Below are positions 1 through 64,000 of a stretch of 64,000 nucleotides of DNA, piece by piece. Source of the stretch: an uncultured Clostridium sp. (lineage in GTDB: Bacteria; Bacillota; Clostridia; Lachnospirales; Lachnospiraceae). The first letter of the stretch is position 1. Each line of letters begins with the position of its first letter. Position numbers and translations under genes: made by a program. The notes under the pieces were generated by a model. It was not told the origin of the DNA. It did no database searches and saw only the letters and a program-made list of their open reading frames with translations. The stretch lies in contig CANRZB010000006.1 of NCBI GenBank assembly GCA_947644195.1, forward strand, positions 1 through 64,000, written 5' to 3'.

Positions 1-120
1 AATGGTTTGTTTTAGAATTTTCAGGGTTGTTTTACTATTTAATTATCAAGTTCCGTGAAAACATTCTATGTCTTCCTGACGCAAATTTCTCTTTCGACTT
101 ATTTTGCGCCAACGAATAGT

Positions 121-149
121 ATGATAACACCCAAGCATGAACTTGTCAA
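121..149 (-). promoter_or_regulatory. Sigma-A promoter reading out of the window to the left
   Basis: On the minus strand there is TTGACA (144-149), a 17-base spacer and TATCAT (121-126). It points toward position 1, so its gene lies outside the window. No reading frame of note follows between it and the left edge. It is divergent from the deacetylase gene that starts at 335. Confidence 0.5.
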
Positions 150-250
150 CAATTATTTTTGACAATTCTTAAAAATATTTGCAATGTAACTTTTACAATC
201 TCTTTTTCATGGATTCCCTTGATCAAAAAATCTATGTTCCATCTAAAGAA

Positions 251-277
251 ATAACAGGATACAAAAAGGCATACATA
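251..277 (+). promoter_or_regulatory. Upstream sigma-E-like promoter of the split deacetylase
   Basis: ATA (251-253), 16 bases, then CATACATA (270-277). This fits the known mother-cell sigma-E pattern ATA-16/18-CATACAnT apart from the last base. It lies 58 bases before the chosen ATG. A second promoter of the same form overlaps its -10 box. Confidence 0.4.
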
Positions 278-301
278 GTTCGAAACCCAGGCACATACAT
301 A
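275..301 (+). promoter_or_regulatory. Downstream sigma-E-like promoter of the split deacetylase
   Basis: ATA (275-277), 16 bases, then CATACATA (294-301). The ATA is the tail of the upstream promoter's -10 box. A start near 308 leaves a short leader to the Shine-Dalgarno AAGGGA at 322-327. Sigma-E control would place expression in the mother cell during sporulation, which suits a spore peptidoglycan deacetylase. Confidence 0.45.
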
Positions 302-334
302 TAAAATAACGAATTGTTTGTAAGGGAAATTATT

Positions 335-616
335 ATGTGTATGAAACCTACGGATCTACAGGTAGATAAAGAAGTGGCAAAAATCAGTTCCTTTATAAAA
401 ACCGGACTCTTTACCCTGGCCGTCATATTTATTGCCGGTATGGCAATTATCTTCAGCCAGAAAAAAATGACACAAACCACCGGCGCATTATCCGGTAATT
501 CCATCCATCATAAAGAACTCCCGATTTACAGCGTTGATACCAAAGAACCTAAAGTTGCCCTGTCATTTGATGCTGCCTGGGCAGCAAGCTCCTTGTTGAC
601 CACCAGTTTATCCTAA
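335..616 (+). CDS. PdaB-like polysaccharide deacetylase, 5' piece (interrupted by element 1)
   Basis: This is the first of three pieces of a sporulation-type polysaccharide (peptidoglycan) deacetylase. The ATG at 335 is preceded by AAGGGA eight bases upstream; an in-frame TTG at 314 has no such site. Residues 1-82 comprise a short cytoplasmic tail, one membrane segment (about residues 21-41), the family linker LPIYSVDT and the catalytic motif VALSFDAAW. At codon 82 (578-580) the homology stops at the element 1 repeat. Reading continues into foreign sequence for 11 residues to the stop at 614-616. As it stands the product is a membrane anchor without a catalytic domain. Joined to 6443-6705 and 10714-11052 it gives 277 residues, a normal family length. 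The family assignment is strong; the PdaB subfamily is inferred from FDAAWG and the N-terminal anchor. Confidence 0.85.
   Translation: MCMKPTDLQVDKEVAKISSFIKTGLFTLAVIFIAGMAIIFSQKKMTQTTGALSGNSIHHKELPIYSVDTKEPKVALSFDAAWAASSLLTTSLS
572..581 (+). repeat. Left attachment site of element 1
   Basis: GCTGCCTGGG, matching GCTCCCTGGG at 6434-6443 with one mismatch; the exact shared core is CCTGGG (576-581 and 6438-6443). It sits in the FDAAW codons of the deacetylase. Crossover anywhere in the core joins tgg (578-580) to ggg (6443-6445) and restores the reading FDAAWGNED. Confidence 0.8.
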
Positions 617-738
617 AACTTCAATATTGAATGTTTGTTTCTTCGGGAATCAGAACAGTAAAAGATCTAAATTTCTTATAATACTGCACCTGCCATATCC
701 GGCGCTACATCATTAATGGAAGGAAAGGGGATGGATCC

Positions 739-933
739 ATGACGGAGCAACGCCCAAAAAAAACAAAAATGGAAACTATATCACAATATTCCACTCCCTC
801 CTGGAATATTATTCGGGAATATAGCAATCTCTGCTCCCCGGAAGAAATGGTCCGCCTATTAATCCGCAAAAGGATAGAACATTCTGAACATGCCATCACT
901 GACACATCAAAGAAACAACAGGAAAGAGAATAA
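739..933 (+). CDS. Small ORF upstream of recombinase 1; candidate directionality factor
   Basis: A 64-residue, charged, soluble protein in the same direction as the recombinase that starts 61 bases after it. The ATG follows a purine-rich stretch with GGAAGGAAAGGGG at 719-731. There is no family match that I recognise. The C-terminal third is rich in Lys, Glu, His and Gln. The equivalent place in element 2 is also filled by a 66-residue ORF, and in skin-like systems small proteins steer serine recombinases toward excision. That role is inferred from position only. Confidence 0.5.
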   Translation: MTEQRPKKTKMETISQYSTPSWNIIREYSNLCSPEEMVRLLIRKRIEHSEHAITDTSKKQQERE

Positions 934-935
934 TT

Positions 936-973
936 CAAATCCCACCTGATATAATCCAAATCCCACCTGATAT
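936..973 (+). repeat. Two direct repeats before recombinase 1
   Basis: CAAATCCCACCTGATAT occurs at 936-952 and again at 957-973, a 21-base period of about two helical turns. The pair lies between the small ORF and the recombinase start. It could bind a regulator or the recombinase, or be a slippage duplication. Confidence 0.6.
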
Positions 974-994
974 TCAGAAAGGAAAGAATCCATT

Positions 995-2623
995 ATGAGA
1001 TCAAGCAGCAAAAAAGAACTCCTTCCCCCAAAATGCCACACTCCCTGGTGGGCATTATACATCCGTCTAAGTCGAGAAGATGGAGATCAAGCAGAAAGCT
1101 TCAGTGTTTCCCATCAAAAGATGAAACTGATCGCGTATGTGAAAGACATGCCGGAAATTACCAACTACGAACTCTACATAGATGATGGATGGACGGGAAC
1201 CAATTTTGAACGCCCTGACTTCCAACGGCTGGTTCAAGATATTTTGGAACAGAATATTGTGGGCATCATTGTCAAAGATCTATCCCGCCTTGGCAGAGAC
1301 AATCCCAAGGCCAGTTATTTTGTCCATGAATTCTTTCCTGCGCACAAAGTTCGGTTTATCGCCATAGATGACCATATCGACAAAAATTATTATGATCTGG
1401 ATACCGCTTCGGACATGATGATTGACGTCAAAAATATGTTTAACGGCTTTTATCCGCGGGATATCAGCAGCAAAGTACGTTCTACCTTTCGGACAAAGCA
1501 ACGGGCCGGTCAATTTATTGGCGCCTTTGCCTGTTATGGCTACCGCAAGGCACCTGACGATCATAACTCCCTGCTCATTGACGAACCTGCCGCCACAGTT
1601 GTCCGACAGATTTTCTCCATGTATCTAGCAGGGAACGGGCAGAATACGATCGCCAGGAAACTAAACGAAATGGGCATCCCCTGTCCATCGGAATATAAGA
1701 AGCAGCAAGGGCTTAACTACCAAAACAGTAAACGACTCAATCAGACATCCTATTGGACCTATTCCAGCATCCGCAACATTCTCCGCAACGAAAGTTACAC
1801 AGGTGTCATGGTACAAAACAAAACATTTCGACAAATATGTAAAAAGAAAGCAGTTGCCCTCCCCAGACAGGAATGGATCATCGTACCGGATACCCAGGAA
1901 GCAATTATAGACCCAGATACCTTTCACAAAGTTCAAAATCTTCTGGCACAAAATACCCGACAGACAAACCTGACACAAAACATGCACCCATTGGCTGGTA
2001 TAATCAAATGCGGCGATTGTGGCAGAGCCATGTGCAAGATTCGAAAACGTGGGAACACCATGTTTCGCTGCGGCAGCTATCAGCGTTATGGCAATAGCCG
2101 TTGCAGCTCCCACCTAATTGCAGAATCCGTATTGCTAAATTGTATTCAAGAGGATTGTAACTCGCTCCTGGCAACCATACCCCATCTTCGAACATTGATT
2201 AACGAAGAACTCAAACAATCCTCCCATTACTTGAAACAACAGACTGAAGAGACGGAGACATTTCGTCATGAAATTGTCCGTTTAGAACGGAAAAAAGATC
2301 TCGCCTACGAAGACTATTCTGACGGTTTGATCTCTAAAACGGATTTCCTCAAATACCGAAAACGCTATGAAACTCAGATTCATTCTCTCGAAAAACAGCT
2401 CTCCCTGCTTACGACGTCTTCTAATTACGCACCAACCCTCAACCCGGAATGGATCGGACGCCTATTGGAAACCGGACGCCTGGAACCACTGCATCGAAGC
2501 CTGATCGTAGCATTGGTAGACCAGATTACAATCTACCAGGATCATACGGTCAGAATCCGTTATCATTTTTCGAATAACCGGTCCCTCGCCGATTCTGACG
2601 AAAAAGTAGATAAAATCGGTTAA
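995..2623 (+). CDS. Large serine recombinase of element 1
   Basis: A site-specific recombinase of 542 residues. The N-terminal resolvase domain has the nucleophile Ser26 in ALYIRLSRED and the conserved VKDLSRLGRD segment. A recombinase domain follows, then a zinc ribbon at about 339-373 (CGDC, then two further Cys), a coiled-coil stretch around 410-465 and a short C-terminal tail. This is the normal order for large serine integrases. It starts at ATG 995 after AAAGGAAAG. It lies about 0.4 kb inside the left attachment site and in the same direction as the deacetylase, so it is the obvious enzyme for integration or excision at the CCTGGG core. All expected domains are present and there is no frameshift. 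Confidence 0.93.
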   Translation: MRSSSKKELLPPKCHTPWWALYIRLSREDGDQAESFSVSHQKMKLIAYVKDMPEITNYELYIDDGWTGTNFERPDFQRLVQDILEQNIVGIIVKDLSRLGRDNPKASYFVHEFFPAHKVRFIAIDDHIDKNYYDLDTASDMMIDVKNMFNGFYPRDISSKVRSTFRTKQRAGQFIGAFACYGYRKAPDDHNSLLIDEPAATVVRQIFSMYLAGNGQNTIARKLNEMGIPCPSEYKKQQGLNYQNSKRLNQTSYWTYSSIRNILRNESYTGVMVQNKTFRQICKKKAVALPRQEWIIVPDTQEAIIDPDTFHKVQNLLAQNTRQTNLTQNMHPLAGIIKCGDCGRAMCKIRKRGNTMFRCGSYQRYGNSRCSSHLIAESVLLNCIQEDCNSLLATIPHLRTLINEELKQSSHYLKQQTEETETFRHEIVRLERKKDLAYEDYSDGLISKTDFLKYRKRYETQIHSLEKQLSLLTTSSNYAPTLNPEWIGRLLETGRLEPLHRSLIVALVDQITIYQDHTVRIRYHFSNNRSLADSDEKVDKIG

Positions 2624-2698
2624 TCCCCTTGCTAGACCACAGCAAATAACCTGTTCAAACTATGTTTCCCTTCCCTATATTGTTTCCATGGTTTCCGC

Positions 2699-4099
2699 CT
2701 AATCCTGGGAAGTACTATATTCCTGGATGAATGGATAATAATTCTGATAATTTTCCGTCAGCTTCCTCTCCACCTTGTGCTTCAAGTAGTCTCCCATAGA
2801 TCTGCTTACCCCCGTGGATCTCATTTTTAAGTATTTCTCCCATTTCTCCCGCTCCCGGCCAATCCTGCGCAACCGATCCAACTGCTCCTGTGGCGATATT
2901 GCAGAAAACGCCTGCACTGGCGGAGTAAACTCACGGTTCTGAATAACTTGGTCGAATGGGCTGCACTCCGGTCCATTGCCCTTTGCATCATAAATAGTCG
3001 TCAAATCGTTTTCCCGCAGAAAATCCAGATAATGCATAAACTTATCCTCATGGTTTTTCTGAATTGCTCCAAAATCAGCCTTCTCATACAAATCAAAAAT
3101 CCGGGTATCGGTTTTCAAATCTTTCATCAGCACATGCGGTATGTGATGATAGTCTACCAACTCTTTGATCCGTTCATCCGATACTACAATGAAACACGGG
3201 GTGCCGGCCAGAATGGAAGCGATATTGCCATGAATTCGGCTTCCATAGGAAAAATCTTTATTTCTGAGGTATTCCAACCAGGATGGAAAATTTGTAAAAC
3301 TAATTCCCTTACCAGATTGATAGAGAGGATTCGTAAAATCAACAGGAAAATGGGCAGGAATTTTTTTGACAAATCCTTCCGGATAATCCGACCCCATATA
3401 CATCTGCCGAATTTCCTCAATGACCTGTGCAACATAATGAAACTTCGGAAGCTCCTGACTGCTTCGATACATAAAATCATGAAATTTCTGTGGCAGCTGA
3501 ATCTTAGAATTCATACTGACATCTGACTCCGGCGTCAGATCCTTTACTTTCATTGCAGGAAGCTCTTTTCCCCACATATACATGGAGGGGCAGCCGATCA
3601 CTGTAAAATCCTTCTCTGCATGGAATCCCAAATTGGTTAAATATTCTGCCGTAATCTCCCCGCGAAGCCCGACGATGGAAGACCGGTCCAAAATCGCTTT
3701 CATAAAACGAATTACCGCTTCATCCAATTCCGACTGTTCGGATGCTTTTCTTTTCTTTGCCTGAATACCAACTCCAACGACGATACAGGGAATCCTTAAT
3801 TGGCTAACCAGTTCCGTTATAGAATTCAATTCCCTCAAAAATGAATAGCGGAATGCATTGGCAAACGGCAATACCAGACAGTCATAGGTCTCATTGATCC
3901 ACTTGATATGCTCACTGGAATATTTTCTTACTGTATTTACCGTGTCAAAAACCGTGTCCTCACAGAAAAGCGCTCTACAGACACTGGCAGGAAACAACAT
4001 GTTTCCAATATTATTGCCGATCTGGTTTCTCATAATTACCTCTGTCTGATCATGGTTTTTGAGTGGCGACATCCCCGCGCGCAATAATATTTTTTTCAT
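2699..4099 (-). CDS. Polysaccharide pyruvyl transferase family protein
   Basis: A 466-residue protein resembling the polysaccharide pyruvyl transferase family, which adds ketal pyruvate to cell-surface sugars. The N-terminal half has a Rossmann-like pattern (VVGVGIQA near 110, IVGLRGEITAEYL near 140, IGCPSMYM near 165). The C-terminal half has GSRIHGNIASILAGTPC and a following acidic segment, the family's signature for the second nucleotide-binding half. The C-terminal 90 residues are charged and less conserved. ATG 4099 follows GGAAGGAG. It is downstream of the hydrolase gene in a probable two-gene operon, oriented against the recombinase. As element cargo it may modify the envelope or spore surface; that is a guess. 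Confidence 0.75.
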   Translation of the reverse strand: MKKILLRAGMSPLKNHDQTEVIMRNQIGNNIGNMLFPASVCRALFCEDTVFDTVNTVRKYSSEHIKWINETYDCLVLPFANAFRYSFLRELNSITELVSQLRIPCIVVGVGIQAKKRKASEQSELDEAVIRFMKAILDRSSIVGLRGEITAEYLTNLGFHAEKDFTVIGCPSMYMWGKELPAMKVKDLTPESDVSMNSKIQLPQKFHDFMYRSSQELPKFHYVAQVIEEIRQMYMGSDYPEGFVKKIPAHFPVDFTNPLYQSGKGISFTNFPSWLEYLRNKDFSYGSRIHGNIASILAGTPCFIVVSDERIKELVDYHHIPHVLMKDLKTDTRIFDLYEKADFGAIQKNHEDKFMHYLDFLRENDLTTIYDAKGNGPECSPFDQVIQNREFTPPVQAFSAISPQEQLDRLRRIGREREKWEKYLKMRSTGVSRSMGDYLKHKVERKLTENYQNYYPFIQEYSTSQD

Positions 4100-4182
4100 G
4101 CTAATCTCCTTCCTGTGTCGGGATCATTTGTTTCCATCCAGTTTCTCTTATTACCACTTAGAATACCTGAGTCGGATCCTCT

Positions 4183-5076
4183 TTACTCTAAAAATTCCAA
4201 TATATCTGTAAATACCTGTTCATTATTCTGTTCATTCAGGATTTCATGACGCATACCGGGATAACTGATTTCGGTAATATGTGTAAACCCTGCTCTCCGC
4301 AATATCATCAGACTTTCCACACTTCCCTGGTCTCCGCCAGTGCAGGGATCATCCGCTCCACGAAGCGCTAAAATCGGAAGATCAGACTGGACATTCCGAT
4401 ATTTTTTTATTTTCGTCATTCTCTGTACCAACCGAAACAAATCCTGAAATCCTGCAATGCGAAATCCATGGCCACAATAAGGATCTTCTTGAAACGACCG
4501 AATGTTATCTTCATTCGCACTAATCCAGTCCAATTCTGTTTTGTGATCCGGAATTTTTCGGTTAAAGGTTCCCACTGCCAGTTTCTGTACCCATTTGGAG
4601 TAGTAATCCCCTCCTTTGCACCGTTTGATGATTTCTGCCAGTAGGATTCCCAAGCCAGCAGCGGAATTGACGCAGGGATACCCGGATAAGATTACCTTTT
4701 GATAAGTCATAGACTGACTTTGCAGCAGATTCCTGGCAATAATAGTCCCCATGGAATGGGCAAATAGAATGACCTGCTCTGTTTGAAATCGGTGTTTGAT
4801 ATAAGAAGTAATTCTCATCTGATCCCCTAGCAGATGAGACCATCCCTGTTTTTCCCCAAAATATCCCAATACTGGCGCCGTTTTCCCATGCCCTCGCATA
4901 TCGGATGAAATTACCGTATATCCAGCCGCATTAAGGCGTTTTGCCAACGGTTCGTAACGCTCCTGGTGTTCCTCCATTCCATGGATAATCTGTACCATAC
5001 CTTTTGGATGCTCTATTGCAAAAATGTGCAGGCACAACCGATAACCATCCCGCGCCCTTATGATCACTGTCTCCAT
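4183..5076 (-). CDS. Alpha/beta hydrolase, lysophospholipase-like
   Basis: A 297-residue serine hydrolase of the monoacylglycerol lipase/PldB group. Visible motifs are IHGMEEH (oxyanion region), SSDMRGHGKT, the nucleophile elbow FAHSMGT (Ser about 107), the acidic residue in LRGADDPCTGG and the histidine in PGMRHEILNE. There is no signal peptide or membrane segment, so a cytoplasmic enzyme is expected. It is followed after 83 bases by the pyruvyl transferase-like gene on the same strand. The substrate is unknown; esters of glycerol or lysolipids are usual for the family. Confidence 0.85.
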   Translation of the reverse strand: METVIIRARDGYRLCLHIFAIEHPKGMVQIIHGMEEHQERYEPLAKRLNAAGYTVISSDMRGHGKTAPVLGYFGEKQGWSHLLGDQMRITSYIKHRFQTEQVILFAHSMGTIIARNLLQSQSMTYQKVILSGYPCVNSAAGLGILLAEIIKRCKGGDYYSKWVQKLAVGTFNRKIPDHKTELDWISANEDNIRSFQEDPYCGHGFRIAGFQDLFRLVQRMTKIKKYRNVQSDLPILALRGADDPCTGGDQGSVESLMILRRAGFTHITEISYPGMRHEILNEQNNEQVFTDILEFLE

Positions 5077-5302
5077 TTAGCTGCTCCTTTTCTCTCTACT
5101 GTTATACTTTCCATATCTTAGCATACCTTCCCATTTTTTACCATATCCTGATAAAATGTTTTTCTTTTCCATCTGCTCTTCTCTACAGATACAAGTTAAA
5201 AAAGCCAGAAAATTGAAAAAAACGATTGGGGAAATAGTCGCTTTTCCTCTCTATATGATGTATAATTTAGTTAAAAATAATACAACCAAAGAGGATTCGG
5301 AT

Positions 5303-6391
5303 ATGAAAAAAATACTGGTGGTGGATGATGCGGAGATCAACCGTGAACTATTACGCACAATATTGGAACAGGAATACGCCCTGGAAACTGCTGAAAATGG
5401 AAAACAGGCAATGAGGAAGCTTAAGGAAGCAGAACAAGACTGGGCTGCTGTTCTGTTAGACTTGCAAATGCCCGAAATGGATGGATTTGCAGTAATCGCA
5501 TCCATGGAACAGCAAGGCTATCTGGACAGAATTCCCGTATTAATTATCAGCAGTGAACAGGCTGCGGAGATTGAAAGCCAATGTTTTGAATTGGGAGTTT
5601 CTGACTTTATCCATAAACCCTTCGACAGCTCCATTGTGCGAAACCGTATCCGAAACACCATCGACCTGTTTGAACGCAAAAATACGCTCCGTAGAAAAGT
5701 GGAAGAACAGGAAGAAGCCTTAAAACAAAGAGATCGAATTATTCAGATTCAGGCAGGAAAACTAAAAGAAGTGGAAGAATTTAATCGACTAATGATGGAA
5801 TACCGTTTTGCCATGATGGAGGTAGAGACCAGACTGAAAGTATTAAATGAAGAATTTTCCCATAAATACAATAGAAATCCATTTGAGTCGATCAAGAGCA
5901 GATTAAAATCACCGGAAAGCATCTATGAAAAGCTGGAACGAAAAGGATATCCGGTCTCCATTGAAAATATCCGGGAACATCTGGCAGATGTAGCAGGTCT
6001 GCGCGTCATCTGCTCCTTCCCGGATGATATTTACCGTCTGGCAAATCTATTTACCAGACAGGGCGATATCCTGCTGCTCCGAAAAAAAGACTATATCCAA
6101 AACCCCAAGTCTACGGGTTACCGCAGTCTTCACCTAATTCTAAGCGTGCCGATTTTTCTATCGAGTGAAATCAAATATGTGAAAACAGAGATCCAGTTTC
6201 GCACCATTGCCATGGATTTCTGGGCAAGCCTGGAGCACAAGATGAAATATAAGAAAGACGTCCACAATGCAGAGGAAATTGTTGCACAGCTAAAAAACTG
6301 TGCCGATACCATTGAACTACTGGATCATCAAATGCAGGATATACGGGATAAAATAGATGTCAAAAAGCAATCTCTGACGGATGCGGGTTAA
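5303..6391 (+). CDS. Response regulator fused to a RelA/SpoT-type (p)ppGpp synthetase
   Basis: A 362-residue two-domain protein. Residues 1-125 form a CheY-like receiver with the acidic pair at 8-9, phospho-acceptor Asp53 in LLDLQMPEMDGF and the conserved Lys in IHKPF. A coiled coil spans about 127-180. The rest is a small alarmone synthetase domain: SRLKSPESIYEKL, HLADVAGLRVICSF, KDYIQNPKSTGYRSLH and the glutamate strand EIQFRTIAMDFWASLEH. These synthetase motifs look intact and there is no HD hydrolase domain. The ATG at 5303 follows GAGGA; an upstream in-frame start at 5156 has none. No histidine kinase is nearby. The fusion implies phosphorylation-controlled (p)ppGpp production. It is the last gene of element 1, ending 46 bases before the right core. 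Confidence 0.9.
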   Translation: MKKILVVDDAEINRELLRTILEQEYALETAENGKQAMRKLKEAEQDWAAVLLDLQMPEMDGFAVIASMEQQGYLDRIPVLIISSEQAAEIESQCFELGVSDFIHKPFDSSIVRNRIRNTIDLFERKNTLRRKVEEQEEALKQRDRIIQIQAGKLKEVEEFNRLMMEYRFAMMEVETRLKVLNEEFSHKYNRNPFESIKSRLKSPESIYEKLERKGYPVSIENIREHLADVAGLRVICSFPDDIYRLANLFTRQGDILLLRKKDYIQNPKSTGYRSLHLILSVPIFLSSEIKYVKTEIQFRTIAMDFWASLEHKMKYKKDVHNAEEIVAQLKNCADTIELLDHQMQDIRDKIDVKKQSLTDAG

Positions 6392-6433
6392 ACACCAGAC
6401 GGAATTCTCATTCCTTCTTCCAATAACCGCCTC

Positions 6434-6443
6434 GCTCCCTGGG
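6434..6443 (+). repeat. Right attachment site of element 1
   Basis: GCTCCCTGGG, the partner of 572-581. Immediately after it the deacetylase homology resumes in frame with GGG AAT GAA GAT. The exact core is CCTGGG at 6438-6443. Confidence 0.8.
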
Positions 6444-6724
6444 GGAATGAAGATACCCCCCGCCTACTGGAAACCTTGGAAAAAAATGACGTCAAAGCTA
6501 CCTTTTTCATGACAGGAGGATGGATCAACAGCTATCCTGACGACGTCAAAGCAATCGCTGCAGCAGGCCATGAACTGGGCAACCACAGCGAAAATCACAA
6601 AGAAATGTCCAAAATATCCGCCGAGGAATGTAAAACAGAAATCATGACCCCCCACGAAACGGTCAAAGACCTGACTGGCATTGAAATGAAGGTATTCCGT
6701 CCACCAAACACGGAAAGATTATGA
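6443..6724 (+). CDS. PdaB-like polysaccharide deacetylase, middle piece
   Basis: The second piece of the split deacetylase. It has no start codon or ribosome site at its true beginning, because it is an internal exon-like part. From 6443 it reads GNEDTPRLLETLEKNDVKA, then TFFMTGGW and GHELGNHSENH, whose two histidines are the metal ligands of the family's second motif. It ends with VFRPP at 6692-6706. Beyond the GTATTCCGTCCACC repeat the frame runs into element 2 and stops at 6722-6724. The genuine part is about 87 codons. It is meaningful only if both flanking elements are removed. Confidence 0.85.
   Translation, partial: GNEDTPRLLETLEKNDVKATFFMTGGWINSYPDDVKAIAAAGHELGNHSENHKEMSKISAEECKTEIMTPHETVKDLTGIEMKVFRPPNTERL
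6692..6705 (+). repeat. Left attachment site of element 2
   Basis: GTATTCCGTCCACC, identical over 14 bases to 10714-10727. It encodes VFRP and the first two bases of the next Pro codon, the conserved RPPYG motif of the deacetylase. Crossover joins it to TTACGGTGACTAT and restores VFRPPYGDY. Confidence 0.85.
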
Positions 6725-6758
6725 TTTCTTACCGCCGCCAATTATTTCATTCCTAATC

Positions 6759-6811
6759 AAACAGAAAAACCATTCCGGTATCAATTCCCTACCGAAATGG
6801 TTTTTCTGTTT
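6759..6811 (-). terminator. Terminator of the chemoreceptor-like gene
   Basis: A 22-base stem (6759-6780 with 6790-6811, one mismatch) around a nine-base loop. It is bounded by runs of A and T, so it could stop transcription in both directions. Its right arm overlaps the stop codon of the minus-strand gene. It may also limit readthrough from the deacetylase into element 2. Confidence 0.8.
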
Positions 6812-7727
6812 ATGCGTCGTATTCTTTGATCATTGGTGGGATCTGGGACAACATATTATCCACATCCTCAAACATTACACTTTTCGTAGTTCCCAACTTG
6901 CTGGCACGATTAATATGATCCATTACTTCCTGATATTGCTCCTTTGTCCTGTCAAAAAAAGAATTAACAGTCTGCAAAGCCATCCGGGAGTCATTGATCA
7001 CATCGGAAATCTCCGACTGTACCGTCGTTGCCCCCTCAGCTGCTTCCGTAATCTGGTCAAACATTTCATAGGTATCATTCACTTTATCAATACTTTCTCC
7101 CAATGCCTGTTGGGAGGTGTCGATATCCTTATGTAATTTATCCGTATCCTGCTCTACCTCGGCAATACTGGCTTCCACGGCTGCCACAAGATTTTTGACC
7201 TCATCTGCCAGATTCTTTACTTCTCCGGCAACCACGGCAAACCCTCTGCCCTGCTCTCCCGCCTTGGCTGCTTCAATGGAAGCGTTCAGTGCAAGTATAT
7301 TCGTTTGCTCTGCAATGGAAGTAATCTTATTGGTACATTTTTTTATCTCCTGCACCGCCGTCTGAAAATCATCAAACGTATGCTTCATCTCGCCAAAATG
7401 GGATTCCACCTGCAAGGAACTGTTCTTTAATCCCTCTACCTCGCCCTGTGCCTGGGTCACAGATTGGGCGATATTACTTTTTACCGCCTCAAACTGACTG
7501 GAAACCTGATTGATGCTTGAAAAGGTCTCTTCAAAGTTTTGTAGAGTTTGCTGAAAATCTTCAGATTCATGTAACACTTTCTTAAAAGAATGATTCACTT
7601 CACCAAGCTGGTTTAAGGAATCTACCTCCTTTTGTACCAGCTCCCTTTGATAGTCTTTTAAGTTATCCATCACATGCAATATGGGATATGTATCCATCGT
7701 ATGCTTCTCTTTGCTCTTGAACCGCAT
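6810..7727 (-). CDS. Soluble methyl-accepting chemotaxis-type signalling protein
   Basis: A 305-residue protein that is almost entirely a coiled-coil signalling domain. The hairpin tip is [20 protein letters not shown] followed by [20 protein letters not shown] (about 140-180), the CheA/CheW contact region of chemoreceptors. There is no membrane segment and no periplasmic or PAS/Cache sensor domain. ATG 7727 follows AAGGAGGGAG. The FIST gene lies directly upstream, with its stop 15 bases before this start, so the pair probably forms a sensor and transducer. No cheA, cheW or cheY is in the window, so the partner kinase would be elsewhere. Confidence 0.88.
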
Positions 7728-7741
7728 TTCCTTCTCCCTCC

Positions 7742-8836
7742 TTATTCAAATACCACACAGGTCATGGACTGGTTGACAAACTGATTGTTGTAATGCTCCC
7801 CATACCCTACCAATCCGGCATGGTTACCAAGCTTTTTCATTTCTTCCAGATAATCCTGCATGTAATGATTTTCCGTAAACAGTAAATAGCGGAACAGACA
7901 GTTTACAGAGAATACCGCAGAAATCTTTGGAAAATCCTGATGGATCTGCTGTATGGTATTCTTCACAATATTTTTGTAATCCCCTAATTCCAACAGGATC
8001 AAAACATCAGAATCGTTTACCTGACGGAAACACGTCAAAGCATTGCCGCAAACCTCCTTGATGGAGATAATACAGGTATCGTTGCCATTCAGTTTCCCAA
8101 AAGGATTCTTAAAGGTCTGAGTTAATATCTCTTCTTCCGTTACATGAAGAATATGCTGATATACCTGTTTCGCCGGTCTTCCGTTTAATTCTCCCAATTT
8201 ATATTCAGATTTGTTGGTTTTTGAAGCAATGAACCGATAATTGTCCTTTTGACGGTAAATATTTTCCTTATACGCTTTTACCTTTCCATGATTATTTTTT
8301 ACCACGGCATACGCAACCGCATCTTCATAGACTTTTCCGTTCGCAGAGATTTTTCCTGCATCGCCGGTTCCCCCAACCAGGGAAATATTCTGGCGCTTTA
8401 ATACGCTATGAATCGTCGTGAGCACACAGGCATCATTTCCGGAACAAAAGTCGATACAGATGGTATCGTTTTGCGTCCCGTTTACCTTTTTTACATCCTG
8501 TTCCAGGCGTTGAATATATTTGACAGGCATCGTAGATGCCTCCTCCAGCACATTTGCCGCTGCGGTAACGCCATCGTAAAATGCAATGATTCCTACGCCT
8601 TTTTCCACGACCCTGTTATCGTAGCTCATCCCGATACATCCAATGCTAGGGACATTGGGATAAAGCGCCTCCAATTTTTTCACATGCGCCTCAAACTGGT
8701 CGCTGTTGGATAACAGCATAATTAGCTGAGGATCCTTTAATCCGCGGACTGCATCCTGCAGGCTTCCGCTCTGGCTCATACCAAAAAATTGTTTCACAGT
8801 AACGTCCTCCCCTATCTCATATTTTGTAGTACTCAA
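7742..8836 (-). CDS. FIST domain sensor protein
   Basis: A 364-residue protein with FIST-N ([17 protein letters not shown], about residue 70; [12 protein letters not shown] and [11 protein letters not shown], about 125-165) followed by FIST-C ([13 protein letters not shown] and [11 protein letters not shown] near the end). FIST domains are proposed small-molecule sensors, often fused to or next to chemotaxis and two-component proteins. There is no signal peptide, so it should be cytoplasmic. It is the first gene of a two-gene operon with the soluble chemoreceptor-like protein. The ligand cannot be read from sequence. Confidence 0.85.
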
Positions 8837-8942
8837 TCTTCCATCATGATTATAAGATATTTCGAAGAATTAGAAAAGATATAAATGCAAATTTTTGGAA
8901 GGAATCTTTCCATGGTTCTACAAGGCTTCTAAGATGGGAATA

Positions 8943-8987
8943 GGACAAATCCCCTCTGGAATATATTTGTCAAAAAAGGATTTGTCC
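8943..8987 (+). promoter_or_regulatory. Inverted repeat overlapping the ribosome site of the element 2 small ORF
   Basis: GGACAAATCC (8943-8952) and its perfect complement GGATTTGTCC (8978-8987) flank 25 bases. The right arm covers the GGA of the Shine-Dalgarno and ends one base before the ATG at 8989. It could be an operator, or an RNA stem that hides the ribosome site. A weak sigma-E-like match (ATA at 8940-8942, 17 bases, AATATATT at 8960-8967) lies across it. Confidence 0.5.
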
Positions 8988-8988
8988 C

Positions 8989-9189
8989 ATGAAAAAAACA
9001 AAGATATGTACCGTTACCTTTCACATCCAATCAGGGGAAGATAATATTCCTTTTGATACACTTAGCAGAAAAGACCAGCAAATAATTCAAGAAGCCTTTT
9101 CACTGGGCTGTATGGATCTCTATATGCAGCAACTGGGATATCGACGAGCCGGTGCAAAGCAGTCAAAAGGTAAAGAGGTTTCCATATGA
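8989..9189 (+). CDS. Small ORF coupled to recombinase 2; candidate directionality factor
   Basis: A 66-residue basic protein. Its start is preceded by AAGGA and its stop overlaps the recombinase ATG by four bases, so the two are translationally coupled. The motif FDTLSRKDQQIIQEAF in the middle looks helical; no family is recognised. Its position matches that of the 64-residue ORF in element 1, although the two do not resemble each other by eye. A role as excision factor or recombinase regulator is inferred from the coupling. Confidence 0.6.
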   Translation: MKKTKICTVTFHIQSGEDNIPFDTLSRKDQQIIQEAFSLGCMDLYMQQLGYRRAGAKQSKGKEVSI

Positions 9190-10706
9190 GTACAACACAG
9201 AATTCATTAAAAACAGTTTGCGCCTATATCCGAGTTTCCACCCACATGCAAGAGGAGTTGTCCCCGGACGCACAGCTCCGCCTTTTGCGAGAATATGCCG
9301 GCAAGAACCAGATGATCATTGGTCGGGTGTATCAGGATTTAGGATGTTCCGGTACCAACGCTGAAAAACGTCCAGGCTTTCAGGAAATGATTGCTGACTG
9401 TAGAGCCAAGGAACATCCCTATTCTGCAGTTCTGGTCTGGAAATTTTCCAGATTTGCCAGAAACCAGGAGGAAAGTATTGTCTATAAATCTCTCTTGAAA
9501 AAAGAACGGATTGATGTTGTGAGTATTTCGGAACCCCTTCCCGACGGTTTTATCGGCGCCCTGGTGGAGCGTATTTTTGAATGGATGGATGAATATTATT
9601 CTATCCGGCTCTCGGGCGAGGTCAAAAGGGGGATGACACAGAAGGCAATACAGGGCGGGTATCAGGGAAAAATGCCGTTGGGGTACACAAAAGAAATGCA
9701 AAAAACTCCTGTCGTAAAACCTGAGGAAGCCCTCCTTGTCCAAAAAATATTCTTTGATTATGTTAAGAAACATGGCAATTCTTCGGACGTTGCCATCTGC
9801 CTGAACCGAGAGGGCATCCATGCCAAAGAGGGCGGCGTCTTTGATGCGAAAAAGATTAATTACATTATTACAAATCCGTTTTATATCGGCAAAATCCGAT
9901 GGAACTACTGGAACCGTTCCACCAGGCAGTTTAACTCGGGCGATGATGTCATTATTGCGGATGGGATACATGAACCAATTATTTCGGAAGACCTTTGGAA
10001 TCAAGCGCAGGCAATTTACTATGAAAATAAGGATAAATATAAGAAACGGGGAAACCGCAGGGGGACTTCCGGCAAAAAACACTGGCTGTCCGGACTTTTG
10101 CGCTGCGGGAAATGTGGCGGTCCCATGACATATGGTGTCCAATCGGGATCCAAACATCCATTTTCTTTTTTTCAATGTTCCAGACGCTCCCAGGGACGAT
10201 GCGATACCAGTTCCTACATCAGCGAAAAAAATGCGGTAGCCTCCGTAACGGCTGCCTTAAAAAACTTTCTGAAGAACACCAGCGTAGAATACGAAAGAAT
10301 TCCAGCACAGGCGCAAGACGCAACATCACTGGAACTTTTACAAGCCGAATTTACAAAAATGGCAGCCCAGGGAAAACGAATCCAGGAAGCTTATGCCAGT
10401 GGGATTGATACATTAGAAGAATACCGGGAACATAAAAAAACATTGGCCGACAGAAAAGCATCTATAGAACACAAAATACAGCTCTTATCAACCAATAAAC
10501 CTGCCGAAACCACACTGCAGAAGCAAAGAATCTGTCAGTCCATGGAACATATTCTTGAATTGTTGGAACATGATTCCGACCATTACACCGAACTTGGGAT
10601 CGCCCTTTCCGAATATATTGCAAAAATAGAGTACAACAAACCCCAAAATCACATGGATATCTATCTATACGAATGTCGATCGAATAACAGCAGTGAAAAA
10701 CTATAG
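9186..10706 (+). CDS. Large serine recombinase of element 2
   Basis: A 506-residue site-specific recombinase. It has the resolvase domain with Ser18 in AYIRVSTHM, LVWKFSRFARNQEES with conserved arginines, the recombinase domain (GYQGKMPLGYTKE onward), a zinc ribbon at about 305-345 (CGKC and two later Cys) and a C-terminal coiled coil. Domain order and length are complete. It starts at ATG 9186, overlapping the small ORF, and stops seven bases before the right attachment core. It differs clearly from recombinase 1 in sequence, consistent with the two elements using different core sites. Confidence 0.93.
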   Translation: MSTTQNSLKTVCAYIRVSTHMQEELSPDAQLRLLREYAGKNQMIIGRVYQDLGCSGTNAEKRPGFQEMIADCRAKEHPYSAVLVWKFSRFARNQEESIVYKSLLKKERIDVVSISEPLPDGFIGALVERIFEWMDEYYSIRLSGEVKRGMTQKAIQGGYQGKMPLGYTKEMQKTPVVKPEEALLVQKIFFDYVKKHGNSSDVAICLNREGIHAKEGGVFDAKKINYIITNPFYIGKIRWNYWNRSTRQFNSGDDVIIADGIHEPIISEDLWNQAQAIYYENKDKYKKRGNRRGTSGKKHWLSGLLRCGKCGGPMTYGVQSGSKHPFSFFQCSRRSQGRCDTSSYISEKNAVASVTAALKNFLKNTSVEYERIPAQAQDATSLELLQAEFTKMAAQGKRIQEAYASGIDTLEEYREHKKTLADRKASIEHKIQLLSTNKPAETTLQKQRICQSMEHILELLEHDSDHYTELGIALSEYIAKIEYNKPQNHMDIYLYECRSNNSSEKL

Positions 10707-10713
10707 TCGTTCC

Positions 10714-10727
10714 GTATTCCGTCCACC
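10714..10727 (+). repeat. Right attachment site of element 2
   Basis: GTATTCCGTCCACC, identical to 6692-6705. The deacetylase reading frame resumes through it as VFRPPYGDY. Confidence 0.85.
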
Positions 10728-11052
10728 TTACGGTGACTATAACGACACCCTGATTAACTCCTTGAAGGAATGTGGTTACTACGGAATCCAATGGGATGTT
10801 GACAGCCTGGACTGGCGCGATTATGGCGTAGATACCATTCTATCCAATGTGCTGAACCATAAAGCGCTCGGCAACGGCTCCATTATCCTCTGCCACAACG
10901 GTGGAAAACATACGGCAGATGCCCTGGATCAACTGATCGCCGGATTAAAAGAAAAAGGCTACAGCTTTGCCACGATCTCTGAACTGATCTATCCGGATAA
11001 TTATGAAATTGATGTGACCGGGAAACAGCACCTCATTGGAAAACCCCAATAA
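10714..11052 (+). CDS. PdaB-like polysaccharide deacetylase, 3' piece
   Basis: The last piece of the split deacetylase. It reads FRPPYGDYNDT, then WDVDSLDW (the Asp/Trp motif) and IILCHNGGKHT (the Leu-x-His motif), and ends ISELIYPDNYEIDV plus a short tail. The frame opens at an ATG at 10693 inside the recombinase tail, but there is no ribosome site, so it is not expected to be made by itself. It is followed by an intrinsic terminator, as expected for the end of a transcription unit. Joined to the two earlier pieces it completes a 277-residue enzyme. Confidence 0.87.
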   Translation, partial: VFRPPYGDYNDTLINSLKECGYYGIQWDVDSLDWRDYGVDTILSNVLNHKALGNGSIILCHNGGKHTADALDQLIAGLKEKGYSFATISELIYPDNYEIDVTGKQHLIGKPQ

Positions 11053-11061
11053 TACATAACA

Positions 11062-11111
11062 TCCGGCATCCTGAGGCGGTTTATCCGTCCCAAGATGCCG
11101 GACTATTTTTT
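11062..11111 (+). terminator. Terminator of the split deacetylase gene
   Basis: TCCGGCATC (11062-11070) pairs with GATGCCGGA (11094-11102), followed by CTATTTTTT. It sits ten bases after the deacetylase stop codon. Confidence 0.75.
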
Positions 11112-11130
11112 CATTCTATCCTTAGGCTGT

Positions 11131-13044
11131 CTAATATCGGAAACTCCGGTCATTGCCGGCTCCCACTCTCGTCAGGTACAACTGACGTTTCCTGGTATCA
11201 ATCTGTACAATTTCAAAAGCCTGTTCCGTATCGGTTCCCAGTTTCATACTGTCTCCACCCCATGGAGTGCTTTGCTTGTAGGTATCACAGTTGGTAGACA
11301 CTACCAGCAGCGTAGCGTCCTTTTGCGCCTGATTTCCATCCGTAGCGCCGCCCGTTGCTGATACCGCCGGTTCCTCTGACACCATCGGAGTTCCATCCAC
11401 TTTTTCCCCCTGATAGGTTAGCAGGGAACTCAGATTTCGATGGCAATGCCCCACCATCCACGCTGCAATATCTGCTTTTACCATGGTTTGCAGCTCCAAA
11501 AGATGATCGGCATATTCTTTTGCACCCGGAATAGTATTTTCTTCTGCGCCAAGACGGGATGCACGGTAGTAGGCATGGGAAAATAACATGACTGTCCATC
11601 CTTCCGGCAGTTCTTCAATGTGATTATCCACCCACCAGGAGACAAAAGGTTCGATGTCCAGCCTGGTATCAAAATAGAACGATATATACCGAATCTTATT
11701 CTTACGGTCATCAATATAGGCACATTTTCCATTATTTTCTGTCACAGCAAAGGAGGTCTGCTTCTGATACATCAGATCAAATAACTGCGATTCCGAAAGA
11801 AAGCTAAGTACATTCATGTTGTTTTCTGTATTCCAGTCATGATTTCCAGTCGTAGAAAGCAGTTTTCCATCAAACTGAGAATAAAAATCTTTCAATTCCG
11901 CAATCGCCGATTCCTGGGTATCATGATGACTGGTAATGGCATCCCCACCAAAGATGGTATATGGAATATTCAGCCTCTGAGACAAATGTCCAATGAGAGC
12001 TGGGGATCTCTGCGCATTGGATTTCCAGTGGGAATCCGTCATAAAAATAAACTTTGCCATCGATCCATACATGCGTTCCTTGGATAAAACACTATTGACG
12101 GACTGATTCAACTCCGCAGTCCAATAAGACGGGATCTCTACCTTAACCTGGCATTGGTATAATTTCCCGCGATATTTCACTCGGACATAGGTAATTCCTA
12201 ATTTTTGTCCTTTTACCTTCATTGTCGTGGAGTTTTTCTGCGTCATTGTCGCAATTACCGGATTTTCTATCGCCCAGTACAACGTATTCTGGGTATTTGG
12301 CTGTCCAATAATAGTATTCCACGGCACAATTTTTGAAATTGTGGTAGCTCGTTTCCCTTTGAATGTAATGGTTTTTGTCTTTTTTACATCTAACGGTTTA
12401 GTAGAATATTCCAGTTTGGGATCTTTGGTCGTTACTTTGCACTGGTATGCTTTCCCTTTGTACTTCGCACGGATAACCGTATTTCCCTCTTTTTTTACTT
12501 TGATTTTAACAGCACTGTTACTTTTTTTGGACATGGAAATGACCGAAGGATTTTTTACCGCCCAAAAGATTTTCTCATCTGTCGTTTTTTTGGAATTAAT
12601 CTTGCTCCATTTTACTAATTTGGATTTCGTCTTCGCTTTCTTACCACGGAAAGCAACGGTCTCAATCTCTCCTCTGTCCATAATCAAGGACACTGCAGAA
12701 ACTGACTGTTTTTTCACGGTCACTTTACACCGATAGACCTTGTCATCATATTTCGCCTTGATGGTTACCGTACCCGGTTTTTTCGCCGCAATTACCGCTT
12801 TATTCTGCTTCGTCTTTTTGATCTCCGCCACCTTGCTATTCGGAGACTTCCATTTTATTTCATCTTCTTCCTCGATATCGGCATGATTTAGACGCATCGT
12901 AAACTGGTTTCCCACATACATTGTCTTTTTCTTTGCACTTATGGATACCTTGCCACCTTTAGACGCTTCTGCCTCGATACCGAACAACACTGACCAGGAT
13001 ACCATCATGACCAGGAACAAAATCGTCAACCGCAATCTTTTCAT
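11131..13044 (-). CDS. Secreted metallophosphoesterase with three Big2-type Ig repeats
   Basis: A secreted calcineurin-like phosphoesterase. The chosen ATG 13044 follows AAAGAGG nine bases upstream and begins a signal peptide (MKRLRLTILFLVMMVSW, cut near AEA-SK); an in-frame ATG at 13086 lacks a ribosome site. Three lysine-rich Ig-like repeats of about 90 residues follow, each ending in a Y-x-CKVT or CQVKV strand. The C-terminal domain has the metal ligands in order: FMTDSHW, GGDAIT, GNHDW, FSHAYY and GHCHRN. The substrate is unknown. The Ig repeats suggest cell-wall or glycan attachment. The PIG-L protein at 50372 has the same repeat type. Confidence 0.85.
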   Translation of the reverse strand: MKRLRLTILFLVMMVSWSVLFGIEAEASKGGKVSISAKKKTMYVGNQFTMRLNHADIEEEDEIKWKSPNSKVAEIKKTKQNKAVIAAKKPGTVTIKAKYDDKVYRCKVTVKKQSVSAVSLIMDRGEIETVAFRGKKAKTKSKLVKWSKINSKKTTDEKIFWAVKNPSVISMSKKSNSAVKIKVKKEGNTVIRAKYKGKAYQCKVTTKDPKLEYSTKPLDVKKTKTITFKGKRATTISKIVPWNTIIGQPNTQNTLYWAIENPVIATMTQKNSTTMKVKGQKLGITYVRVKYRGKLYQCQVKVEIPSYWTAELNQSVNSVLSKERMYGSMAKFIFMTDSHWKSNAQRSPALIGHLSQRLNIPYTIFGGDAITSHHDTQESAIAELKDFYSQFDGKLLSTTGNHDWNTENNMNVLSFLSESQLFDLMYQKQTSFAVTENNGKCAYIDDRKNKIRYISFYFDTRLDIEPFVSWWVDNHIEELPEGWTVMLFSHAYYRASRLGAEENTIPGAKEYADHLLELQTMVKADIAAWMVGHCHRNLSSLLTYQGEKVDGTPMVSEEPAVSATGGATDGNQAQKDATLLVVSTNCDTYKQSTPWGGDSMKLGTDTEQAFEIVQIDTRKRQLYLTRVGAGNDRSFRY

Positions 13045-13134
13045 CTCACCATACCTCTTTCCATTCCTCGCATTAAAGCTTTCCACTTATCTTTTGCCCA
13101 TTATCTGTTGTCTCCATGTCAAAAAATAGGCATT

Positions 13135-13785
13135 TTACAGAATCAAATCCCGTATTTCTCCCGGAGAGGATACCAGATACTCGGCACCCATCTCTTTTAA
13201 GAAATCCTGATCCTTAAACCCCCAGGTCACAATAATACAGTCCAGACCAGCATTGCGTGATGTCGCAATATCTACATCGGAATCTCCAATATAAACAGCC
13301 CGGTCTTTGCTGACTTGCAGAGAATCCAGAATCTCATGGACGGAATCAGGCGCAGGTTTTCTCGGAATTCCTGGCCTCTCTCCTGCCACCAGATCAAACA
13401 ATCCCTCAAAATAGCGGTCACACAAGACCTTTACCGCAGGATCCGCCTTATTGGAAATCACTGCGGTACGGTATCCCTGATCTCTCAAATCCTGAAGCAA
13501 TTCTGGAATTCCCACATATGGTTTGGTCTTTTCCATACAATGTTTCTGATAATACTGAATAAAATTCTGATACAACAAGTCCACGGTCTCTTCCGTCGCT
13601 TCCTCGGGAAGGGCACGCCGAATCAGCAAACGAATTCCGTTTCCGACAAATCCCCGCACCTCAGATAGAGTTCTCCGTGGATATTTGTATTGATCCAATA
13701 CCGCATTTAAGCTATCGGTCAAATCTTCCAAAGTATTTAAGACCGTTCCATCCAAATCAAATATCGCCAAATCATACTTCCGCAT
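13135..13785 (-). CDS. HAD-family phosphatase, phosphoglycolate phosphatase/PpaX-like
   Basis: A 216-residue haloacid dehalogenase hydrolase. Motif I is FDLDGTVLNT (nucleophile Asp10), motif II is AVISNKAD, motif III is the Lys in RKPAPD and motif IV is YIGDSDVDIATSRNAG. An alpha-helical cap lies between motifs I and II, as in phosphoglycolate phosphatase and pyrophosphatase PpaX. Small phosphometabolites are likely substrates, but the exact one is not evident. It follows efp on the same strand after 116 bases. Confidence 0.85.
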   Translation of the reverse strand: MRKYDLAIFDLDGTVLNTLEDLTDSLNAVLDQYKYPRRTLSEVRGFVGNGIRLLIRRALPEEATEETVDLLYQNFIQYYQKHCMEKTKPYVGIPELLQDLRDQGYRTAVISNKADPAVKVLCDRYFEGLFDLVAGERPGIPRKPAPDSVHEILDSLQVSKDRAVYIGDSDVDIATSRNAGLDCIIVTWGFKDQDFLKEMGAEYLVSSPGEIRDLIL

Positions 13786-13901
13786 TTTTTCCGCAGGCTC
13801 CTTTCCCAGACAACCTGTACAACATTAAACTAAAAATTCCTCACAAAAAGACGCGATTCTCTGTCAGACAGAATACCGCGTCCTAATGGTTCAGCCAATT
13901 C

Positions 13902-14456
13902 CTATACTCTCTTTAAGTACTCTCCGGTACGGGTATCGATCTGGATTACATTTCCCGTTTCTACAAATAACGGAACATTGACCTGCGCTCCCGTTTCCAC
14001 AGTCGCCGGTTTATTTGCTCCCTGTGCCGTATCTCCTTTGAATCCCGGCTCTGTCTCGGTAACCTCTAACTCCACGAACAATGGCGGCTCAATGGCAAAT
14101 ACTTCTCCCTCATGGGAAAGCATTTTTACCATTTCATTCTCCTTGACAAATTTGAGGGCATCCCCAACCTGATCTGCCGACATATCAATCTGATCAAAAG
14201 TCTCCGTATTCATGAAGTGGTACATATCATCACTGTATAAATATTGCATGTCCGAACGCTCAATATGCGCCTGTGGACACTTCTCCGTTGGGCGGAATGT
14301 CTTCTCCACCACACCACCACTCTTAATATTTTTTAACTTAGTCCGCACGAAAGCAGCACCTTTTCCCGGTTTTACATGCTGAAACTCAAGGACCTGATAT
14401 ATATTACCTTCAAATTCAATCGTCAAACCATTTCTAAAATCACCTGCTGATACCAT
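13902..14456 (-). CDS. efp: Translation elongation factor P
   Basis: A 184-residue EF-P, which relieves ribosome stalling at polyproline. It has the KOW-like N-terminal domain ([18 protein letters not shown]), the modified-lysine loop [15 protein letters not shown], and the OB domains ending in the signature [15 protein letters not shown] 14456 matches the family start and follows GGAGGAT; an in-frame ATG at 14522 is too far upstream. It has its own sigma-A promoter. Confidence 0.97.
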
Positions 14457-14510
14457 AGTTCTATCCTCCTTCATTGTAATTGCAGTCCAAACACCGCAAA
14501 ATCTCTTTGT

Positions 14511-14539
14511 ATTGTATCCCATTTTTTGGGAGATTTCAA
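14511..14539 (-). promoter_or_regulatory. Sigma-A promoter of efp
   Basis: TTGAAA (14534-14539), 17-base spacer, TACAAT (14511-14516), about 55 bases before the efp ATG. Confidence 0.65.
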
Positions 14540-14630
14540 GTTTTTATTTGCCTCACTTTACAGCAACAGTATTTCCTTGTTAAAACATTTCATAAATGGC
14601 AACGGAAAATACCGTTGTCCTGTCCTTGCT

Positions 14631-16346
14631 TTATTTGATCTTGCCTTTATTGGCTCTGCATTTTGCTTTTTTGCGGCTGCTGCCGTTCCAGATTCCGTGA
14701 CGCTTACATTTTTTAATGATGTTATTGGTTACCCAGTGGGCCACTCCTCGGTCTACTATGGAAATTCCATTCTTTTTGATGCCTTTTATGGTATTATTAT
14801 GGACGGCTGACACCGTTCCTTTTCTGGAAATACTGATTCCATTCTGTTTACAGTTGGTAATCACATTCTTGAGAATTCCATTGGAACGTTTCTTACCAAC
14901 GCCCACGGTCCCCCCGGTAATAGAAATCCCATGCACTTTGACATTCGATATCTTATTGCGGACCAAATTTTTAATCTTCCCCTTATCCAGAGTAATGCCA
15001 TCATGCTTAACATTTGTAATAGAATTTGCCATCATATTTGTAATTGTCACACCGCCTGTTACCGAGATCCCATGCTTTTTAACATTGGTAATGGAATTGT
15101 TGTTGATACTTCCAATTTTACCTTTGCCTACGGAAATTCCATTCTGTTTAGACTTTTTGATCTTGTTGCCGGAAAGGGAACCCAGGGAACCTCCGCCGAT
15201 AGAAATGGCATGTTTTCCTGTATTAGAAACCGTATTTCCATCAATCTTCTTTGCCGTTCCGGCATCCATCATAATACCGTTCTGAGAGGAACCGGAAATC
15301 GTATTCTCAAAAACTTCGACGCCTTCCGCCTGTGTAATATGGATTCCAAAACGATATGGTCCGGTCACTTTATTCCGGGCAATGGTAACATTATTCATGC
15401 CGCCGCAGGTAATAGCTGTCTTACAATACTTCCATTGATTCGAACAAGTCAGCGTATTATCTGTAATCGTAATATTCTGGTTGTGATATTTTCCCGTATT
15501 CGTATAATGATGCTGCCCCACTCCGCAAGGCAAATCAATAAAGGTATTATTGCTGACCGTTACCTGCTGGCATGTCGTACCGTCCACAACGGATCCATTC
15601 GCCCACAGTGCACTGGTATCACTCTTGTCTGACGGATTATTTGTCCATGCCGTTTCTAACTGAATCGCTTCCCTGGCAAACAGGAAATCTTTTTCCTTTC
15701 CCTGACGGTAACGGAATCCTGTCAGTGTACAACCGGTAATACTTCCATTCTTTACTCCCACGTATTCAATCAAGTGACAGTCATAGACATTTTTTACCTT
15801 ACAGTCCTTCATCACAATATTCGTAGCATGGTCAAAACGGATCACATCGGAAGCTTCCTTGGCTTTGGCAATATTTCCGCCATCCCAGGTTCCCCCCTCC
15901 AACGTAATATCATGGGACATATCATAACCGCCCACCACATTCATAGCACCATTCTGGTCAACATTGTGTATCAATTCCCGGCCTAACATACTGTCCATCC
16001 GATGGATCGTAGTATTTGGATCCAGAATCAGATGCGTATTGGAGTAAATATGCAGTGGCACCCGGTCAATATAATAGTCCCCTGCCGGAAAGAATATTTT
16101 AATCTGTTTCTCCGAACCCTTTGCCCGGTCCAAAACACTCTGGATCGCATCCCGATCTGATTTTTGATCTTTCCCGTTCACACCAAAATCAGTTACGACA
16201 TAATCATAAACCGGTTCCTCTGCTGACGCCTGCACCGTTCCCAGCCACAATGGGACTGCTGCCAGACCGAGAGCGCAGATCCGTAAAACAGTCGCTGCAT
16301 TTCCTATCCGTTTTTTTGTACTCTTTTTCCATTTATTCTTACTCAT
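14631..16346 (-). CDS. Secreted right-handed parallel beta-helix protein
   Basis: A 571-residue secreted protein with a basic N-terminus and signal peptide ending near ASA-EEP. Residues 50-130 resemble the start of pectate-lyase superfamily proteins (VTDFGVNGKDQKSDRDAIQ, FFPAGDYYID). From about 300 to 540 there are roughly ten coils of about 22 residues, with recurring HGISI or NGISV followed by G-(3-6)-I-x-x-N. No lyase catalytic residues are identifiable, so it may be a glycan-binding or hydrolytic surface protein. It begins 22 bases after aroK, so it is probably co-transcribed with aroD and aroK, an odd pairing. Its C-terminus is strongly basic. Confidence 0.8.
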   Translation of the reverse strand: MSKNKWKKSTKKRIGNAATVLRICALGLAAVPLWLGTVQASAEEPVYDYVVTDFGVNGKDQKSDRDAIQSVLDRAKGSEKQIKIFFPAGDYYIDRVPLHIYSNTHLILDPNTTIHRMDSMLGRELIHNVDQNGAMNVVGGYDMSHDITLEGGTWDGGNIAKAKEASDVIRFDHATNIVMKDCKVKNVYDCHLIEYVGVKNGSITGCTLTGFRYRQGKEKDFLFAREAIQLETAWTNNPSDKSDTSALWANGSVVDGTTCQQVTVSNNTFIDLPCGVGQHHYTNTGKYHNQNITITDNTLTCSNQWKYCKTAITCGGMNNVTIARNKVTGPYRFGIHITQAEGVEVFENTISGSSQNGIMMDAGTAKKIDGNTVSNTGKHAISIGGGSLGSLSGNKIKKSKQNGISVGKGKIGSINNNSITNVKKHGISVTGGVTITNMMANSITNVKHDGITLDKGKIKNLVRNKISNVKVHGISITGGTVGVGKKRSNGILKNVITNCKQNGISISRKGTVSAVHNNTIKGIKKNGISIVDRGVAHWVTNNIIKKCKRHGIWNGSSRKKAKCRANKGKIK

Positions 16347-16368
16347 ATCATGAGCCTCCTTCTTCCAT

Positions 16369-16914
16369 CTATTTGCTAACTATCTGCTCTGACCTTCTCG
16401 TTTCCATCGCCTGTAACAGCTTTTGCGCCACCTCCGCCGGCCTGCATCCATCTGTCTCCACCAGAATGTCCGCCGCCGCCCGGTATTTGGGATCTCTCGC
16501 CTGCATCATTTCAGCAATATACGGAATATTCATATTGCCATTTAACAATGGTCTGTTTGTGCTGTCCTTCACATGATCATAGATAGTTTCCGGCGATGCA
16601 CACAGCAAACAGATCCGTCCCTGCTCTTTCATTTTTACCACATTCTCCGGCCGCATTACCATACCACCTCCGCAGGAAACAATGCACGGTTCCTGTGAAC
16701 GAAGCTTGTCCAACAAAGCGGTTTCCGCCTGACGAAAATATTCTTCCCCTTGGGAAGCAAAGATCTCGGTAATCGGCATCCCCTCCTGCTCCACAATCAT
16801 GGCGTCGGTATCTAACTCCGTTACCCCTAACAGACGGCTAAGCTCCCTGGAGGTACTGGTCTTTCCCACCCCCATAAATCCGATCAAGAAAATATGTTCC
16901 TGTAATTGTCTCAC
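16369..16914 (-). CDS. aroK: Shikimate kinase
   Basis: A 181-residue kinase that phosphorylates shikimate on the chorismate pathway. It has the P-loop GFMGVGKTS near residue 13, the shikimate-binding ELDTDAMI, FRQAETALL and CGGGMV (about 34-82), and the lid RPLLNG near 116. It is downstream of aroD on the same strand, and aroA lies at 25 kb. Confidence 0.95.
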   Translation of the reverse strand: MRQLQEHIFLIGFMGVGKTSTSRELSRLLGVTELDTDAMIVEQEGMPITEIFASQGEEYFRQAETALLDKLRSQEPCIVSCGGGMVMRPENVVKMKEQGRICLLCASPETIYDHVKDSTNRPLLNGNMNIPYIAEMMQARDPKYRAAADILVETDGCRPAEVAQKLLQAMETRRSEQIVSK

Positions 16915-16990
16915 ACTGGATCCTCCCTAGTTCTCTATATATTCCTACCATACTTTGTGGTGTTTCATCTGTCTACATGTAACGCCCTCT

Positions 16991-17806
16991 TTATCTACTC
17001 TCATGCAGTATGGTTAATATCTGTTTCAACTGTTCCGCCTCCAACTGCCCCGGTGCACTGGATCTCCCCATGCAACCAAAAGTCACTGCGGAACCAAAGC
17101 TCTCCCCGGCAATCCGGCTGATCTGCCCCATACTTCCCATAGACATGGTAATGACCGGATCCGGATCCAGGCATTTCCTAGCCTCCCAGGTTGCTTCCAG
17201 CAACTGTAGCACATCCTCCTGTCGCTGCGGCATCACTGCCATCTTGGGGATATCTGCTCCTATCCTCCGCATCAGCACCAATCGGTTGACGATTTCCGCT
17301 GCAGGCGGCGTCTTCTTAAAGTCATGGTAGGAACCGATGACAGTTACGCTCCCTTGATGCAGTTTCTGCAACAGTTCCCTGACAGGCTCATAGGCAGAAT
17401 GGTCTTCCTGCTCCCAGGTGTTCCCAGCCTGCCCCATTTGATTTCGGGATACTCCACGCATCCCACAAAACATTTCTACATCAATATACGATACCTCCGG
17501 GCAGGATGCCGCTTCCTCCAGAATGGATGCATATTCTACAAACGGCAATGCAATCTCTCCGCCTTCTTCCTCAGTTCGGATCGTAAACAGTAGTTCCTTC
17601 TCTCCCAATACCCGTCCTAATTTCTCTATGGTTTCCCGTAATGCATCGGCAGACTGCAAATCCTCGTAATAATCAGCACGCCATTCCACCAGATCTGCGA
17701 CGCTGTGACACAGTGTCTCGGCCGCTGCCAGAATCCCTATCTGCGTCTTCTCTACCACCGGGATACAGATTTTCGGTATTCCCTGCCCGATCTTCCCATC
17801 CTCCAT
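16991..17806 (-). CDS. aroD: Type I 3-dehydroquinate dehydratase
   Basis: A 271-residue class I dehydroquinase that makes 3-dehydroshikimate through a Schiff base. It has VEWRADYYED near residue 38, YIDVEMF, the catalytic histidine in GSYHDFKKTP, the lysine in KMAVMPQ and ITMSMGSMGQISR. The C-terminus SAVTFGCMGRSSAPGQL is typical. It precedes aroK, with a 76-base gap. Confidence 0.95.
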   Translation of the reverse strand: MEDGKIGQGIPKICIPVVEKTQIGILAAAETLCHSVADLVEWRADYYEDLQSADALRETIEKLGRVLGEKELLFTIRTEEEGGEIALPFVEYASILEEAASCPEVSYIDVEMFCGMRGVSRNQMGQAGNTWEQEDHSAYEPVRELLQKLHQGSVTVIGSYHDFKKTPPAAEIVNRLVLMRRIGADIPKMAVMPQRQEDVLQLLEATWEARKCLDPDPVITMSMGSMGQISRIAGESFGSAVTFGCMGRSSAPGQLEAEQLKQILTILHESR

Positions 17807-17831
17807 CGTGTCCTCCTTTGATTACAACACA

Positions 17832-17867
17832 ATCAAAAAGGACTGAGACCTGGCGCATCAATCCTTT
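17832..17867 (-). terminator. Terminator of the 37-residue peptide gene
   Basis: A ten-pair stem (17837-17846 with 17858-17867, one G-U pair) followed on the minus strand by TTTTTG. It starts 15 bases after the peptide's stop codon. Confidence 0.7.
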
Positions 17868-17881
17868 TCTTCTCTGACTGC

Positions 17882-17995
17882 TCAAATTTCATCATCCATG
17901 GTATCCTTCACTCCGGCTACAATTGCGGAAACTGCTGCCACAACCACTACCACAGATACAACTACAATTGCTATAATACCTGCCATAATTGCCAT
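17882..17995 (-). CDS. 37-residue single-span membrane peptide
   Basis: A very small gene with all the signals of a real one: a sigma-A promoter (18036-18064), a strong Shine-Dalgarno AAGGGGGG eight bases before ATG 17995, and a terminator 15 bases after the stop. The peptide begins MAIMAGIIAIVVVSVVVVVA, a valine-rich membrane helix, and ends with the acidic tail KDTMDDEI. No cysteines or known toxin signatures are seen, and I do not recognise a family. It could be a small membrane-protein regulator, a toxin-like peptide or a modulator of a transporter. It is monocistronic, between aroD and ilvC. Confidence 0.7.
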   Translation of the reverse strand: MAIMAGIIAIVVVSVVVVVAAVSAIVAGVKDTMDDEI

Positions 17996-18035
17996 CTTAT
18001 TACCCCCCTTGACTATAATATTTGAAAGTATCGTA

Positions 18036-18064
18036 AGTATACCATATTCGCATCCCCAGCGCAA
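18036..18064 (-). promoter_or_regulatory. Sigma-A promoter of the 37-residue peptide gene
   Basis: TTGCGC (18059-18064), 17-base spacer, TATACT (18036-18041), about 40 bases before the start codon. Confidence 0.65.
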
Positions 18065-18077
18065 GAAACTAGAAATG

Positions 18078-18119
18078 GGAAAAAGGACACTGCAACCCGA
18101 TTGAACTGCAATGCCCTTT
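18078..18119 (-). terminator. Terminator of ilvC
   Basis: A 13-pair stem (18082-18094 with 18107-18119, including two G-U pairs) followed on the minus strand by TTTTCCC. Confidence 0.65.
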
Positions 18120-18184
18120 CCTTATGACCCCTATGTTACACGATCCCACTGCTACTCACGCAGTGGTAACGCCACAAATTCTAT

Positions 18185-19213
<1,029 letters not shown>

Positions 19214-19272
19214 TCATTCCTCCTAAAAAAATAGTTGCTATACAACTAATCACATGTAATCGTACAACAACC

Positions 19273-19301
19273 ATTGTAAGACTATTTATTTCCATTGTCA
19301 A
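19273..19301 (-). promoter_or_regulatory. Sigma-A promoter of ilvC
   Basis: TTGACA (19296-19301), 17-base spacer, TACAAT (19273-19278). It lies in the gap between ilvN and ilvC and leaves a leader of about 55 bases with a short AGTTG/CAACT hairpin before a T run, possibly an attenuator remnant. Confidence 0.65.
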
Positions 19302-19316
19302 GAATGGGAAAAGTAT

Positions 19317-19796
19317 TTATTGTCCTCTGCTCAGTCCCGCAATTCCGGTACGGACAATTTCCTGGATCTCATATCCACCCAATAGGTTGACGAAAGCATC
19401 CAATTTACTCTGGTTCCCGGTCAATTCTATCATCATCGTATTTTCTCCCACATCCACAATCTTGGCACGGAAGATATCTGCAATCGCTACGATGGCCGGC
19501 CTCTCCTCTGGATTGGCATGTACCGTAACCAGAATTAATTCCCGGCATACGGAACGCTCTGGCAGCAATTCCTTGACAGCACGCACATCCTCTAACTTGG
19601 CCACCTGGCGTGTCATTTGTTCAAAAATTAGATCATCGGCACGTACCACTACTGTCATACGGGAAAATGAATTATCCTCTGTCTCTCCTACGGTCAAACT
19701 ATCAATATTATAACCCCGCCTGCTGAACAAACCTGCAACACGTCCCAGCACACCCGCTGTATTATCTACCAATATCGATAAAACCTTTTTCTCCAT
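19317..19796 (-). CDS. ilvN: Acetolactate synthase small (regulatory) subunit
   Basis: A 159-residue regulatory subunit that binds valine and activates acetolactate synthase. The N-terminal ACT domain reads VLSILVDNTAGVLGRVAGLF and RRGYNIDSLTVG, and the second half is the IlvN-specific domain. ATG 19796 is placed nine bases after GAGGAG; an earlier ATG at 19820 and one at 19805 are less well spaced. No catalytic subunit gene is adjacent. The ThDP enzyme at 61674 is in a glycan locus and is unlikely to be its partner. Confidence 0.93.
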   Translation of the reverse strand: MEKKVLSILVDNTAGVLGRVAGLFSRRGYNIDSLTVGETEDNSFSRMTVVVRADDLIFEQMTRQVAKLEDVRAVKELLPERSVCRELILVTVHANPEERPAIVAIADIFRAKIVDVGENTMMIELTGNQSKLDAFVNLLGGYEIQEIVRTGIAGLSRGQ

Positions 19797-19849
19797 CCTG
19801 TCCATCTCCTCACTCCACAACTATGATTTTGTAGATTTGTATTTGAATT

Positions 19850-19878
19850 AGTGTAGCAATTCCCTTTTGGTTTGTCAA
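19850..19878 (-). promoter_or_regulatory. Sigma-A promoter of ilvN
   Basis: TTGACA (19873-19878), 17-base spacer, TACACT (19850-19855), about 50 bases before the ilvN start. Confidence 0.7.
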
Positions 19879-19898
19879 GAAACAGCCAGTTTGTCACA

Positions 19899-19923
19899 GG
19901 GCAACCGCATTTCCTTGTTGCCC
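19899..19923. terminator. Hairpin between the large palindrome and the ilvN promoter
   Basis: GGGCAAC (19899-19905) pairs with GTTGCCC (19917-19923), followed by TTT on the plus strand. The same stem with an AAGGAAAT loop appears inverted at 20449-20472 and again at 50275-50297, so it is a recurrent terminator-like sequence in this genome. Confidence 0.45.
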
Positions 19924-19948
19924 TTTACCGTTTCTGGCACAGGGATCA

Positions 19949-20428
19949 TTTTCTGTTATCCGTCAAATTTTGATATTTCTTCTGTTGTTTCGCTCAAAAG
20001 TTAGCAGCAATGTCCGATTCAGACAAAATTTTGCCCTGCCGTTGTGCAATAGCCCTTCGAGAGAAACTCTGCCTTGCAGTGACGTATCTGTGCGTGCTCG
20101 GAAGCACTGTCTGAACACGCATGCACGGTTTGTAGTTTCTTTTTCGGGCACACTTGCGCTAAATTTCATACGCAGCGGTACATAACGAGGTAAAAAACAC
20201 CTCGTAAGTACCGGCGTATTCAAATTGCCCGTAAAAGAAACATACAAACGTAGCATGTGGGAAGTTTTGCGCACGAGCACGCGAATAGACAATACGGCAC
20301 GCAAGGCAGATCGTTTTTCCGAAGGGCGTAAATTTGCCAGGAAGGGCAAATTTTGCCTCATCGGACATATCATGTCTTTATCAGGCGAAACAGCATAAGG
20401 AATCGGGTAAATGACGGATAACAGAAAA
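19949..20428. repeat. 480-bp imperfect palindrome with 17-bp perfect terminal inverted repeats
   Basis: TTTTCTGTTATCCGTCA at 19949-19965 is exactly complementary to 20412-20428. The two halves match along most of their length: TGTTTCGC, TGTCCGAT, CAAAATTTTGCCC, CCCTTCG, TCTGCCTTGC and GTTTCTTTT each recur inverted at corresponding distances. They meet at a central hairpin (GGTAC 20177-20181 with GTACC 20208-20212; ACGAGGT with ACCTCGT). No credible gene lies inside. It could be a transposon-derived MITE-like element or encode a very long structured RNA. Confidence 0.75.
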
Positions 20429-20448
20429 ATATCTTGTTATATCACAAA

Positions 20449-20472
20449 GGGCAAAAGGAAATACTATTGCCC
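20449..20472 (-). terminator. Terminator of the transglutaminase-like gene
   Basis: GGGCAA (20449-20454) pairs with TTGCCC (20467-20472), followed on the minus strand by TTTGTG. It is 62 bases after the stop codon of the upstream gene. Confidence 0.5.
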
Positions 20473-20533
20473 TAGGTTTACCATATTATTGGCAGTCGAT
20501 GAGGCGAAATCGTTTCTGGGATTGCCAAGCGGT

Positions 20534-21769
20534 CTATGATCTCGCCAGTAACCCATTCTTTCCGATCCGCTTATGCACCGTCTTGACACGATCTCCCCGG
20601 ATGACCCGATAGGTTAATCTGCCATCCTGGTATCTCAATTGGCTGATCATATGACGGCCACGATATTTTTTTGTTCCGTCCAATACCAGATACATTTTTT
20701 GTATCTTGCGATGATATAGATAGATCCGATTATAATTAATGAAGTAATAGCGGTTTTTATCCAGGGCAATCAAGTAATTGCCGCCCGCCCAATACAAAGG
20801 CTTTGCTCTGCCGCCTGTCAGACTGGCCCTCTGTTCAATTCTCCGGTCCGTCTGATAGAGCCACTTGCCATTCCGATAAAAAATTTCCGAAGTGATCTCT
20901 GTCCAGAATTGATTGTCATACTGTGTACTTTTTGCAGATTTTGCCCGGAATCCATAATATCCCTTATCTTTCATTTTGCGGGTGCTGCAAAGGAAGCGAT
21001 CGTGCAGCACCAGTCCAAACTGGTCTTTTTTCAAACGGGTATCCAGCGGATCATCCCAGGTCACATCCACATGATACCATTTGCCGCCAATTTTAATCTG
21101 GTTCCACATATGAAGCATTTCTTCGGACACCACAAAACGCACCGGAATTCCCACTTCCTGCATCAAAATACCATATGCCATCGAATATCCCTGGCAATTT
21201 GCCCTGCCCTTCAGAAAAACGCCCCATTCACTATAACGATATTCTTTGGATTCCTCTTCCAGATACTGTGTGTTCTTTATCAGATAATCATGCAGCACCA
21301 ACGCTTTTTCAATCGAATTCATCCCCGGTCTCACAGATTTCAATGCCTTTTTTACCTGTGTCCGAATTTTCTTCTGCGTATTTTGAATTTTGGGAATATC
21401 CACCGTCCCGTCTTCCCTACAAAAACTTTTGGCATATTCCAACTTCAACGCTTTAATCTGGTTCGTTCCCACAACCACGTATTTTGAAAACTGCATCCCC
21501 GTATAAAATAGTCCCGGCGTCTGGTTTACAACTTCCGTCATGATCTGACTGACCGCCGCATCATCCCTGGTATTATATAGATGATACCTTGACACATCCA
21601 CCTGTGTCTGATATTTTTGATAGGCCTGTATAATCACATTCCTAGCTCCTGCCAGATCTGCCGCCGGCGCTGCCTGCACCGAAGTTTTGTTTATCATCAT
21701 ACCTGCCAGTATGAGAAGTAAAAACAAAAGGCCTACAGATCCCCCTCGGACCCCTCTTTTCGTCATCAT
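20534..21769 (-). CDS. Secreted transglutaminase-like protein
   Basis: A 411-residue protein with a signal peptide (hydrophobic stretch about residues 10-30, AQAA-type end). The transglutaminase-like cysteine protease core spans about 150-260. The catalytic Cys is in GRANCQGYSMAYG, the His in EEMLHMWNQI and the Asp in HVDVTWDD. The C-terminal 130 residues are Tyr- and Arg-rich beta-strand repeats (YFINYNRIYLYHRKIQK). Such proteins are often surface peptidases or cross-linkers. It follows the DUF815 gene on the same strand after 58 bases. Confidence 0.85.
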   Translation of the reverse strand: MMTKRGVRGGSVGLLFLLLILAGMMINKTSVQAAPAADLAGARNVIIQAYQKYQTQVDVSRYHLYNTRDDAAVSQIMTEVVNQTPGLFYTGMQFSKYVVVGTNQIKALKLEYAKSFCREDGTVDIPKIQNTQKKIRTQVKKALKSVRPGMNSIEKALVLHDYLIKNTQYLEEESKEYRYSEWGVFLKGRANCQGYSMAYGILMQEVGIPVRFVVSEEMLHMWNQIKIGGKWYHVDVTWDDPLDTRLKKDQFGLVLHDRFLCSTRKMKDKGYYGFRAKSAKSTQYDNQFWTEITSEIFYRNGKWLYQTDRRIEQRASLTGGRAKPLYWAGGNYLIALDKNRYYFINYNRIYLYHRKIQKMYLVLDGTKKYRGRHMISQLRYQDGRLTYRVIRGDRVKTVHKRIGKNGLLARS

Positions 21770-21827
21770 TCTACCACCTCTAAAGTCCCATTATTTCCTG
21801 TCATGCCAACGCGATAAAAAGGCATCT

Positions 21828-23141
21828 TTAATCATACAGCCCCCCTGCCAGATGATTGATAAACTGCTGCGCTGTTCTGCCCGAGATTCCTCCATGACTC
21901 AGTTCCCATTGATTTGCTTTTAACAGGAGTTCCTCCTGCGAGAACCCGATCTGCGGATATTTTTTGGCAAGCTCTGTCACAATCTCAAAGTATTCTTTCT
22001 GAGAAGGACGGTAAAATCCAATAGAGACACCAAACCGAGCCACCAGGGATAATTTTTCCTGCATGGTATCCGAACGGTGTAATTCATCCTGCGACATATC
22101 CGAACGGTCACTCCAGGTCTCCCGCACCAGATGACGGCGATTAGATGTGGCATAGATCAGCACATTCTCCGGTTTCGTTTCCAGACCGCCCTCAATGACT
22201 GCTTTCAGATATTTGTACTCAATCTCAAATTCCTCAAAGGACAGGTCATCCATAAAGATAATAAAACGGTAATTCCGGTTTTTAATCTCAGAAATAATCT
22301 GGGACAGATACTGGAATTCATGCTTATAGACCTCGATCATCCTAAGGCCCTGGGCATAATACTGATTCAGGATAGCCTTGATGCTTGTTGACTTACCAGT
22401 GCCGGCATCACCGAAAAGCAATACATTATTCGCCTCTCTGCCATGCACAAAAGCTTCCGTATTTTCTATCAGTTTTTGCTTCTGGGTCTCATAACCAATC
22501 AGATCATCCAAGGTCATATCTCCCGTGGTCGTGATTGGACTCAAGATCCCAAACTCCTCGTTTTCTGACACCCGGAACGCCTTGTTTAAGCCAAATTTCC
22601 CCACGCCATAAGACCGATAAAAGTCTGTAATAATCCGATACAGCTCCTCCTCATTCCCCGCGGCTTCAATCTGGCTGCTGAGGCATTGCACCTTTTCACT
22701 CACGCTTTTGTTAAAAATCTGTTCGCTCTTAACCACCGCTCGGTAGTGAAGGATCACATCAAAACAATGGATGTCGAGAGCTTCCTCGATCGGAGAAAAA
22801 TCAAAGTCAAACAATTCCTTAAAGATTCGAAAATCCGCTTTCGCAAATGCATTGACGGTCCCTTCATTCGCCCCAACCTTTTCAGAAACCAGGGTAAAAG
22901 GATTCTCACTCATCGCTAACTGGAAGGCGAGATAATTGTGCCACAAGTTTTTGTCAAAACCGTAGCGGGTAGATATTTCCAATAAACGGTGGATCTGTTC
23001 ATAGATCTCTGTGATCAGTTCCTCCTTGACATACTGCCCCCTGTCAAACCGACTAAAAATATCCGACAAGCGAAATAAGATACTGTCTTTCCCGATATTC
23101 CGGTAAATGACCAGTTTCGACGTCAAACGATACATATCCAA
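21828..23141 (-). CDS. DUF815-family AAA+ ATPase
   Basis: A 437-residue ATPase. The N-terminal half is helical and unassigned. The C-terminal half matches the DUF815 predicted AAA+ family: Walker [10 protein letters not shown] (about 246), Walker [15 protein letters not shown] (about 295), sensor-1 [14 protein letters not shown] (about 333) and an arginine-rich stretch with [14 protein letters not shown]. The molecular role of the family is not established. It lies between argS and the transglutaminase-like gene, all on the minus strand. Confidence 0.85.
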
Positions 23142-23283
23142 TCCCCCTCCTTACATTGACATAAAGACTTCGGTGATGCGCTTGAACCAATACAGAACGA
23201 GATCCCATGATCCCATCTGCTTCCCATAGGGAGGATTCGCTCTGTGAATTCCCAAAGGGTTACGCATCGTGATACTTCAACTC

Positions 23284-25050
23284 TTACATGCGATCCGGCG
23301 CCTCTAAGCCCAACAGATCCATGGCTGTCTCTAAGACCTCTCCCACCAGGCTGCACAACCGGATATAGGATGCCCGGTTTGCAGGATCTTCAGCGGTCAA
23401 AATCTTTGTCTCATGGTAGAATTTATTAAAGGCATCTGAAAGCTCATAGACAAACTGGCAGATTTTGTGTGGCGCCAGCTCTTCATACGCCGTCTGCACC
23501 GTCTCTGCCCAGCGTGACAACGCTAGCATTACGTCTGTCTGCGCAGCACTGGAAGACGGGAGAATGGATGCACTCCTATCAATTTCCATTCCATTCTGTG
23601 CTGCCTTGCCCAGTAATGACTTGGTACGGACAATCGTATATAAAATATATGGTCCGGTATTTCCCTCAAAGGAAATAAAACGATCCACATCAAAAACATA
23701 ATCCTTTGCCACCTGATTACTCAAATCACCGTATTTAATGGCCGCCAAACTGATCTTGGCTACGGTCTCCTGCAATGTCTGCTCATCCATGTCCCGATCT
23801 GCCATCTTATTCTTTACCTGTGCGGTCACATCCTGCAAAAGTGTCTGAAGGCGCAGAACACCACCATCTCTGGTCTTGAATGGTTTGCCATCGTGCCCGT
23901 TCATTGTGCCATGCCCCATAAAAACTAGATCCACGTCTGCACCAATAATACCGGTTTTGTGCGCACAGCGGAAGACCTGTTCAAAATACAATTCCTGCCG
24001 CTTATCCGTGATATAAATGATCCTGGTAGGATCAAACAATTTCCGCCGTTCCACAATCGTTGCCAGATCCGTCGTATTATACAGCGTTGCCCCATTGGAC
24101 TTGAGAATCATGCAGGGAGGAATTTCTTTCGTATCCGTTTCTTCTTTGACATCTACTACCAACGCTCCCTGGTCGATATGGGCATAACCGCCGTCCTTCA
24201 TCTGCTGTACCATATCCGGGATATATGGCTGGGCATCGGATTCTTTTTTCCAAAGATCAAACTCTACATTTAAGCTGGTATAAATCTTTCGGAGATCCGG
24301 AATGGAAATATCAATAATATGCTGCCAAAGAGCCAGATAACCTCGTCTTCCAGCCTGTAAATCCGCGGTTGCCCGCTGTGCCTCTTCCTTGTATTCCTCA
24401 TTCTCCTTAGAATACTTGCTGGCATATGGATAGATTTCTTCCAGATCATCAATGGTAAAAGGAGGTTCCTGCGGATATTCCCCCTGATATGCTTCATCAA
24501 AATATACCAATTCCGGCTCACGATGCCTCAATTCCGTAATAATCAGTCCAATCTGCAACCCCCAGTCACCCAGATGCACATCCCCAATGACCTTATGACC
24601 TAGATAGCGCGCTGTCCTCTTGATACTCTCACCGATAATGGCAGGACGTAAGTGTCCTACATGCAATGGTTTGGCGACGTTAGCCCCACCATAGTCCACC
24701 ACAATCGTCTCCTTCTTGTCTGGCTCGTTTAGACCATACTTGTCTGCCGATGCCATTTCATTGATATAATCCGCCAAAAATGCACCACTAACTGTCATAT
24801 TAATAAAGCCAGGCGCCTGCGCCGTCACTTCCTGAAACTGGCTACAGCCGGACAGACATTCCACAACCTCCCCTGCCATCATAATCGGCGCTTTGTGATA
24901 CTGTTTTGCAGCCGCCAGTGCACCATTACACTGATACTGGCACAAATCAGGACGGTTTGATACCGTAACCTTAGCGTATCCTGCATCATATCCTGCCTGT
25001 TCAAACGCCCCCGCTAATGTCTCCTCTAATAATGTAATGATCGTTTTCAT
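23284..25050 (-). CDS. argS: Arginyl-tRNA synthetase
   Basis: A 588-residue class I synthetase. It has the N-terminal Add-1 domain, the HIGH-type motif ANVAKPLHVGHLRPA near residue 125, the arginine-specific DLATIVERRKLF and TDKRQELYFEQVF (about 330-355), and the DALR anticodon-binding domain starting near EGNTGPYILYT (about 455). A canonical KMSKS is absent, as in many ArgRS. Its ATG overlaps the aroA stop by four bases, so it is translationally coupled to aroA. Confidence 0.97.
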   Translation of the reverse strand: MKTIITLLEETLAGAFEQAGYDAGYAKVTVSNRPDLCQYQCNGALAAAKQYHKAPIMMAGEVVECLSGCSQFQEVTAQAPGFINMTVSGAFLADYINEMASADKYGLNEPDKKETIVVDYGGANVAKPLHVGHLRPAIIGESIKRTARYLGHKVIGDVHLGDWGLQIGLIITELRHREPELVYFDEAYQGEYPQEPPFTIDDLEEIYPYASKYSKENEEYKEEAQRATADLQAGRRGYLALWQHIIDISIPDLRKIYTSLNVEFDLWKKESDAQPYIPDMVQQMKDGGYAHIDQGALVVDVKEETDTKEIPPCMILKSNGATLYNTTDLATIVERRKLFDPTRIIYITDKRQELYFEQVFRCAHKTGIIGADVDLVFMGHGTMNGHDGKPFKTRDGGVLRLQTLLQDVTAQVKNKMADRDMDEQTLQETVAKISLAAIKYGDLSNQVAKDYVFDVDRFISFEGNTGPYILYTIVRTKSLLGKAAQNGMEIDRSASILPSSSAAQTDVMLALSRWAETVQTAYEELAPHKICQFVYELSDAFNKFYHETKILTAEDPANRASYIRLCSLVGEVLETAMDLLGLEAPDRM

Positions 25051-26354
25051 TGATAGATTCCTTTCTCAAATACTTCAAAATAGTCCGCAAATGTTTTCCT
25101 GCAGCACAGAGGATCTGCAATCTCTATCCCCTCCGCTCTCAAACCGGTAAGCGCAAAAGACATTGCCACCCGGTGATCCTGGTAGGTCTGAATTCTTGCC
25201 GCATGTGGTTGTCCCGGGTGGATGATAACGCCATCCTCCAACTGTTCACATCGAATTCCCATGCGTCCCAGCTCGGTAATCAGAACCTTCAACCGATCAG
25301 ATTCCTGGCGCCGAATATGCGCCACACCGCGTATCGTTACCGGAGAATCGGCATACGGAGCAATGGCGGCCAGCGTCAAAACCTGATCGGAAAAATCACT
25401 CATAGTTACATCAATGCCATGAAGCGCTCCCTTGTCTGGGCCAACCAGCTGCAATTCTTCTCTCTGGTGCCCTCCGGGTATCCACTGCAATGTACATCCC
25501 ATCTTTTCCAGAACTTCCAAAAATTTCATATCCCCCTGCAGGGAATCTTTGGACATATTTTGCACCACTGCAGTTCCACCTGTCACGGCTGCAGCAGCAT
25601 AAAAATAGCAAGCTGCCGAGACATCCGGTTCCACCATATATTCCTGCGCCTGATAGGGTTTTCGTTTGACCTGATAGCAATCCTCTCCGTATTTTTGTAC
25701 CCCGGGATGTCCAAACTGGCGCATCATCTGTTCTGTCATATGGACATAGGACTTGGCGCTGCGTTTTCCTGTCAGTTCAACCACCAGAGATTCCAACGCG
25801 AGAGGTGCCGTCATCAGTAATGCACTTAAAAACTGGCTGCTTCGGTCTATATTCAGTCGGATGCGGTATTCACCATGCCGCTGTCCCATCCCCTGCACTT
25901 CCATCGGGAACGAATAGGGATCTCCCAACCAATTAAAACGTGCTCCCATTTCCTCTAGGGCAACAAATAATTCCCGCATAGGCCGCTTCTTCATCTGCTC
26001 GGAGGCGTTCATCCGATACCATCCCGGTGACATTGCCACAAAAGCGGTCAGAAATCTGGCTGCCGTTCCGGCGCTCCCGGCATAGATCGTCGCCTTTGTT
26101 CGGGGAATCCGCCCGCCATATCCCCGAACCAATACCGTACCATTCTGTTGGTCCACGGAAATTTGAAATCCCAAATCCTGTAAAGCAGTCAAAAAATGAA
26201 GGGAATCTTCACTGAATTGAACTCCTCTCAGTATCGTCATTCCCTCGGTCATGGCAGCTAACAAAAGCGCCCGGTTCGTAATACTTTTGGATCCCGGTAC
26301 ACAAACTCTTAGATTCGGTGGCGCTGATATCGGTTTTACCTCATATACATCCAT
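25047..26354 (-). CDS. aroA: EPSP synthase (3-phosphoshikimate 1-carboxyvinyltransferase)
   Basis: A 435-residue enzyme that joins PEP to shikimate-3-phosphate. It has PGSKSITNRALLLAAMTEG, YAGSAGTAARFLTAF, KRPMRELFVALEEMGA, IDRSSQFLSALL, and near the end RQKESDR-like RRQESDRLKV and TYQDHRVAMSFAL. The ATG 26354 (MDVYEVKP) matches the family start and follows AAAGGGATAGGA; an in-frame ATG at 26420 would add 22 unusual residues. The stop overlaps argS. With aroD and aroK at 16-18 kb, three steps of the chorismate pathway are in the window. Confidence 0.95.
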   Translation of the reverse strand: MDVYEVKPISAPPNLRVCVPGSKSITNRALLLAAMTEGMTILRGVQFSEDSLHFLTALQDLGFQISVDQQNGTVLVRGYGGRIPRTKATIYAGSAGTAARFLTAFVAMSPGWYRMNASEQMKKRPMRELFVALEEMGARFNWLGDPYSFPMEVQGMGQRHGEYRIRLNIDRSSQFLSALLMTAPLALESLVVELTGKRSAKSYVHMTEQMMRQFGHPGVQKYGEDCYQVKRKPYQAQEYMVEPDVSAACYFYAAAAVTGGTAVVQNMSKDSLQGDMKFLEVLEKMGCTLQWIPGGHQREELQLVGPDKGALHGIDVTMSDFSDQVLTLAAIAPYADSPVTIRGVAHIRRQESDRLKVLITELGRMGIRCEQLEDGVIIHPGQPHAARIQTYQDHRVAMSFALTGLRAEGIEIADPLCCRKTFADYFEVFEKGIYQ

Positions 26355-26419
26355 ATTCCTATCCCTTTCATCTTTTGACAAAACATGGTTGGTTCCTGCA
26401 TCCACCCTATTAGTATGCA

Positions 26420-27742
26420 CTATCTTTTAGAATAATCGGTCTGCGGATATTTGTCAAATCCCTTTTCTCTATGACGTTGCCCTTTTAATTCCAGTAATTT
26501 TTGTACAAAGACCGGCGTCTGTGCAAAAAGATACAAACGCTTACTATATTGATAATTGATGACATGTAGGGCGTCCTCTTCGGTTCTCAAAATACAATAT
26601 TCCAGATCAAAATAGATCTTTTGCAGCGACAGATCTTCCTGTGCAAAGATAGACTGACACAGGGAAATCACAGGCACCCCGTCCTCCTCTTGCTCCGTCC
26701 ATCGAATCTGGTAACCCAGCTGTTCCGCCTTTTGCTGTATTTCCTCCGCCAGCCAGTCATGCCCATTCGATTCTATGAAAAAAACATCCGACATCGCAAA
26801 CAATTCCCGCATTGGCGTTTGCGGATAATCCAATGGGAAAATCCGATTCTCTCCCGCCCTGCCGGTAACTCCATGCAGCGCATCATCGCACGCCATTGTC
26901 ACGGTCCTTATCTTTGCCTGCATCCCGGTATGTAAACCTTCATAGGCAATTTGGAAAATCAAGGATAAAAACGCTTGCGCCATTTGCTCATACCTGTCCT
27001 CCGGAGTATATTTCGCAAAAAACGAGATCCAGTTGCGCCAAGCATAGTAGGTTGGAAAGGTATTGACACTTTCTCTTTTGGCTCCCATGGCATGCAATGC
27101 CTTGGAAGTCCCCACTGACGCCACTTTCATTCCAGCCAGATTACATTTATGACACCATTCCGTATCATCCCAATACAAAAAATTTTCCTCCGGCATAAAG
27201 CCGATTCGGTCAATCGTAGAACGGCGTATCATAAGGGAACAGGCGGCCACACTGTCCACATACAGATAGTCCGGCATACTTCCATCTTCTATCTGGTTCA
27301 GATGAGGTACTTCAGTACAGAAATAAGTAAAATCAATGTTCTGTCCAAATTGTTGGATCCGGTCCGGCGCCTCCGTATGATAAATCTTGGACCCCGCCAT
27401 TCCCACCTCTGGATGCTTCTCCAAAAAATCATACAAACTGCCAACCGCATTTTCATCCAACATGGCGTCATTATCCACGCACATCAGATACGGATATCCC
27501 TTGGCATAAGCCTCCCGCAAGCCTCTGTTAAATCCACCGGAACCACCCCTATTTTCCTCATTCACAAGTAAAGAAACCTGAGGATAGCGCTCCCTGATTA
27601 TTTCCACGGACCGGTCTGTCGAAGCATTATCGACCACATAGAGATCAAAATCCCGAAAACGGGACTCCAGAATACACTGAATACATTCTACGACACAGTC
27701 TGCCTTATTATAGTTACAAATCACGATTCCTACCTTTTTCAT
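26420..27742 (-). CDS. Family 2 glycosyltransferase, rhamnosyltransferase-like
   Basis: A cytoplasmic 440-residue GT2 enzyme. It begins VGIVICNYNKADCVVECIQ, has VDNASTDRS, the DXD-like MCVDNDAM (about 95), GFNRGLREAY, and the acceptor-side LYWDDTEWCHKC (about 200). The last 190 residues are outside the GT2 core and unassigned. ATG 27742 follows AGAGGGA. It is directly upstream of aroA on the same strand. A role in surface polysaccharide is likely. Confidence 0.85.
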   Translation of the reverse strand: MKKVGIVICNYNKADCVVECIQCILESRFRDFDLYVVDNASTDRSVEIIRERYPQVSLLVNEENRGGSGGFNRGLREAYAKGYPYLMCVDNDAMLDENAVGSLYDFLEKHPEVGMAGSKIYHTEAPDRIQQFGQNIDFTYFCTEVPHLNQIEDGSMPDYLYVDSVAACSLMIRRSTIDRIGFMPEENFLYWDDTEWCHKCNLAGMKVASVGTSKALHAMGAKRESVNTFPTYYAWRNWISFFAKYTPEDRYEQMAQAFLSLIFQIAYEGLHTGMQAKIRTVTMACDDALHGVTGRAGENRIFPLDYPQTPMRELFAMSDVFFIESNGHDWLAEEIQQKAEQLGYQIRWTEQEEDGVPVISLCQSIFAQEDLSLQKIYFDLEYCILRTEEDALHVINYQYSKRLYLFAQTPVFVQKLLELKGQRHREKGFDKYPQTDYSKR

Positions 27743-27845
27743 ACTGACTCCCTCTTTCTTCCATCTATCCATGTATCCTAAATCTCAAATCATGCTGGAA
27801 CATCTGGCCTCATTACCCAGCCATACTATCAGTGTACCATAAAAA

Positions 27846-27880
27846 ATACCGGAGATAAATGCATGATTTATCTCCGGTAT
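27846..27880 (-). terminator. Strong terminator after the GH43 gene
   Basis: A perfect 15-pair stem (27846-27860 with 27866-27880) around GCATG, followed on the minus strand by TTTTTT. It ends transcription from the GH43 gene and the decayed remnant next to it. Confidence 0.85.
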
Positions 27881-27911
27881 CAGCCTATTCGGCCTTCCTG
27901 CAATTACCGTG

Positions 27912-28018
27912 TCACTGCCTCTTTAAATGCCCGACGGTTTGCCGCTTCATTTCCAGACAATCCTGATAACCATATTCCTCTGCCTGTTTGATCATTTTGC
28001 CACAACCTGATCGAATTC
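27912..28018 (-). pseudogene. Remnant of the C-terminus of a sugar ABC transporter binding protein
   Basis: The minus strand from 28018 reads EFDQVVAK and then, after a one-base frameshift, MIKQAEEYGYQDCLEMK before degenerating to a stop at 27912. This resembles the C-terminal helix of family 1 extracellular solute-binding proteins. No other part of such a gene is nearby. It suggests that the GH43 gene once sat beside a sugar transporter or was inserted into one. Confidence 0.35.
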
Positions 28019-28056
28019 CTTATCCGTCTATGCATACCTTGTCGACAGATTTACTT

Positions 28057-29571
28057 CTAAGATCTAAACTGTGTCCATGTCAGTTCCGAAAATTCAGCTA
28101 TACGATCCTGCGCATCAATAGCATACATCGCCAGTAATACGCCGGTAAATCCGCCTGCAACCTCTGTTGACAGATACTTCGTTCTCGCCTGCCCGATCTT
28201 CTGTTCCGCTCCATCCTGCACCAGATAGAAATGATACTGCTCATGGTCGGAACGGATTTTCAAGGTTACTTCTTTGGTTCCATCCGGCAATGCCAACTCT
28301 CCGGCAATACCAACCGCATCCCCCGTTCTGAGCTTTAACTGTATGCGGGATCCGTTCCCATCCTGTATCCATGCGAAATCATAATGCTGGCTCTCATCCA
28401 TATAACAGGTAACTCCTGCCTCTGCCGCCTCAGATTGAAGCGTCACCTGATATTCTGTCTCAAACTCATTCTGACGAAGTCCCAAAAAGGTTGGGATTGA
28501 CTCCTCTTCTAACGTTACCGTATTCCCCTGCAGTCGGATAGAGTGATCTGTAAACGTATAGCGTTCCGGCTCAAAGTCACGCATATAGCACCACCTTGGA
28601 TCCCCTTCCGGACATTGTGCCAGATGCACATCGTAAATCCCCTCCGTCTTCTGTATTCCCTGTATTCCTGGTACTTCTAAGGAAGCGGTTACGGTACCAC
28701 ATTCATCTCCCGCCGTAAACCAGCCTTCTTCATCCCATTGTACTCCAGCCAAATATACTTCTCTGCCCAAATGATGAAACGGCAGCCATTCCCCGATCTG
28801 ACGGTATCCCAGACAAACCAGGAACGTATTTCCCTCCTCATCCTGCACCAAATCTCCGTGTCCAATCCCCTGGATCCGGTTAATATTTCCCCCAACATTT
28901 CGGTTCGTTAACACCGGATTCTTCGGATAATTTTCAAACGGTCCCATGGGATCTTTGCTGCGGGCATAGCTAATCATATGTCCATATTCCGTTCCACCTT
29001 CAGCTACCATCATGTAATACCAATCACCAAAATGATATAGATGTGGCGACTCCAGATAACGTCCCCCGGCACCTCCCCATACTTTTGTGGTCGGCGTCAG
29101 CTTTTTCCCTGTCTCAATCTCGATCTCACACTGCATAATACAGCCGTTCCCATCTTCATCCGTTCCATTTGAGGTAAAGTAAACCTTATCTCCCTCGAAA
29201 AATAACGATGGGTCAATCCCATCCTGCTCCACAAAAATCGGCTCAGACCATTCCCCATAGATATCATCTGTGTAGACATAAAAATTCTTTTGATAGGTAT
29301 TATTATTGGTTACCATATAAAATCTGCCCTGATGATAGCGAAGCGTAGGTGCAAATACCCCGCCTGAACTGTTGACTTCATGCAGATTTACCTGACTCTG
29401 TCTGGTCAGGCAATGCCCAATCAGGTTCCAGTTGATTAGATCAGTACTTTCCAGAATTGGCACCCCCGGAAAATACTGAAAGGAACTACACGCCAGATAG
29501 TATTTTCCCTCTGCCCTGCAAATGCTGGGATCTGGAAAAAAACCTTTCACAATAGGATTTTGTACGATCAT
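28057..29571 (-). CDS. Glycoside hydrolase family 43 (beta-xylosidase/arabinofuranosidase type)
   Basis: A 504-residue cytoplasmic GH43 enzyme acting on xylo- or arabino-oligosaccharides. The N-terminal five-bladed propeller holds the three catalytic acids: base Asp in KGFFPDPSICRAEG (about 15), pKa-modulating Asp in DGIDPSLFFEGD (about 125) and acid Glu in YLESPHLYHFGDWYY (about 180). The C-terminal 200 residues form the accessory beta-sandwich typical of the long xylosidases. There is no signal peptide. The divergent AraC-type gene at 29884 is a plausible regulator. Confidence 0.92.
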   Translation of the reverse strand: MIVQNPIVKGFFPDPSICRAEGKYYLACSSFQYFPGVPILESTDLINWNLIGHCLTRQSQVNLHEVNSSGGVFAPTLRYHQGRFYMVTNNNTYQKNFYVYTDDIYGEWSEPIFVEQDGIDPSLFFEGDKVYFTSNGTDEDGNGCIMQCEIEIETGKKLTPTTKVWGGAGGRYLESPHLYHFGDWYYMMVAEGGTEYGHMISYARSKDPMGPFENYPKNPVLTNRNVGGNINRIQGIGHGDLVQDEEGNTFLVCLGYRQIGEWLPFHHLGREVYLAGVQWDEEGWFTAGDECGTVTASLEVPGIQGIQKTEGIYDVHLAQCPEGDPRWCYMRDFEPERYTFTDHSIRLQGNTVTLEEESIPTFLGLRQNEFETEYQVTLQSEAAEAGVTCYMDESQHYDFAWIQDGNGSRIQLKLRTGDAVGIAGELALPDGTKEVTLKIRSDHEQYHFYLVQDGAEQKIGQARTKYLSTEVAGGFTGVLLAMYAIDAQDRIAEFSELTWTQFRS

Positions 29572-29883
29572 TTTGCCGCCTCCATTTCTTTCTGCTTTTC
29601 AAACTGTTTGATCCTGCCTTTCCTGCAAGACATTCTATCCATGTTAGTTTCCAAATACTGTCAGCCAGGATAGGCTCCGTCGCCAGGTCAGGCTCTTGTC
29701 TTTTGACACTATCTGTATTACAATATAAAAGAAACAAATAGAAGATACCTTAACTTTCACGTCAAGAATTAGCATGATTCAGACACACAAAAAAGAGAGC
29801 GACTACGCTATTTCTCAAGAATGGAAATAATAAAACAGAAATAATATGACTGTACTGGTCATGAAGTTTACCAGGAGGTTTCT

Positions 29884-30759
29884 ATGAATAAAATGAAGCT
29901 AGAATTCTTTACCAATGACCTTTCCTTTCCCTTTAGTATTCACTATGGAAAACACGAAAGGAGATTTGATCAACATATCCACTTGGATTTCGACGAACTA
30001 GTTATCGTACTGCGGGGACATGCCAATCATGTTGTATCCTCCGAAACCTATCCGATCTCAAAGGGAGATGTCTTCGTCATTTCTTCTAATACTGCTCATG
30101 GATATGAACATTGCCAGGATTTTAAAATCTGCAACATTATGTTCCGCAGAAACCATATTTTTGATGCTATGGATGATATCTGCAACATGGGTGGCTTTCA
30201 TGCCCTGTTTGTCATTGAACCCTCCCTATCCAGGACACATTCCTTTACAAACAGGCTGTCACTCCAGGCTCAGTCTTTCCATACAGTCAACCAGATATTA
30301 ACCGAAATGATCACGGAATACAATCAAAAGAAACCAGGATACAAGACTTTCCTAAAGTCCTCTTTTCTCTCCCTGGCATTGATTTTTGCCCGTGTCTACC
30401 AGGAAAATTCTATTACCGAAACAGACCAGCTTCCTCCGTTAATCACGCCGGTCGCTTATCTGGAAACACATTACCAGGAGACAATCACGATGGAACAGCT
30501 GGCAGAACGGTCTGGTTTGTCAGTCAGGCATTTTAACCGACTTTTCCAGGAGACCTATCACACCTCTCCCGGCCGTTACCTCCTGCAATACCGCATCCAA
30601 AAATCCGAAAGCCTACTTCACTACACCAATATCCCGATCAGCGATATTGCTTTCCAATGCGGCTTCAATGACAGCAATTATTTTTCCAGGCAGTTCCACA
30701 AAATCCACGGAATTTCGCCGTCACAGTTTCGGAAACAAACGGCACAAGTTCCGGTCTAG
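29884..30759 (+). CDS. AraC-family transcriptional regulator
   Basis: A 291-residue sugar-type regulator. It has an N-terminal cupin domain (HIHLDFDELVIVLRGHANH, KGDVFVISSNTAHGY) and a C-terminal double helix-turn-helix (about 185-285) with MEQLAERSGLSVRHFNRLF and DIAFQCGFNDSNYFSRQF. ATG 29884 follows CAGGAGG. It is divergent from the GH43 gene across 312 bases in which I see no clear promoter or RNA structure, and probably controls it in response to a pentose or oligosaccharide. Confidence 0.9.
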   Translation: MNKMKLEFFTNDLSFPFSIHYGKHERRFDQHIHLDFDELVIVLRGHANHVVSSETYPISKGDVFVISSNTAHGYEHCQDFKICNIMFRRNHIFDAMDDICNMGGFHALFVIEPSLSRTHSFTNRLSLQAQSFHTVNQILTEMITEYNQKKPGYKTFLKSSFLSLALIFARVYQENSITETDQLPPLITPVAYLETHYQETITMEQLAERSGLSVRHFNRLFQETYHTSPGRYLLQYRIQKSESLLHYTNIPISDIAFQCGFNDSNYFSRQFHKIHGISPSQFRKQTAQVPV

Positions 30760-30788
30760 ACTAGCCGCAGGCTTTTAGTACAGAAAAA

Positions 30789-30815
30789 GGTGCAGTCCGT
30801 GAAACAGACTGCACC
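30789..30815. terminator. Bidirectional terminator between the AraC-type and transketolase genes
   Basis: GGTGCAGTC (30789-30797) pairs with GACTGCACC (30807-30815), with A-rich sequence on the left and a short T run on the right. It serves convergent genes. Confidence 0.7.
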
Positions 30816-30855
30816 AACCTTATGACTTCCACTGCTACTGTACAGGCAAATACGG

Positions 30856-31797
30856 CTATGCCATAAATTCTTTTACTTTTGCATAGATACCTTCGCTGTC
30901 CAGACCATATTTTTTAATCAGCTCCACTGCCGGGCCAGACTCACCAAACGTATCATTCACACCAATCTTTAGAACCTGTGTCGGTGCTTTCGCAGATAAA
31001 CAGTCGCAAACCGCACTGCCCAAACCGCCAATCACAGAATGTTCTTCTACGGTAACCACTTTTCCGGTCTCTTTCGCTGCTGCCACGATCAACTCCTCAT
31101 CTAATGGCTTAATCGTATGAATGTTAATGACCTTGGCATCTATCCCATCTGCCGCTAACTTTTCAGCAGCTTCCAGGGTTTCCGATACTTCCAGTCCGGT
31201 AGCAACCAAAGTCACATCTTTGCCTTCCCGAAGTACCACGCCTTTACCAATTTCAAACTGATAATCCGGTTTATCATTAATAACCGGAACGGCCAGACGG
31301 CCAAAACGGATATAAACCGGCCCCTGATGATCCAGCGCTGCCTTAACCGCTGCTTTTGCCTCCACATCATCGGAAGGATTCATCACTACCATACCAGGAA
31401 TTGTGCGCATCAGAGCAATATCCTCACAGCACTGGTGGGTGGCACCATCTTCCCCCACAGAGATCCCTGCATGGGTAGCACCAATCTTGACATTCAATTT
31501 TGGATATCCCACAGAGTTGCGAACCTGCTCAAAAGCACGGCCAGCAGCAAACATCGCAAAGGAACTTACGAAAGGAATCTTTCCCGTTGACGCCAAACCT
31601 GCTGCAATTCCCATCATATTACATTCAGCAATACCACAGTCAATATGCCTGTCTGGATAGGCTTTCTTGAAAATTCCTGTCTTGGTTGCCGCAGCGAGGT
31701 CGGCATCTAACACTACCATATTCGGATAATCCTCTGCAAACTCTTTCAGGGCATTTCCATAACTTTCTCTCGTCGCAATTTTCTTAACGTCTGCCAT
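30856..31797 (-). CDS. Transketolase, C-terminal subunit
   Basis: A 313-residue half-transketolase with the pyrimidine-binding and C-terminal domains. It has DADLAAATKTG, the catalytic Glu region DCGIAECNMMGIAAGLA, and THAGISVGEDGATHQ near 115. The C-terminal domain begins near VLREGKDVTLVATG. It pairs with the N-terminal subunit encoded 14 bases upstream. Split transketolases are common in Clostridia and Archaea. Confidence 0.95.
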   Translation of the reverse strand: MADVKKIATRESYGNALKEFAEDYPNMVVLDADLAAATKTGIFKKAYPDRHIDCGIAECNMMGIAAGLASTGKIPFVSSFAMFAAGRAFEQVRNSVGYPKLNVKIGATHAGISVGEDGATHQCCEDIALMRTIPGMVVMNPSDDVEAKAAVKAALDHQGPVYIRFGRLAVPVINDKPDYQFEIGKGVVLREGKDVTLVATGLEVSETLEAAEKLAADGIDAKVINIHTIKPLDEELIVAAAKETGKVVTVEEHSVIGGLGSAVCDCLSAKAPTQVLKIGVNDTFGESGPAVELIKKYGLDSEGIYAKVKEFMA

Positions 31798-31811
31798 GTC
31801 TGTTCTCCTTT

Positions 31812-32639
31812 CTATAATGCTGCTCCGATTTTCTCTAAATCAGCGAGTGCCTGCTCATACTGCTCGTCGTTTGGTGCAGAACCATGCCAGCTTGCCTGGT
31901 TCTCCATGAAGGAAACCCCTTTTCCTTTTACACTCTTCGCAATAATCGCAGTCGGCATCCCCTTGGTTTCTTTTGCCTTGGCAAAAGCAGCATCAATCTG
32001 GTCAAAGTCATGGGCGTCAATCTCAATCACATGGAAATTAAAGGCCCGGAACTTATCTGCCAACGGATACGGAGAACATACTTCTGCAATATCACCATCA
32101 ATCTGCAGCCCATTATTATCGACAATCACCACTAGGTTGTCCAGTTTACGGGCGCCAGCAAACATGGCCGCTTCCCAAACCTGTCCTTCCTGGGTTTCAC
32201 CATCTCCTAACATTGCATAAACACGGTAGGATGCATTGTCCATTTTTGCGGATAACGCCATACCAACCGCCGCGGAAATCCCCTGTCCCAGGGAACCACT
32301 GGACATATCCACACCCGGAATATGTTTCATATCCGGATGTCCCTGCAGATAAGATCCCACATGACGCAGTGTCTTGAGATCCTCTACCGGAAAATATCCT
32401 TTATGGGCTAACGTAGAATACCATGCCGGCGCAATATGGCCTTTGGATAATACGAAACGGTCCCGGTCCGCTTTTTTGGGATCCTGTGGATCCACGTTCA
32501 TTTCCTCAAAATACAAATAGGTCATAATATCTGCTGCCGACAGGGAACCGCCCGGATGACCGGATTTTGCATTGTAAACAGCGGTAACAATCCCTTTGCG
32601 AATCTCATTGGCAGTCTTTTTTAACGCGATTGTATCCAT
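31812..32639 (-). CDS. Transketolase, N-terminal subunit
   Basis: A 275-residue half-transketolase that binds the ThDP diphosphate. It has AKSGHPGGSLSAADI near residue 24, SKGHIAPAWY near 70, GSLGQGISAAVGMA near 118 and the diphosphate motif GDGETQEGQVWEA near 145 with VDNNGLQIDG. It is co-transcribed with the C-terminal subunit and the transaldolase-like enzyme, giving a non-oxidative pentose phosphate module. Confidence 0.95.
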   Translation of the reverse strand: MDTIALKKTANEIRKGIVTAVYNAKSGHPGGSLSAADIMTYLYFEEMNVDPQDPKKADRDRFVLSKGHIAPAWYSTLAHKGYFPVEDLKTLRHVGSYLQGHPDMKHIPGVDMSSGSLGQGISAAVGMALSAKMDNASYRVYAMLGDGETQEGQVWEAAMFAGARKLDNLVVIVDNNGLQIDGDIAEVCSPYPLADKFRAFNFHVIEIDAHDFDQIDAAFAKAKETKGMPTAIIAKSVKGKGVSFMENQASWHGSAPNDEQYEQALADLEKIGAAL

Positions 32640-32801
32640 GCTAAACTATCCTTTCTATTTTGCTCTATTTACTTTGTTTCAACGATCGAACGATGCCTTT
32701 GCATGTTTTCAGTGTGAGTAGACTTACAACTGCACTTATGAAATGCATCGCCAACCAATCGGCTCTCGATGGGAAGAACGCTGCCTTTGCGTTCTTCTTA
32801 G

Positions 32802-32857
32802 AGTTGACTTAGTTTCACTTAGCGAGTTTTACGAGCTTAGTGAAACTTCAACTCTTA
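32802..32857. repeat. Hairpin between the transaldolase and transketolase genes
   Basis: AGAGTTGA and AGTTTCACTTAGC on the left are mirrored by GCTTAGTGAAACT and TCAACTCT on the right, around a short loop. It lies inside the operon (32640-32862) with a second small stem, GAACGC/GCGTTC, beside it. It may be a processing or attenuation structure, or a small palindromic repeat. Confidence 0.55.
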
Positions 32858-32862
32858 CACTC

Positions 32863-33522
32863 TTATTCCCCAAATACCGCAATATAATCTTTCTGGAACT
32901 TCTCGATTCCCTGATCGGTCAGCGGATGTTTCGTCATCTGCTCAATCACAGAATATGGAACCGTTGCAATATCGGCACCCGCCAGTGCACAGTCTGTTAC
33001 ATGAATCGGATTGCGTACACTTGCTGCAATAATCTCCGTATTAATCTCTGGATAGTTGGCAAACATATCTGCGATCGTCTGGATCAGATCAATCCCCGGC
33101 ATGGAAATATCATCTAAACGTCCCAGGAACGGAGAAACATAAGCAGCACCAGCTTTTGCTGCAAGCAATGCCTGATTCGCAGAGAAGATCAATGTCACAT
33201 TACATTTGATTCCATCTCTTGCCAAAACTTTGGTTGCTTTCAAGCCTTCCACAGTCATTGGAATCTTCACAACCATGTTTGAATGCAGATTCGCAATCTC
33301 CCGGCCTTCGGCAATCATTCCTTCCGCATCTACGGTGGTCGCTTTCACTTCCCCACTGATCGGGCCATCCACAATAGACGCAATCTCCTTTAGAATCTCT
33401 ACCTGGCTTTTGCCACCCTCTTTTGCAATCAGGGATGGATTCGTAGTAACACCACAAATCACACCCATATCATTCGCTTTCTTAATGTCCTCAATCTTTC
33501 CTGTGTCCACAAAAAATTTCAT
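32863..33522 (-). CDS. Transaldolase / fructose-6-phosphate aldolase family (TalC/FSA type)
   Basis: A 219-residue short transaldolase. It has [33 protein letters not shown], the Schiff-base lysine in [14 protein letters not shown] (about 86), [19 protein letters not shown] and PFLGRLDD. Length and motifs fit the TalC/FSA group; whether it acts as a transaldolase or an aldolase cannot be told here. It is first in the operon, before the split transketolase, which favours transaldolase. ATG follows TAGGAGG. Confidence 0.93.
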
Positions 33523-33563
33523 GAATCATACCTCCTATAAAAATAGTAATTGATAATTGTACT

Positions 33564-33720
33564 AGTGTCATGTCTCGTTGATATTTGATAAAACAACGTA
33601 GGCATATTTGTTCATCTGCTACGTTAAATTTCCGACAGCGTAGCGGTGGCTACGGTTAGAAAATTCAACGTAGCAGATGTACGAATTGGCAAATTGGTTT
33701 GCCTAATTATCAACGACACT
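33564..33720. repeat. 157-bp palindrome in the leader of the transaldolase operon
   Basis: AGTGTC (33564-33569) mirrors GACACT (33715-33720), and CATCTGCTACGTT (33613-33625) exactly mirrors 33667-33679, with further paired blocks (CGTTGATA, TAGGCA/TGCCTA-like) and a small central GTAGC/GCTAC stem. It sits between the operon promoter (33786-33814) and the first gene, so it should be transcribed. Confidence 0.65.
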
Positions 33721-33785
33721 TGTATAGCGTTTCCCAAATAACTGGGCCGTAAACGCAGTTTGAACAGTACAACGAACTAAATATT

Positions 33786-33814
33786 AGTATACAGTATTTA
33801 CCAAATACGGTCAA
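33786..33814 (-). promoter_or_regulatory. Sigma-A promoter of the transaldolase-transketolase operon
   Basis: TTGACC (33809-33814), 17-base spacer, TATACT (33786-33791). It is 264 bases before the first gene, so the leader contains the 157-bp palindrome. Confidence 0.7.
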
Positions 33815-33973
33815 TGACAGAGCGAAACCTCAAACAAAAAATTGACAATTTTTTAAAATAAAAGGGACAAAAAAATGTTTGGATTCTGTCAAACTCCATT
33901 GTTACATTACATGATGCAGGGGCAAAGCAGATTACAATACGCCCAAAAACAATAGAGAGATAGGAGCAGGACG

Positions 33974-35215
33974 ATGCAAAACAGATTGATTTACACGGAA
34001 CAGGAATTAAACCAACACGCAAAACATGCAAAACACATTATTTTATATGGAGAAAAGTCGCTGGTAATAATCATGCTTCGCTATTTTTTACAGAACGGCA
34101 TGATCTCCCGTATCCTGGGTTTATCTTATCCCCATACGGAACAGGAGGGCAGTGCCCTTCTGAATCTCCCACGAAAACCAATTACATCCTATTCTCCGAA
34201 TGAAACGACGGATCTTTATATTTTAGGACGCGATACTGCACAGAACGATGATCTGCGTTCCAGGCTTTCCGGCTGGAACAATCACCAACTAATACAAATC
34301 CATTATGGTCTTTTGGCCTCCCTCTCCCAAAGAGATCATATTCCACTGGATTTTCTCTGCGTAGGCTTTACCAAATGCGGAACGACCTCTCTCCATACCG
34401 CCTTACACAAAAACGAAGAAATCTATCTTCCGAAACGCAAAGAAATCCTCTATGGAAGATGGAAAAATCGCTATATTGACGCCCCGGAACGATTTCATGC
34501 CATCTATTGCAACGGTCCTTTGCCGAAAGATTGTAAAGCAGGAAGTATCGAACCCACCTATTTCTTTCAAAGTAATTTCGTGTATGAAACATTTGGAACG
34601 AGACCCAAAATCCTATTTCTGGTACGCAATCCCGTCCATGCAACGTATTCTTATTTTATCATGATGATGAAGCGAAGCATGGACCCGCATCTGCGCTCTT
34701 ACTATAAGAAATACAAAAAATTTTCCATAGAAATGTTTCATGATTACATCCATGACTACATACTTTCTGAAAAAGACCAACGGTTTTGTTACACAAAATG
34801 GATCCAAGAGTATTTAAGATTTTATGATCCGGCATCTATCCGGGTAATATTTTTGGAAGATTTAATCCAGGATACCGAGAGCGGTATGTCAGAAATCCAG
34901 GAATTTATTGGCGTAGAACCAAAAAAATACAGGACACTTCCTCATTCCAATACTGGAAACAGAGTGTCCCGCAATTATTTATCTGCACGGATCAATGGTA
35001 AACTACAGACGCTGCGTGTAAACTTGAAATCCTCCCCGTCTGGAATTCAGAAATTAGTAACTAAATTGTTTCAGTTTCTCTGGAAATTCACTTTGATAGA
35101 AACTCATGTCAAAATGTCCGAATCAGACCGTCTGACCTTGGAGTCATTCTATCATAACTCTGTCCGTGAACTCGAAACCATCACCGGACGGGACTTAAAA
35201 AAACTATGGTTCTAA
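33974..35215 (+). CDS. Sulfotransferase domain protein with extra N-terminal domain
   Basis: A 413-residue protein. Residues 1-110 form a Rossmann-like domain (IILYGEKSLVIIMLRYF). From about 120 there is a PAPS-dependent sulfotransferase: the phosphosulfate loop VGFTKCGTTSLHTAL (about 128), the 3'-phosphate site LVRNPVHATYSYFI (about 217) and a conserved RVIFLEDLIQD (about 288). It would transfer sulfate from PAPS to a sugar, lipid or peptide. ATG 33974 follows AGGAGCAGG. The convergent neighbour is an arylsulfotransferase-like protein. Sulfation in Clostridia is unusual. Confidence 0.85.
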   Translation: MQNRLIYTEQELNQHAKHAKHIILYGEKSLVIIMLRYFLQNGMISRILGLSYPHTEQEGSALLNLPRKPITSYSPNETTDLYILGRDTAQNDDLRSRLSGWNNHQLIQIHYGLLASLSQRDHIPLDFLCVGFTKCGTTSLHTALHKNEEIYLPKRKEILYGRWKNRYIDAPERFHAIYCNGPLPKDCKAGSIEPTYFFQSNFVYETFGTRPKILFLVRNPVHATYSYFIMMMKRSMDPHLRSYYKKYKKFSIEMFHDYIHDYILSEKDQRFCYTKWIQEYLRFYDPASIRVIFLEDLIQDTESGMSEIQEFIGVEPKKYRTLPHSNTGNRVSRNYLSARINGKLQTLRVNLKSSPSGIQKLVTKLFQFLWKFTLIETHVKMSESDRLTLESFYHNSVRELETITGRDLKKLWF

Positions 35216-35235
35216 TTGGCATAGGAAGACCCTGA

Positions 35236-36942
35236 TTAATAGAACCAAAAACCTTTCCAGTCTGACTTGTATATCCGGTAAACCGGATACGGATAAGTAA
35301 ACTGACGGATCAGTTTACCGGACCGATCGGTCTCCTGTACCAGTTTTGCGTCACTGTTACAATAGATAATGACTTCTGGTTCTACCGTCACATTACCAGC
35401 AGTACGGGTCTGCCCCAGCGCTTCTGAAGATTTTAACCGATAGGTACCTGCTGTCTCATCCACCTGGTACTGATAATAATAGGATTGGGTGTTTCCGCCA
35501 GCTCCCCGTCCCGCATTATTATTGAGCAGTTCCAAGGTATAACGTCCCTCCGATCCACTCTGGTAAACCATGCTGTTCTGCCCATATTGGCAGGCAAAAT
35601 CTTTCTTTTTGCTGTCTTCTCCTTCTCCACTATCTGATTCTCCGGTATCTTTGGCCAGCACTTTTCGTTTCAGGCCTTTATAATCCTTCCAGAGGTTGGG
35701 ATCACCAATGATATAATTTACTTCCGGCAAAAGACTGCCAACTTTGCTGACTTTGAAGATGCTGGATAGGTTGGCAGAACTGAGCAACAACTGATTGGTT
35801 CCCACCACCTGGATCGAGTTAATAGCAATCCAATTTTTGCCCTTATTGCGTTTGTGAACCTGCGGCAGCAAAGTATCCAGATCTAACGCTTCGGTTACCT
35901 CCCCCGTTTCCAGTTCCAGCTTCAGGATCTTGCTGCTGATCGTCGCCTTTTTCCGTCTGGCTGTTGCAATCAGATACAGGCTGCCGCTGCCGTCATAGGC
36001 GTATGGACCTGAGATCTGATATCCATTTACCGGATAGGAACCTGTGACCTGCCCCAGATCATTGACCTTAACCACCTGGCTGTCACTGGCAGTGTACACC
36101 AGGGTATCATAGATTACCTGCATATTTCTGCTGACATCACCATTTAATGGAATATCACTGCGCAGATAACCGGAATTATCGTATTGTAGTATCGCACACT
36201 GCCGGCTCCCATCAGCGGCTGTGTGTGCTCCCGTAAAGGAAGTGTACAGACCATTGGATACCACTGTTCTACTATAGCCGGTTTCGGTGCCCAATTTGAC
36301 TGCTGCCCCGTCTGTCAATGCCGGTACATCCAGCCCGTAGCTCTGTACTGCAGATAACTCATCTTTCCTGTTATACAAACGAAGGGTAATGATATTCCTC
36401 TGTCCCGGAATCAGACCGATAAGCTGATACTCGTGCTCTTTAGAAAGATTTCCACTTCCATCATTTAATAACGTTCTCGTAAAATCTGGAACCGACGGAT
36501 CATCGACGGAAATCGTATAACGGCAGTAGCCTTTTCCCTCACTTCTGAAATATAGGTACAAAGATAATTTGTTCGTGCCATAGGGATTATAGGCCCACAT
36601 TGGGTTGGCAAAAGTAAAACGCTTATTCTTTTTGATATCGGTCAGCATTTTTTCCACTTCCGCCGACTTCTCGACATGGTAGACATCATTCCCCGGACTT
36701 AACGCTGTAGTAATGACGTTCTGATCTCCACCGGACAATATCAATGGACTGATGTCTACCGCCTTGATCTCATCGGTAATTTTAGAGCCGTCTTCTGCGG
36801 TCAGATCCCGCTCCTCTTTTAATATCGTCTGCTCCTTTTTCGCTTGTTTTTTCGCCATGTCATTCATCTTCCAAAGCAGCGCTCCCATGGCGACCAACAT
36901 AACCAAACTGGTAATCAGGATCACACGTAATTTCTTTTTCAT
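35236..36942 (-). CDS. Arylsulfotransferase (ASST)-like membrane-anchored protein, active site apparently lost
   Basis: A 568-residue protein with an N-terminal membrane anchor (about 7-24) and extracellular remainder. The first extracellular domain resembles the ASST N-terminal domain (NPYGTNKLSLYLYF). The propeller part includes the family segment WIAINSIQVVGTNQLLLSSA followed by SSIFKVSK and INYIIGD-like text. In active ASSTs this segment has catalytic His and an RHQ-type motif; here they read Ala and ANL. It may therefore be a binding protein, or it may use other residues. An acidic, Ser-rich insert lies near residue 440. It is convergent with the sulfotransferase gene, 20 bases apart. 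Confidence 0.65.
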   Translation of the reverse strand: MKKKLRVILITSLVMLVAMGALLWKMNDMAKKQAKKEQTILKEERDLTAEDGSKITDEIKAVDISPLILSGGDQNVITTALSPGNDVYHVEKSAEVEKMLTDIKKNKRFTFANPMWAYNPYGTNKLSLYLYFRSEGKGYCRYTISVDDPSVPDFTRTLLNDGSGNLSKEHEYQLIGLIPGQRNIITLRLYNRKDELSAVQSYGLDVPALTDGAAVKLGTETGYSRTVVSNGLYTSFTGAHTAADGSRQCAILQYDNSGYLRSDIPLNGDVSRNMQVIYDTLVYTASDSQVVKVNDLGQVTGSYPVNGYQISGPYAYDGSGSLYLIATARRKKATISSKILKLELETGEVTEALDLDTLLPQVHKRNKGKNWIAINSIQVVGTNQLLLSSANLSSIFKVSKVGSLLPEVNYIIGDPNLWKDYKGLKRKVLAKDTGESDSGEGEDSKKKDFACQYGQNSMVYQSGSEGRYTLELLNNNAGRGAGGNTQSYYYQYQVDETAGTYRLKSSEALGQTRTAGNVTVEPEVIIYCNSDAKLVQETDRSGKLIRQFTYPYPVYRIYKSDWKGFWFY

Positions 36943-37015
36943 CCTATAACCCTCCCCATGTAAGATCTCTATGATTCTCAGGAATTATCTTCCGCAAAAT
37001 ATAATCTATGTTGTA

Positions 37016-37432
37016 TTACCCTACCATATCCTTTAATTTCTGGTATATATCTGGATAATACCGCTTCATCCGAACCGGTTTCATTTTCTGGTCCAAAAAA
37101 CAATGCCCGCTACGGCCTGTTGTACAAGGAGTTTCTCCGTCTCCCCTGCGAATCTCATAGTCCAGCTCCATCTTGATCCCGTCAAATTTGGTCAACCGTG
37201 TCTCTACCACAAAACGATCCCCAAACCGAAGGGGCTGCAAATAGCGGCAATCCACAAACATAACCGGTACAAATAATCCTGCCCGCTCGATCTCGACATG
37301 ACTGAGCCCAAGCGCATCCATCATATCCATCCTCGCCTCTTCAAAATAACGTATGTAATTGGAATGATGTACAATCCCCATCTGATCGGTTTCATAATAG
37401 TTTACTTTCCGGCTGTAACTGACTGCTTCCAT
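37016..37432 (-). CDS. Acyl-CoA thioesterase, YbgC/FadM hotdog family
   Basis: A 138-residue single-domain hotdog thioesterase. The N-terminal signature is VNYYETDQMGIVHHSNYIRY with the catalytic Asp and His, followed by FEEARMDMM. Length is standard. It hydrolyses short or aromatic acyl-CoA esters in the family; the substrate here is unknown. No operon partner is evident. Confidence 0.92.
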   Translation of the reverse strand: MEAVSYSRKVNYYETDQMGIVHHSNYIRYFEEARMDMMDALGLSHVEIERAGLFVPVMFVDCRYLQPLRFGDRFVVETRLTKFDGIKMELDYEIRRGDGETPCTTGRSGHCFLDQKMKPVRMKRYYPDIYQKLKDMVG

Positions 37433-37689
37433 GACAATCCCTCTTTCTGTAACTGAAGAATACAGATTCCGACTGTCATTATAACATATCTTATCCGAAG
37501 TGGGAAATTTTTTTCAATGGCTTTTCTGATCTGAGTTTTCTGACTATTATCCTCATGGAATAATATATCTGTTTTTCAGCAAGTCCACATTCATTGTATT
37601 TTCAATGCTTTTCTCTGTCTGGTTCTGTTCTTTTACACCACTCTTGACACTAATTTTCCAAACAGGAAGCAGGATCCCCGCTTTTTTCT

Positions 37690-37718
37690 TTGACTTGGGG
37701 CAACAGGAGTGTTATACT
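37690..37718 (+). promoter_or_regulatory. Sigma-A promoter upstream of the Uma2-type gene
   Basis: TTGACT (37690-37695), 17-base spacer, TATACT (37713-37718). It gives a leader of about 270 bases. Apart from a possible 35-codon ORF, the 37433-37996 gap holds nothing else I can name. Confidence 0.6.
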
Positions 37719-37764
37719 GCCTGCATACCCCCATTTACCTGGTTGACGGGATGCATACCATTCC

Positions 37765-37872
37765 ATGATAGATAAACATTTCCAGACACAGTATCAGGAT
37801 TGCGATTACAATATCTACCACTTAGTGTCAGAGGAAATTCGGAATAACCGCTTTTATGAGGCTTATTACTAG
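37765..37872 (+). CDS. Possible 35-residue leader ORF
   Basis: A short frame (begins MIDKHFQTQYQDCDYNIYHL) between the promoter at 37690 and the Uma2-type gene. It is rich in Tyr, Asp and Asn and looks more like coding than random sequence, but it has no good ribosome site. It could be a small protein or the relic of a longer gene. Confidence 0.25.
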   Translation: MIDKHFQTQYQDCDYNIYHLVSEEIRNNRFYEAYY

Positions 37873-37996
37873 TTCTGCTGCCACTTGGCAACAAATTTCC
37901 ACCAGACAGCAGCAGTTGTACCCATTTGACTGCAACTGCCAACATATGAATACACACCTACAGCTACATACAATAGCCAAGAAAGGAAGTGTTTCT

Positions 37997-38554
37997 ATGC
38001 CAGCATTAGCACAAGAAAAAATCTATACCCTTGACGACATTTACGCTCTCCCGGATGGAGAACGTGCAGAACTGATTGACGGACAAATATATATGATGGC
38101 ACCATCTAGCCGAAAGCATCAAACAATTGCCAGGGAACTTTTTTCTTCCATAAGTTCCTATATTAAGTCAAAAGGGGGTTCCTGTGAGCCTTTTTTTGCA
38201 CCTTTTGCCGTATTTCTGAATAATGACAATACAAACTATGTCGAACCGGACATAGCCGTAATCTGTGATAAATCAAAGCTCACTGACAAAGGCTGCTCCG
38301 GTGCGCCAGACTGGATTATAGAAATCGTCTCTCCTAACAGCAAACGTATGGACTATTTTACTAAACTTTTTAAATACCGCACTGCAGGTGTCAGAGAATA
38401 CTGGATCGTTGACCCGGAGAAGAACCGTATCCTTGTTTACAACTTTGAATCAGAGGATACCGGAGATTATACCTTTACTGATTCTGTAAAGGCTGGCATC
38501 TACAATGATCTGCTTATCAACTTTTCGGAAATTGCAGAAATCCTGAATAAATAG
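37997..38554 (+). CDS. Uma2/DUF820 family endonuclease-like protein
   Basis: A 185-residue PD-(D/E)XK-fold protein of the Uma2 family. It has YTLDDIYALPDGERAELIDG (Glu in motif), IYMMAPSSRKHQ, VEPDIAVICDKSKL with the conserved PDI and GAPDWIIEIVSPNS with the E-x-(V/L)SPS-like motif, then FKYRTAGVREYWIVDPE. ATG 37997 (MPALAQEK) follows GAAAGGAAG. Members are often numerous and associated with mobile DNA; the function is not established. Confidence 0.9.
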   Translation: MPALAQEKIYTLDDIYALPDGERAELIDGQIYMMAPSSRKHQTIARELFSSISSYIKSKGGSCEPFFAPFAVFLNNDNTNYVEPDIAVICDKSKLTDKGCSGAPDWIIEIVSPNSKRMDYFTKLFKYRTAGVREYWIVDPEKNRILVYNFESEDTGDYTFTDSVKAGIYNDLLINFSEIAEILNK

Positions 38555-38644
38555 CCAATCACAACCACCGGTTTATTTTTTACTTCGCTACATTTCTCTG
38601 TTGAGAAATTTCGCTTGCAAAATAGGTCAAAAGACCTAACAAAA

Positions 38645-38675
38645 AAAAGGCATATGCCCTGCTGCATATGCCTTT
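38645..38675. terminator. Terminator after the Uma2-type gene
   Basis: A nine-pair stem (AGGCATATG with CATATGCCT) flanked by an A run on the left and TTTC on the right. It is about 90 bases after the stop codon. Confidence 0.65.
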
Positions 38676-38748
38676 CACTGTCTATCATAATAATAAAACT
38701 GACTTTTTTTACTTTCAAATCAATACATATTATCCTCGTCGTCTCTAA

Positions 38749-38777
38749 TCATATTTTCCCGGATTGTCCCATATACT
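38749..38777 (+). promoter_or_regulatory. Sigma-E-like promoter of the spoIIM-like gene
   Basis: TCATATT (38749-38755) and CATATACT (38770-38777), giving ATA, 16 bases, then a -10 close to CATACAnT. It lies 37 bases before the TTG start. In Bacillus, spoIIM is a sigma-E gene, so promoter and product agree. Confidence 0.5.
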
Positions 38778-38813
38778 TGGTATTGAAACGCACTTCCCCG
38801 AGAGGAGAACTCT

Positions 38814-39407
38814 TTGAAATCCTATTTCATTCGCTATCAAAAACAGCCGACAGACAATGCCCGGTCCATCGTCAGCAGCGTCCTTCTCTATCTGGCAGGC
38901 CTGTTGATTGGTTTTCTGTGCGGACAGTTGTTACGCAACAGTCTATTTCACACGGTCAAAGACACCTATGAAGGACTTTTGGCCGGCATTTCCACTACCA
39001 AAATTCAATTTTTCCCCTTGTTTCTGCTCTGTCTTAAACAGCAAGGCAAAGACTTTCTGCTGCTGCTCTTTTTTTCATGTACCAATGTCTGGCTGCTCTA
39101 TCTCAGCGGCTATCTGCTATACCGGGGCTTTACCGGGGGGCTGCTGCTACTCTTTTGCACTATGATGCACGGGGTCAGCGGAATCTGGGGATTCTTTTGC
39201 TTCCTGATGCCACAGGCAATCCTCTATATCCCGGTCTATCTTTGTCTAATCCACAAACTGCACGCCACACGGGATGGCAATCAAAAAGGAATCCCCTTCC
39301 TACACGAGATTCCTTCGATATTACTGTTATTATTATTCCTGGTGGCCGGCTGTGTTTTGGAGAGCACTCTAAACCTGCCGCTCCTGCGATGGTATCATGG
39401 TCTCTAA
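38814..39407 (+). CDS. spoIIM: Stage II sporulation protein M-like membrane protein
   Basis: A 197-residue polytopic protein with about five membrane helices. Its pattern (GLLIGFLCG at the start; YRGFTGGLLLLFCTMMHGVSG and FFCFLMPQAILYIPVY in the middle; a last helix near the C-terminus) resembles SpoIIM, part of the SpoIIDMP complex that remodels peptidoglycan during engulfment in the mother cell. The start is TTG 38814, six bases after GAGGAG. A sigma-E-like promoter precedes it. Its 3' end overlaps coaE on the other strand by 39 bases. The family call rests on topology and short motifs only. Confidence 0.6.
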   Translation: MKSYFIRYQKQPTDNARSIVSSVLLYLAGLLIGFLCGQLLRNSLFHTVKDTYEGLLAGISTTKIQFFPLFLLCLKQQGKDFLLLLFFSCTNVWLLYLSGYLLYRGFTGGLLLLFCTMMHGVSGIWGFFCFLMPQAILYIPVYLCLIHKLHATRDGNQKGIPFLHEIPSILLLLLFLVAGCVLESTLNLPLLRWYHGL

Positions 39408-39968
39408 CATTTGATCCAGCAGTCGTTTCTCTCCGGCATTATCTATCACACGGTCAGCCCTCTCCCGAAAGAAAGCATCGGGACGCTGCTTTGCCATAAT
39501 CGCATGGGATTTTTCTTCGCTGTATCCCCGGTCTTCCATCAAACGCCGGATACGAATTTCCTCGGGTACAGAAACGTACCAGACTTCATCGCACAATGCA
39601 TCACAGCCTGTCTCATACAAAATTGCATTTTCTAACAAAAGGATACCGCCCCGGTCCCGTCTTTGTTCAATATAATCTATGAGGTACGCCTTAACAACCG
39701 GATGGACAATCTCATTCATGGCGGTTAGCGCCTCTGGATCATGAAAAATAATCTCTGCCAGACGCTGTCGATCCAGCGTCCCATCCTGCCCAACCACAGA
39801 CTCCCCAAAACGGGATACAATCTGTGCGAAACTGTCTGTCCCTGGCTCCATTGCCACATGCCCTAACTCATCCGCAATCAGCAGTTCCACACCAAAACGC
39901 TCCTGCAGCCTGCGCGCCACATAAGATTTTCCACTGCCTACCCCGCCAGTTAGACCGATTACTCGCAT
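39369..39968 (-). CDS. coaE: Dephospho-CoA kinase
   Basis: A 199-residue kinase for the last step of CoA synthesis. It has the P-loop GLTGGVGSGKSYVA at residue 5, IADELGHVAMEPG (Asp catalytic), VHPVVKAYL and LLENAILYETG, and the C-terminal lid region with RLMEDRGYSEE. ATG 39968 follows AAAGGGAG; an in-frame ATG six codons upstream includes the ribosome site. It follows polA on the same strand, as in many Firmicutes. Confidence 0.95.
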   Translation of the reverse strand: MRVIGLTGGVGSGKSYVARRLQERFGVELLIADELGHVAMEPGTDSFAQIVSRFGESVVGQDGTLDRQRLAEIIFHDPEALTAMNEIVHPVVKAYLIDYIEQRRDRGGILLLENAILYETGCDALCDEVWYVSVPEEIRIRRLMEDRGYSEEKSHAIMAKQRPDAFFRERADRVIDNAGEKRLLDQMLETMIPSQERQV

Positions 39969-40058
39969 GTCAGTTCTCCCTTTCATTGTCCTGCACTGTT
40001 TTACCGGATCTCCATTCCGGCTTCATCCTGGTCTCCGTACCAAATGTACAAACACCCA

Positions 40059-43037
40059 TCAATGGGCCTCATACCAATTTTCGCCCTCCTCCATACCAAT
40101 TTCCAGAGGAACCTGCAATTCTGCGGCCGCTGGCATTTCCGCCTCCAAAATCTTCCTTACGGCTTCTCGTTCTTCCATCGGCGTTTCAATTAACAATTCA
40201 TCATGCACCTGCAGCACGATCCTAGCCTGAAGCCCCTCACGCCGCAAGGCTTCCGCAACCCGGATCATGGCAATCTTGATGATGTCGGCTGCCGTCCCCT
40301 GGATCGGTGAATTCATGGCAATCCGCTCCCCAAAAGAGCGCTGCATAAAATTACTCGAAGCTAGCTCCGGCACAGGCCGCCTGCGCCCAAACATGGTCTC
40401 TGCATAACCTTTTTCCTTGGCAGACGCCACCAGTCCGTCTAAATATTCTTTGATCGCCGGATAACTGGCAAAATATTGCTCAATAATTTCCTCCGCTTCT
40501 TTTCTGCTGATATTCAGATCCTGTGACAGACCAAAGGCACTAATCCCATAGACAATCCCGAAATTTACAGCTTTGGCATTTCGCCTCTGCAAATCCGTTA
40601 CCTCATCAAATGGGGTGTGGAATACATTCGCTGCTGTACTCCGATGAATATCTTTCCCCTCCTGGTATGCACGCATCAACTCCTCATCTCCGGACAGATG
40701 TGCTAATACCCGTAGCTCAATCTGAGAGTAGTCCGCATCAATAAATACGCAGCCTTCCCGTGGCTGAAACACCTTGCGGAGCTGTCTGCCCAGCTCCATG
40801 CGGATCGGAATATTCTGCAAATTTGGATCGGTGCTGCTGATCCGTCCCGTCGCCGTGATCGTCTGGTGAAATTTGCCATGGATGCGTTGATCTTTCTCGA
40901 TATACACCGGCAAGCCATCCGCATACGTAGATTTTAGCTTGCTTACCTGACGATAATCCAGAATTTTATCAATAATGGGATCTTCGGTGCGCAGTTTTTC
41001 TAAAATATCAGCGGAAGTAGAATATCCTGTCTTGGTTTTTTTGGCAAAAGGCAGTTTCATTTTCTCAAATAGAATGACGCCCAGTTGCTTCGGGGAATTG
41101 ATATTAAATTCCTCTCCTGCCAGATCATAGATATCGGTCTCCAACTCCGCGATACGCTGTCCGAGCAGCTCCGACATATCTGTCAGGGTCTGCCGGTCCG
41201 CCTGGACGCCAATCCGCTCCATCTCATAGAGATAATAAGCCGTCGGCATTTCTACCTCCTGCAGTAACTGATCCATCCCTTGCTGCTCTAATTCCTGCCG
41301 CATTTTTTCCCATGCCATACAAGGAACACAAGACTGATACGCAAAATAATCCAAAAGCCTGTCTGTACCCTGGCCATCCTCTGCCCCAGCGTTTGCTGCA
41401 GTCCCTCCTTCTGGCTGGTCGCCATCCACATCAGCTCTTCCGGCAGCCTCTCCTGCTATCTCTGCTTTCCAGTTGCTGGTCAGACCGGCTTCCGTCTCCT
41501 GTAATATCTCTGACAGCTTTGCCTTGCCAAACATTTCCTGATAGGACGGAAGGGTCAGCCCCAGATAATCTCGCGCAATATCCTCTGCCTGATACGTATC
41601 CTTTAACGGATTTAACAGATAGGCTGCAATTTCCAGATCCCACACCTGATGAAACAGCTTCTGCCGTTCCTCTGCCGTGTTGTCCGCAAAGCCCTGCTGC
41701 CTGGCAGCCTCTTTCCCTGCCACTCTCTGCTCTATCGGCGTCGTCAGGTGCAGGTTATTCTTCCAGTCCAACATAGCAATGGCCGGCACTGCTTCAGCCA
41801 CTGTGTGATAGGCTTTCAACAATTCCCCGGAAGATATTTTTTCGGAGATTCGTACACATGCAGTCTCCATCTTCTCCCCGGATGGATAGGTCAGCGACAG
41901 ACCCGCGAAGCGGTACTCCGGCTCCCCGGTTTCTTCTGTCAAGGTAATGTCTCCATCCTCTCCATCAAATACCAGGCTCATCTGCCCTCCGGTCTTTTTC
42001 GTTTTTCCCCGTTTCACCGTTCCCGCATTGATCCATTCCTCTCCGACAAATGCCACGCCTGCTGCCTGCGGTTTCGTGCGTACCAGCTCCCGGACAAAAC
42101 GATCTAACTCTCTCGGATCCATAATCCAGCGGTAACCTGATAATTTAGCCGCCCCCTGCTCTCTGGCAGACGGATCAAAATGCTTCAAAAGGGATTTTAA
42201 TTCCAAACGCTTAACCCACTCAAATGCCTCTGGGGTAAACAGGTCTCCCAGTTTTGCTTCCTCGAACCGGTATCCCAGCTCACAGTCTGTTCGAATCGTC
42301 GCCAGGTCTTTGCTTAACCGCGCCAGTTCTTCATTCGCCCGCAACAATTCCCTAGCGCGTTTTGGCTCAACTTCTTCAATATGGGCATAGGCTTCCTCCA
42401 CAGTTGGAAATGCTGTTAAAATCTTTACCGCGGTTTTCTCCCCTACCCCCGGTACTCCCGGTATATTATCGGAACTATCCCCCATCAATCCTTTTAAGTC
42501 CACGATTTGAGAAGGTGTCAGGCCATATTTATCCACGACTTCCTGCGTATGGTAATTTTCGATCTCCGTACCACCTCGTTTAGTTTTCGGAATCCGAATC
42601 AAAATATTCTCTGTGGCAAGCTGCAGCAAATCCCGGTCACCAGATACCAGGGATACCTCCATCCCGTCCCGTTCTGCCTGTCTGGCAATCGTCCCCAGAA
42701 TATCATCCGCCTCCAGACCACCCTGTTTTACGATGCGCACCCCCATGGCCTGCAACACATCCTGAATGAGCGGCACCTGCTCCCTCAACTCATCTGGCAT
42801 CTTTTTACGGGTGCCCTTATATTCCTGGTACATTTCATGCCGAAACGTAGGCTGATGCTCGTCAAACGCCACGGTCAGATAGTCCGGCTTTTCTTCCTCC
42901 AGAATTTTAAGCATAATATTTAAAAAACCATAGACCGCATTGGTATGCAGCCCCTCCGAATTCGAGAGATCCGGCAGGCCGTAAAAAGCCCGGTTCAAGA
43001 TACTGTGCCCATCAATCAATACAATCTTTTTCTTCAT
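40059..43037 (-). CDS. polA: DNA polymerase I
   Basis: A 992-residue polymerase for repair and Okazaki fragment processing. Residues 1-300 are the 5'-3' exonuclease (IDGHSILNRAFYGLPDLS, EADDILGTIA, GDRDLLQLA, GDSSDNIPGVPG). The middle 3'-5' exonuclease-like part is expanded with low-complexity acidic inserts and lacks clear catalytic acids, so proofreading is probably absent. The polymerase domain has motif A DADYSQIELRVLAHLSG, motif B RRNAKAVNFGIVYG and motif C LQVHDELL. ATG 43037 follows GGAGGAATAGGA; an in-frame ATG at 43112 would overlap the upstream gene. It is in an operon with coaE. Confidence 0.97.
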   Translation of the reverse strand: MKKKIVLIDGHSILNRAFYGLPDLSNSEGLHTNAVYGFLNIMLKILEEEKPDYLTVAFDEHQPTFRHEMYQEYKGTRKKMPDELREQVPLIQDVLQAMGVRIVKQGGLEADDILGTIARQAERDGMEVSLVSGDRDLLQLATENILIRIPKTKRGGTEIENYHTQEVVDKYGLTPSQIVDLKGLMGDSSDNIPGVPGVGEKTAVKILTAFPTVEEAYAHIEEVEPKRARELLRANEELARLSKDLATIRTDCELGYRFEEAKLGDLFTPEAFEWVKRLELKSLLKHFDPSAREQGAAKLSGYRWIMDPRELDRFVRELVRTKPQAAGVAFVGEEWINAGTVKRGKTKKTGGQMSLVFDGEDGDITLTEETGEPEYRFAGLSLTYPSGEKMETACVRISEKISSGELLKAYHTVAEAVPAIAMLDWKNNLHLTTPIEQRVAGKEAARQQGFADNTAEERQKLFHQVWDLEIAAYLLNPLKDTYQAEDIARDYLGLTLPSYQEMFGKAKLSEILQETEAGLTSNWKAEIAGEAAGRADVDGDQPEGGTAANAGAEDGQGTDRLLDYFAYQSCVPCMAWEKMRQELEQQGMDQLLQEVEMPTAYYLYEMERIGVQADRQTLTDMSELLGQRIAELETDIYDLAGEEFNINSPKQLGVILFEKMKLPFAKKTKTGYSTSADILEKLRTEDPIIDKILDYRQVSKLKSTYADGLPVYIEKDQRIHGKFHQTITATGRISSTDPNLQNIPIRMELGRQLRKVFQPREGCVFIDADYSQIELRVLAHLSGDEELMRAYQEGKDIHRSTAANVFHTPFDEVTDLQRRNAKAVNFGIVYGISAFGLSQDLNISRKEAEEIIEQYFASYPAIKEYLDGLVASAKEKGYAETMFGRRRPVPELASSNFMQRSFGERIAMNSPIQGTAADIIKIAMIRVAEALRREGLQARIVLQVHDELLIETPMEEREAVRKILEAEMPAAAELQVPLEIGMEEGENWYEAH

Positions 43038-43074
43038 TCCTATTCCTCCAAAATAAAAAGATCGAACCGGCAGG

Positions 43075-43380
43075 CTAAAGAAACCAGACCGCCCCGATAC
43101 ACAACAGCACAAACACCATGATCTTAGCCACCAGAATGAGCTTGTATTTCAGCAGATAATCCTCTGCCGACTGCAATTTCTGCCAGGCATCAAAATTAAA
43201 CGCCTCTGCATTTTCCCCTTCCAGATACCTCATTCCAGCAATCATTGTATAGTATACATCATATTCCTCCCTGCAATTCTCACAGAGATCCATATGTTTC
43301 AAAAAGGCTTCCAAATCCCGGACAGCCAGTTTATCGTCAATAAAAGGTATGATTGATTTCTGTGCCTCCCGACAATCCAT
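43075..43380 (-). CDS. Small zinc-finger anti-sigma-like membrane protein
   Basis: A 101-residue protein. The N-terminal part has the anti-sigma zinc-finger pattern: MDCREAQKSIIPFID, then FLKHMDLCENCREEY (His-x3-Cys-x2-Cys). A single membrane helix lies near the C-terminus (KIMVFVLLCIGAVWFL). ATG 43380 follows GGAGGCG; an upstream ATG would run into the tRNA terminator. No sigma factor gene adjoins it; polA follows after 37 bases. Confidence 0.75.
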   Translation of the reverse strand: MDCREAQKSIIPFIDDKLAVRDLEAFLKHMDLCENCREEYDVYYTMIAGMRYLEGENAEAFNFDAWQKLQSAEDYLLKYKLILVAKIMVFVLLCIGAVWFL

Positions 43381-43412
43381 ACGAACGCCTCCAAACCAAA
43401 TGTATTTAAAGA

Positions 43413-43441
43413 AGAAAAAGGAAACCTCTTGGCTTCCTTTT
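43413..43441 (-). terminator. Terminator of tRNA-Leu
   Basis: A ten-pair stem (43417-43426 with 43431-43440, one mismatch) followed on the minus strand by TTTTCTTC, directly after the tRNA 3' end. Confidence 0.6.
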
Positions 43442-43444
43442 CTA

Positions 43445-43527
43445 TGCACCAGGAGGGATTTGAACCCTCACGGGGTCACCCCCGACGGATTTTGAGTCCG
43501 TTGCGTCTGCCGTTCCGCCACTAGTGC
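43445..43527 (-). tRNA. tRNA-Leu, anticodon CAA
   Basis: An 83-base tRNA. The acceptor GCACTAG pairs with CTGGTGC (one G-U), the anticodon stem-loop CGGA-CTCAAAA-TCCG gives CAA, there is a long variable arm (GGGGGTGACCCC), and the T arm is GAGGG-TTCAAAT-CCCTC. The discriminator is A and CCA is not encoded. The long variable arm and the D-loop GTGGCGGAACGGCAGACGC are typical of tRNA-Leu. It has its own promoter. Confidence 0.95.
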
Positions 43528-43552
43528 CCGCTGCGTTGTCACAACGAAAGTT

Positions 43553-43581
43553 ATTGTATCATTGATCTACAGATTTGTCAA
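43553..43581 (-). promoter_or_regulatory. Sigma-A promoter of tRNA-Leu
   Basis: TTGACA (43576-43581), 17-base spacer, TACAAT (43553-43558). The -35 box lies inside the last codons of the upstream glycosyltransferase gene. Confidence 0.75.
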
Positions 43582-44521
43582 ATGTTTTCTCACTGATAAT
43601 GAAGCGCGGACGCTCTTTGACTTCCATATAGATCTTACCGATGTATTCTCCCAGGACGCCCAGGCAGATCAACTGTACCCCACTAACCATACAGATAATG
43701 CAGGTCATACTGGTCCAACCCGGTACCACCTTACCGATAATTGCGGAGATGACCGCCCAAATCACCCCGATAAAACTCAAAAATGCCACAAAACAACCAA
43801 AAACAATAATCATGCGGAGCGGCTTGGTACTGAGGCTGGTAATCCCATCAAACGCCAGGGACAGCATTTTATGCAGAGGATAATGGCTCTCCCCCGCCAA
43901 ACGCTCATTACGTTTATAATATACACTCGTACTTTTAAAACCGACCAGTGGAATCATCCCACGCAGAAACAGGTTTACTTCTTTAAAATTTTGAAATTCC
44001 CGTAATACTCTGGTCGAGATCAGACGGTAATCGGCATGGTTAAAGACCACATCTGCCCCCATCCAATGTAGTAATTTATAAAAAGATTCCGCAGTAAAAC
44101 GCTTGAAAAAAGTATCGGTGTCCCGGTTGTTGCGGACACCATACACTACCTCACAGCCATCGTGATACGCATCCACCATTTCTTCCATTGCGCTGATGTC
44201 ATCCTGCCCGTCACAGTCAATGGAAATCGTGATATCTGCAACATCCACTGCCTCCATCAGGCCGGCTAACACGGTACTCTGATGTCCCCGATTTCTGCTC
44301 TGGCTGATTCCAATAAAATGCGGGTCTGCTTCAGCAAGCTCCTGAATAATCTCCCAGGTACGATCTTTGCTTCCGTCATTCACAAATAAAATCCTGCTTT
44401 CATCCGATATCTTTTCCTTTTGAATCAGATCCTGTAACTCCTCCAAAAACATCGGGGAAGTAATTGGTAATACCGATTCCTCATTATAGCATGGAATTAC
44501 AATCCATAGTATTTCTGCCAT
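43559..44521 (-). CDS. Membrane GT2 glycosyltransferase (polyprenyl-phosphate sugar transferase type)
   Basis: A 320-residue GtrB/DPM1-like enzyme. It has WIVIPCYNEESVLP, FVNDGSKDRTWEI, QSRNRGHQSTVLAG and the DXD-type SIDCDGQDDISAM (about 105), then two membrane helices near 230 and 265. Such enzymes load sugars onto undecaprenyl phosphate for export. ATG 44521 follows GGAGG. It is divergent from another GT2 gene at 44793. Confidence 0.9.
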   Translation of the reverse strand: MAEILWIVIPCYNEESVLPITSPMFLEELQDLIQKEKISDESRILFVNDGSKDRTWEIIQELAEADPHFIGISQSRNRGHQSTVLAGLMEAVDVADITISIDCDGQDDISAMEEMVDAYHDGCEVVYGVRNNRDTDTFFKRFTAESFYKLLHWMGADVVFNHADYRLISTRVLREFQNFKEVNLFLRGMIPLVGFKSTSVYYKRNERLAGESHYPLHKMLSLAFDGITSLSTKPLRMIIVFGCFVAFLSFIGVIWAVISAIIGKVVPGWTSMTCIICMVSGVQLICLGVLGEYIGKIYMEVKERPRFIISEKTFDKSVDQ

Positions 44522-44663
44522 TTTCATCCTCCATTCTGTATCTCCGAACATTTCCGGTACAGCGAAAACAAAGTTGTCTCATAATGGTATCATAACGAAT
44601 CCCTGGAAACAAGTCAACCGCCAGAAAATATTACTATGTTTTTGGAAACAAAAGGCATTTCTG

Positions 44664-44692
44664 TTGCTTTTTACTTTTGCTTTTGCTACACT
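44664..44692 (+). promoter_or_regulatory. Possible sigma-A promoter for the GT2 gene at 44793
   Basis: TTGCTT (44664-44669), 17-base spacer, TACACT (44687-44692), about 100 bases before the ATG. Confidence 0.4.
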
Positions 44693-44792
44693 AATCACAA
44701 AATTAATAACATCCTGTTGCCACTGGGAAATCCTTTTCCCGAAAAAGTCTGGCAACAGCGAAATCATAGTAACACCCACATGGAGGAATCGC

Positions 44793-45713
44793 ATGAAACA
44801 GATCTGCATTATTATGGCGGTATACAATGGAGAACATTATCTGGCAGAACAGATAGACTCGATTCTGAAAAACAACGCCCAGAATGTTACTCTTCATATC
44901 TTTAACGATCATTCCCAGGATCAATCCCAGCACATTATAGAAGAATATGTTCAATCGTATCCGGGCCGGATTTTTGGACATTACCACCATGACAACCACG
45001 GCGTTATCCGTAACTTTTTAGAAGGTACACAGGGTATGGATGCCGATTACTACATGTTTTGTGACCAGGATGACGTCTGGCTTCCTCACAAAATCGAACA
45101 CTCTCTGCAGGCGATAGAAAAACTGGAGGCAGACACTGCGGACAAACCCTGTGTTATTTTTGGGGATGCCCAGACGGTAGATCAGAACCTGCGCGAGATC
45201 GCCCCCTCCTTCCAGCGGCAGAGCGGTTATCATACTGACGCCCTGGATCCCGCCCATATTTTAATGGAAAATAAATTAATTGGCTGCACCATCATGTTTA
45301 ATCGCTCGTTACAGCAACTGCTCACGGATTTTCCGGCAGAAATACGGATGCATGACTGGTGGATCGCCCTGATCGGATCTTTCTTTGGCAAAATTGCTTA
45401 TCTAGATGAGCCATTACTGTTATACCGGCAGCACGGTGGCAACGTTGTTGGCGGAACTAGTTTTACCGCCTATCTCCGAAACCGGATGTCCCATTTATCG
45501 AAGCAGCGGAATGCCTTATATCAGACTTGTGCACAGGCACGCGCTTTTTTACAGACCTATCGGGACAAGTTGTCACCGGAACAGACCAGCCTGCTCCATA
45601 ATTTCGCCACTCTGCCGGAGATAAACTGGTTTGCAAGGCGTTATCGCATCCTACATTACCGTTTTCTCAAAAGCGGTGTGCTCCGCAACCTCGGCGTTCT
45701 GCTCGTGATTTGA
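44793..45713 (+). CDS. GT2 glycosyltransferase, rhamnosyltransferase-like
   Basis: A 306-residue soluble enzyme beginning KQICIIMAVYNGEHYLAEQI. It has FNDHSQDQS, NHGVIRNFLEG and the metal motif FCDQDDVWLP (about 95), then MHDWWIALIG (about 190), as in rhamnosyltransferases. ATG 44793 follows GGAGGAATC; an upstream frame from 44574 has no ribosome site. It is followed by the yfhO-like gene in the same direction. Confidence 0.88.
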   Translation: MKQICIIMAVYNGEHYLAEQIDSILKNNAQNVTLHIFNDHSQDQSQHIIEEYVQSYPGRIFGHYHHDNHGVIRNFLEGTQGMDADYYMFCDQDDVWLPHKIEHSLQAIEKLEADTADKPCVIFGDAQTVDQNLREIAPSFQRQSGYHTDALDPAHILMENKLIGCTIMFNRSLQQLLTDFPAEIRMHDWWIALIGSFFGKIAYLDEPLLLYRQHGGNVVGGTSFTAYLRNRMSHLSKQRNALYQTCAQARAFLQTYRDKLSPEQTSLLHNFATLPEINWFARRYRILHYRFLKSGVLRNLGVLLVI

Positions 45714-45728
45714 CACGGGGATAAAGAC

Positions 45729-45757
45729 TTGACTTCAGAGACTGACATACGTATATC
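45729..45757 (+). promoter_or_regulatory. Sigma-A promoter of the YfhO-like gene
   Basis: TTGACT (45729-45734), 17-base spacer, TATATC (45752-45757), 40 bases before the start codon. Confidence 0.6.
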
Positions 45758-45797
45758 GCATTTTCTATAAACCATTGCTCCAGGAAAGGGGAAATCC

Positions 45798-48668
45798 ATG
45801 AAATCGTTTGCTGCTATCACTGCATGGGAACCAAAAAACAGAAAGCAGTTGTTCCTATTGTTTACCATTACTTATATCGTAACGGCACTGCTTGCCTTTT
45901 TTCCATTCTTTCTGTTTCACAGATCCATGCTTTTAAATAATGATGATGGCTTTTTACAGCATTATGAAGCCATCTTCCAACTCAAACATACCATTTCGCA
46001 GCTTTTCTCAGGAAATGGTTTTTCTTTCTGGGCATGGAATCTGGGATTGGGCACTGATAATTTAGCGGCCATGTCCTACGTCTACTGCGATCCGTTCAAT
46101 TATATTGCCGCTGCTTTCCCAAAAACACAGGTGGAGCTCGGCTATACCGTTGCTGTCCTGGTACAGATTTATACACTGGGAGCTGTCTTCCTTTATTTCG
46201 GAAAAGTCGTCGACCTTAAGCTGAGACATTCTTTCTGGGGCGCTTTCGCCTACTGCTTTTCTACCTGGATTATCACCTCGGCCTACCGGCACAGTTTCTT
46301 TCTGACGGTAGCCATCCTCTTTCTCCTTCTGATTACCGGTGTGGAAAAAATACTGCGCAGACAATCTCCTGCCGTATTAATGGCCGCCACCTTTTTTTCC
46401 GCTTTATTCAGTTTGTATTTCGCCTATATGAGCGCCCTCGTTTTATTCCTCTATCTGGTAATCTACTATCTCCAAACCGATGGCAAATCCCCAAAGCAAT
46501 TTTTCTGTTTCTGGGGAAAATTCGTCCTATCCGTAGGCATTGCTGTCTGCATGGCGGCCGTCATCATGATACCACTGTTTTATATTTTGCATCATGCTGT
46601 AACGGACAGTGCCTCTACTTACCAGGCCCTGTTTCCTTTTGATACCTATGTAAACTACTTTATTTCCCTTGCGGGAGGAAATGAGATCTTTGGACAATTT
46701 TCCAGCATCGCCTCCTCCTCCCTGTTTTTAATCCTGTTACCAGGCATCTTTACCCGGATCTGGAAAAAACAGGCCACTCCAGCTATGCTTACCCTGTTTT
46801 GCTGTATGGTTTTCCTGCTCTTTCCGGTCTGTAACTCCATCTTTAACGGACTGAGTTATCCTACCGGACGCTGGTGTTATTCGGCTACCTTCTTTCTCAT
46901 CTGGAGCGGGCTGCAATGTCTGGAAGATCCCACCTTCGACATCCGAAAATTCAAAACGGTTATCCCTGTCGGACTGGCGTTTCTGGGCTTTTTAACCCTG
47001 TTCGTCGCCCGTGTGATCTTGGCAATCAATTGGGAACTGCCCACCCTGATTGGAATTACCAATCTAGCCGCTGGTTTTCTCTTTTTCCATCTGCTGAATA
47101 CCGAAGACAAACGAAGACGCAGGCAGACGATTCTGATCACTCTGACGATGCTGATAAATATTATCCTGGTCAGTAATATCCGTTTCTTTCCCGGCTGTTC
47201 CTCACAGATCTATCAATTTATGAAATTTGGAGAAATCTATGATATCCTGGAACATTCCACGCAAAAAGCAGGAACAGAAATACAGGATGAAGATTTTTAC
47301 CGGATTGACCAGGCAGATCATATTTTACCCGTGAAAGGCCAGGCAACCCGTTTGATTGACAATATGGCGAATGAGACCATGGTATTCCAGACCCGTCCCC
47401 TGTATACCTATCTCTCTACGACAGACAGCATACTGTTCGACTTTAACCGTCTGCTCTGTAACAGTGCGGGCTACTACCGCAGAACCAGTATCACAAACAA
47501 TGATAACCGTACCAGACTGGATTTTCTGACCGGAACGAAATATTTTCTGGGCAATAATCCGCAGGTGAGTCCTTCCACCGGTGCCGAACAGTATGCCTCC
47601 TACGGATTTTCCAAGCATGCCGTTTCTTCTCAGGGGGTGGAGATCCTAAAAAACAAGTATTCCCTGGGACTGGGCTGTACCTTTACCGACTATATGACGG
47701 AGAGTGAATGGCTGGAACTTGATTATCATGATCGGGAACAGGCTCTTTTGGAGTGTGTTGTCCTGCCTGATTCTGCCGACAGCCAGATGCATCATCTGGC
47801 TCCGGATAAAATCTCGTCCGGCAGCCGCAAGGTTTCCTATCAATTCTCTCAGTCCGCCAATATGACAGCCAATAATAAACCAATGGATCAGAAAAAGCGC
47901 TTCCCGCAACAAGGACAGTTTCAGGTCAACGAAAACAACGGTTCCGTTACGCTTCATCTCAAAGAAGAATTGCCGGATCATGAACTATATCTCTATTTCC
48001 AGAATCTCAAAAGAAAACCAGACAGTATGAGAACCGCCCAAATCCAGACCAGAATTGATCTGATACGTAGCAAACTGTCTGGCAGCGATCGGGCAGATCA
48101 CGGCTCGTACACGCTGACGGCAACCATGGGAGAAGTGACGAAACGTGGTTTAAATCTGGTGGAAGATATCCAGGGATTTTCTGATGTAGAAAACATTATG
48201 ATTCATCTGGGGCAATACCAGGAGAAACACAGGGAGATTCAAATCTCTTTTGACGAAATCGGTTCCTATACCTATGATTCCATTTCCGTCCTGGCAGTAC
48301 CTCTTTCCACATACAAAACGAAAGCGCAGTCCTGTATGGACCACGCCTTGCAAATCAACCATTTCTCCGATAACGAAATTCGGGGCAGCGTAACCACAGA
48401 CACCGCCCATTCCATGTTATATCTCTCCATTCCTTTTCATGCCGGCTGGAAAGCCTACGTTGACGGCGTGGAAACGAATACACAGAACATCGACATTGCC
48501 TTTACTGGCATCCCGATCAACCAGGCTGGCAACCACGATATCAAACTACGCTACCGTCCGGTTGGATTTCATCTGGGGCTCGTCTGCTTTATCATTGGCA
48601 CGATTCTCTGCATTTTCGTTCTGGTACTGCACCATCGTCGGAACCGTCACGAAAAAACATTGAAATAA
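45798..48668 (+). CDS. YfhO-family membrane protein
   Basis: A 956-residue protein with many membrane helices in the first 460 residues, a large extracellular domain, and a last helix at the C-terminus (LGLVCFIIGTILCIFVLVL). The N-terminal loop SMLLNNDDGFLQHYEA and FWAWNLGLGTD are typical of the YfhO/GT-C group, which is linked to glycosylation of lipoteichoic or wall teichoic acid. The extracellular part ends with the family's SIPFHAGWKAYVDG and TGIPINQAGNHDIKLRYRP. ATG follows GGAAAGGGG. Its 3' end overlaps the opposite gene by 22 bases. Confidence 0.9.
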   Translation: MKSFAAITAWEPKNRKQLFLLFTITYIVTALLAFFPFFLFHRSMLLNNDDGFLQHYEAIFQLKHTISQLFSGNGFSFWAWNLGLGTDNLAAMSYVYCDPFNYIAAAFPKTQVELGYTVAVLVQIYTLGAVFLYFGKVVDLKLRHSFWGAFAYCFSTWIITSAYRHSFFLTVAILFLLLITGVEKILRRQSPAVLMAATFFSALFSLYFAYMSALVLFLYLVIYYLQTDGKSPKQFFCFWGKFVLSVGIAVCMAAVIMIPLFYILHHAVTDSASTYQALFPFDTYVNYFISLAGGNEIFGQFSSIASSSLFLILLPGIFTRIWKKQATPAMLTLFCCMVFLLFPVCNSIFNGLSYPTGRWCYSATFFLIWSGLQCLEDPTFDIRKFKTVIPVGLAFLGFLTLFVARVILAINWELPTLIGITNLAAGFLFFHLLNTEDKRRRRQTILITLTMLINIILVSNIRFFPGCSSQIYQFMKFGEIYDILEHSTQKAGTEIQDEDFYRIDQADHILPVKGQATRLIDNMANETMVFQTRPLYTYLSTTDSILFDFNRLLCNSAGYYRRTSITNNDNRTRLDFLTGTKYFLGNNPQVSPSTGAEQYASYGFSKHAVSSQGVEILKNKYSLGLGCTFTDYMTESEWLELDYHDREQALLECVVLPDSADSQMHHLAPDKISSGSRKVSYQFSQSANMTANNKPMDQKKRFPQQGQFQVNENNGSVTLHLKEELPDHELYLYFQNLKRKPDSMRTAQIQTRIDLIRSKLSGSDRADHGSYTLTATMGEVTKRGLNLVEDIQGFSDVENIMIHLGQYQEKHREIQISFDEIGSYTYDSISVLAVPLSTYKTKAQSCMDHALQINHFSDNEIRGSVTTDTAHSMLYLSIPFHAGWKAYVDGVETNTQNIDIAFTGIPINQAGNHDIKLRYRPVGFHLGLVCFIIGTILCIFVLVLHHRRNRHEKTLK

Positions 48669-50074
48669 CACAGAAATAATACCGCAGTTACTAGCGCCAT
48701 AAACGCTGTTCCTATCCAATAAACCGCCCTGTGGCATTGATATTCTGGAAGTGGGATTCTTCGCGCAACCCACGGAAAATTAATGAGCAGCAGCAAAGCC
48801 GTCACAGCCACAAATACCGAAGTGCTGAGTGTCTGCACCGTGAGATTGCTCTCTCCTAACTTCGCCCCCATCAAATGCGAAATGCTGGGATATCTACACT
48901 GAGTAACATCCTGCTCCAGTCCAAACCTTCTCATAATTCCCACATTAATACACGGCAAATAGGCGGTAAATGCCCCATACAGAGATAAAAACACGCCGAG
49001 GACCGACAAAGCCGTTTCCAAAAGCACATTCACCGTCCAAAATCTGCGATGAATCGCCATCAGAATGATCAAAAAAGGAATCAGATAGATTCTGCGGTAA
49101 AACTCATAATTAGCAAAGGCAAAATAAATCGCCATCGGCGCTACTGCCATATAGATCACATAGTGTTTCTTTTGAGGATGATCGGCGTCATAACGGATGC
49201 AATAGGCAATAAAATAGACGGCGACCAATCCCATAATCACAAACGACGCATTGCCCCCCGCTGCCCGGATACAATTGGCGATCGTGTTCTGAATAATGGA
49301 ATTGCTTGTTCCAATCCCCAATGACTCCTGATAGTGCGGAGCATTTTTATAAATCATATCAAATAATACCATCGGCACCATTGTGCTGAGTAGTTTCAGG
49401 GCAAGCCGAATCACATTTTTCTCCACCAGCAATAAAATGGCAATCAAGGCAAAAATAAAAAACGGTTTCGCCGAGATCGAATAGGCCATGAACAATAAAA
49501 ACATCCCCTGCCTATTTTGCAGCAGATAATAGATTGCGATGACCGTGGTAGTAATCATCAAAAAATCATTCTGCCCGGATACAAAAATCCCCAGAAAGGT
49601 AAAAGGACAGGTAACAATGAGAAATGTACTCCATGCCTTGGTCGTCGAATCAACCTGAAAAAAATCCATTATCCTGCGGGAATAGTAAACAGTGACTCCG
49701 AGCAGAAACACCAGAAACGTCTGCGACCAGACCATCATCAGGGTATGATCCACTGCTCGAAGTCCTGCAAAGCGCTGCAATATCCAGATCGGAATATTCC
49801 AGACAGCCCATGGAATTAATGCCAAATAATTAAATCCACAATTCCACTGTGAAGATCCATAGTTGTTTTGATGAATCATCTCATAGAAATCATAGAGTTT
49901 TCCATCGAAGGTACAATCTAACAAAACCGTTGACCAGACGGTCATACTCTTGCCATCCCAATATTTATATGTCAGCATCACACCCAATGCTAACAAAGCA
50001 TACATCAAATACTCGACCCAGTTCGGTGTCGAACGATTCAGCTTCCACATCTCTTTTAACTTCCCTAGCTCCAT
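48647..50074 (-). CDS. Polytopic GT-C-like membrane protein
   Basis: A 475-residue protein with about ten membrane helices and a luminal loop after the first helix containing VLLDCTFDGKLYDFYEM, reminiscent of the acidic first loop of GT-C glycosyltransferases. A specific family is not recognised. ATG 50074 follows AAGGAG. It sits between yfhO and the PIG-L gene in the glycan region. A lipid-linked sugar transferase or flippase-like role is an inference from topology. Confidence 0.7.
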   Translation of the reverse strand: MELGKLKEMWKLNRSTPNWVEYLMYALLALGVMLTYKYWDGKSMTVWSTVLLDCTFDGKLYDFYEMIHQNNYGSSQWNCGFNYLALIPWAVWNIPIWILQRFAGLRAVDHTLMMVWSQTFLVFLLGVTVYYSRRIMDFFQVDSTTKAWSTFLIVTCPFTFLGIFVSGQNDFLMITTTVIAIYYLLQNRQGMFLLFMAYSISAKPFFIFALIAILLLVEKNVIRLALKLLSTMVPMVLFDMIYKNAPHYQESLGIGTSNSIIQNTIANCIRAAGGNASFVIMGLVAVYFIAYCIRYDADHPQKKHYVIYMAVAPMAIYFAFANYEFYRRIYLIPFLIILMAIHRRFWTVNVLLETALSVLGVFLSLYGAFTAYLPCINVGIMRRFGLEQDVTQCRYPSISHLMGAKLGESNLTVQTLSTSVFVAVTALLLLINFPWVARRIPLPEYQCHRAVYWIGTAFMALVTAVLFLCYFNVFS

Positions 50075-50274
50075 GTTCCCTGTTCTCCTTGTTCGTCCCA
50101 GTGGTCCCAATGTCCACACAATATCATTTGCCAAACAAATCTGTTTTCCTGCTTCTTTCCCGGATACCGCCTGTCCGGTTACGCTGAGATATTATACCCA
50201 TAAAATCAGGATAAGTCAATCTTCAGTACTGTCAACGGATCACAAAAAATCATCCTAGTGTCAGAACGGTAAAT

Positions 50275-50297
50275 GGCAACAAGGAAATGCTGTTGCC
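50275..50297. terminator. Hairpin of the recurrent GGCAAC/GTTGCC type
   Basis: GGCAAC (50275-50280) pairs with GTTGCC (50292-50297) around AAGGAAATGCT. It is the same stem and loop as the hairpins at 19899 and 20449. Confidence 0.4.
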
Positions 50298-50308
50298 CGA
50301 AATAATAA

Positions 50309-50349
50309 TGTACCGCTGTCATCCCGTTTCCGGAATAATCAGCGGTACA
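50309..50349 (-). terminator. Terminator of the PIG-L gene
   Basis: TGTACCGCTG (50309-50318) pairs with CAGCGGTACA (50340-50349), with ATTATTATTTC following on the minus strand. It begins 23 bases after the stop codon. Confidence 0.6.
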
Positions 50350-50371
50350 TTTTGAAGTTCAAACCATCATT

Positions 50372-51868
50372 TTATTTCCAATCGTCATAATATACCCAGT
50401 TTTCATAGGGCTGGATATGCCAAAGCCAGGTAAAGCAGGTCCAATGCTTGCTCTCATAGGCGTTCAGCATTTTGATTTTGATATCAAACAACTCTTTATT
50501 GGTCTCTGGCAATGTGCTCTTAAGCGCATCCGTCATTTGCTCTTTTTTGTAATACTTCGCAAAATACATAAACCGTTTCGCCTGCTCCGGCGCTTTCTGA
50601 TACAGAGCCGTGGTATATTTATTTACTTTCTTGTGATGGAAATGCCCATACTCTCCCTCCGGATTGTGCGTCACTACCGTATCCCACTTCTTGTAATGCA
50701 AGAGCAGGTTGATATCATTCTGGATCGCCAGCTGATCATAATCCCAGTTATAACCCGGATCATATTTCAATTTCTCTCCCGGAATCTCCTGCGTGTCAGG
50801 ATAGGAAAGCATGATTCTCTCGCACTCGGCAATATCCATTGCCTTATGAAAATCCGCAGCACGATAACTTTTTGCATTAGTCAGGCATACCACCAGATAA
50901 CGATCTGAGATCAGATGGGAACCTCCAAACAGAGTTTCATCATCTGGATGCGCCACAATCATCAGATTATTGACTGATTTCAGATTCATCTTATCTAACA
51001 TCGTCTGGGTAAGCATCCCTTGCACTTTGCTGACCACCAGCGTACAGGTTGCCGTCACAGAAGAATTCTTTTTCGAAACTGCTTTAATCGTCACCGTACC
51101 CGTTTTCCTACCGGTTACTCTTCCGGATGCATCAATGGAAGCCACTGCAGGATTGGAAGAACTATAATGCAGTTCCTTATCCGTCACATATTTCGGACTG
51201 ACCTTGACATGAAGCTGTTTCCACTGTCCGATCCCTACCACCGGTTTCGACTCCGTAAAACGGAATGATTGGATTTCATTGGCACGGATCACCAACTTCT
51301 TCTTGGCTTTTTTATGGGTCTTCTCAGATTTGACCGTGATCGTTACCTTGCCGGGTGTCATCGCCGTAACTTCCCCATCATCACCAACTGTTGCGATCTC
51401 TTCATTCGAAGTACTCCAGATTAAATCCTCTCCCGCTTTCTTAGGAGTGACTTTTGCCTTTAACTTAACCATATCTTCCAAAAACAGATTTTTTGTTTTG
51501 GAAGTTATTTTTATCTTTTTGACTTTATAAAATTTTTTGACTTTTAATTTTAACGTAGACTTTACCTTGGTATTCGCTACCATAGCGGTAATTTTCACAT
51601 TTCCAGGTTTCTTGGCCTTGATCTTTCCCTTTTTATTGACATCGGCCACTTTCCGATTGGAACTGGTCCAAATAATTTTACTGCCGTCGTCCAACTCATC
51701 CTGGTCCACTTCCACCCGGTAGCTTTCCTTCTCATATAGATTCAGCTTCCGGTCATCTACATTGTCAAAAACAATTTTTTCTTTGGCATAGCATGTCCCT
51801 TTTCCAGTCCATAGAAATCCGGCCACACTGAATAATAATATTGCAGTTCCACAAACTACCCTCTTCAT
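50372..51868 (-). CDS. Secreted PIG-L deacetylase with three Big2-type Ig repeats
   Basis: A 498-residue secreted protein. It has a signal peptide (VVCGTAILLFSVAGF), three Ig-like Big2 repeats of about 85 residues (each with a W/Y-x-SSN-x-x-A/V core), then a PIG-L/LmbE N-acetylglucosamine deacetylase domain: MIVAHPDDETLFGGSHL, CLTNAKSYRAADFH, and the metal histidine in NPEGEYGHFHHKK. It should remove acetyl from GlcNAc-type sugars outside the cell. ATG 51868 follows GAGGGA. The Ig repeats resemble those of the phosphoesterase at 11131. Confidence 0.88.
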   Translation of the reverse strand: MKRVVCGTAILLFSVAGFLWTGKGTCYAKEKIVFDNVDDRKLNLYEKESYRVEVDQDELDDGSKIIWTSSNRKVADVNKKGKIKAKKPGNVKITAMVANTKVKSTLKLKVKKFYKVKKIKITSKTKNLFLEDMVKLKAKVTPKKAGEDLIWSTSNEEIATVGDDGEVTAMTPGKVTITVKSEKTHKKAKKKLVIRANEIQSFRFTESKPVVGIGQWKQLHVKVSPKYVTDKELHYSSSNPAVASIDASGRVTGRKTGTVTIKAVSKKNSSVTATCTLVVSKVQGMLTQTMLDKMNLKSVNNLMIVAHPDDETLFGGSHLISDRYLVVCLTNAKSYRAADFHKAMDIAECERIMLSYPDTQEIPGEKLKYDPGYNWDYDQLAIQNDINLLLHYKKWDTVVTHNPEGEYGHFHHKKVNKYTTALYQKAPEQAKRFMYFAKYYKKEQMTDALKSTLPETNKELFDIKIKMLNAYESKHWTCFTWLWHIQPYENWVYYDDWK

Positions 51869-52093
51869 TCTTGGTCCCTCTTTTCCTCTAAACAACTCTT
51901 TTTTCGTAACGATTCCCCCTACTTGCGCTTTTCCCCCTCACTTCCTTTCCAATCTGTAGTTCTCCTGGAATTCCCGTAAAACAAAGAGGGCCAAATTACA
52001 TTGACCTCCCTCCAATCCTTGTCCATCCGAATCCAGGGGATGATCTATAGATACCCCTCGCTCATTCCATATTATAAAATGCAAATATGTCAT

Positions 52094-52537
52094 TTAGCGG
52101 GCAGTATTTTCTTTATTAAAGATAAGCAATTTACTGAACACATAGTTCAGAAGGACGACCAGAAAACTAACCAACACCTTAGACACTGCGCCCTTAATTC
52201 CAAAAATAGTCTGGTCCATTCCTACAAACACCAGGAACGGAACCGCAAATAATTCAAACAGTCCCGTAGCAAACCGGGTGGATAAAAACAAGCCAAGTTC
52301 CCGGACGATCACATCACTTTTCCAGCTCCTGCTCTGAAAAACCCATATCTTATTTGTAATATAAGCAAAGGTCACTGCAAACACCCAGGATAACAGATTC
52401 GCCGTCACAACCCGAAAATTCATAAAACCTGCAAATATGGTATAGGTTCCCCAACTCACACAGGTAGTCGCCACTCCCCAGAACAGATACGAGATAATTT
52501 CCCGGTTTTTTTTCATAAGATCAAAAATTTTCTCCAT
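52094..52537 (-). CDS. GtrA-family membrane protein
   Basis: A 147-residue protein with four membrane helices. It opens with KNREIISYLFWGVATTCVSW and has the family pattern NLLSWVFAVTFAYITNKIWVF. GtrA proteins are thought to flip polyprenyl-phosphate-linked sugars. It is last in a four-gene operon with DUF2304, a GT2 enzyme and a large membrane protein, the usual GtrA/GtrB set. Confidence 0.9.
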   Translation of the reverse strand: MEKIFDLMKKNREIISYLFWGVATTCVSWGTYTIFAGFMNFRVVTANLLSWVFAVTFAYITNKIWVFQSRSWKSDVIVRELGLFLSTRFATGLFELFAVPFLVFVGMDQTIFGIKGAVSKVLVSFLVVLLNYVFSKLLIFNKENTAR

Positions 52538-52549
52538 TGGTTCCTCCCA

Positions 52550-52942
52550 TTACTCTGCTTTCTTCTGCCCTTCTGTCGGCATACTCTGTTCCAGCCTCTC
52601 TTCCAAATCTCGAATTCTCTTTTCATACATGGCACACTGCTGCACCAGTTTTCGCAATTTATCATTTAACATGGATACAATGGATGTAATGGACAGCAGG
52701 ATAATCAACAGCGCAAAACAGACTAAACCAAACAAACCGTTCGTCAGCTCCACGATCCCCATCGCATGAAGTACAGCCTCCAATGCCTGCGGAAAAATAA
52801 CCACCAAAACCATAACCAGTCCGGTAAATAACCATAACAGGGTATATTTTAAAGTCAGGCTCTTTTTTTTCAAGAAATAAAAAATACAAAAATAATACAC
52901 TAATAATGCTATGGATAACACAATCCTTAGAGAGCTGTTCAT
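52550..52942 (-). CDS. DUF2304 membrane protein
   Basis: A 130-residue protein with three membrane helices and a C-terminal coiled coil (MLNDKLRKLVQQCAMYEKRI). The pattern KKSLTLKYTLLWLFTGLVM is typical of DUF2304, which usually lies between a GT2 gene and GtrA, as here. It overlaps the upstream gene by four bases. Confidence 0.88.
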   Translation of the reverse strand: MNSSLRIVLSIALLVYYFCIFYFLKKKSLTLKYTLLWLFTGLVMVLVVIFPQALEAVLHAMGIVELTNGLFGLVCFALLIILLSITSIVSMLNDKLRKLVQQCAMYEKRIRDLEERLEQSMPTEGQKKAE

Positions 52943-53655
52943 CCTACTTTCCTCCTCGCCGTCGTCATTCTGGTTACCAAAACGGATACCGATACTTTTA
53001 TCATGTAATAGGCCGATTTCAAGCCGCTGATGGAACTCGTCCCACCCATTCTCTCACTCATAATGACAGGCACCTCCCGAATTCTGGCACCCTGCAGCCT
53101 GCTTGTCACAATGGCCTCCGGTTCTGGATAATCCTGTGCATATTCCGAAGCAAAAAATCGAATGTATTCCCGGTTTACCGCACGGAACCCACTGGTTACA
53201 TCATATACCCGGATTCCGCAGACCAGCTTGATCAGGAGACTCAGGAATCCGATACCAAAACGCCGTAAGCCCGATGACTGAAATCCCTCGTTATTGATAA
53301 AGCGGGATCCGATCACCGAATCCGCCTCTCCCTTTCTAATTGGCTCTACGAGCCGATGAATATATTCTGGATTGTGCTGCCCATCCCCATCCATCTGGAT
53401 CGCTACATCATAATCGTGTTCCATGGCATAGATATATCCCGCCTGAACAGCTCCACCAATACCAAGATTCACCGGTAAATGAATGAAATTTGCATGGCAG
53501 TTCCGCAAAATATCTGCCGTATTATCCTTGGAACAGTCGTTGACTACAAGATAATCCACATCCGGACAGATCTCTCCCAAATGTTTAATCACGCGCTCAA
53601 TATTTTCACTCTCATTAAATGCCGGAATAATAACCAGAATTTTTAATGAATTCAT
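52939..53655 (-). CDS. GT2 glycosyltransferase, dolichol-phosphate mannosyltransferase type
   Basis: A 238-residue enzyme. It has ILVIIPAFNESENIERVI, VNDCSKDNTAD, the nucleotide site QMDGDGQHNPEYI (about 92), SVIGSRFINNEG and the C-terminal TSGFRAVNRE. No membrane helices are present. It would charge polyprenyl phosphate with a sugar for the GtrA partner. It overlaps both neighbours by four bases. Confidence 0.93.
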   Translation of the reverse strand: MNSLKILVIIPAFNESENIERVIKHLGEICPDVDYLVVNDCSKDNTADILRNCHANFIHLPVNLGIGGAVQAGYIYAMEHDYDVAIQMDGDGQHNPEYIHRLVEPIRKGEADSVIGSRFINNEGFQSSGLRRFGIGFLSLLIKLVCGIRVYDVTSGFRAVNREYIRFFASEYAQDYPEPEAIVTSRLQGARIREVPVIMSERMGGTSSISGLKSAYYMIKVSVSVLVTRMTTARRKVG

Positions 53656-55592
53656 TTCTCCTCCGTTCCGAAGCGTTCCCCGCTCCCTGTAGCCTTCTTT
53701 AAAATTGGCTGAATCTTACATCCACTAACACCCCACAGTAACGGCATAGATAATATCAATGGGTACACATATCGGGGCATCGTATTGGCTGGACCGACAA
53801 AGACCGTCAGCATCAGGACAATAATTGGTGTCCACAGAAGAATCTTCCTCTTTTCTTTGCGATGTACCAGCGAAAGAATCTGCAGGATCATCAGCCAGGT
53901 ATAGAATCCCAGGCTGACTAACATCCCCAATCCCGGTATCTGTTTTATGATATAAGACATCTGATTCCATTCCTGCCGCCATACACGAAGCCGTTCCGGG
54001 CTCTGGACACCGTAATTCAATCCCGGCGGCTCAATTTTTGTATACACTAACCAATGTTCTGCCTCTGGATAGAAATATCCATAACAGCCACACATCGTCG
54101 CCTGCACATAGAGCGACGGATATTTTCCCAGATATTTTGCCCAGACCTTCAAAAAGTCCGACATTTCCTCTGGCGTCGTGTACTTATTGTAAGTAGATTT
54201 CACACGGTCTGCCAGCTCGGGCGTATATCGCTCCGCCAGTTCATCATACTTGGGCAGTACCTTTTTGATGATCTCCTGATCTTCTTTGTCGATATGATCC
54301 CCCTGCTCCTTGACCAATCTGGCAATCTGCTGAAACGGTACAGAATACATTTCCGCCTTACTTCCCGGCGATATCTTGAGCGCCGGATACAGCACCTGAA
54401 GAATCAGAACCATATAGACAAATACAGGAATTACCGTTGGAATCAACATCTTTTTCCACTCTCTGCGAAATGCAATCAAAAGTACGGCATCCACAACGAT
54501 TAGTACATAAACACCATTATTTCGCAATAACATTAACAGCAAATTGAGCAGAGCAAATATCACAATGTTTCGTTTCTTCGCCAAAAAAGCGCTCTGATGC
54601 AGCACGCAGTCACTGAGGAAAATAATGTATAGAAGCATGATAAAGGCAAAATTGGTATCTTTCAAAGTCGTCAGAGCAAAATTGGCATGCCATGGCAAGA
54701 GGCCATAAAATAAAAGAGTCAATACACGGAATCCTGCTTTGATCCGTAATTTACTCATATAGTAAATACTATAAGACAAGATTAGGGCAAAGACAATCAT
54801 CTGAAGATAACAGAACAGGAAAATCCCAATATACGGGGAGCCTAACAGATCTCCCACTTTCATGACAGTCACAGCCATCATTGTCTGCAGCACTGGATTG
54901 TTATTATTTAGAGTTACATCCTCTGAAATTGGCACCACCACCCGGAGACTGTTGGTATCATTGCCATAAAAGGTATCCAACATATCAAAGAAATCATAAT
55001 TCGTCAATCCTGGAAAATCTGCCACGGCATATGGCAGCCACATCAGCAGGATCAGCCCAAACACGACAAAAAAAGAGCGAATATTGCAGGTAAACCATCG
55101 TTTCTCCGGTACATCTTCTCCAGCCAGAAAGGAAACGTTTTTCAACCAGGTCAGAAGCAGAAGACTGATTGCATAGAAAAGTAGGAACAATCCGGCAAAT
55201 TTCACACCCGCTTTGAGAAAATTCCTCGTCGTTTCGAACACTTCTCCCCATCCAGCGGTTTCCTTGAAACTCCTTCCAAATACCTCAAAAAATGCAAAGA
55301 GAACCCCAGGAATAACCGACAGTTTTCTGACGCGGGATTCTTTGATCTGCAATGCTTTATAAAAAAGGAAACAAAGGGCGCCCGTTAGGATGAATTCTTT
55401 GATGGAATATCCGTCTAAAGACATTTTGAAATCCCAGACTAGCCGGAACCAGGCATGCATGCCCTCAATCGCTGCATTTTCCTCCAACTGTTTTATCGTA
55501 AAAATAGTCATCCTCAAATTCAAGCTGATTCCTGCTAACACAGCCAGTAATAATGCGATGACATAATCTTTTCTTTTATTCGTTTCTGACAT
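53652..55592 (-). CDS. DUF6020-type polytopic membrane protein
   Basis: A 646-residue protein with about 12 membrane helices and a long extracellular loop (about 400-520). Conserved-looking loops are PGLTNYDFFDMLDTFYGND, SEDVTLNNNNPVLQT and FALTTLKDTNFAFIML. It resembles GT-C-fold family members annotated as DUF6020 in Lachnospiraceae. It probably transfers lipid-linked sugars. It is first in an operon of four with a sigma-A promoter 265 bases upstream. Confidence 0.75.
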   Translation of the reverse strand: MSETNKRKDYVIALLLAVLAGISLNLRMTIFTIKQLEENAAIEGMHAWFRLVWDFKMSLDGYSIKEFILTGALCFLFYKALQIKESRVRKLSVIPGVLFAFFEVFGRSFKETAGWGEVFETTRNFLKAGVKFAGLFLLFYAISLLLLTWLKNVSFLAGEDVPEKRWFTCNIRSFFVVFGLILLMWLPYAVADFPGLTNYDFFDMLDTFYGNDTNSLRVVVPISEDVTLNNNNPVLQTMMAVTVMKVGDLLGSPYIGIFLFCYLQMIVFALILSYSIYYMSKLRIKAGFRVLTLLFYGLLPWHANFALTTLKDTNFAFIMLLYIIFLSDCVLHQSAFLAKKRNIVIFALLNLLLMLLRNNGVYVLIVVDAVLLIAFRREWKKMLIPTVIPVFVYMVLILQVLYPALKISPGSKAEMYSVPFQQIARLVKEQGDHIDKEDQEIIKKVLPKYDELAERYTPELADRVKSTYNKYTTPEEMSDFLKVWAKYLGKYPSLYVQATMCGCYGYFYPEAEHWLVYTKIEPPGLNYGVQSPERLRVWRQEWNQMSYIIKQIPGLGMLVSLGFYTWLMILQILSLVHRKEKRKILLWTPIIVLMLTVFVGPANTMPRYVYPLILSMPLLWGVSGCKIQPILKKATGSGERFGTEEK

Positions 55593-55856
55593 GTTCCTCT
55601 CCGTTCCTGAGTACCCAAATTTCCTGTGCAGACTGATACACCGGAAATATTTGTTTTACCTTGTAAAACGCCCCTCATTTTTTACCTGAAACAACGAATC
55701 CTACGCCGACTTTCTTTTTCTTATTTTTCCTCAGCGGCTGATTCCTTATTCTTCATCATTTTCCCATATCTGCCTTGAAAAAATTGATTTTTTAGAATGT
55801 AGGGACTTTCTAACCAGATGGTTATACCTGGCAGATCATGGAAATTATATACGTGC

Positions 55857-55885
55857 AATATAGCACACAGCTATGTGGATGTCAA
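55857..55885 (-). promoter_or_regulatory. Sigma-A promoter of the DUF6020-GT2-DUF2304-gtrA operon
   Basis: TTGACA (55880-55885), 17-base spacer, TATATT (55857-55862). The gap 55593-55902 otherwise contains only a long leader with no structure I can assign. Confidence 0.7.
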
Positions 55886-55902
55886 GTTAGGAAGCATCAC
55901 GA

Positions 55903-57756
55903 TCACGATGTTTTCTGAAGACCAGTTAAATGGCGGTTGATCCCCAGACCCATTCCCACCAGTGCAAAAAATATCGTGGACACCACCACACTGGAATCAT
56001 TTGTCAGTCCCAGAATCAGATATCCCAGAATAGAGACCATCACGGCCAGCCCCATTTTAGCCAGGTAGCTGTCATAATTCTGTTTCCAATACAGACGGAA
56101 ACTTCTGGCAAAGTACCAGCCAAAGAACACCAAAAATGCCAGCAGAGATGGAATCCCTGTTAATGCCGCAATTTGCAGATACATACAATGAGGTTTCGTC
56201 ATAATCTCAATATCATGTCCCGAATTATACAATCCTACCAGGTCGTCATTCGGATAAGAAATTACAAAGGTATCCGGCCCAGATCCCAGCAAAGGATATT
56301 TCTTTAACAGAGGAAGTGTTCTCGACCAGATGTAGCCTCGCTTGTTTGCCAGCAAATAATTTTTCTCCAGAAATCCATCCCCCTCCTGGTATCTGCGGAT
56401 ATGGAAAAAAGAAGATCCAGCTCCCTTTATATAATAGGATTCATCCCCCGTTTTATAACGGTTACTGAACTTCCACTGTCTGGTAGGGCTGACCCAGTCA
56501 TTTCCCGTTCCGGTTCTCGGAATCTCCACATAGAAGCCCTTAAAACCAGGATCTTTTGACTCCGCAAAGGTAAACGGAAAACGTTCATCCGTAATCTCAT
56601 AGACGTCATCACTGCGCTGCGTGTGCGCCACGGGCTTGCCATCTCCGTCAACCACATGAAAGGTAGATGTATTGGTGGTTTCATCATAGTCTGCCGTAAA
56701 ATGGATTTCATTTCCCCGGTATCCAAATACCACATCTTTATCTGACTCTATATACTCCAGCGCATACTCTTTGGGAGATGCTGAAAACATGGAGCGCATA
56801 CGATTCCACAATACATTTTGATTCATGATATTGATTATCACAAATACAGCAGTTGCCACCAGAATGATTCCCGCCGTCAATTTCCAATTCCGGAAAAACA
56901 GCGCCCGCATACACAAAAGCATCACAAAGAACGTCATCACCAAGACCAGAATCCCGGCACGTGACTGAGAGGCAAAGAGTACGAAGACCAGACTGGCCGC
57001 CAGTACCCCATAAAAAATTCGCAGAACCAGCTTCTTGGTATGCATGAGCAGTGCAATCAATACTGGAACCACCAGAACTACATAGAATCCAACATAGTTA
57101 GGATTATACAGGGACATAAAGGTACGTCCCTTTTCAAATACGATCTTTAATTTTCCAACATTTTTCTTGTCTGTCATGATGAAACTTTGCAGTAATTTTG
57201 TCTTAAGCGGATCCAAGCCCAGGGCCTGCAGCACACCAAAGACAGCCATAATCGTTACTCCTGCAATAAACCACGGCATCAACCGCTTCACTGCTGCCTC
57301 CTGGCAAAGAACAAAAAATGCATAATAGACCAGTAACACATATCCCAAATGCATCCAAACCGGTTCAAATTGTTCATAGATTCCGACAAAAGAATAATGC
57401 CGGTTAATAGAGAACAGTGCAGATAGTAAAGTAAGCCCACCGTATACCAATAGAGGGATCATTATGGGATCCCAAATCGGCTTGATTTCTTCGGAAAAGA
57501 CCATATATATCAAGATACACAGAATAATAATAAACATAGCATAGGACCAAACCATCTTCACATGCAGAAACATATCGGAAGTCTTGTCTGCACCCTGAAA
57601 CCAATCATACTGAGTCAATCCGGTCCTAAAATGATATTGGCGCATAAACAGCGGAATGGCAGCCAGAAACATGATGAGTGGCAATAAATACCCCAGGGGA
57701 TATTTTTTTTGTGGTTGGCTCTTTTTTTTAGAATTTCTGTGTGTTGACTTTGACAT
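55903..57756 (-). CDS. O-antigen ligase/polymerase-like membrane protein
   Basis: A 617-residue protein with about 12 membrane helices. The Wzy/WaaL-type pattern FASQSRAGILVLVMTFFVM (about 265) is followed by an extracellular insertion of about 150 residues, then the PLLGSGPDTFVISYPN loop (about 485) with the family's GxGxxxF-like motif. It probably polymerises or ligates surface glycans. ATG 57756 follows GGAGGAAAG. It ends the operon that starts beyond the right edge with the nonulosonic acid genes. Confidence 0.85.
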   Translation of the reverse strand: MSKSTHRNSKKKSQPQKKYPLGYLLPLIMFLAAIPLFMRQYHFRTGLTQYDWFQGADKTSDMFLHVKMVWSYAMFIIILCILIYMVFSEEIKPIWDPIMIPLLVYGGLTLLSALFSINRHYSFVGIYEQFEPVWMHLGYVLLVYYAFFVLCQEAAVKRLMPWFIAGVTIMAVFGVLQALGLDPLKTKLLQSFIMTDKKNVGKLKIVFEKGRTFMSLYNPNYVGFYVVLVVPVLIALLMHTKKLVLRIFYGVLAASLVFVLFASQSRAGILVLVMTFFVMLLCMRALFFRNWKLTAGIILVATAVFVIINIMNQNVLWNRMRSMFSASPKEYALEYIESDKDVVFGYRGNEIHFTADYDETTNTSTFHVVDGDGKPVAHTQRSDDVYEITDERFPFTFAESKDPGFKGFYVEIPRTGTGNDWVSPTRQWKFSNRYKTGDESYYIKGAGSSFFHIRRYQEGDGFLEKNYLLANKRGYIWSRTLPLLKKYPLLGSGPDTFVISYPNDDLVGLYNSGHDIEIMTKPHCMYLQIAALTGIPSLLAFLVFFGWYFARSFRLYWKQNYDSYLAKMGLAVMVSILGYLILGLTNDSSVVVSTIFFALVGMGLGINRHLTGLQKTS

Positions 57757-57798
57757 TTCTCTTTCCTCCTGCACTTGACAACAAATATGTAAATCGCA

Positions 57799-58890
57799 TC
57801 ATTTTTGTTTCATTTTTTTCCATAAGCCTTTTATGGCAAACATTAATATATAATAATAACACAAAACTAGGACAATGCACAAAAAATAATATAACAAAAG
57901 ACCTTTATAGGAGATACCCATAAAAAATTCCTTATTCCGAAGATATTTTAACACCATAATAGCCGCCCCTTGATTAAGGTAGATAGCTAAAGACAGGGTA
58001 TCACAAAATCGAAACATCTTATGTTGGAACAGTTGATGAATTAAACTTTTTCCACTAAATACAATCGCGATCAAACACGGCATAACGATCATGATAGAAT
58101 ACAAAACTTTCGCTTCCTAATTCGGCTGGAACCATAATCCAAATAGTAATACATAACAAACCAATTCTGCGATGGTCAAAATGACTTTTTCTCCCTTATT
58201 CTGGACTTTTTCAACAATGCCCTCTGATAAAATATAACTTATCCCTCCTATACTGATGCCACAAAGGGCTCTTACTATTCCTCCATCAAAAATTCCAAGA
58301 AACTGCACTGCATCCAAAGTAGATGATTCGCAGTGATACATAAAACCATAGGTAGCCAATGCTGCCAATGGACAAAACAGGTACAGATACACATCCCTAT
58401 TCCTATAAAGTAAATAACACATAGGCAGCATAGCAATTAGCATAGCTGAGATATACCAAGTTGGTCCATTAAATCTGGCAGTATCAATTCCTGCCTGTGT
58501 TATCGCAAAAAATTCCGGAACAATGGATTCCAGATTTTTCAAAGAAGCGCCTCTATAGCAAACAACATAAAAGCAGAATACACAGATCAACAAAGCAATC
58601 CAGTATGGTATGGCTATCTTTTGAAATTTCTGGATAACAAAATAAAAAGCACCTTTCGCACTATCATTCATTTTCCCATCAGAACTGTCTGTTTTTAAAA
58701 CCCGAGAACTGGAAACCATAAATAATCCTGACACGATAAAGAAAAAATGCACGCCCCAAAATCCCATTTGGGAAGGTAACACAAATCCAGAATTTTTATC
58801 AATAAATTCTCCTGTATGACAGATAACAATAATAAACGCAAAGACCAATTTCAAAAAATCTAATTGATAATTTCTGGAACGTTCTTTCAT
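57799..58890 (-). pseudogene. Acyltransferase family 3 gene broken by an in-frame TAG
   Basis: An O-acyltransferase of the membrane acyltransferase-3 family. It begins NYQLDFLKLVFAFIIVICHT with GVHFFFIVSGLFMV, and has about ten helices. At 58117-58119 an amber codon follows GLWFQPN; the same frame continues without a shift (EAKVLYSIMIVMPCL) to a stop at 57799. Together they give 364 codons, a normal length for the family. Either the gene is a recent pseudogene, the codon is read through, or there is a sequencing error. ATG 58890 follows GGAGG. It lies between neuB and the O-antigen-ligase gene, so it probably acetylated the same glycan. Confidence 0.8.
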
Positions 58891-58906
58891 CACTTTTCCT
58901 CCGGTA

Positions 58907-59956
58907 TTATACTAATTCCCAAGTCAGAATGGTATCTTTGTCACAGTCCTTCTGTAATTTACGACCTATCACAATATCCTGATATACTGGCGAAATCCCC
59001 GAACCTGGTCTTTTAGAAATAAGATCCTGTTCCCGGATCATCTCATCTTTTTTCATATCCCGTGCCAAAACTAAAGACCTGCGGGCTTCCTGTCTTGGAA
59101 CCTGCTCACATGGTAAAACAGTTTTTTCGCTTTGTCCCAATACAGATTGTACTAACTGGAAATTATGAATGGCACTGGCAAAATCATACGGGTCGCCTGC
59201 ATGATAATGATCGTTCCCTGGTAATGTTTTATCCAACGTAAAATGTTTCTCAATGATCTCTGCACCCAAAAGATATGCCGTTGTTAAAATTGCCATATTC
59301 TTATCTGGTTTCGTATGATCACTATAACCAATTTTCAAATTCGGAAAAATTTCTTTCAATGTTTTAATAATATTCAGGTTCGCATCTTCATTTTTGCAAG
59401 GATAGGATAAAACACAATGCAACAGGGAAATATCCGAACAGCCTGCTTCCTGCATTACTCTGACCGCTTGTTCAACTTCTGACAGATAAGAGGCTCCTAC
59501 CGACAGGATAATAGGTTTTTGTTTCTTGGCAATATATCTTAAAAACGGCAAATTACTTAAATCTGACGATGAAATTTTATAAATATCAACCATATCATAC
59601 AAGTAATCTGCAGATGCATAATCAAAAGGCGTTGACATAAAATCAATCCCTAATTTATGACAATAATCACATAGCTGTTGATATTCCTTCTCTCCAAAAG
59701 AATCAAATTTTTTAAATAATTCATATTGGGAAGTGGTACTTTCCTCCGACAAATCCCAATAGGCCGGAGAATTTTTTGCCGCTATTGTCTCCGCCTTATA
59801 GGACTGGAATTTAATGGCATGAATCCCTGCCTGTTTCGCTTGCTCGACATAGTATAACGCCTCTTCCAACGGCGAGACCCCTCTTTTCTTCGCAGTGTCA
59901 TAAAAATTAACGCCTGCTTCTGCGATGACATATGGTTGTTTCCTATTTGTGCTCAT
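58907..59956 (-). CDS. N-acetylneuraminate/legionaminate/pseudaminate synthase (NeuB family)
   Basis: A 349-residue synthase that condenses a 6-carbon amino sugar with PEP to form a nonulosonic acid. It has the barrel motifs VIAEAGVNFYD, IKFQSYKAE, STPFDY, KISSSDLSN, LSVGAS, YSDHT and the key EKHFTLDKTLPGNDHYHA, and a C-terminal SAF/antifreeze-like domain (RRSLVLARDMKKDEMI). ATG 59956 follows GGAGG. The next gene upstream encodes the matching CMP transferase. Which of the sugars it makes cannot be settled; the PseG part next door points away from plain Neu5Ac. Confidence 0.92.
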   Translation of the reverse strand: MSTNRKQPYVIAEAGVNFYDTAKKRGVSPLEEALYYVEQAKQAGIHAIKFQSYKAETIAAKNSPAYWDLSEESTTSQYELFKKFDSFGEKEYQQLCDYCHKLGIDFMSTPFDYASADYLYDMVDIYKISSSDLSNLPFLRYIAKKQKPIILSVGASYLSEVEQAVRVMQEAGCSDISLLHCVLSYPCKNEDANLNIIKTLKEIFPNLKIGYSDHTKPDKNMAILTTAYLLGAEIIEKHFTLDKTLPGNDHYHAGDPYDFASAIHNFQLVQSVLGQSEKTVLPCEQVPRQEARRSLVLARDMKKDEMIREQDLISKRPGSGISPVYQDIVIGRKLQKDCDKDTILTWELV

Positions 59957-60052
59957 GTTGCAATCCTCCTTTGCGAATAGCTCATTTATGGATGTTTGTG
60001 CTGCTTGCTTCACAAATTTGTTGTGTGAAAAATAGATTCCACCCTTTCCTTA

Positions 60053-61660
60053 CTATAAGTTATCAATTAAATTCATGATATGCTTTCTGCCGTTCCTAAG
60101 ATTTTTTTTCAACATTTTGAGCTGCATTTCCATCCTTCCTGACTGTTTCATGGAAATCAAACGCCCCAACGAAAATTCAATCATTTCGTCTGATGGATTC
60201 TTCCCTAGATAAATAAATCCATTAGACTCATTCATAAAATCATGTTTTGTCTCCCTTTCGTTCTGAGCCATAGAAATCGTAGGAATCCCAAGTAGCGCTA
60301 ATTCAAACCCCGTCCTCCCCCGCGAGGTAATAGCAATATCACATTTTGACATAATTTCGGGCATATTATTGATATTATATAGCATATTAATATTAGCGGG
60401 GTAGCTGGAATGTAACAATTGCTCATAATTGCTTTTGGCACGTCCAATCACAATCCAAAAATTGATCGCTGCATAATTTGAATTTTCAATTATTTGCAAA
60501 ATACGGTCCGTATAATTCTGAGGATCTGCCCCGCCAAAAGTGACTAATACATTTGTAACTTTTTCTCTAATTTCTATCGGCTCATATAGCAAAAATAATT
60601 TGGATGCGATAAAATAATCGGTTCCAACTTTTACATTCTTTGCAATTTTCTCTTCATACAATGCATTAAAAACCAGATCTGCAAGAGAAGCACCAGAACC
60701 TTCATCCTCAAAATTAATTATTTTGCCATCAGGATTACAATCTTTCAACGCCTGCATATAATCTGCACTAGTCGATAAAATATCATTGATAAATATATCA
60801 TATTTATTTTGTTTCACTCTTTGATACAGATCATCCAGACCATCAACCGGGATTAAATTATGCGTTGTCTTGCCAAACATTTCTCTCGTCGTCTGATGAA
60901 TGTCATAATAAATATCCGGTTTTGAAAAAAACTCATCCGCTAATTGAAAGACACGATAGATATGTCCCATTCCCCGTTGATTATTTCCATTTACATAAAA
61001 AGCTACTGATTTCTCGCTTAAAATATTTTCTGCCTGCCGCAGATCCCCAAATGAAAAAACATCAATCGCTTCCTGCTCCTTTAATTCATACAACTCACAC
61101 CGGTTTCCAATTCTGGAATTCTCAGTAATAAATTGTGGTTTCGTGATCAAAAAAGCCCCGGTTTCCATATAAAATGGGGGTAAAGAATGTTTATTCATCC
61201 TGGTTGATTGCAGGGGATCTACCTGATGATTCTCTCTTCTCCAATAAAAATTTGCACGGTTCGTAACTGATATCATAGTATCATAATCTTTAGAAATACA
61301 CAATCCAATCGCATCATCCAAGGTAGAAACTTTCAACGTAGGTGATATCGACTGCATAGTTATCACATAAGAATATTCACTAAAATCAATATCCTGTCCA
61401 ACGGTATAAACAACTTTATCCAAGGAAACGGCAGGACTACACAATGCCTCCTCCCTTTCTTTCGCAATTGCTCCCATCTGAGAAGCAATTAACAAAATTT
61501 CCTTTGAATTCGTAGTCACTAATACATCAGTAATATAATGAGAAGACATAGCATTACGGATCGCATAATAAATCATTGGCTTTCCATTAATAATTCTCAA
61601 ATTTTTATTGGGAAGGCTCCTGGATCCTTCACATGCTGGTATAATCGCTAATATCTTCAT
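60053..61660 (-). CDS. Fused CMP-nonulosonate cytidylyltransferase and PseG-like UDP-sugar hydrolase
   Basis: A 535-residue two-domain protein. Residues 1-220 are a CMP-sugar synthetase: ILAIIPACEGSRSLPNKNL, LVTTNSKEI, KEREEALCSPAVSLD, SISPTLKVSTLDDAI. The rest matches the PseG/SpsG family of GT-B-like UDP-sugar hydrolases: NNQRGMGHIYRVFQLADEF, INFEDEGSG, TFGGADPQNYT and SRGRTGFELALLGIPTISM. The fusion links activation of the finished sugar with hydrolysis of its UDP precursor. ATG 61660 follows GCAGGAGG. It is followed by neuB and preceded, with overlap, by a ThDP enzyme. Confidence 0.88.
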   Translation of the reverse strand: MKILAIIPACEGSRSLPNKNLRIINGKPMIYYAIRNAMSSHYITDVLVTTNSKEILLIASQMGAIAKEREEALCSPAVSLDKVVYTVGQDIDFSEYSYVITMQSISPTLKVSTLDDAIGLCISKDYDTMISVTNRANFYWRRENHQVDPLQSTRMNKHSLPPFYMETGAFLITKPQFITENSRIGNRCELYELKEQEAIDVFSFGDLRQAENILSEKSVAFYVNGNNQRGMGHIYRVFQLADEFFSKPDIYYDIHQTTREMFGKTTHNLIPVDGLDDLYQRVKQNKYDIFINDILSTSADYMQALKDCNPDGKIINFEDEGSGASLADLVFNALYEEKIAKNVKVGTDYFIASKLFLLYEPIEIREKVTNVLVTFGGADPQNYTDRILQIIENSNYAAINFWIVIGRAKSNYEQLLHSSYPANINMLYNINNMPEIMSKCDIAITSRGRTGFELALLGIPTISMAQNERETKHDFMNESNGFIYLGKNPSDEMIEFSLGRLISMKQSGRMEMQLKMLKKNLRNGRKHIMNLIDNL

Positions 61661-61673
61661 GAACACCTCCTGC

Positions 61674-63452
61674 TTATAACTTCGTATTCCAGACAGCAAA
61701 TGATATCTGTTCATATTCTTCACGATCTAAAAATGGCGACATATCATCAATCGGTGACGATATAATCCCATTCTCTGATTTCCGGTTCATCACCCTGGGT
61801 TCTATTACCTGTTCTGGATCTTGCAGCCATTCGCAGACCACGGCGCCATCCATCTCATACACTTCTTTTAATTTCTGTTTTAATTCGGCGTGATTTTCTA
61901 TTTTAATATAGGGAAGATCAAAAGCCTCTGCCACCTTTTTAAAATCTGGCATCTCAACTCCGGTATCCTCCGTACAGCCCACATATTGCTGAAACATATT
62001 GGATTGTGACCTAACAATCCCACGGTATCCTCCATTTGAACTGATAAATATCTTAATAGGTAGCTGATAATGTTTTATCGTCATAAGCTCCTGTATATTC
62101 AACATAATACTTCCATCGCCCGTAATCAGGGAAACCGTATCCTTAACAGCAGTTGCGGCACCAATTACTGCCGGCAAATCATACCCCATGGATCCGCAAT
62201 TCATATTGTTAATGATTCTCTGCTCTGGAAAATCAATCCCCATTTGAAGCACATGTGCAGCAATCGTGCTATTTCCCAAAACAATAACACTATCCTCCGG
62301 CAAACACTCTTTGAGACAATGTACAAAATGGTATGGATTGACCACTTTGCTCTTGGAGAATTTTTCAAGGTAGATCGGAAAGCGATCACGCAACATATTA
62401 CAATAATGGAGCCAATCGCTCTTATCACCAAAATCAAAGTGATCTATTTCCGATAAATCATCCATGACAAATTTTAAGTCCGTACAGATTGGAAGATCAA
62501 TCTTCATCGTAGGTTTTTTTAATTCCCATGGATCAACATCAATAACCATTTTTTTTGCATCCGGGGCAAATTGGTCATAATTAAATCCTATTTGCCGATA
62601 TGTCATCCGACATCCTATTCCAATAATCAAGTCTGCATTCTGCATCATGAAGTTGCCCGCACGCCCTCCAATAATACCAAAATTACCATAATATATGGAG
62701 TCCTGATTGGTAAAAAGGTCCGCATTATAGGTCGCTGCCAGTACAGGGATTCCCATTTTTGCAGCTAATTTTCGGAATTTCTCAACATAACCCGTACTGC
62801 GAATCCCTGAACCTGCTAAGATAACCGGTCTCTGTGCCTTTCGAATCTCCTCCAAAAATCCGTCCCGATTCCAATCTGTTAATTCTGTTGATGGTTGAAA
62901 ACGCCTCAAACCCTCGGTCTCAATTTCAGCACTCTGAATGTCCATAGGAATATCAACCCAACACGGGCCTCTCCGACCTTCCTTAGCAAGATATAAGGCT
63001 TTGTCCAACTCATAAACAACATCTTCTGCATTACGGACCATCACAGCATATTTCGTTAAGGATTGAACCGTTTCCACAATATTGTGTTCCTGCTCTCCCA
63101 TAAAACGTAACGGTAAGCCAGTACTATCCGCAGTCGTAGGATAACGAACCTGTCCTGAAATAATAAGCATCGGATAATTATCTTGGAAGGCACCTAATAC
63201 ACCGGTAATTGCATTCGTTCCTCCTGGACCAGTCGTCACACATACAGCAGCCACTTTTCCGGCAGCTCGGACATACCCTTCTGCAGCCATAGAACACGCC
63301 TGCTCATGCTGATTATAGGTCACATGTAACTTGGAATGATGCCCAAATGCATCATTTAAGAACATGGCGCCGCCTCCCACCAAACAAAAGACATCACTAA
63401 TGTCATGGTCAACCATCCAATCTGCAATTACATCTGCTACTCTCTTCTTCAT
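61674..63452 (-). CDS. Thiamine-diphosphate-dependent enzyme, acetolactate synthase-like
   Basis: A 592-residue three-domain ThDP enzyme. It has the catalytic Glu region VTYNQHEQACSMAAEGYVR, TTGPGGTNAITG, the central domain from PVILAGSGI, and the diphosphate site MGYDLPAVIGAA, LITGDGSIMLNIQELMT and FISSNGGYRG. It is in a nonulosonic acid operon, not with ilv genes, so making a sugar or C-branched precursor is more likely than acetolactate synthesis. ATG 63452 follows AAGGAAGG. The stop precedes the next gene's start by 13 bases. Confidence 0.88.
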   Translation of the reverse strand: MKKRVADVIADWMVDHDISDVFCLVGGGAMFLNDAFGHHSKLHVTYNQHEQACSMAAEGYVRAAGKVAAVCVTTGPGGTNAITGVLGAFQDNYPMLIISGQVRYPTTADSTGLPLRFMGEQEHNIVETVQSLTKYAVMVRNAEDVVYELDKALYLAKEGRRGPCWVDIPMDIQSAEIETEGLRRFQPSTELTDWNRDGFLEEIRKAQRPVILAGSGIRSTGYVEKFRKLAAKMGIPVLAATYNADLFTNQDSIYYGNFGIIGGRAGNFMMQNADLIIGIGCRMTYRQIGFNYDQFAPDAKKMVIDVDPWELKKPTMKIDLPICTDLKFVMDDLSEIDHFDFGDKSDWLHYCNMLRDRFPIYLEKFSKSKVVNPYHFVHCLKECLPEDSVIVLGNSTIAAHVLQMGIDFPEQRIINNMNCGSMGYDLPAVIGAATAVKDTVSLITGDGSIMLNIQELMTIKHYQLPIKIFISSNGGYRGIVRSQSNMFQQYVGCTEDTGVEMPDFKKVAEAFDLPYIKIENHAELKQKLKEVYEMDGAVVCEWLQDPEQVIEPRVMNRKSENGIISSPIDDMSPFLDREEYEQISFAVWNTKL

Positions 63453-63471
63453 TGTAATAATCCTTCCTTTA

Positions 63472-64000
63472 TTATTGTATATAACGAAATTCTCCCAAAT
63501 GAACAATTTCTCCATCATATCCCAACTCTTTTAATTGCTTTAAGAGTTCCTGCTTTGCAATGGTAGCTGTAATTAATATTACTAATACATCAAACTCCTC
63601 GGAATATTTTTTAATTTCACGAATATCACGAACTGCAAAGTTGTGGAACATATTTCCTATTTTCAAGGCATTTGAGTCAAAAACCATTTGAATATTCCAT
63701 TGGTCCATATGCAATTCCCGGAACAGAATACTTGCAGTACCACCTGCGCCCCAAAGCGCTGTTTTCGTATGTTTAGGATCCAGCATGGAAATAATTTCTT
63801 CCCTCTCCTTCTTCTGCCGGTCAGAAAGCATAATGCAGGCTTCCTCTAATCCATGCTTTGCAAAATCCTGTACAAAATCATCTGCAAATTCAGACTTGGA
63901 AGCTGCTTTATAAGTCATATGGTTGTACCCACATGCTGTCTCAACCTCTGCCTCTTCCAACACAAAATCATCTTGATTTAAATCATCTAATAATTTTTTC
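63472..64000 (-). CDS. Partial protein with a C-terminal nucleotide-binding (Rossmann) domain
   Basis: The frame is open to the right edge, so the N-terminus is outside the window. Upstream of the in-frame GTG at 63963 there are 12 more sense codons. The visible part, about 175 residues, has a linker and then a Rossmann-like domain: TKTALWGAGGTASILFREL, VFDSNALKIGN and DVLVILITATIAKQELLKQL. Such tails occur on sugar methyltransferases and PglD-like modifying enzymes. The full function cannot be told. It is upstream of the ThDP enzyme gene in the same operon. Confidence 0.6.
   Translation of the reverse strand, partial: KKLLDDLNQDDFVLEEAEVETACGYNHMTYKAASKSEFADDFVQDFAKHGLEEACIMLSDRQKKEREEIISMLDPKHTKTALWGAGGTASILFRELHMDQWNIQMVFDSNALKIGNMFHNFAVRDIREIKKYSEEFDVLVILITATIAKQELLKQLKELGYDGEIVHLGEFRYIQ

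Follow-up and report, generated by a model that had tools for sequence, protein, structure and literature searches.

The window, a 64,000-nucleotide stretch of a single contig from an uncultured Clostridium sp., contains an 834-bp gene for a PdaB-like deacetylase that is split into three collinear pieces by gaps of 5,862 and 4,022 bp (Table 1). The host is a gut bacterium. All three pieces are open, in frame and on the same contig, and joining their ends at 580|6443 and 6705|10728 yields a single frame of 277 codons plus stop from the ATG at position 335. The rebuilt protein carries, in this order, FDAAWG, NHSENH, RPPYG, DVDSLDW and LCH, which we take to be deacetylase motifs. In each gap an open frame encodes a recombinase whose Resolvase, Recombinase and Zn-ribbon domains score over cut-off, and each gap is bounded by its own direct repeat, with cores of 6 and 14 bp. 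A preliminary description of the locus had proposed these exact in-frame joins, a large serine recombinase and repeat for each gap, and signalling cargo in both elements; our analysis bears it out on all three points, the cargo being a receiver-RelA/SpoT protein in element 1 and a methyl-accepting chemotaxis protein (MCP) and a FIST protein in element 2.

Table 1. Positions of the gene pieces, elements and attachment features in the window
Feature	Position	Strand	Remarks
Possible sigma-E-like promoter	273..302	+	ACATAG ... CATACATAT; found by eye; G010-like, short of strict pattern
Deacetylase gene, piece 1	335..580	+	N-terminal hydrophobic stretch to FDAAW; 77% identity with matching G010 piece
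Site-1 core CCTGGG, left copy	576..581	+	shared element ends
Element 1, between core repeats	582..6437		excised unit 5,862 bp
64-aa ORF, candidate directionality factor or regulator	739..933	+	weak homologues adjoin rec1-like genes
Rec1, large serine recombinase	995..2623	+	site-1 clade; domains, tree
Polysaccharide pyruvyl transferase (cargo)	2699..4099	-	PF04230
Alpha/beta hydrolase (cargo)	4183..5076	-	PF12146
Response-regulator receiver-RelA/SpoT synthetase fusion (cargo)	5303..6391	+	PF00072, PF04607
Site-1 core CCTGGG, right copy	6438..6443	+	shared element ends
Deacetylase gene, piece 2	6443..6705	+	GNED to RPP, NHSENH inside
Site-2 core GTATTCCGTCCACC, left copy	6692..6705	+	14 bp
Element 2, between core repeats	6706..10713		excised unit 4,022 bp
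Predicted attP 2 right arm (element left end)	6706..6730		complementarity to other arm
MCP signalling protein (cargo)	6810..7727	-	PF00015
FIST protein (cargo)	7742..8836	-	profile match; NosP-like but below NosP model cut-off
66-aa ORF	8989..9189	+	overlaps rec2 start; homologues in other such loci
Rec2, large serine recombinase	9186..10706	+	site-2 clade; stop codon within attP arm
Predicted attP 2 left arm (element right end)	10698..10722		overlaps 14-bp repeat
Site-2 core GTATTCCGTCCACC, right copy	10714..10727	+	14 bp
Deacetylase gene, piece 3	10728..11052	+	YGDY to stop

Weak homologues of the 64-aa frame were found at L120 (E 2e-6), L118 (E 7e-4) and L176 (E 0.008), and Pfam and PHROG searches with it gave no match; homologues of the 66-aa frame lie in the site-2 loci of G006 (L128) and G019 (L125) and also at L134 of G002. 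Among 28 genomes, a two-domain match to the receiver-RelA/SpoT fusion was confined to its own genome (E 1e-40).

Breaks and recombinases in relatives

The preliminary description had called for a search of related genomes for uninterrupted or singly interrupted orthologues. In 28 genomes of the genus, the gene is whole in 13, in two to four pieces in 10, and represented by one piece only in 5. The gene is broken at four codon sites, FDAAW|G, GG|W, RPP|YG and WDV|D, with up to three elements per gene in one relative, and many relatives have their pieces on separate contigs. The inserts are 1.5 to 92 kb long; the site-1 insert of G275 has no recombinase. In the window's own 3.4-Mb assembly (97.5% complete), only two PF07508 proteins were found and both lie inside the deacetylase gene. 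Given this placement of the only two found, the orthologues in at least two pieces in 10 of the 28 genus genomes, and the identical pair of breaks in G133, which belongs to a different genus, the double interruption is beyond chance.

An in-register core of at least 4 bp that restores the motif without a stop was found at 20 of 26 junctions, numbers to be read in the light of a search without a random control; two of the accepted joins (G000 site 2 and G006 site 3) followed a 3-base coordinate shift. At the other six (site 1 of G010 and G077, site 2 of G024, site 3 of G015 and G059, and the GGW site of G015), no in-register 4-bp core was among the listed candidates. By eye, the site-1 ends of G010 have TGGGG in common.

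The 31 recombinases adjoining gene pieces form four groups in the tree, one per break site: 14 rows at site 1 (support 97/96), 7 at site 2 (100/100), 8 at site 3 (100/99) and 2 at GGW (100/100). This tree is midpoint-rooted, carried long-branch warnings and retains 31 of 33 rows, G108_s1 and G019_x having been dropped. Rec1 is closer to its G009 counterpart (64%) than to its G010 counterpart (57%), while the deacetylase gene is closer to that of G010, which implies that the elements turn over. Across 348 genomes of the family (E 1e-100), a gene piece lay within flanks of ~1.5 kb for 9 of 22 rec1-like genes and 2 of 26 rec2-like genes; relatives of Rec2 are thus mostly located elsewhere. As a gauge of element age, synonymous divergence is uneven, with pS of 0.43 for rec2 of G008/G024 vs 0.61-0.68 for the deacetylase gene, and 0.14 for the N piece vs 0.76 for the C piece of sigK, which points to conversion or transfer.

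A hallmark of large serine recombinases is a pair of attP arms that flank the core as an inverted repeat. The predicted site-2 arms of the window are complementary at 16/22 positions, a value reached by 0/500 shuffles, and arms at site 2 were complementary at 15-20 of 22 positions in all five cases. At site 1 the window's arms show weak complementarity (10/22, p 0.064), and p fell below 0.01 in three of nine cases.

Selection, sporulation setting and excision

The PdaB-like identity given in the preliminary description stands in part: PdaB (TIGR02764) is the best NCBIfam match, but its score of 215.6 bits is under the 237.4 cut-off, as are the scores of all five intact orthologues tested (214.9-226.2 bits). 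Pairs of interrupted copies (n=5) have pN of 0.05-0.17 vs pS of 0.61-0.87, omega is 0.03-0.06 in the three unsaturated pairs, and none of 9 interrupted copies examined contains a stop. Judged by these substitution patterns, the interrupted copies are under strong purifying selection. An intact paralogue combined with decay of the interrupted copy, the outcome that the preliminary description had set against its own reading, is not what we found; a search of the window's own genome revealed no close intact copy.

Both SpoIVA and SigK are encoded in this genome, over cut-off, and a tabulation of sporulation mutants places B. subtilis pdaB in the sigma-E regulon (PMC4703394). Upstream of the gene, a sigma-E-like pattern occurs at 64 of 128 loci, vs a mean of 15.2 and a maximum of 26 in 100 shuffles (first-order resamples); these loci partly repeat one genome, and the matches of L010 and L037 are identical. 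The strict scan listed no match for the window's own gene. Since gene starts differ, upstream sequences aligned poorly, and the alignment served for G000/G010 and a general look. Sigma-E-type promoters for the recombinases were also considered and set aside, as 9 of 32 upstream regions matched vs 5.8 expected (maximum 13 in 200), without clear enrichment. Part of the genus also has a split sigK, in a style like that of the deacetylase gene; both genes are whole in 8 of 28 members, which means that interruption is not required.

Joined element ends were seen for a relative. A metagenomic viral contig (L151) contains both ends of the G015 site-2 element, united at the core as predicted, matching that element at 97.4% over 1,531 bp and 95.5% over 2,527 bp. 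For the window's own elements, the assembly holds the gene in pieces, with no excised junction seen, and a scan of viral contigs with a degenerate motif for the restored site-2 codons gave 0 matches.

Several other explanations for the split gene were weighed. An assembly artefact might be suspected in a draft of 82 contigs whose relatives often have the pieces on separate contigs; we regard it as extremely improbable, as the window's pieces share one contig, and it was rejected on the strength of G133, with three pieces on one 415-kb contig, and G395, where the gene is split by 92 kb within a single 5.43-Mb contig. That the gene no longer functions in this lineage, its pieces being recent leftovers, is very improbable. 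Four other deacetylase-family proteins are encoded in the genome, one relative is frameshifted at site 2 (G264) and another has stops (G212), all of which would fit decay; however, the four proteins belong to other types, at 25-35% identity, the window's pieces remain open and in frame, and a pseudogene was rejected on the low pN relative to pS, with no stops in 9 copies.

A more substantial alternative, which we still consider unlikely, is that these are ordinary mobile elements, such as prophages or small islands, that insert in a gene because it is dispensable for growth and leave at a low rate at any time, free of developmental control, in hosts that sporulate poorly or use other deacetylases. 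The wide range of insert sizes, the prophage at site 2 of G133, the turnover seen in Rec1 and the lack of clear sigma-E-like enrichment upstream of the recombinases all agree with it. Against it stand the purifying selection on interrupted copies, the mother-cell-type promoter patterns at half of the gene-family loci and the interruption of sigK in the same style within the genus.

We therefore consider it probable that the deacetylase gene is the landing site of two elements and is rebuilt by both excisions during sporulation. Each serine recombinase would recognise a short core in the codons of an invariant motif and integrate there; a core so placed means that the codons are exactly restored on excision. 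During sporulation, each recombinase, with a putative helper protein, would excise its own element, probably in the mother cell, which is doomed and is where the gene is needed. The two excisions would jointly rebuild a gene that is presumably inactive before both, and the spore chromosome would retain both elements. The repeated breaks at the same few spots in relatives suggest that every element is probably excised at sporulation. Sporulation-timed excision and the resulting AND-gate are likely in the window as judged from sequence, the gate presupposing that both elements leave and that no form short of the complete enzyme works. More tentatively, and with slightly less than even confidence, we propose a landing strip across the Lachnospiraceae, with four fixed docking points within catalytic codons, each served by its own recombinase lineage, and one to three locks that must all be opened to finish the spore, the opening of which may be tuned by the signalling cargo (receiver-ppGpp synthetase, MCP and FIST).

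Relation to known excision elements

Single interruptions of sporulation genes are already well known. As described in PMC5025042, skin is a serine-recombinase element that splits the mother-cell gene sigK in B. subtilis and C. difficile, is excised in sporulation and was inserted independently in different hosts. The window shares with skin a serine-recombinase element that splits its host gene, here a putative sporulation gene, and, as with skin and gin, joining at a short repeat returns the split host gene to one frame. However, skin is one element, whereas the window has two and a relative up to three, at four sites with their own recombinase clades, and excision in the window is predicted. 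The gin element, which intervenes in gerE of B. cereus ATCC10987, is reported to be non-phage and to carry serine recombinases (PMC5595907); it is a single 28.6-kb element in a different gene. Prophage or prophage-like elements reside in yabG (yin), spsM (SPbeta) and spoVFB (vfbin), and are described as one per gene in the account consulted (PMC10747680).

The preliminary description had also held that developmental excisions interrupt a gene once, which is wrong in general: in heterocyst-forming cyanobacteria, 10 of 87 interrupted genes are reported to carry several elements, with four in Rivularia nifD (PMC4874684). These resemble the window in having several elements per gene but belong to another phylum and cell type. 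For endospore formers, our literature search found no report of several elements in one gene. What appears to be new here is an endospore gene interrupted more than once, at four sites that recur, seemingly across the Lachnospiraceae.

Programmed excision in endospore formers has so far meant single elements in a few Bacillus and Clostridium genes. Because this gene was hit repeatedly, up to three times per genome and in many apparent Lachnospiraceae genera, it provides natural replicates for studying what draws such elements to genes of terminal cells, how catalytic codons come to hold attachment sites and whether sporulation becomes conditional when elements are stacked. The four serine recombinase clades with mapped sites are a resource, and the locus is a warning that fragment-based annotation can overlook an important sporulation gene.

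A comparison of the nine element proteins with PHROGs gave no convincing match to phage genes for heads or packaging, which sets the window apart from yin, SPbeta and vfbin. Rec1 and Rec2 both match the integrase family phrog_95, while the hydrolase, receiver-RelA protein and MCP match families of 'other' or 'unknown function'; weak matches of the MCP to tail and head families (E 1e-6 and weaker) are probably of the coiled-coil kind. Unlike the window's elements, the site-2 insert of G133 is a prophage with terminase, head protease, major head and tape measure genes.

The interrupted deacetylase gene and its elements

The preliminary description treated three separated fragments as one gene, and joining them end to end does yield a single 834-bp frame. 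It also assigned each gap its own recombinase, which is borne out by the large serine recombinases Rec1 and Rec2; these are the two PF07508 recombinases found in a search of the genome carrying the window (3.44 Mb, 82 contigs, 97.5% complete), both within this gene.

Features of the interrupted locus
Feature	Position	Strand	Content
PdaB-like deacetylase gene, piece 1	335-580	+	FDAAW
Element 1	between pieces 1 and 2		Rec1, pyruvyl transferase, alpha/beta hydrolase, receiver-RelA/SpoT fusion
PdaB-like deacetylase gene, piece 2	6443-6705	+	NHSENH and RPP
Element 2	between pieces 2 and 3		MCP protein, FIST protein, Rec2
PdaB-like deacetylase gene, piece 3	10728-11052	+	remainder of protein

For the joined protein, the two highest matches that carry a name come from an uncultured bacterium (66%) and a Lachnospiraceae bacterium (67%), with many more Lachnospiraceae among the 80 matches listed; on this basis the window's genome and its family are assigned to Lachnospiraceae. 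The proposed PdaB-like identity stands in that TIGR02764 (PdaB) is the best match, but the score of 215.6 bits falls under the cut-off of 237.4. Because all five intact orthologues scanned also score under it (214.9-226.2 bits), the gene is PdaB-like yet below the curated line. The remaining deacetylase-family proteins of this genome are of other types: one is PdaA-like (234.1 bits, cut-off 298), a second has PdaB as its best match at only 165.6 bits, and two further ones have no match at E 1e-30.

SpoIVA (629.0 bits, cut-off 459.9) and SigK (302.9 bits, cut-off 298.65; whole, not split) both exceed their thresholds, which supports the genome being competent to sporulate. Upstream of this gene, a sigma-E-like pattern occurs at 64 of 128 loci (mean 15.2 and maximum 26 in 100 shuffles; 13 on the reverse strand). 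These 64 do not include the locus of the window itself, whose upstream region holds a near match resembling that of its relative G010. B. subtilis pdaB (spoVIE) is entered as a sigma-E regulon member in a sporulation-mutant table (PMC4703394), and three C. difficile polysaccharide deacetylases are reported under sigma-E (PMC3789822).

Among 28 genomes searched, the receiver-RelA/SpoT synthetase fusion (window 5303-6391) is matched across both domains only in the window's genome. Just upstream of this gene, G010 has a pyruvyl transferase (L118 8410-9633) that shares 54% identity with the one carried by element 1, and given this adjacency the cargo may be captured neighbour genes. Cargo varies between relatives' elements (L207, L210, L211, L206), including MatE transporters, an AbiEii-type toxin protein, an acyltransferase, and NAD-binding and protease-like proteins.

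Intact and interrupted copies in relatives

Uninterrupted orthologues, which the preliminary description suggested seeking, occur as a single whole match in 13 of 28 genus genomes (G001, G003, G004, G005, G007, G012, G016, G017, G018, G021, G023, G026, G027). The gene is in at least two pieces in ten (G000, which carries the window, G006, G008, G009, G010, G013, G014, G015, G019, G024), and one piece only is found in five (G002, G011, G020, G022, G025), some at contig ends and that of G022 with a stop. Four pieces (three breaks) are present in G015, and three each in G000 and G006. Matches occur in 269 of 348 family genomes, the best 150 rows of matches being covered here. Pieces flanking a break are present in other genera (G067, G077, G080, G133, G158, G221, G275, G301, G312, G314, G323, G383, G395), and the order's further families also include genomes with such pieces (G048, G052, G059). 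G133 is broken at the same two sites as the window, its pieces at C49:291805, 302905 and 342858 (each on the + strand) being separated by inserts of 11 and 39.7 kb. In G395, a single 5.43-Mb contig, site 1 is interrupted by an insert of 92 kb.

Divergence between interrupted copies
Pair	pN	pS
G000/G010	0.087	0.81
G008/G024	0.051	0.65
G014/G013	0.071	0.66
G019/G015	0.074	0.61
G006/G008	0.169	0.87

Omega is 0.034, 0.046 and 0.062 in the three computable interrupted pairs. The eight closest intact pairs, used as control, have pN of 0.084-0.180 and pS of 0.70-0.86, with omega of 0.100 in the sole unsaturated pair. No stop codon was found in nine interrupted copies. The window's Rec1 shares 64% identity with the G009 recombinase and 57% with the G010 one, but the gene itself is nearer G010, so elements undergo replacement over time.

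A second, uninterrupted copy accompanies the interrupted one in G301 (L212, in tandem), G314 and G048 (L147). In G014 (L135, contig C6), some 5 kb separates piece 1 and its recombinase from the remainder of the gene, which is on the opposite strand; this reflects either inversion or misassembly. The G264 orthologue is frameshifted at the site-2 core (L214 near 8280), which may be the mark left by a faulty excision or an error in sequencing. A 1.5-kb site-1 insert in G275 (L220:10132-11602) lacks a recombinase and holds only a glutamate-cysteine ligase gene (PF04262), and the same genome has a rec1-like gene at a different location; the insert would be either a trans-excised passenger or stranded.

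Insertion sites and joined element ends

The cores, short direct repeats shared by both element ends, lie on conserved-motif codons (slash, insertion point): TGGG(G) at FDAAW/G (site 1), CCNCC at RPP/YG (site 2), GTNGAY at WDV/D (site 3) and GGNT at GG/W. An in-register motif core was found at 20 of 26 junctions, a count biased to the motif by construction and without random control, the weight resting on recurrence. The 31 recombinases adjoining gene pieces form four groups matching site, in a midpoint-rooted tree with long-branch warnings for G395_s1, G133_s1b and G077_s3 (genome and site). The converse does not apply: at E 1e-100 in the 348 family genomes, pieces of the deacetylase gene occur in the short sequences flanking 9 of 22 rec1-like and 2 of 26 rec2-like matches, so many relatives of these recombinases, Rec2's above all, may use other sites. 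In 14 cases across sites 1 and 2, attP arms (attP being the joined ends of an excised element) scored 15-20 of 22 positions in all five site-2 cases (shuffle p 0.014 or less), and p was below 0.01 in three of nine site-1 cases (0.064 for the window's).

The viral contig IMGVR_UViG_3300006217_003247 (L151, IMG/VR) carries a recombinase that shares 98% identity with the one in the site-2 element of G015, directly followed by a full palindromic attP, and has ORFs that, read by eye, resemble phage tail proteins and an amidase. Its bases 1-1531 match the right end of the G015 element (97.4%) and bases 1515-4037 the left end (95.5%). L151 thus shows the two ends meeting at the predicted core, as in a free or pre-integration state, for this relative's site-2 element rather than for the window's elements. 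Pieces of this gene occur in 3 of 184 viral loci checked (L397, L400, L411; IMG/VR), all from the site-3 query, and these contigs also have site-3 type recombinases; 8 other viral loci checked had none.

Proposed excision and known systems

As the elements sit in motif codons, excision would leave the protein intact, and if only the mother cell requires the gene, element loss there would be harmless to inheritance, which is likewise the logic proposed for skin and kin. The full enzyme would require both excisions because FDAAW, NHSENH with RPP, and the rest fall in different pieces. Rec1 follows piece 1 downstream and shares its strand, on which no terminator-like site separates the two, so the gene's own promoter might, as an idea only, read through into Rec1; counter to this, the recombinase faces the opposite way in G009, G080, G158 and G067.

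Single intervening elements in genes are described (PMC5595907, PMC10747680, PMC5025042), as are several elements per gene in cyanobacteria (PMC4874684). In the literature searched, which took in few subscription papers, we recognised no report of pdaB interruption or of a doubly interrupted sporulation gene. Of the 28 genus genomes, 10 have a sigK that is apparently split near codon 110, with both pieces listed in eight (G001, G004, G008, G015, G018, G024, G026, G027) and a single piece each in G019 and G025; a serine recombinase is present in every one of the six split-sigK loci examined (L228-L233).
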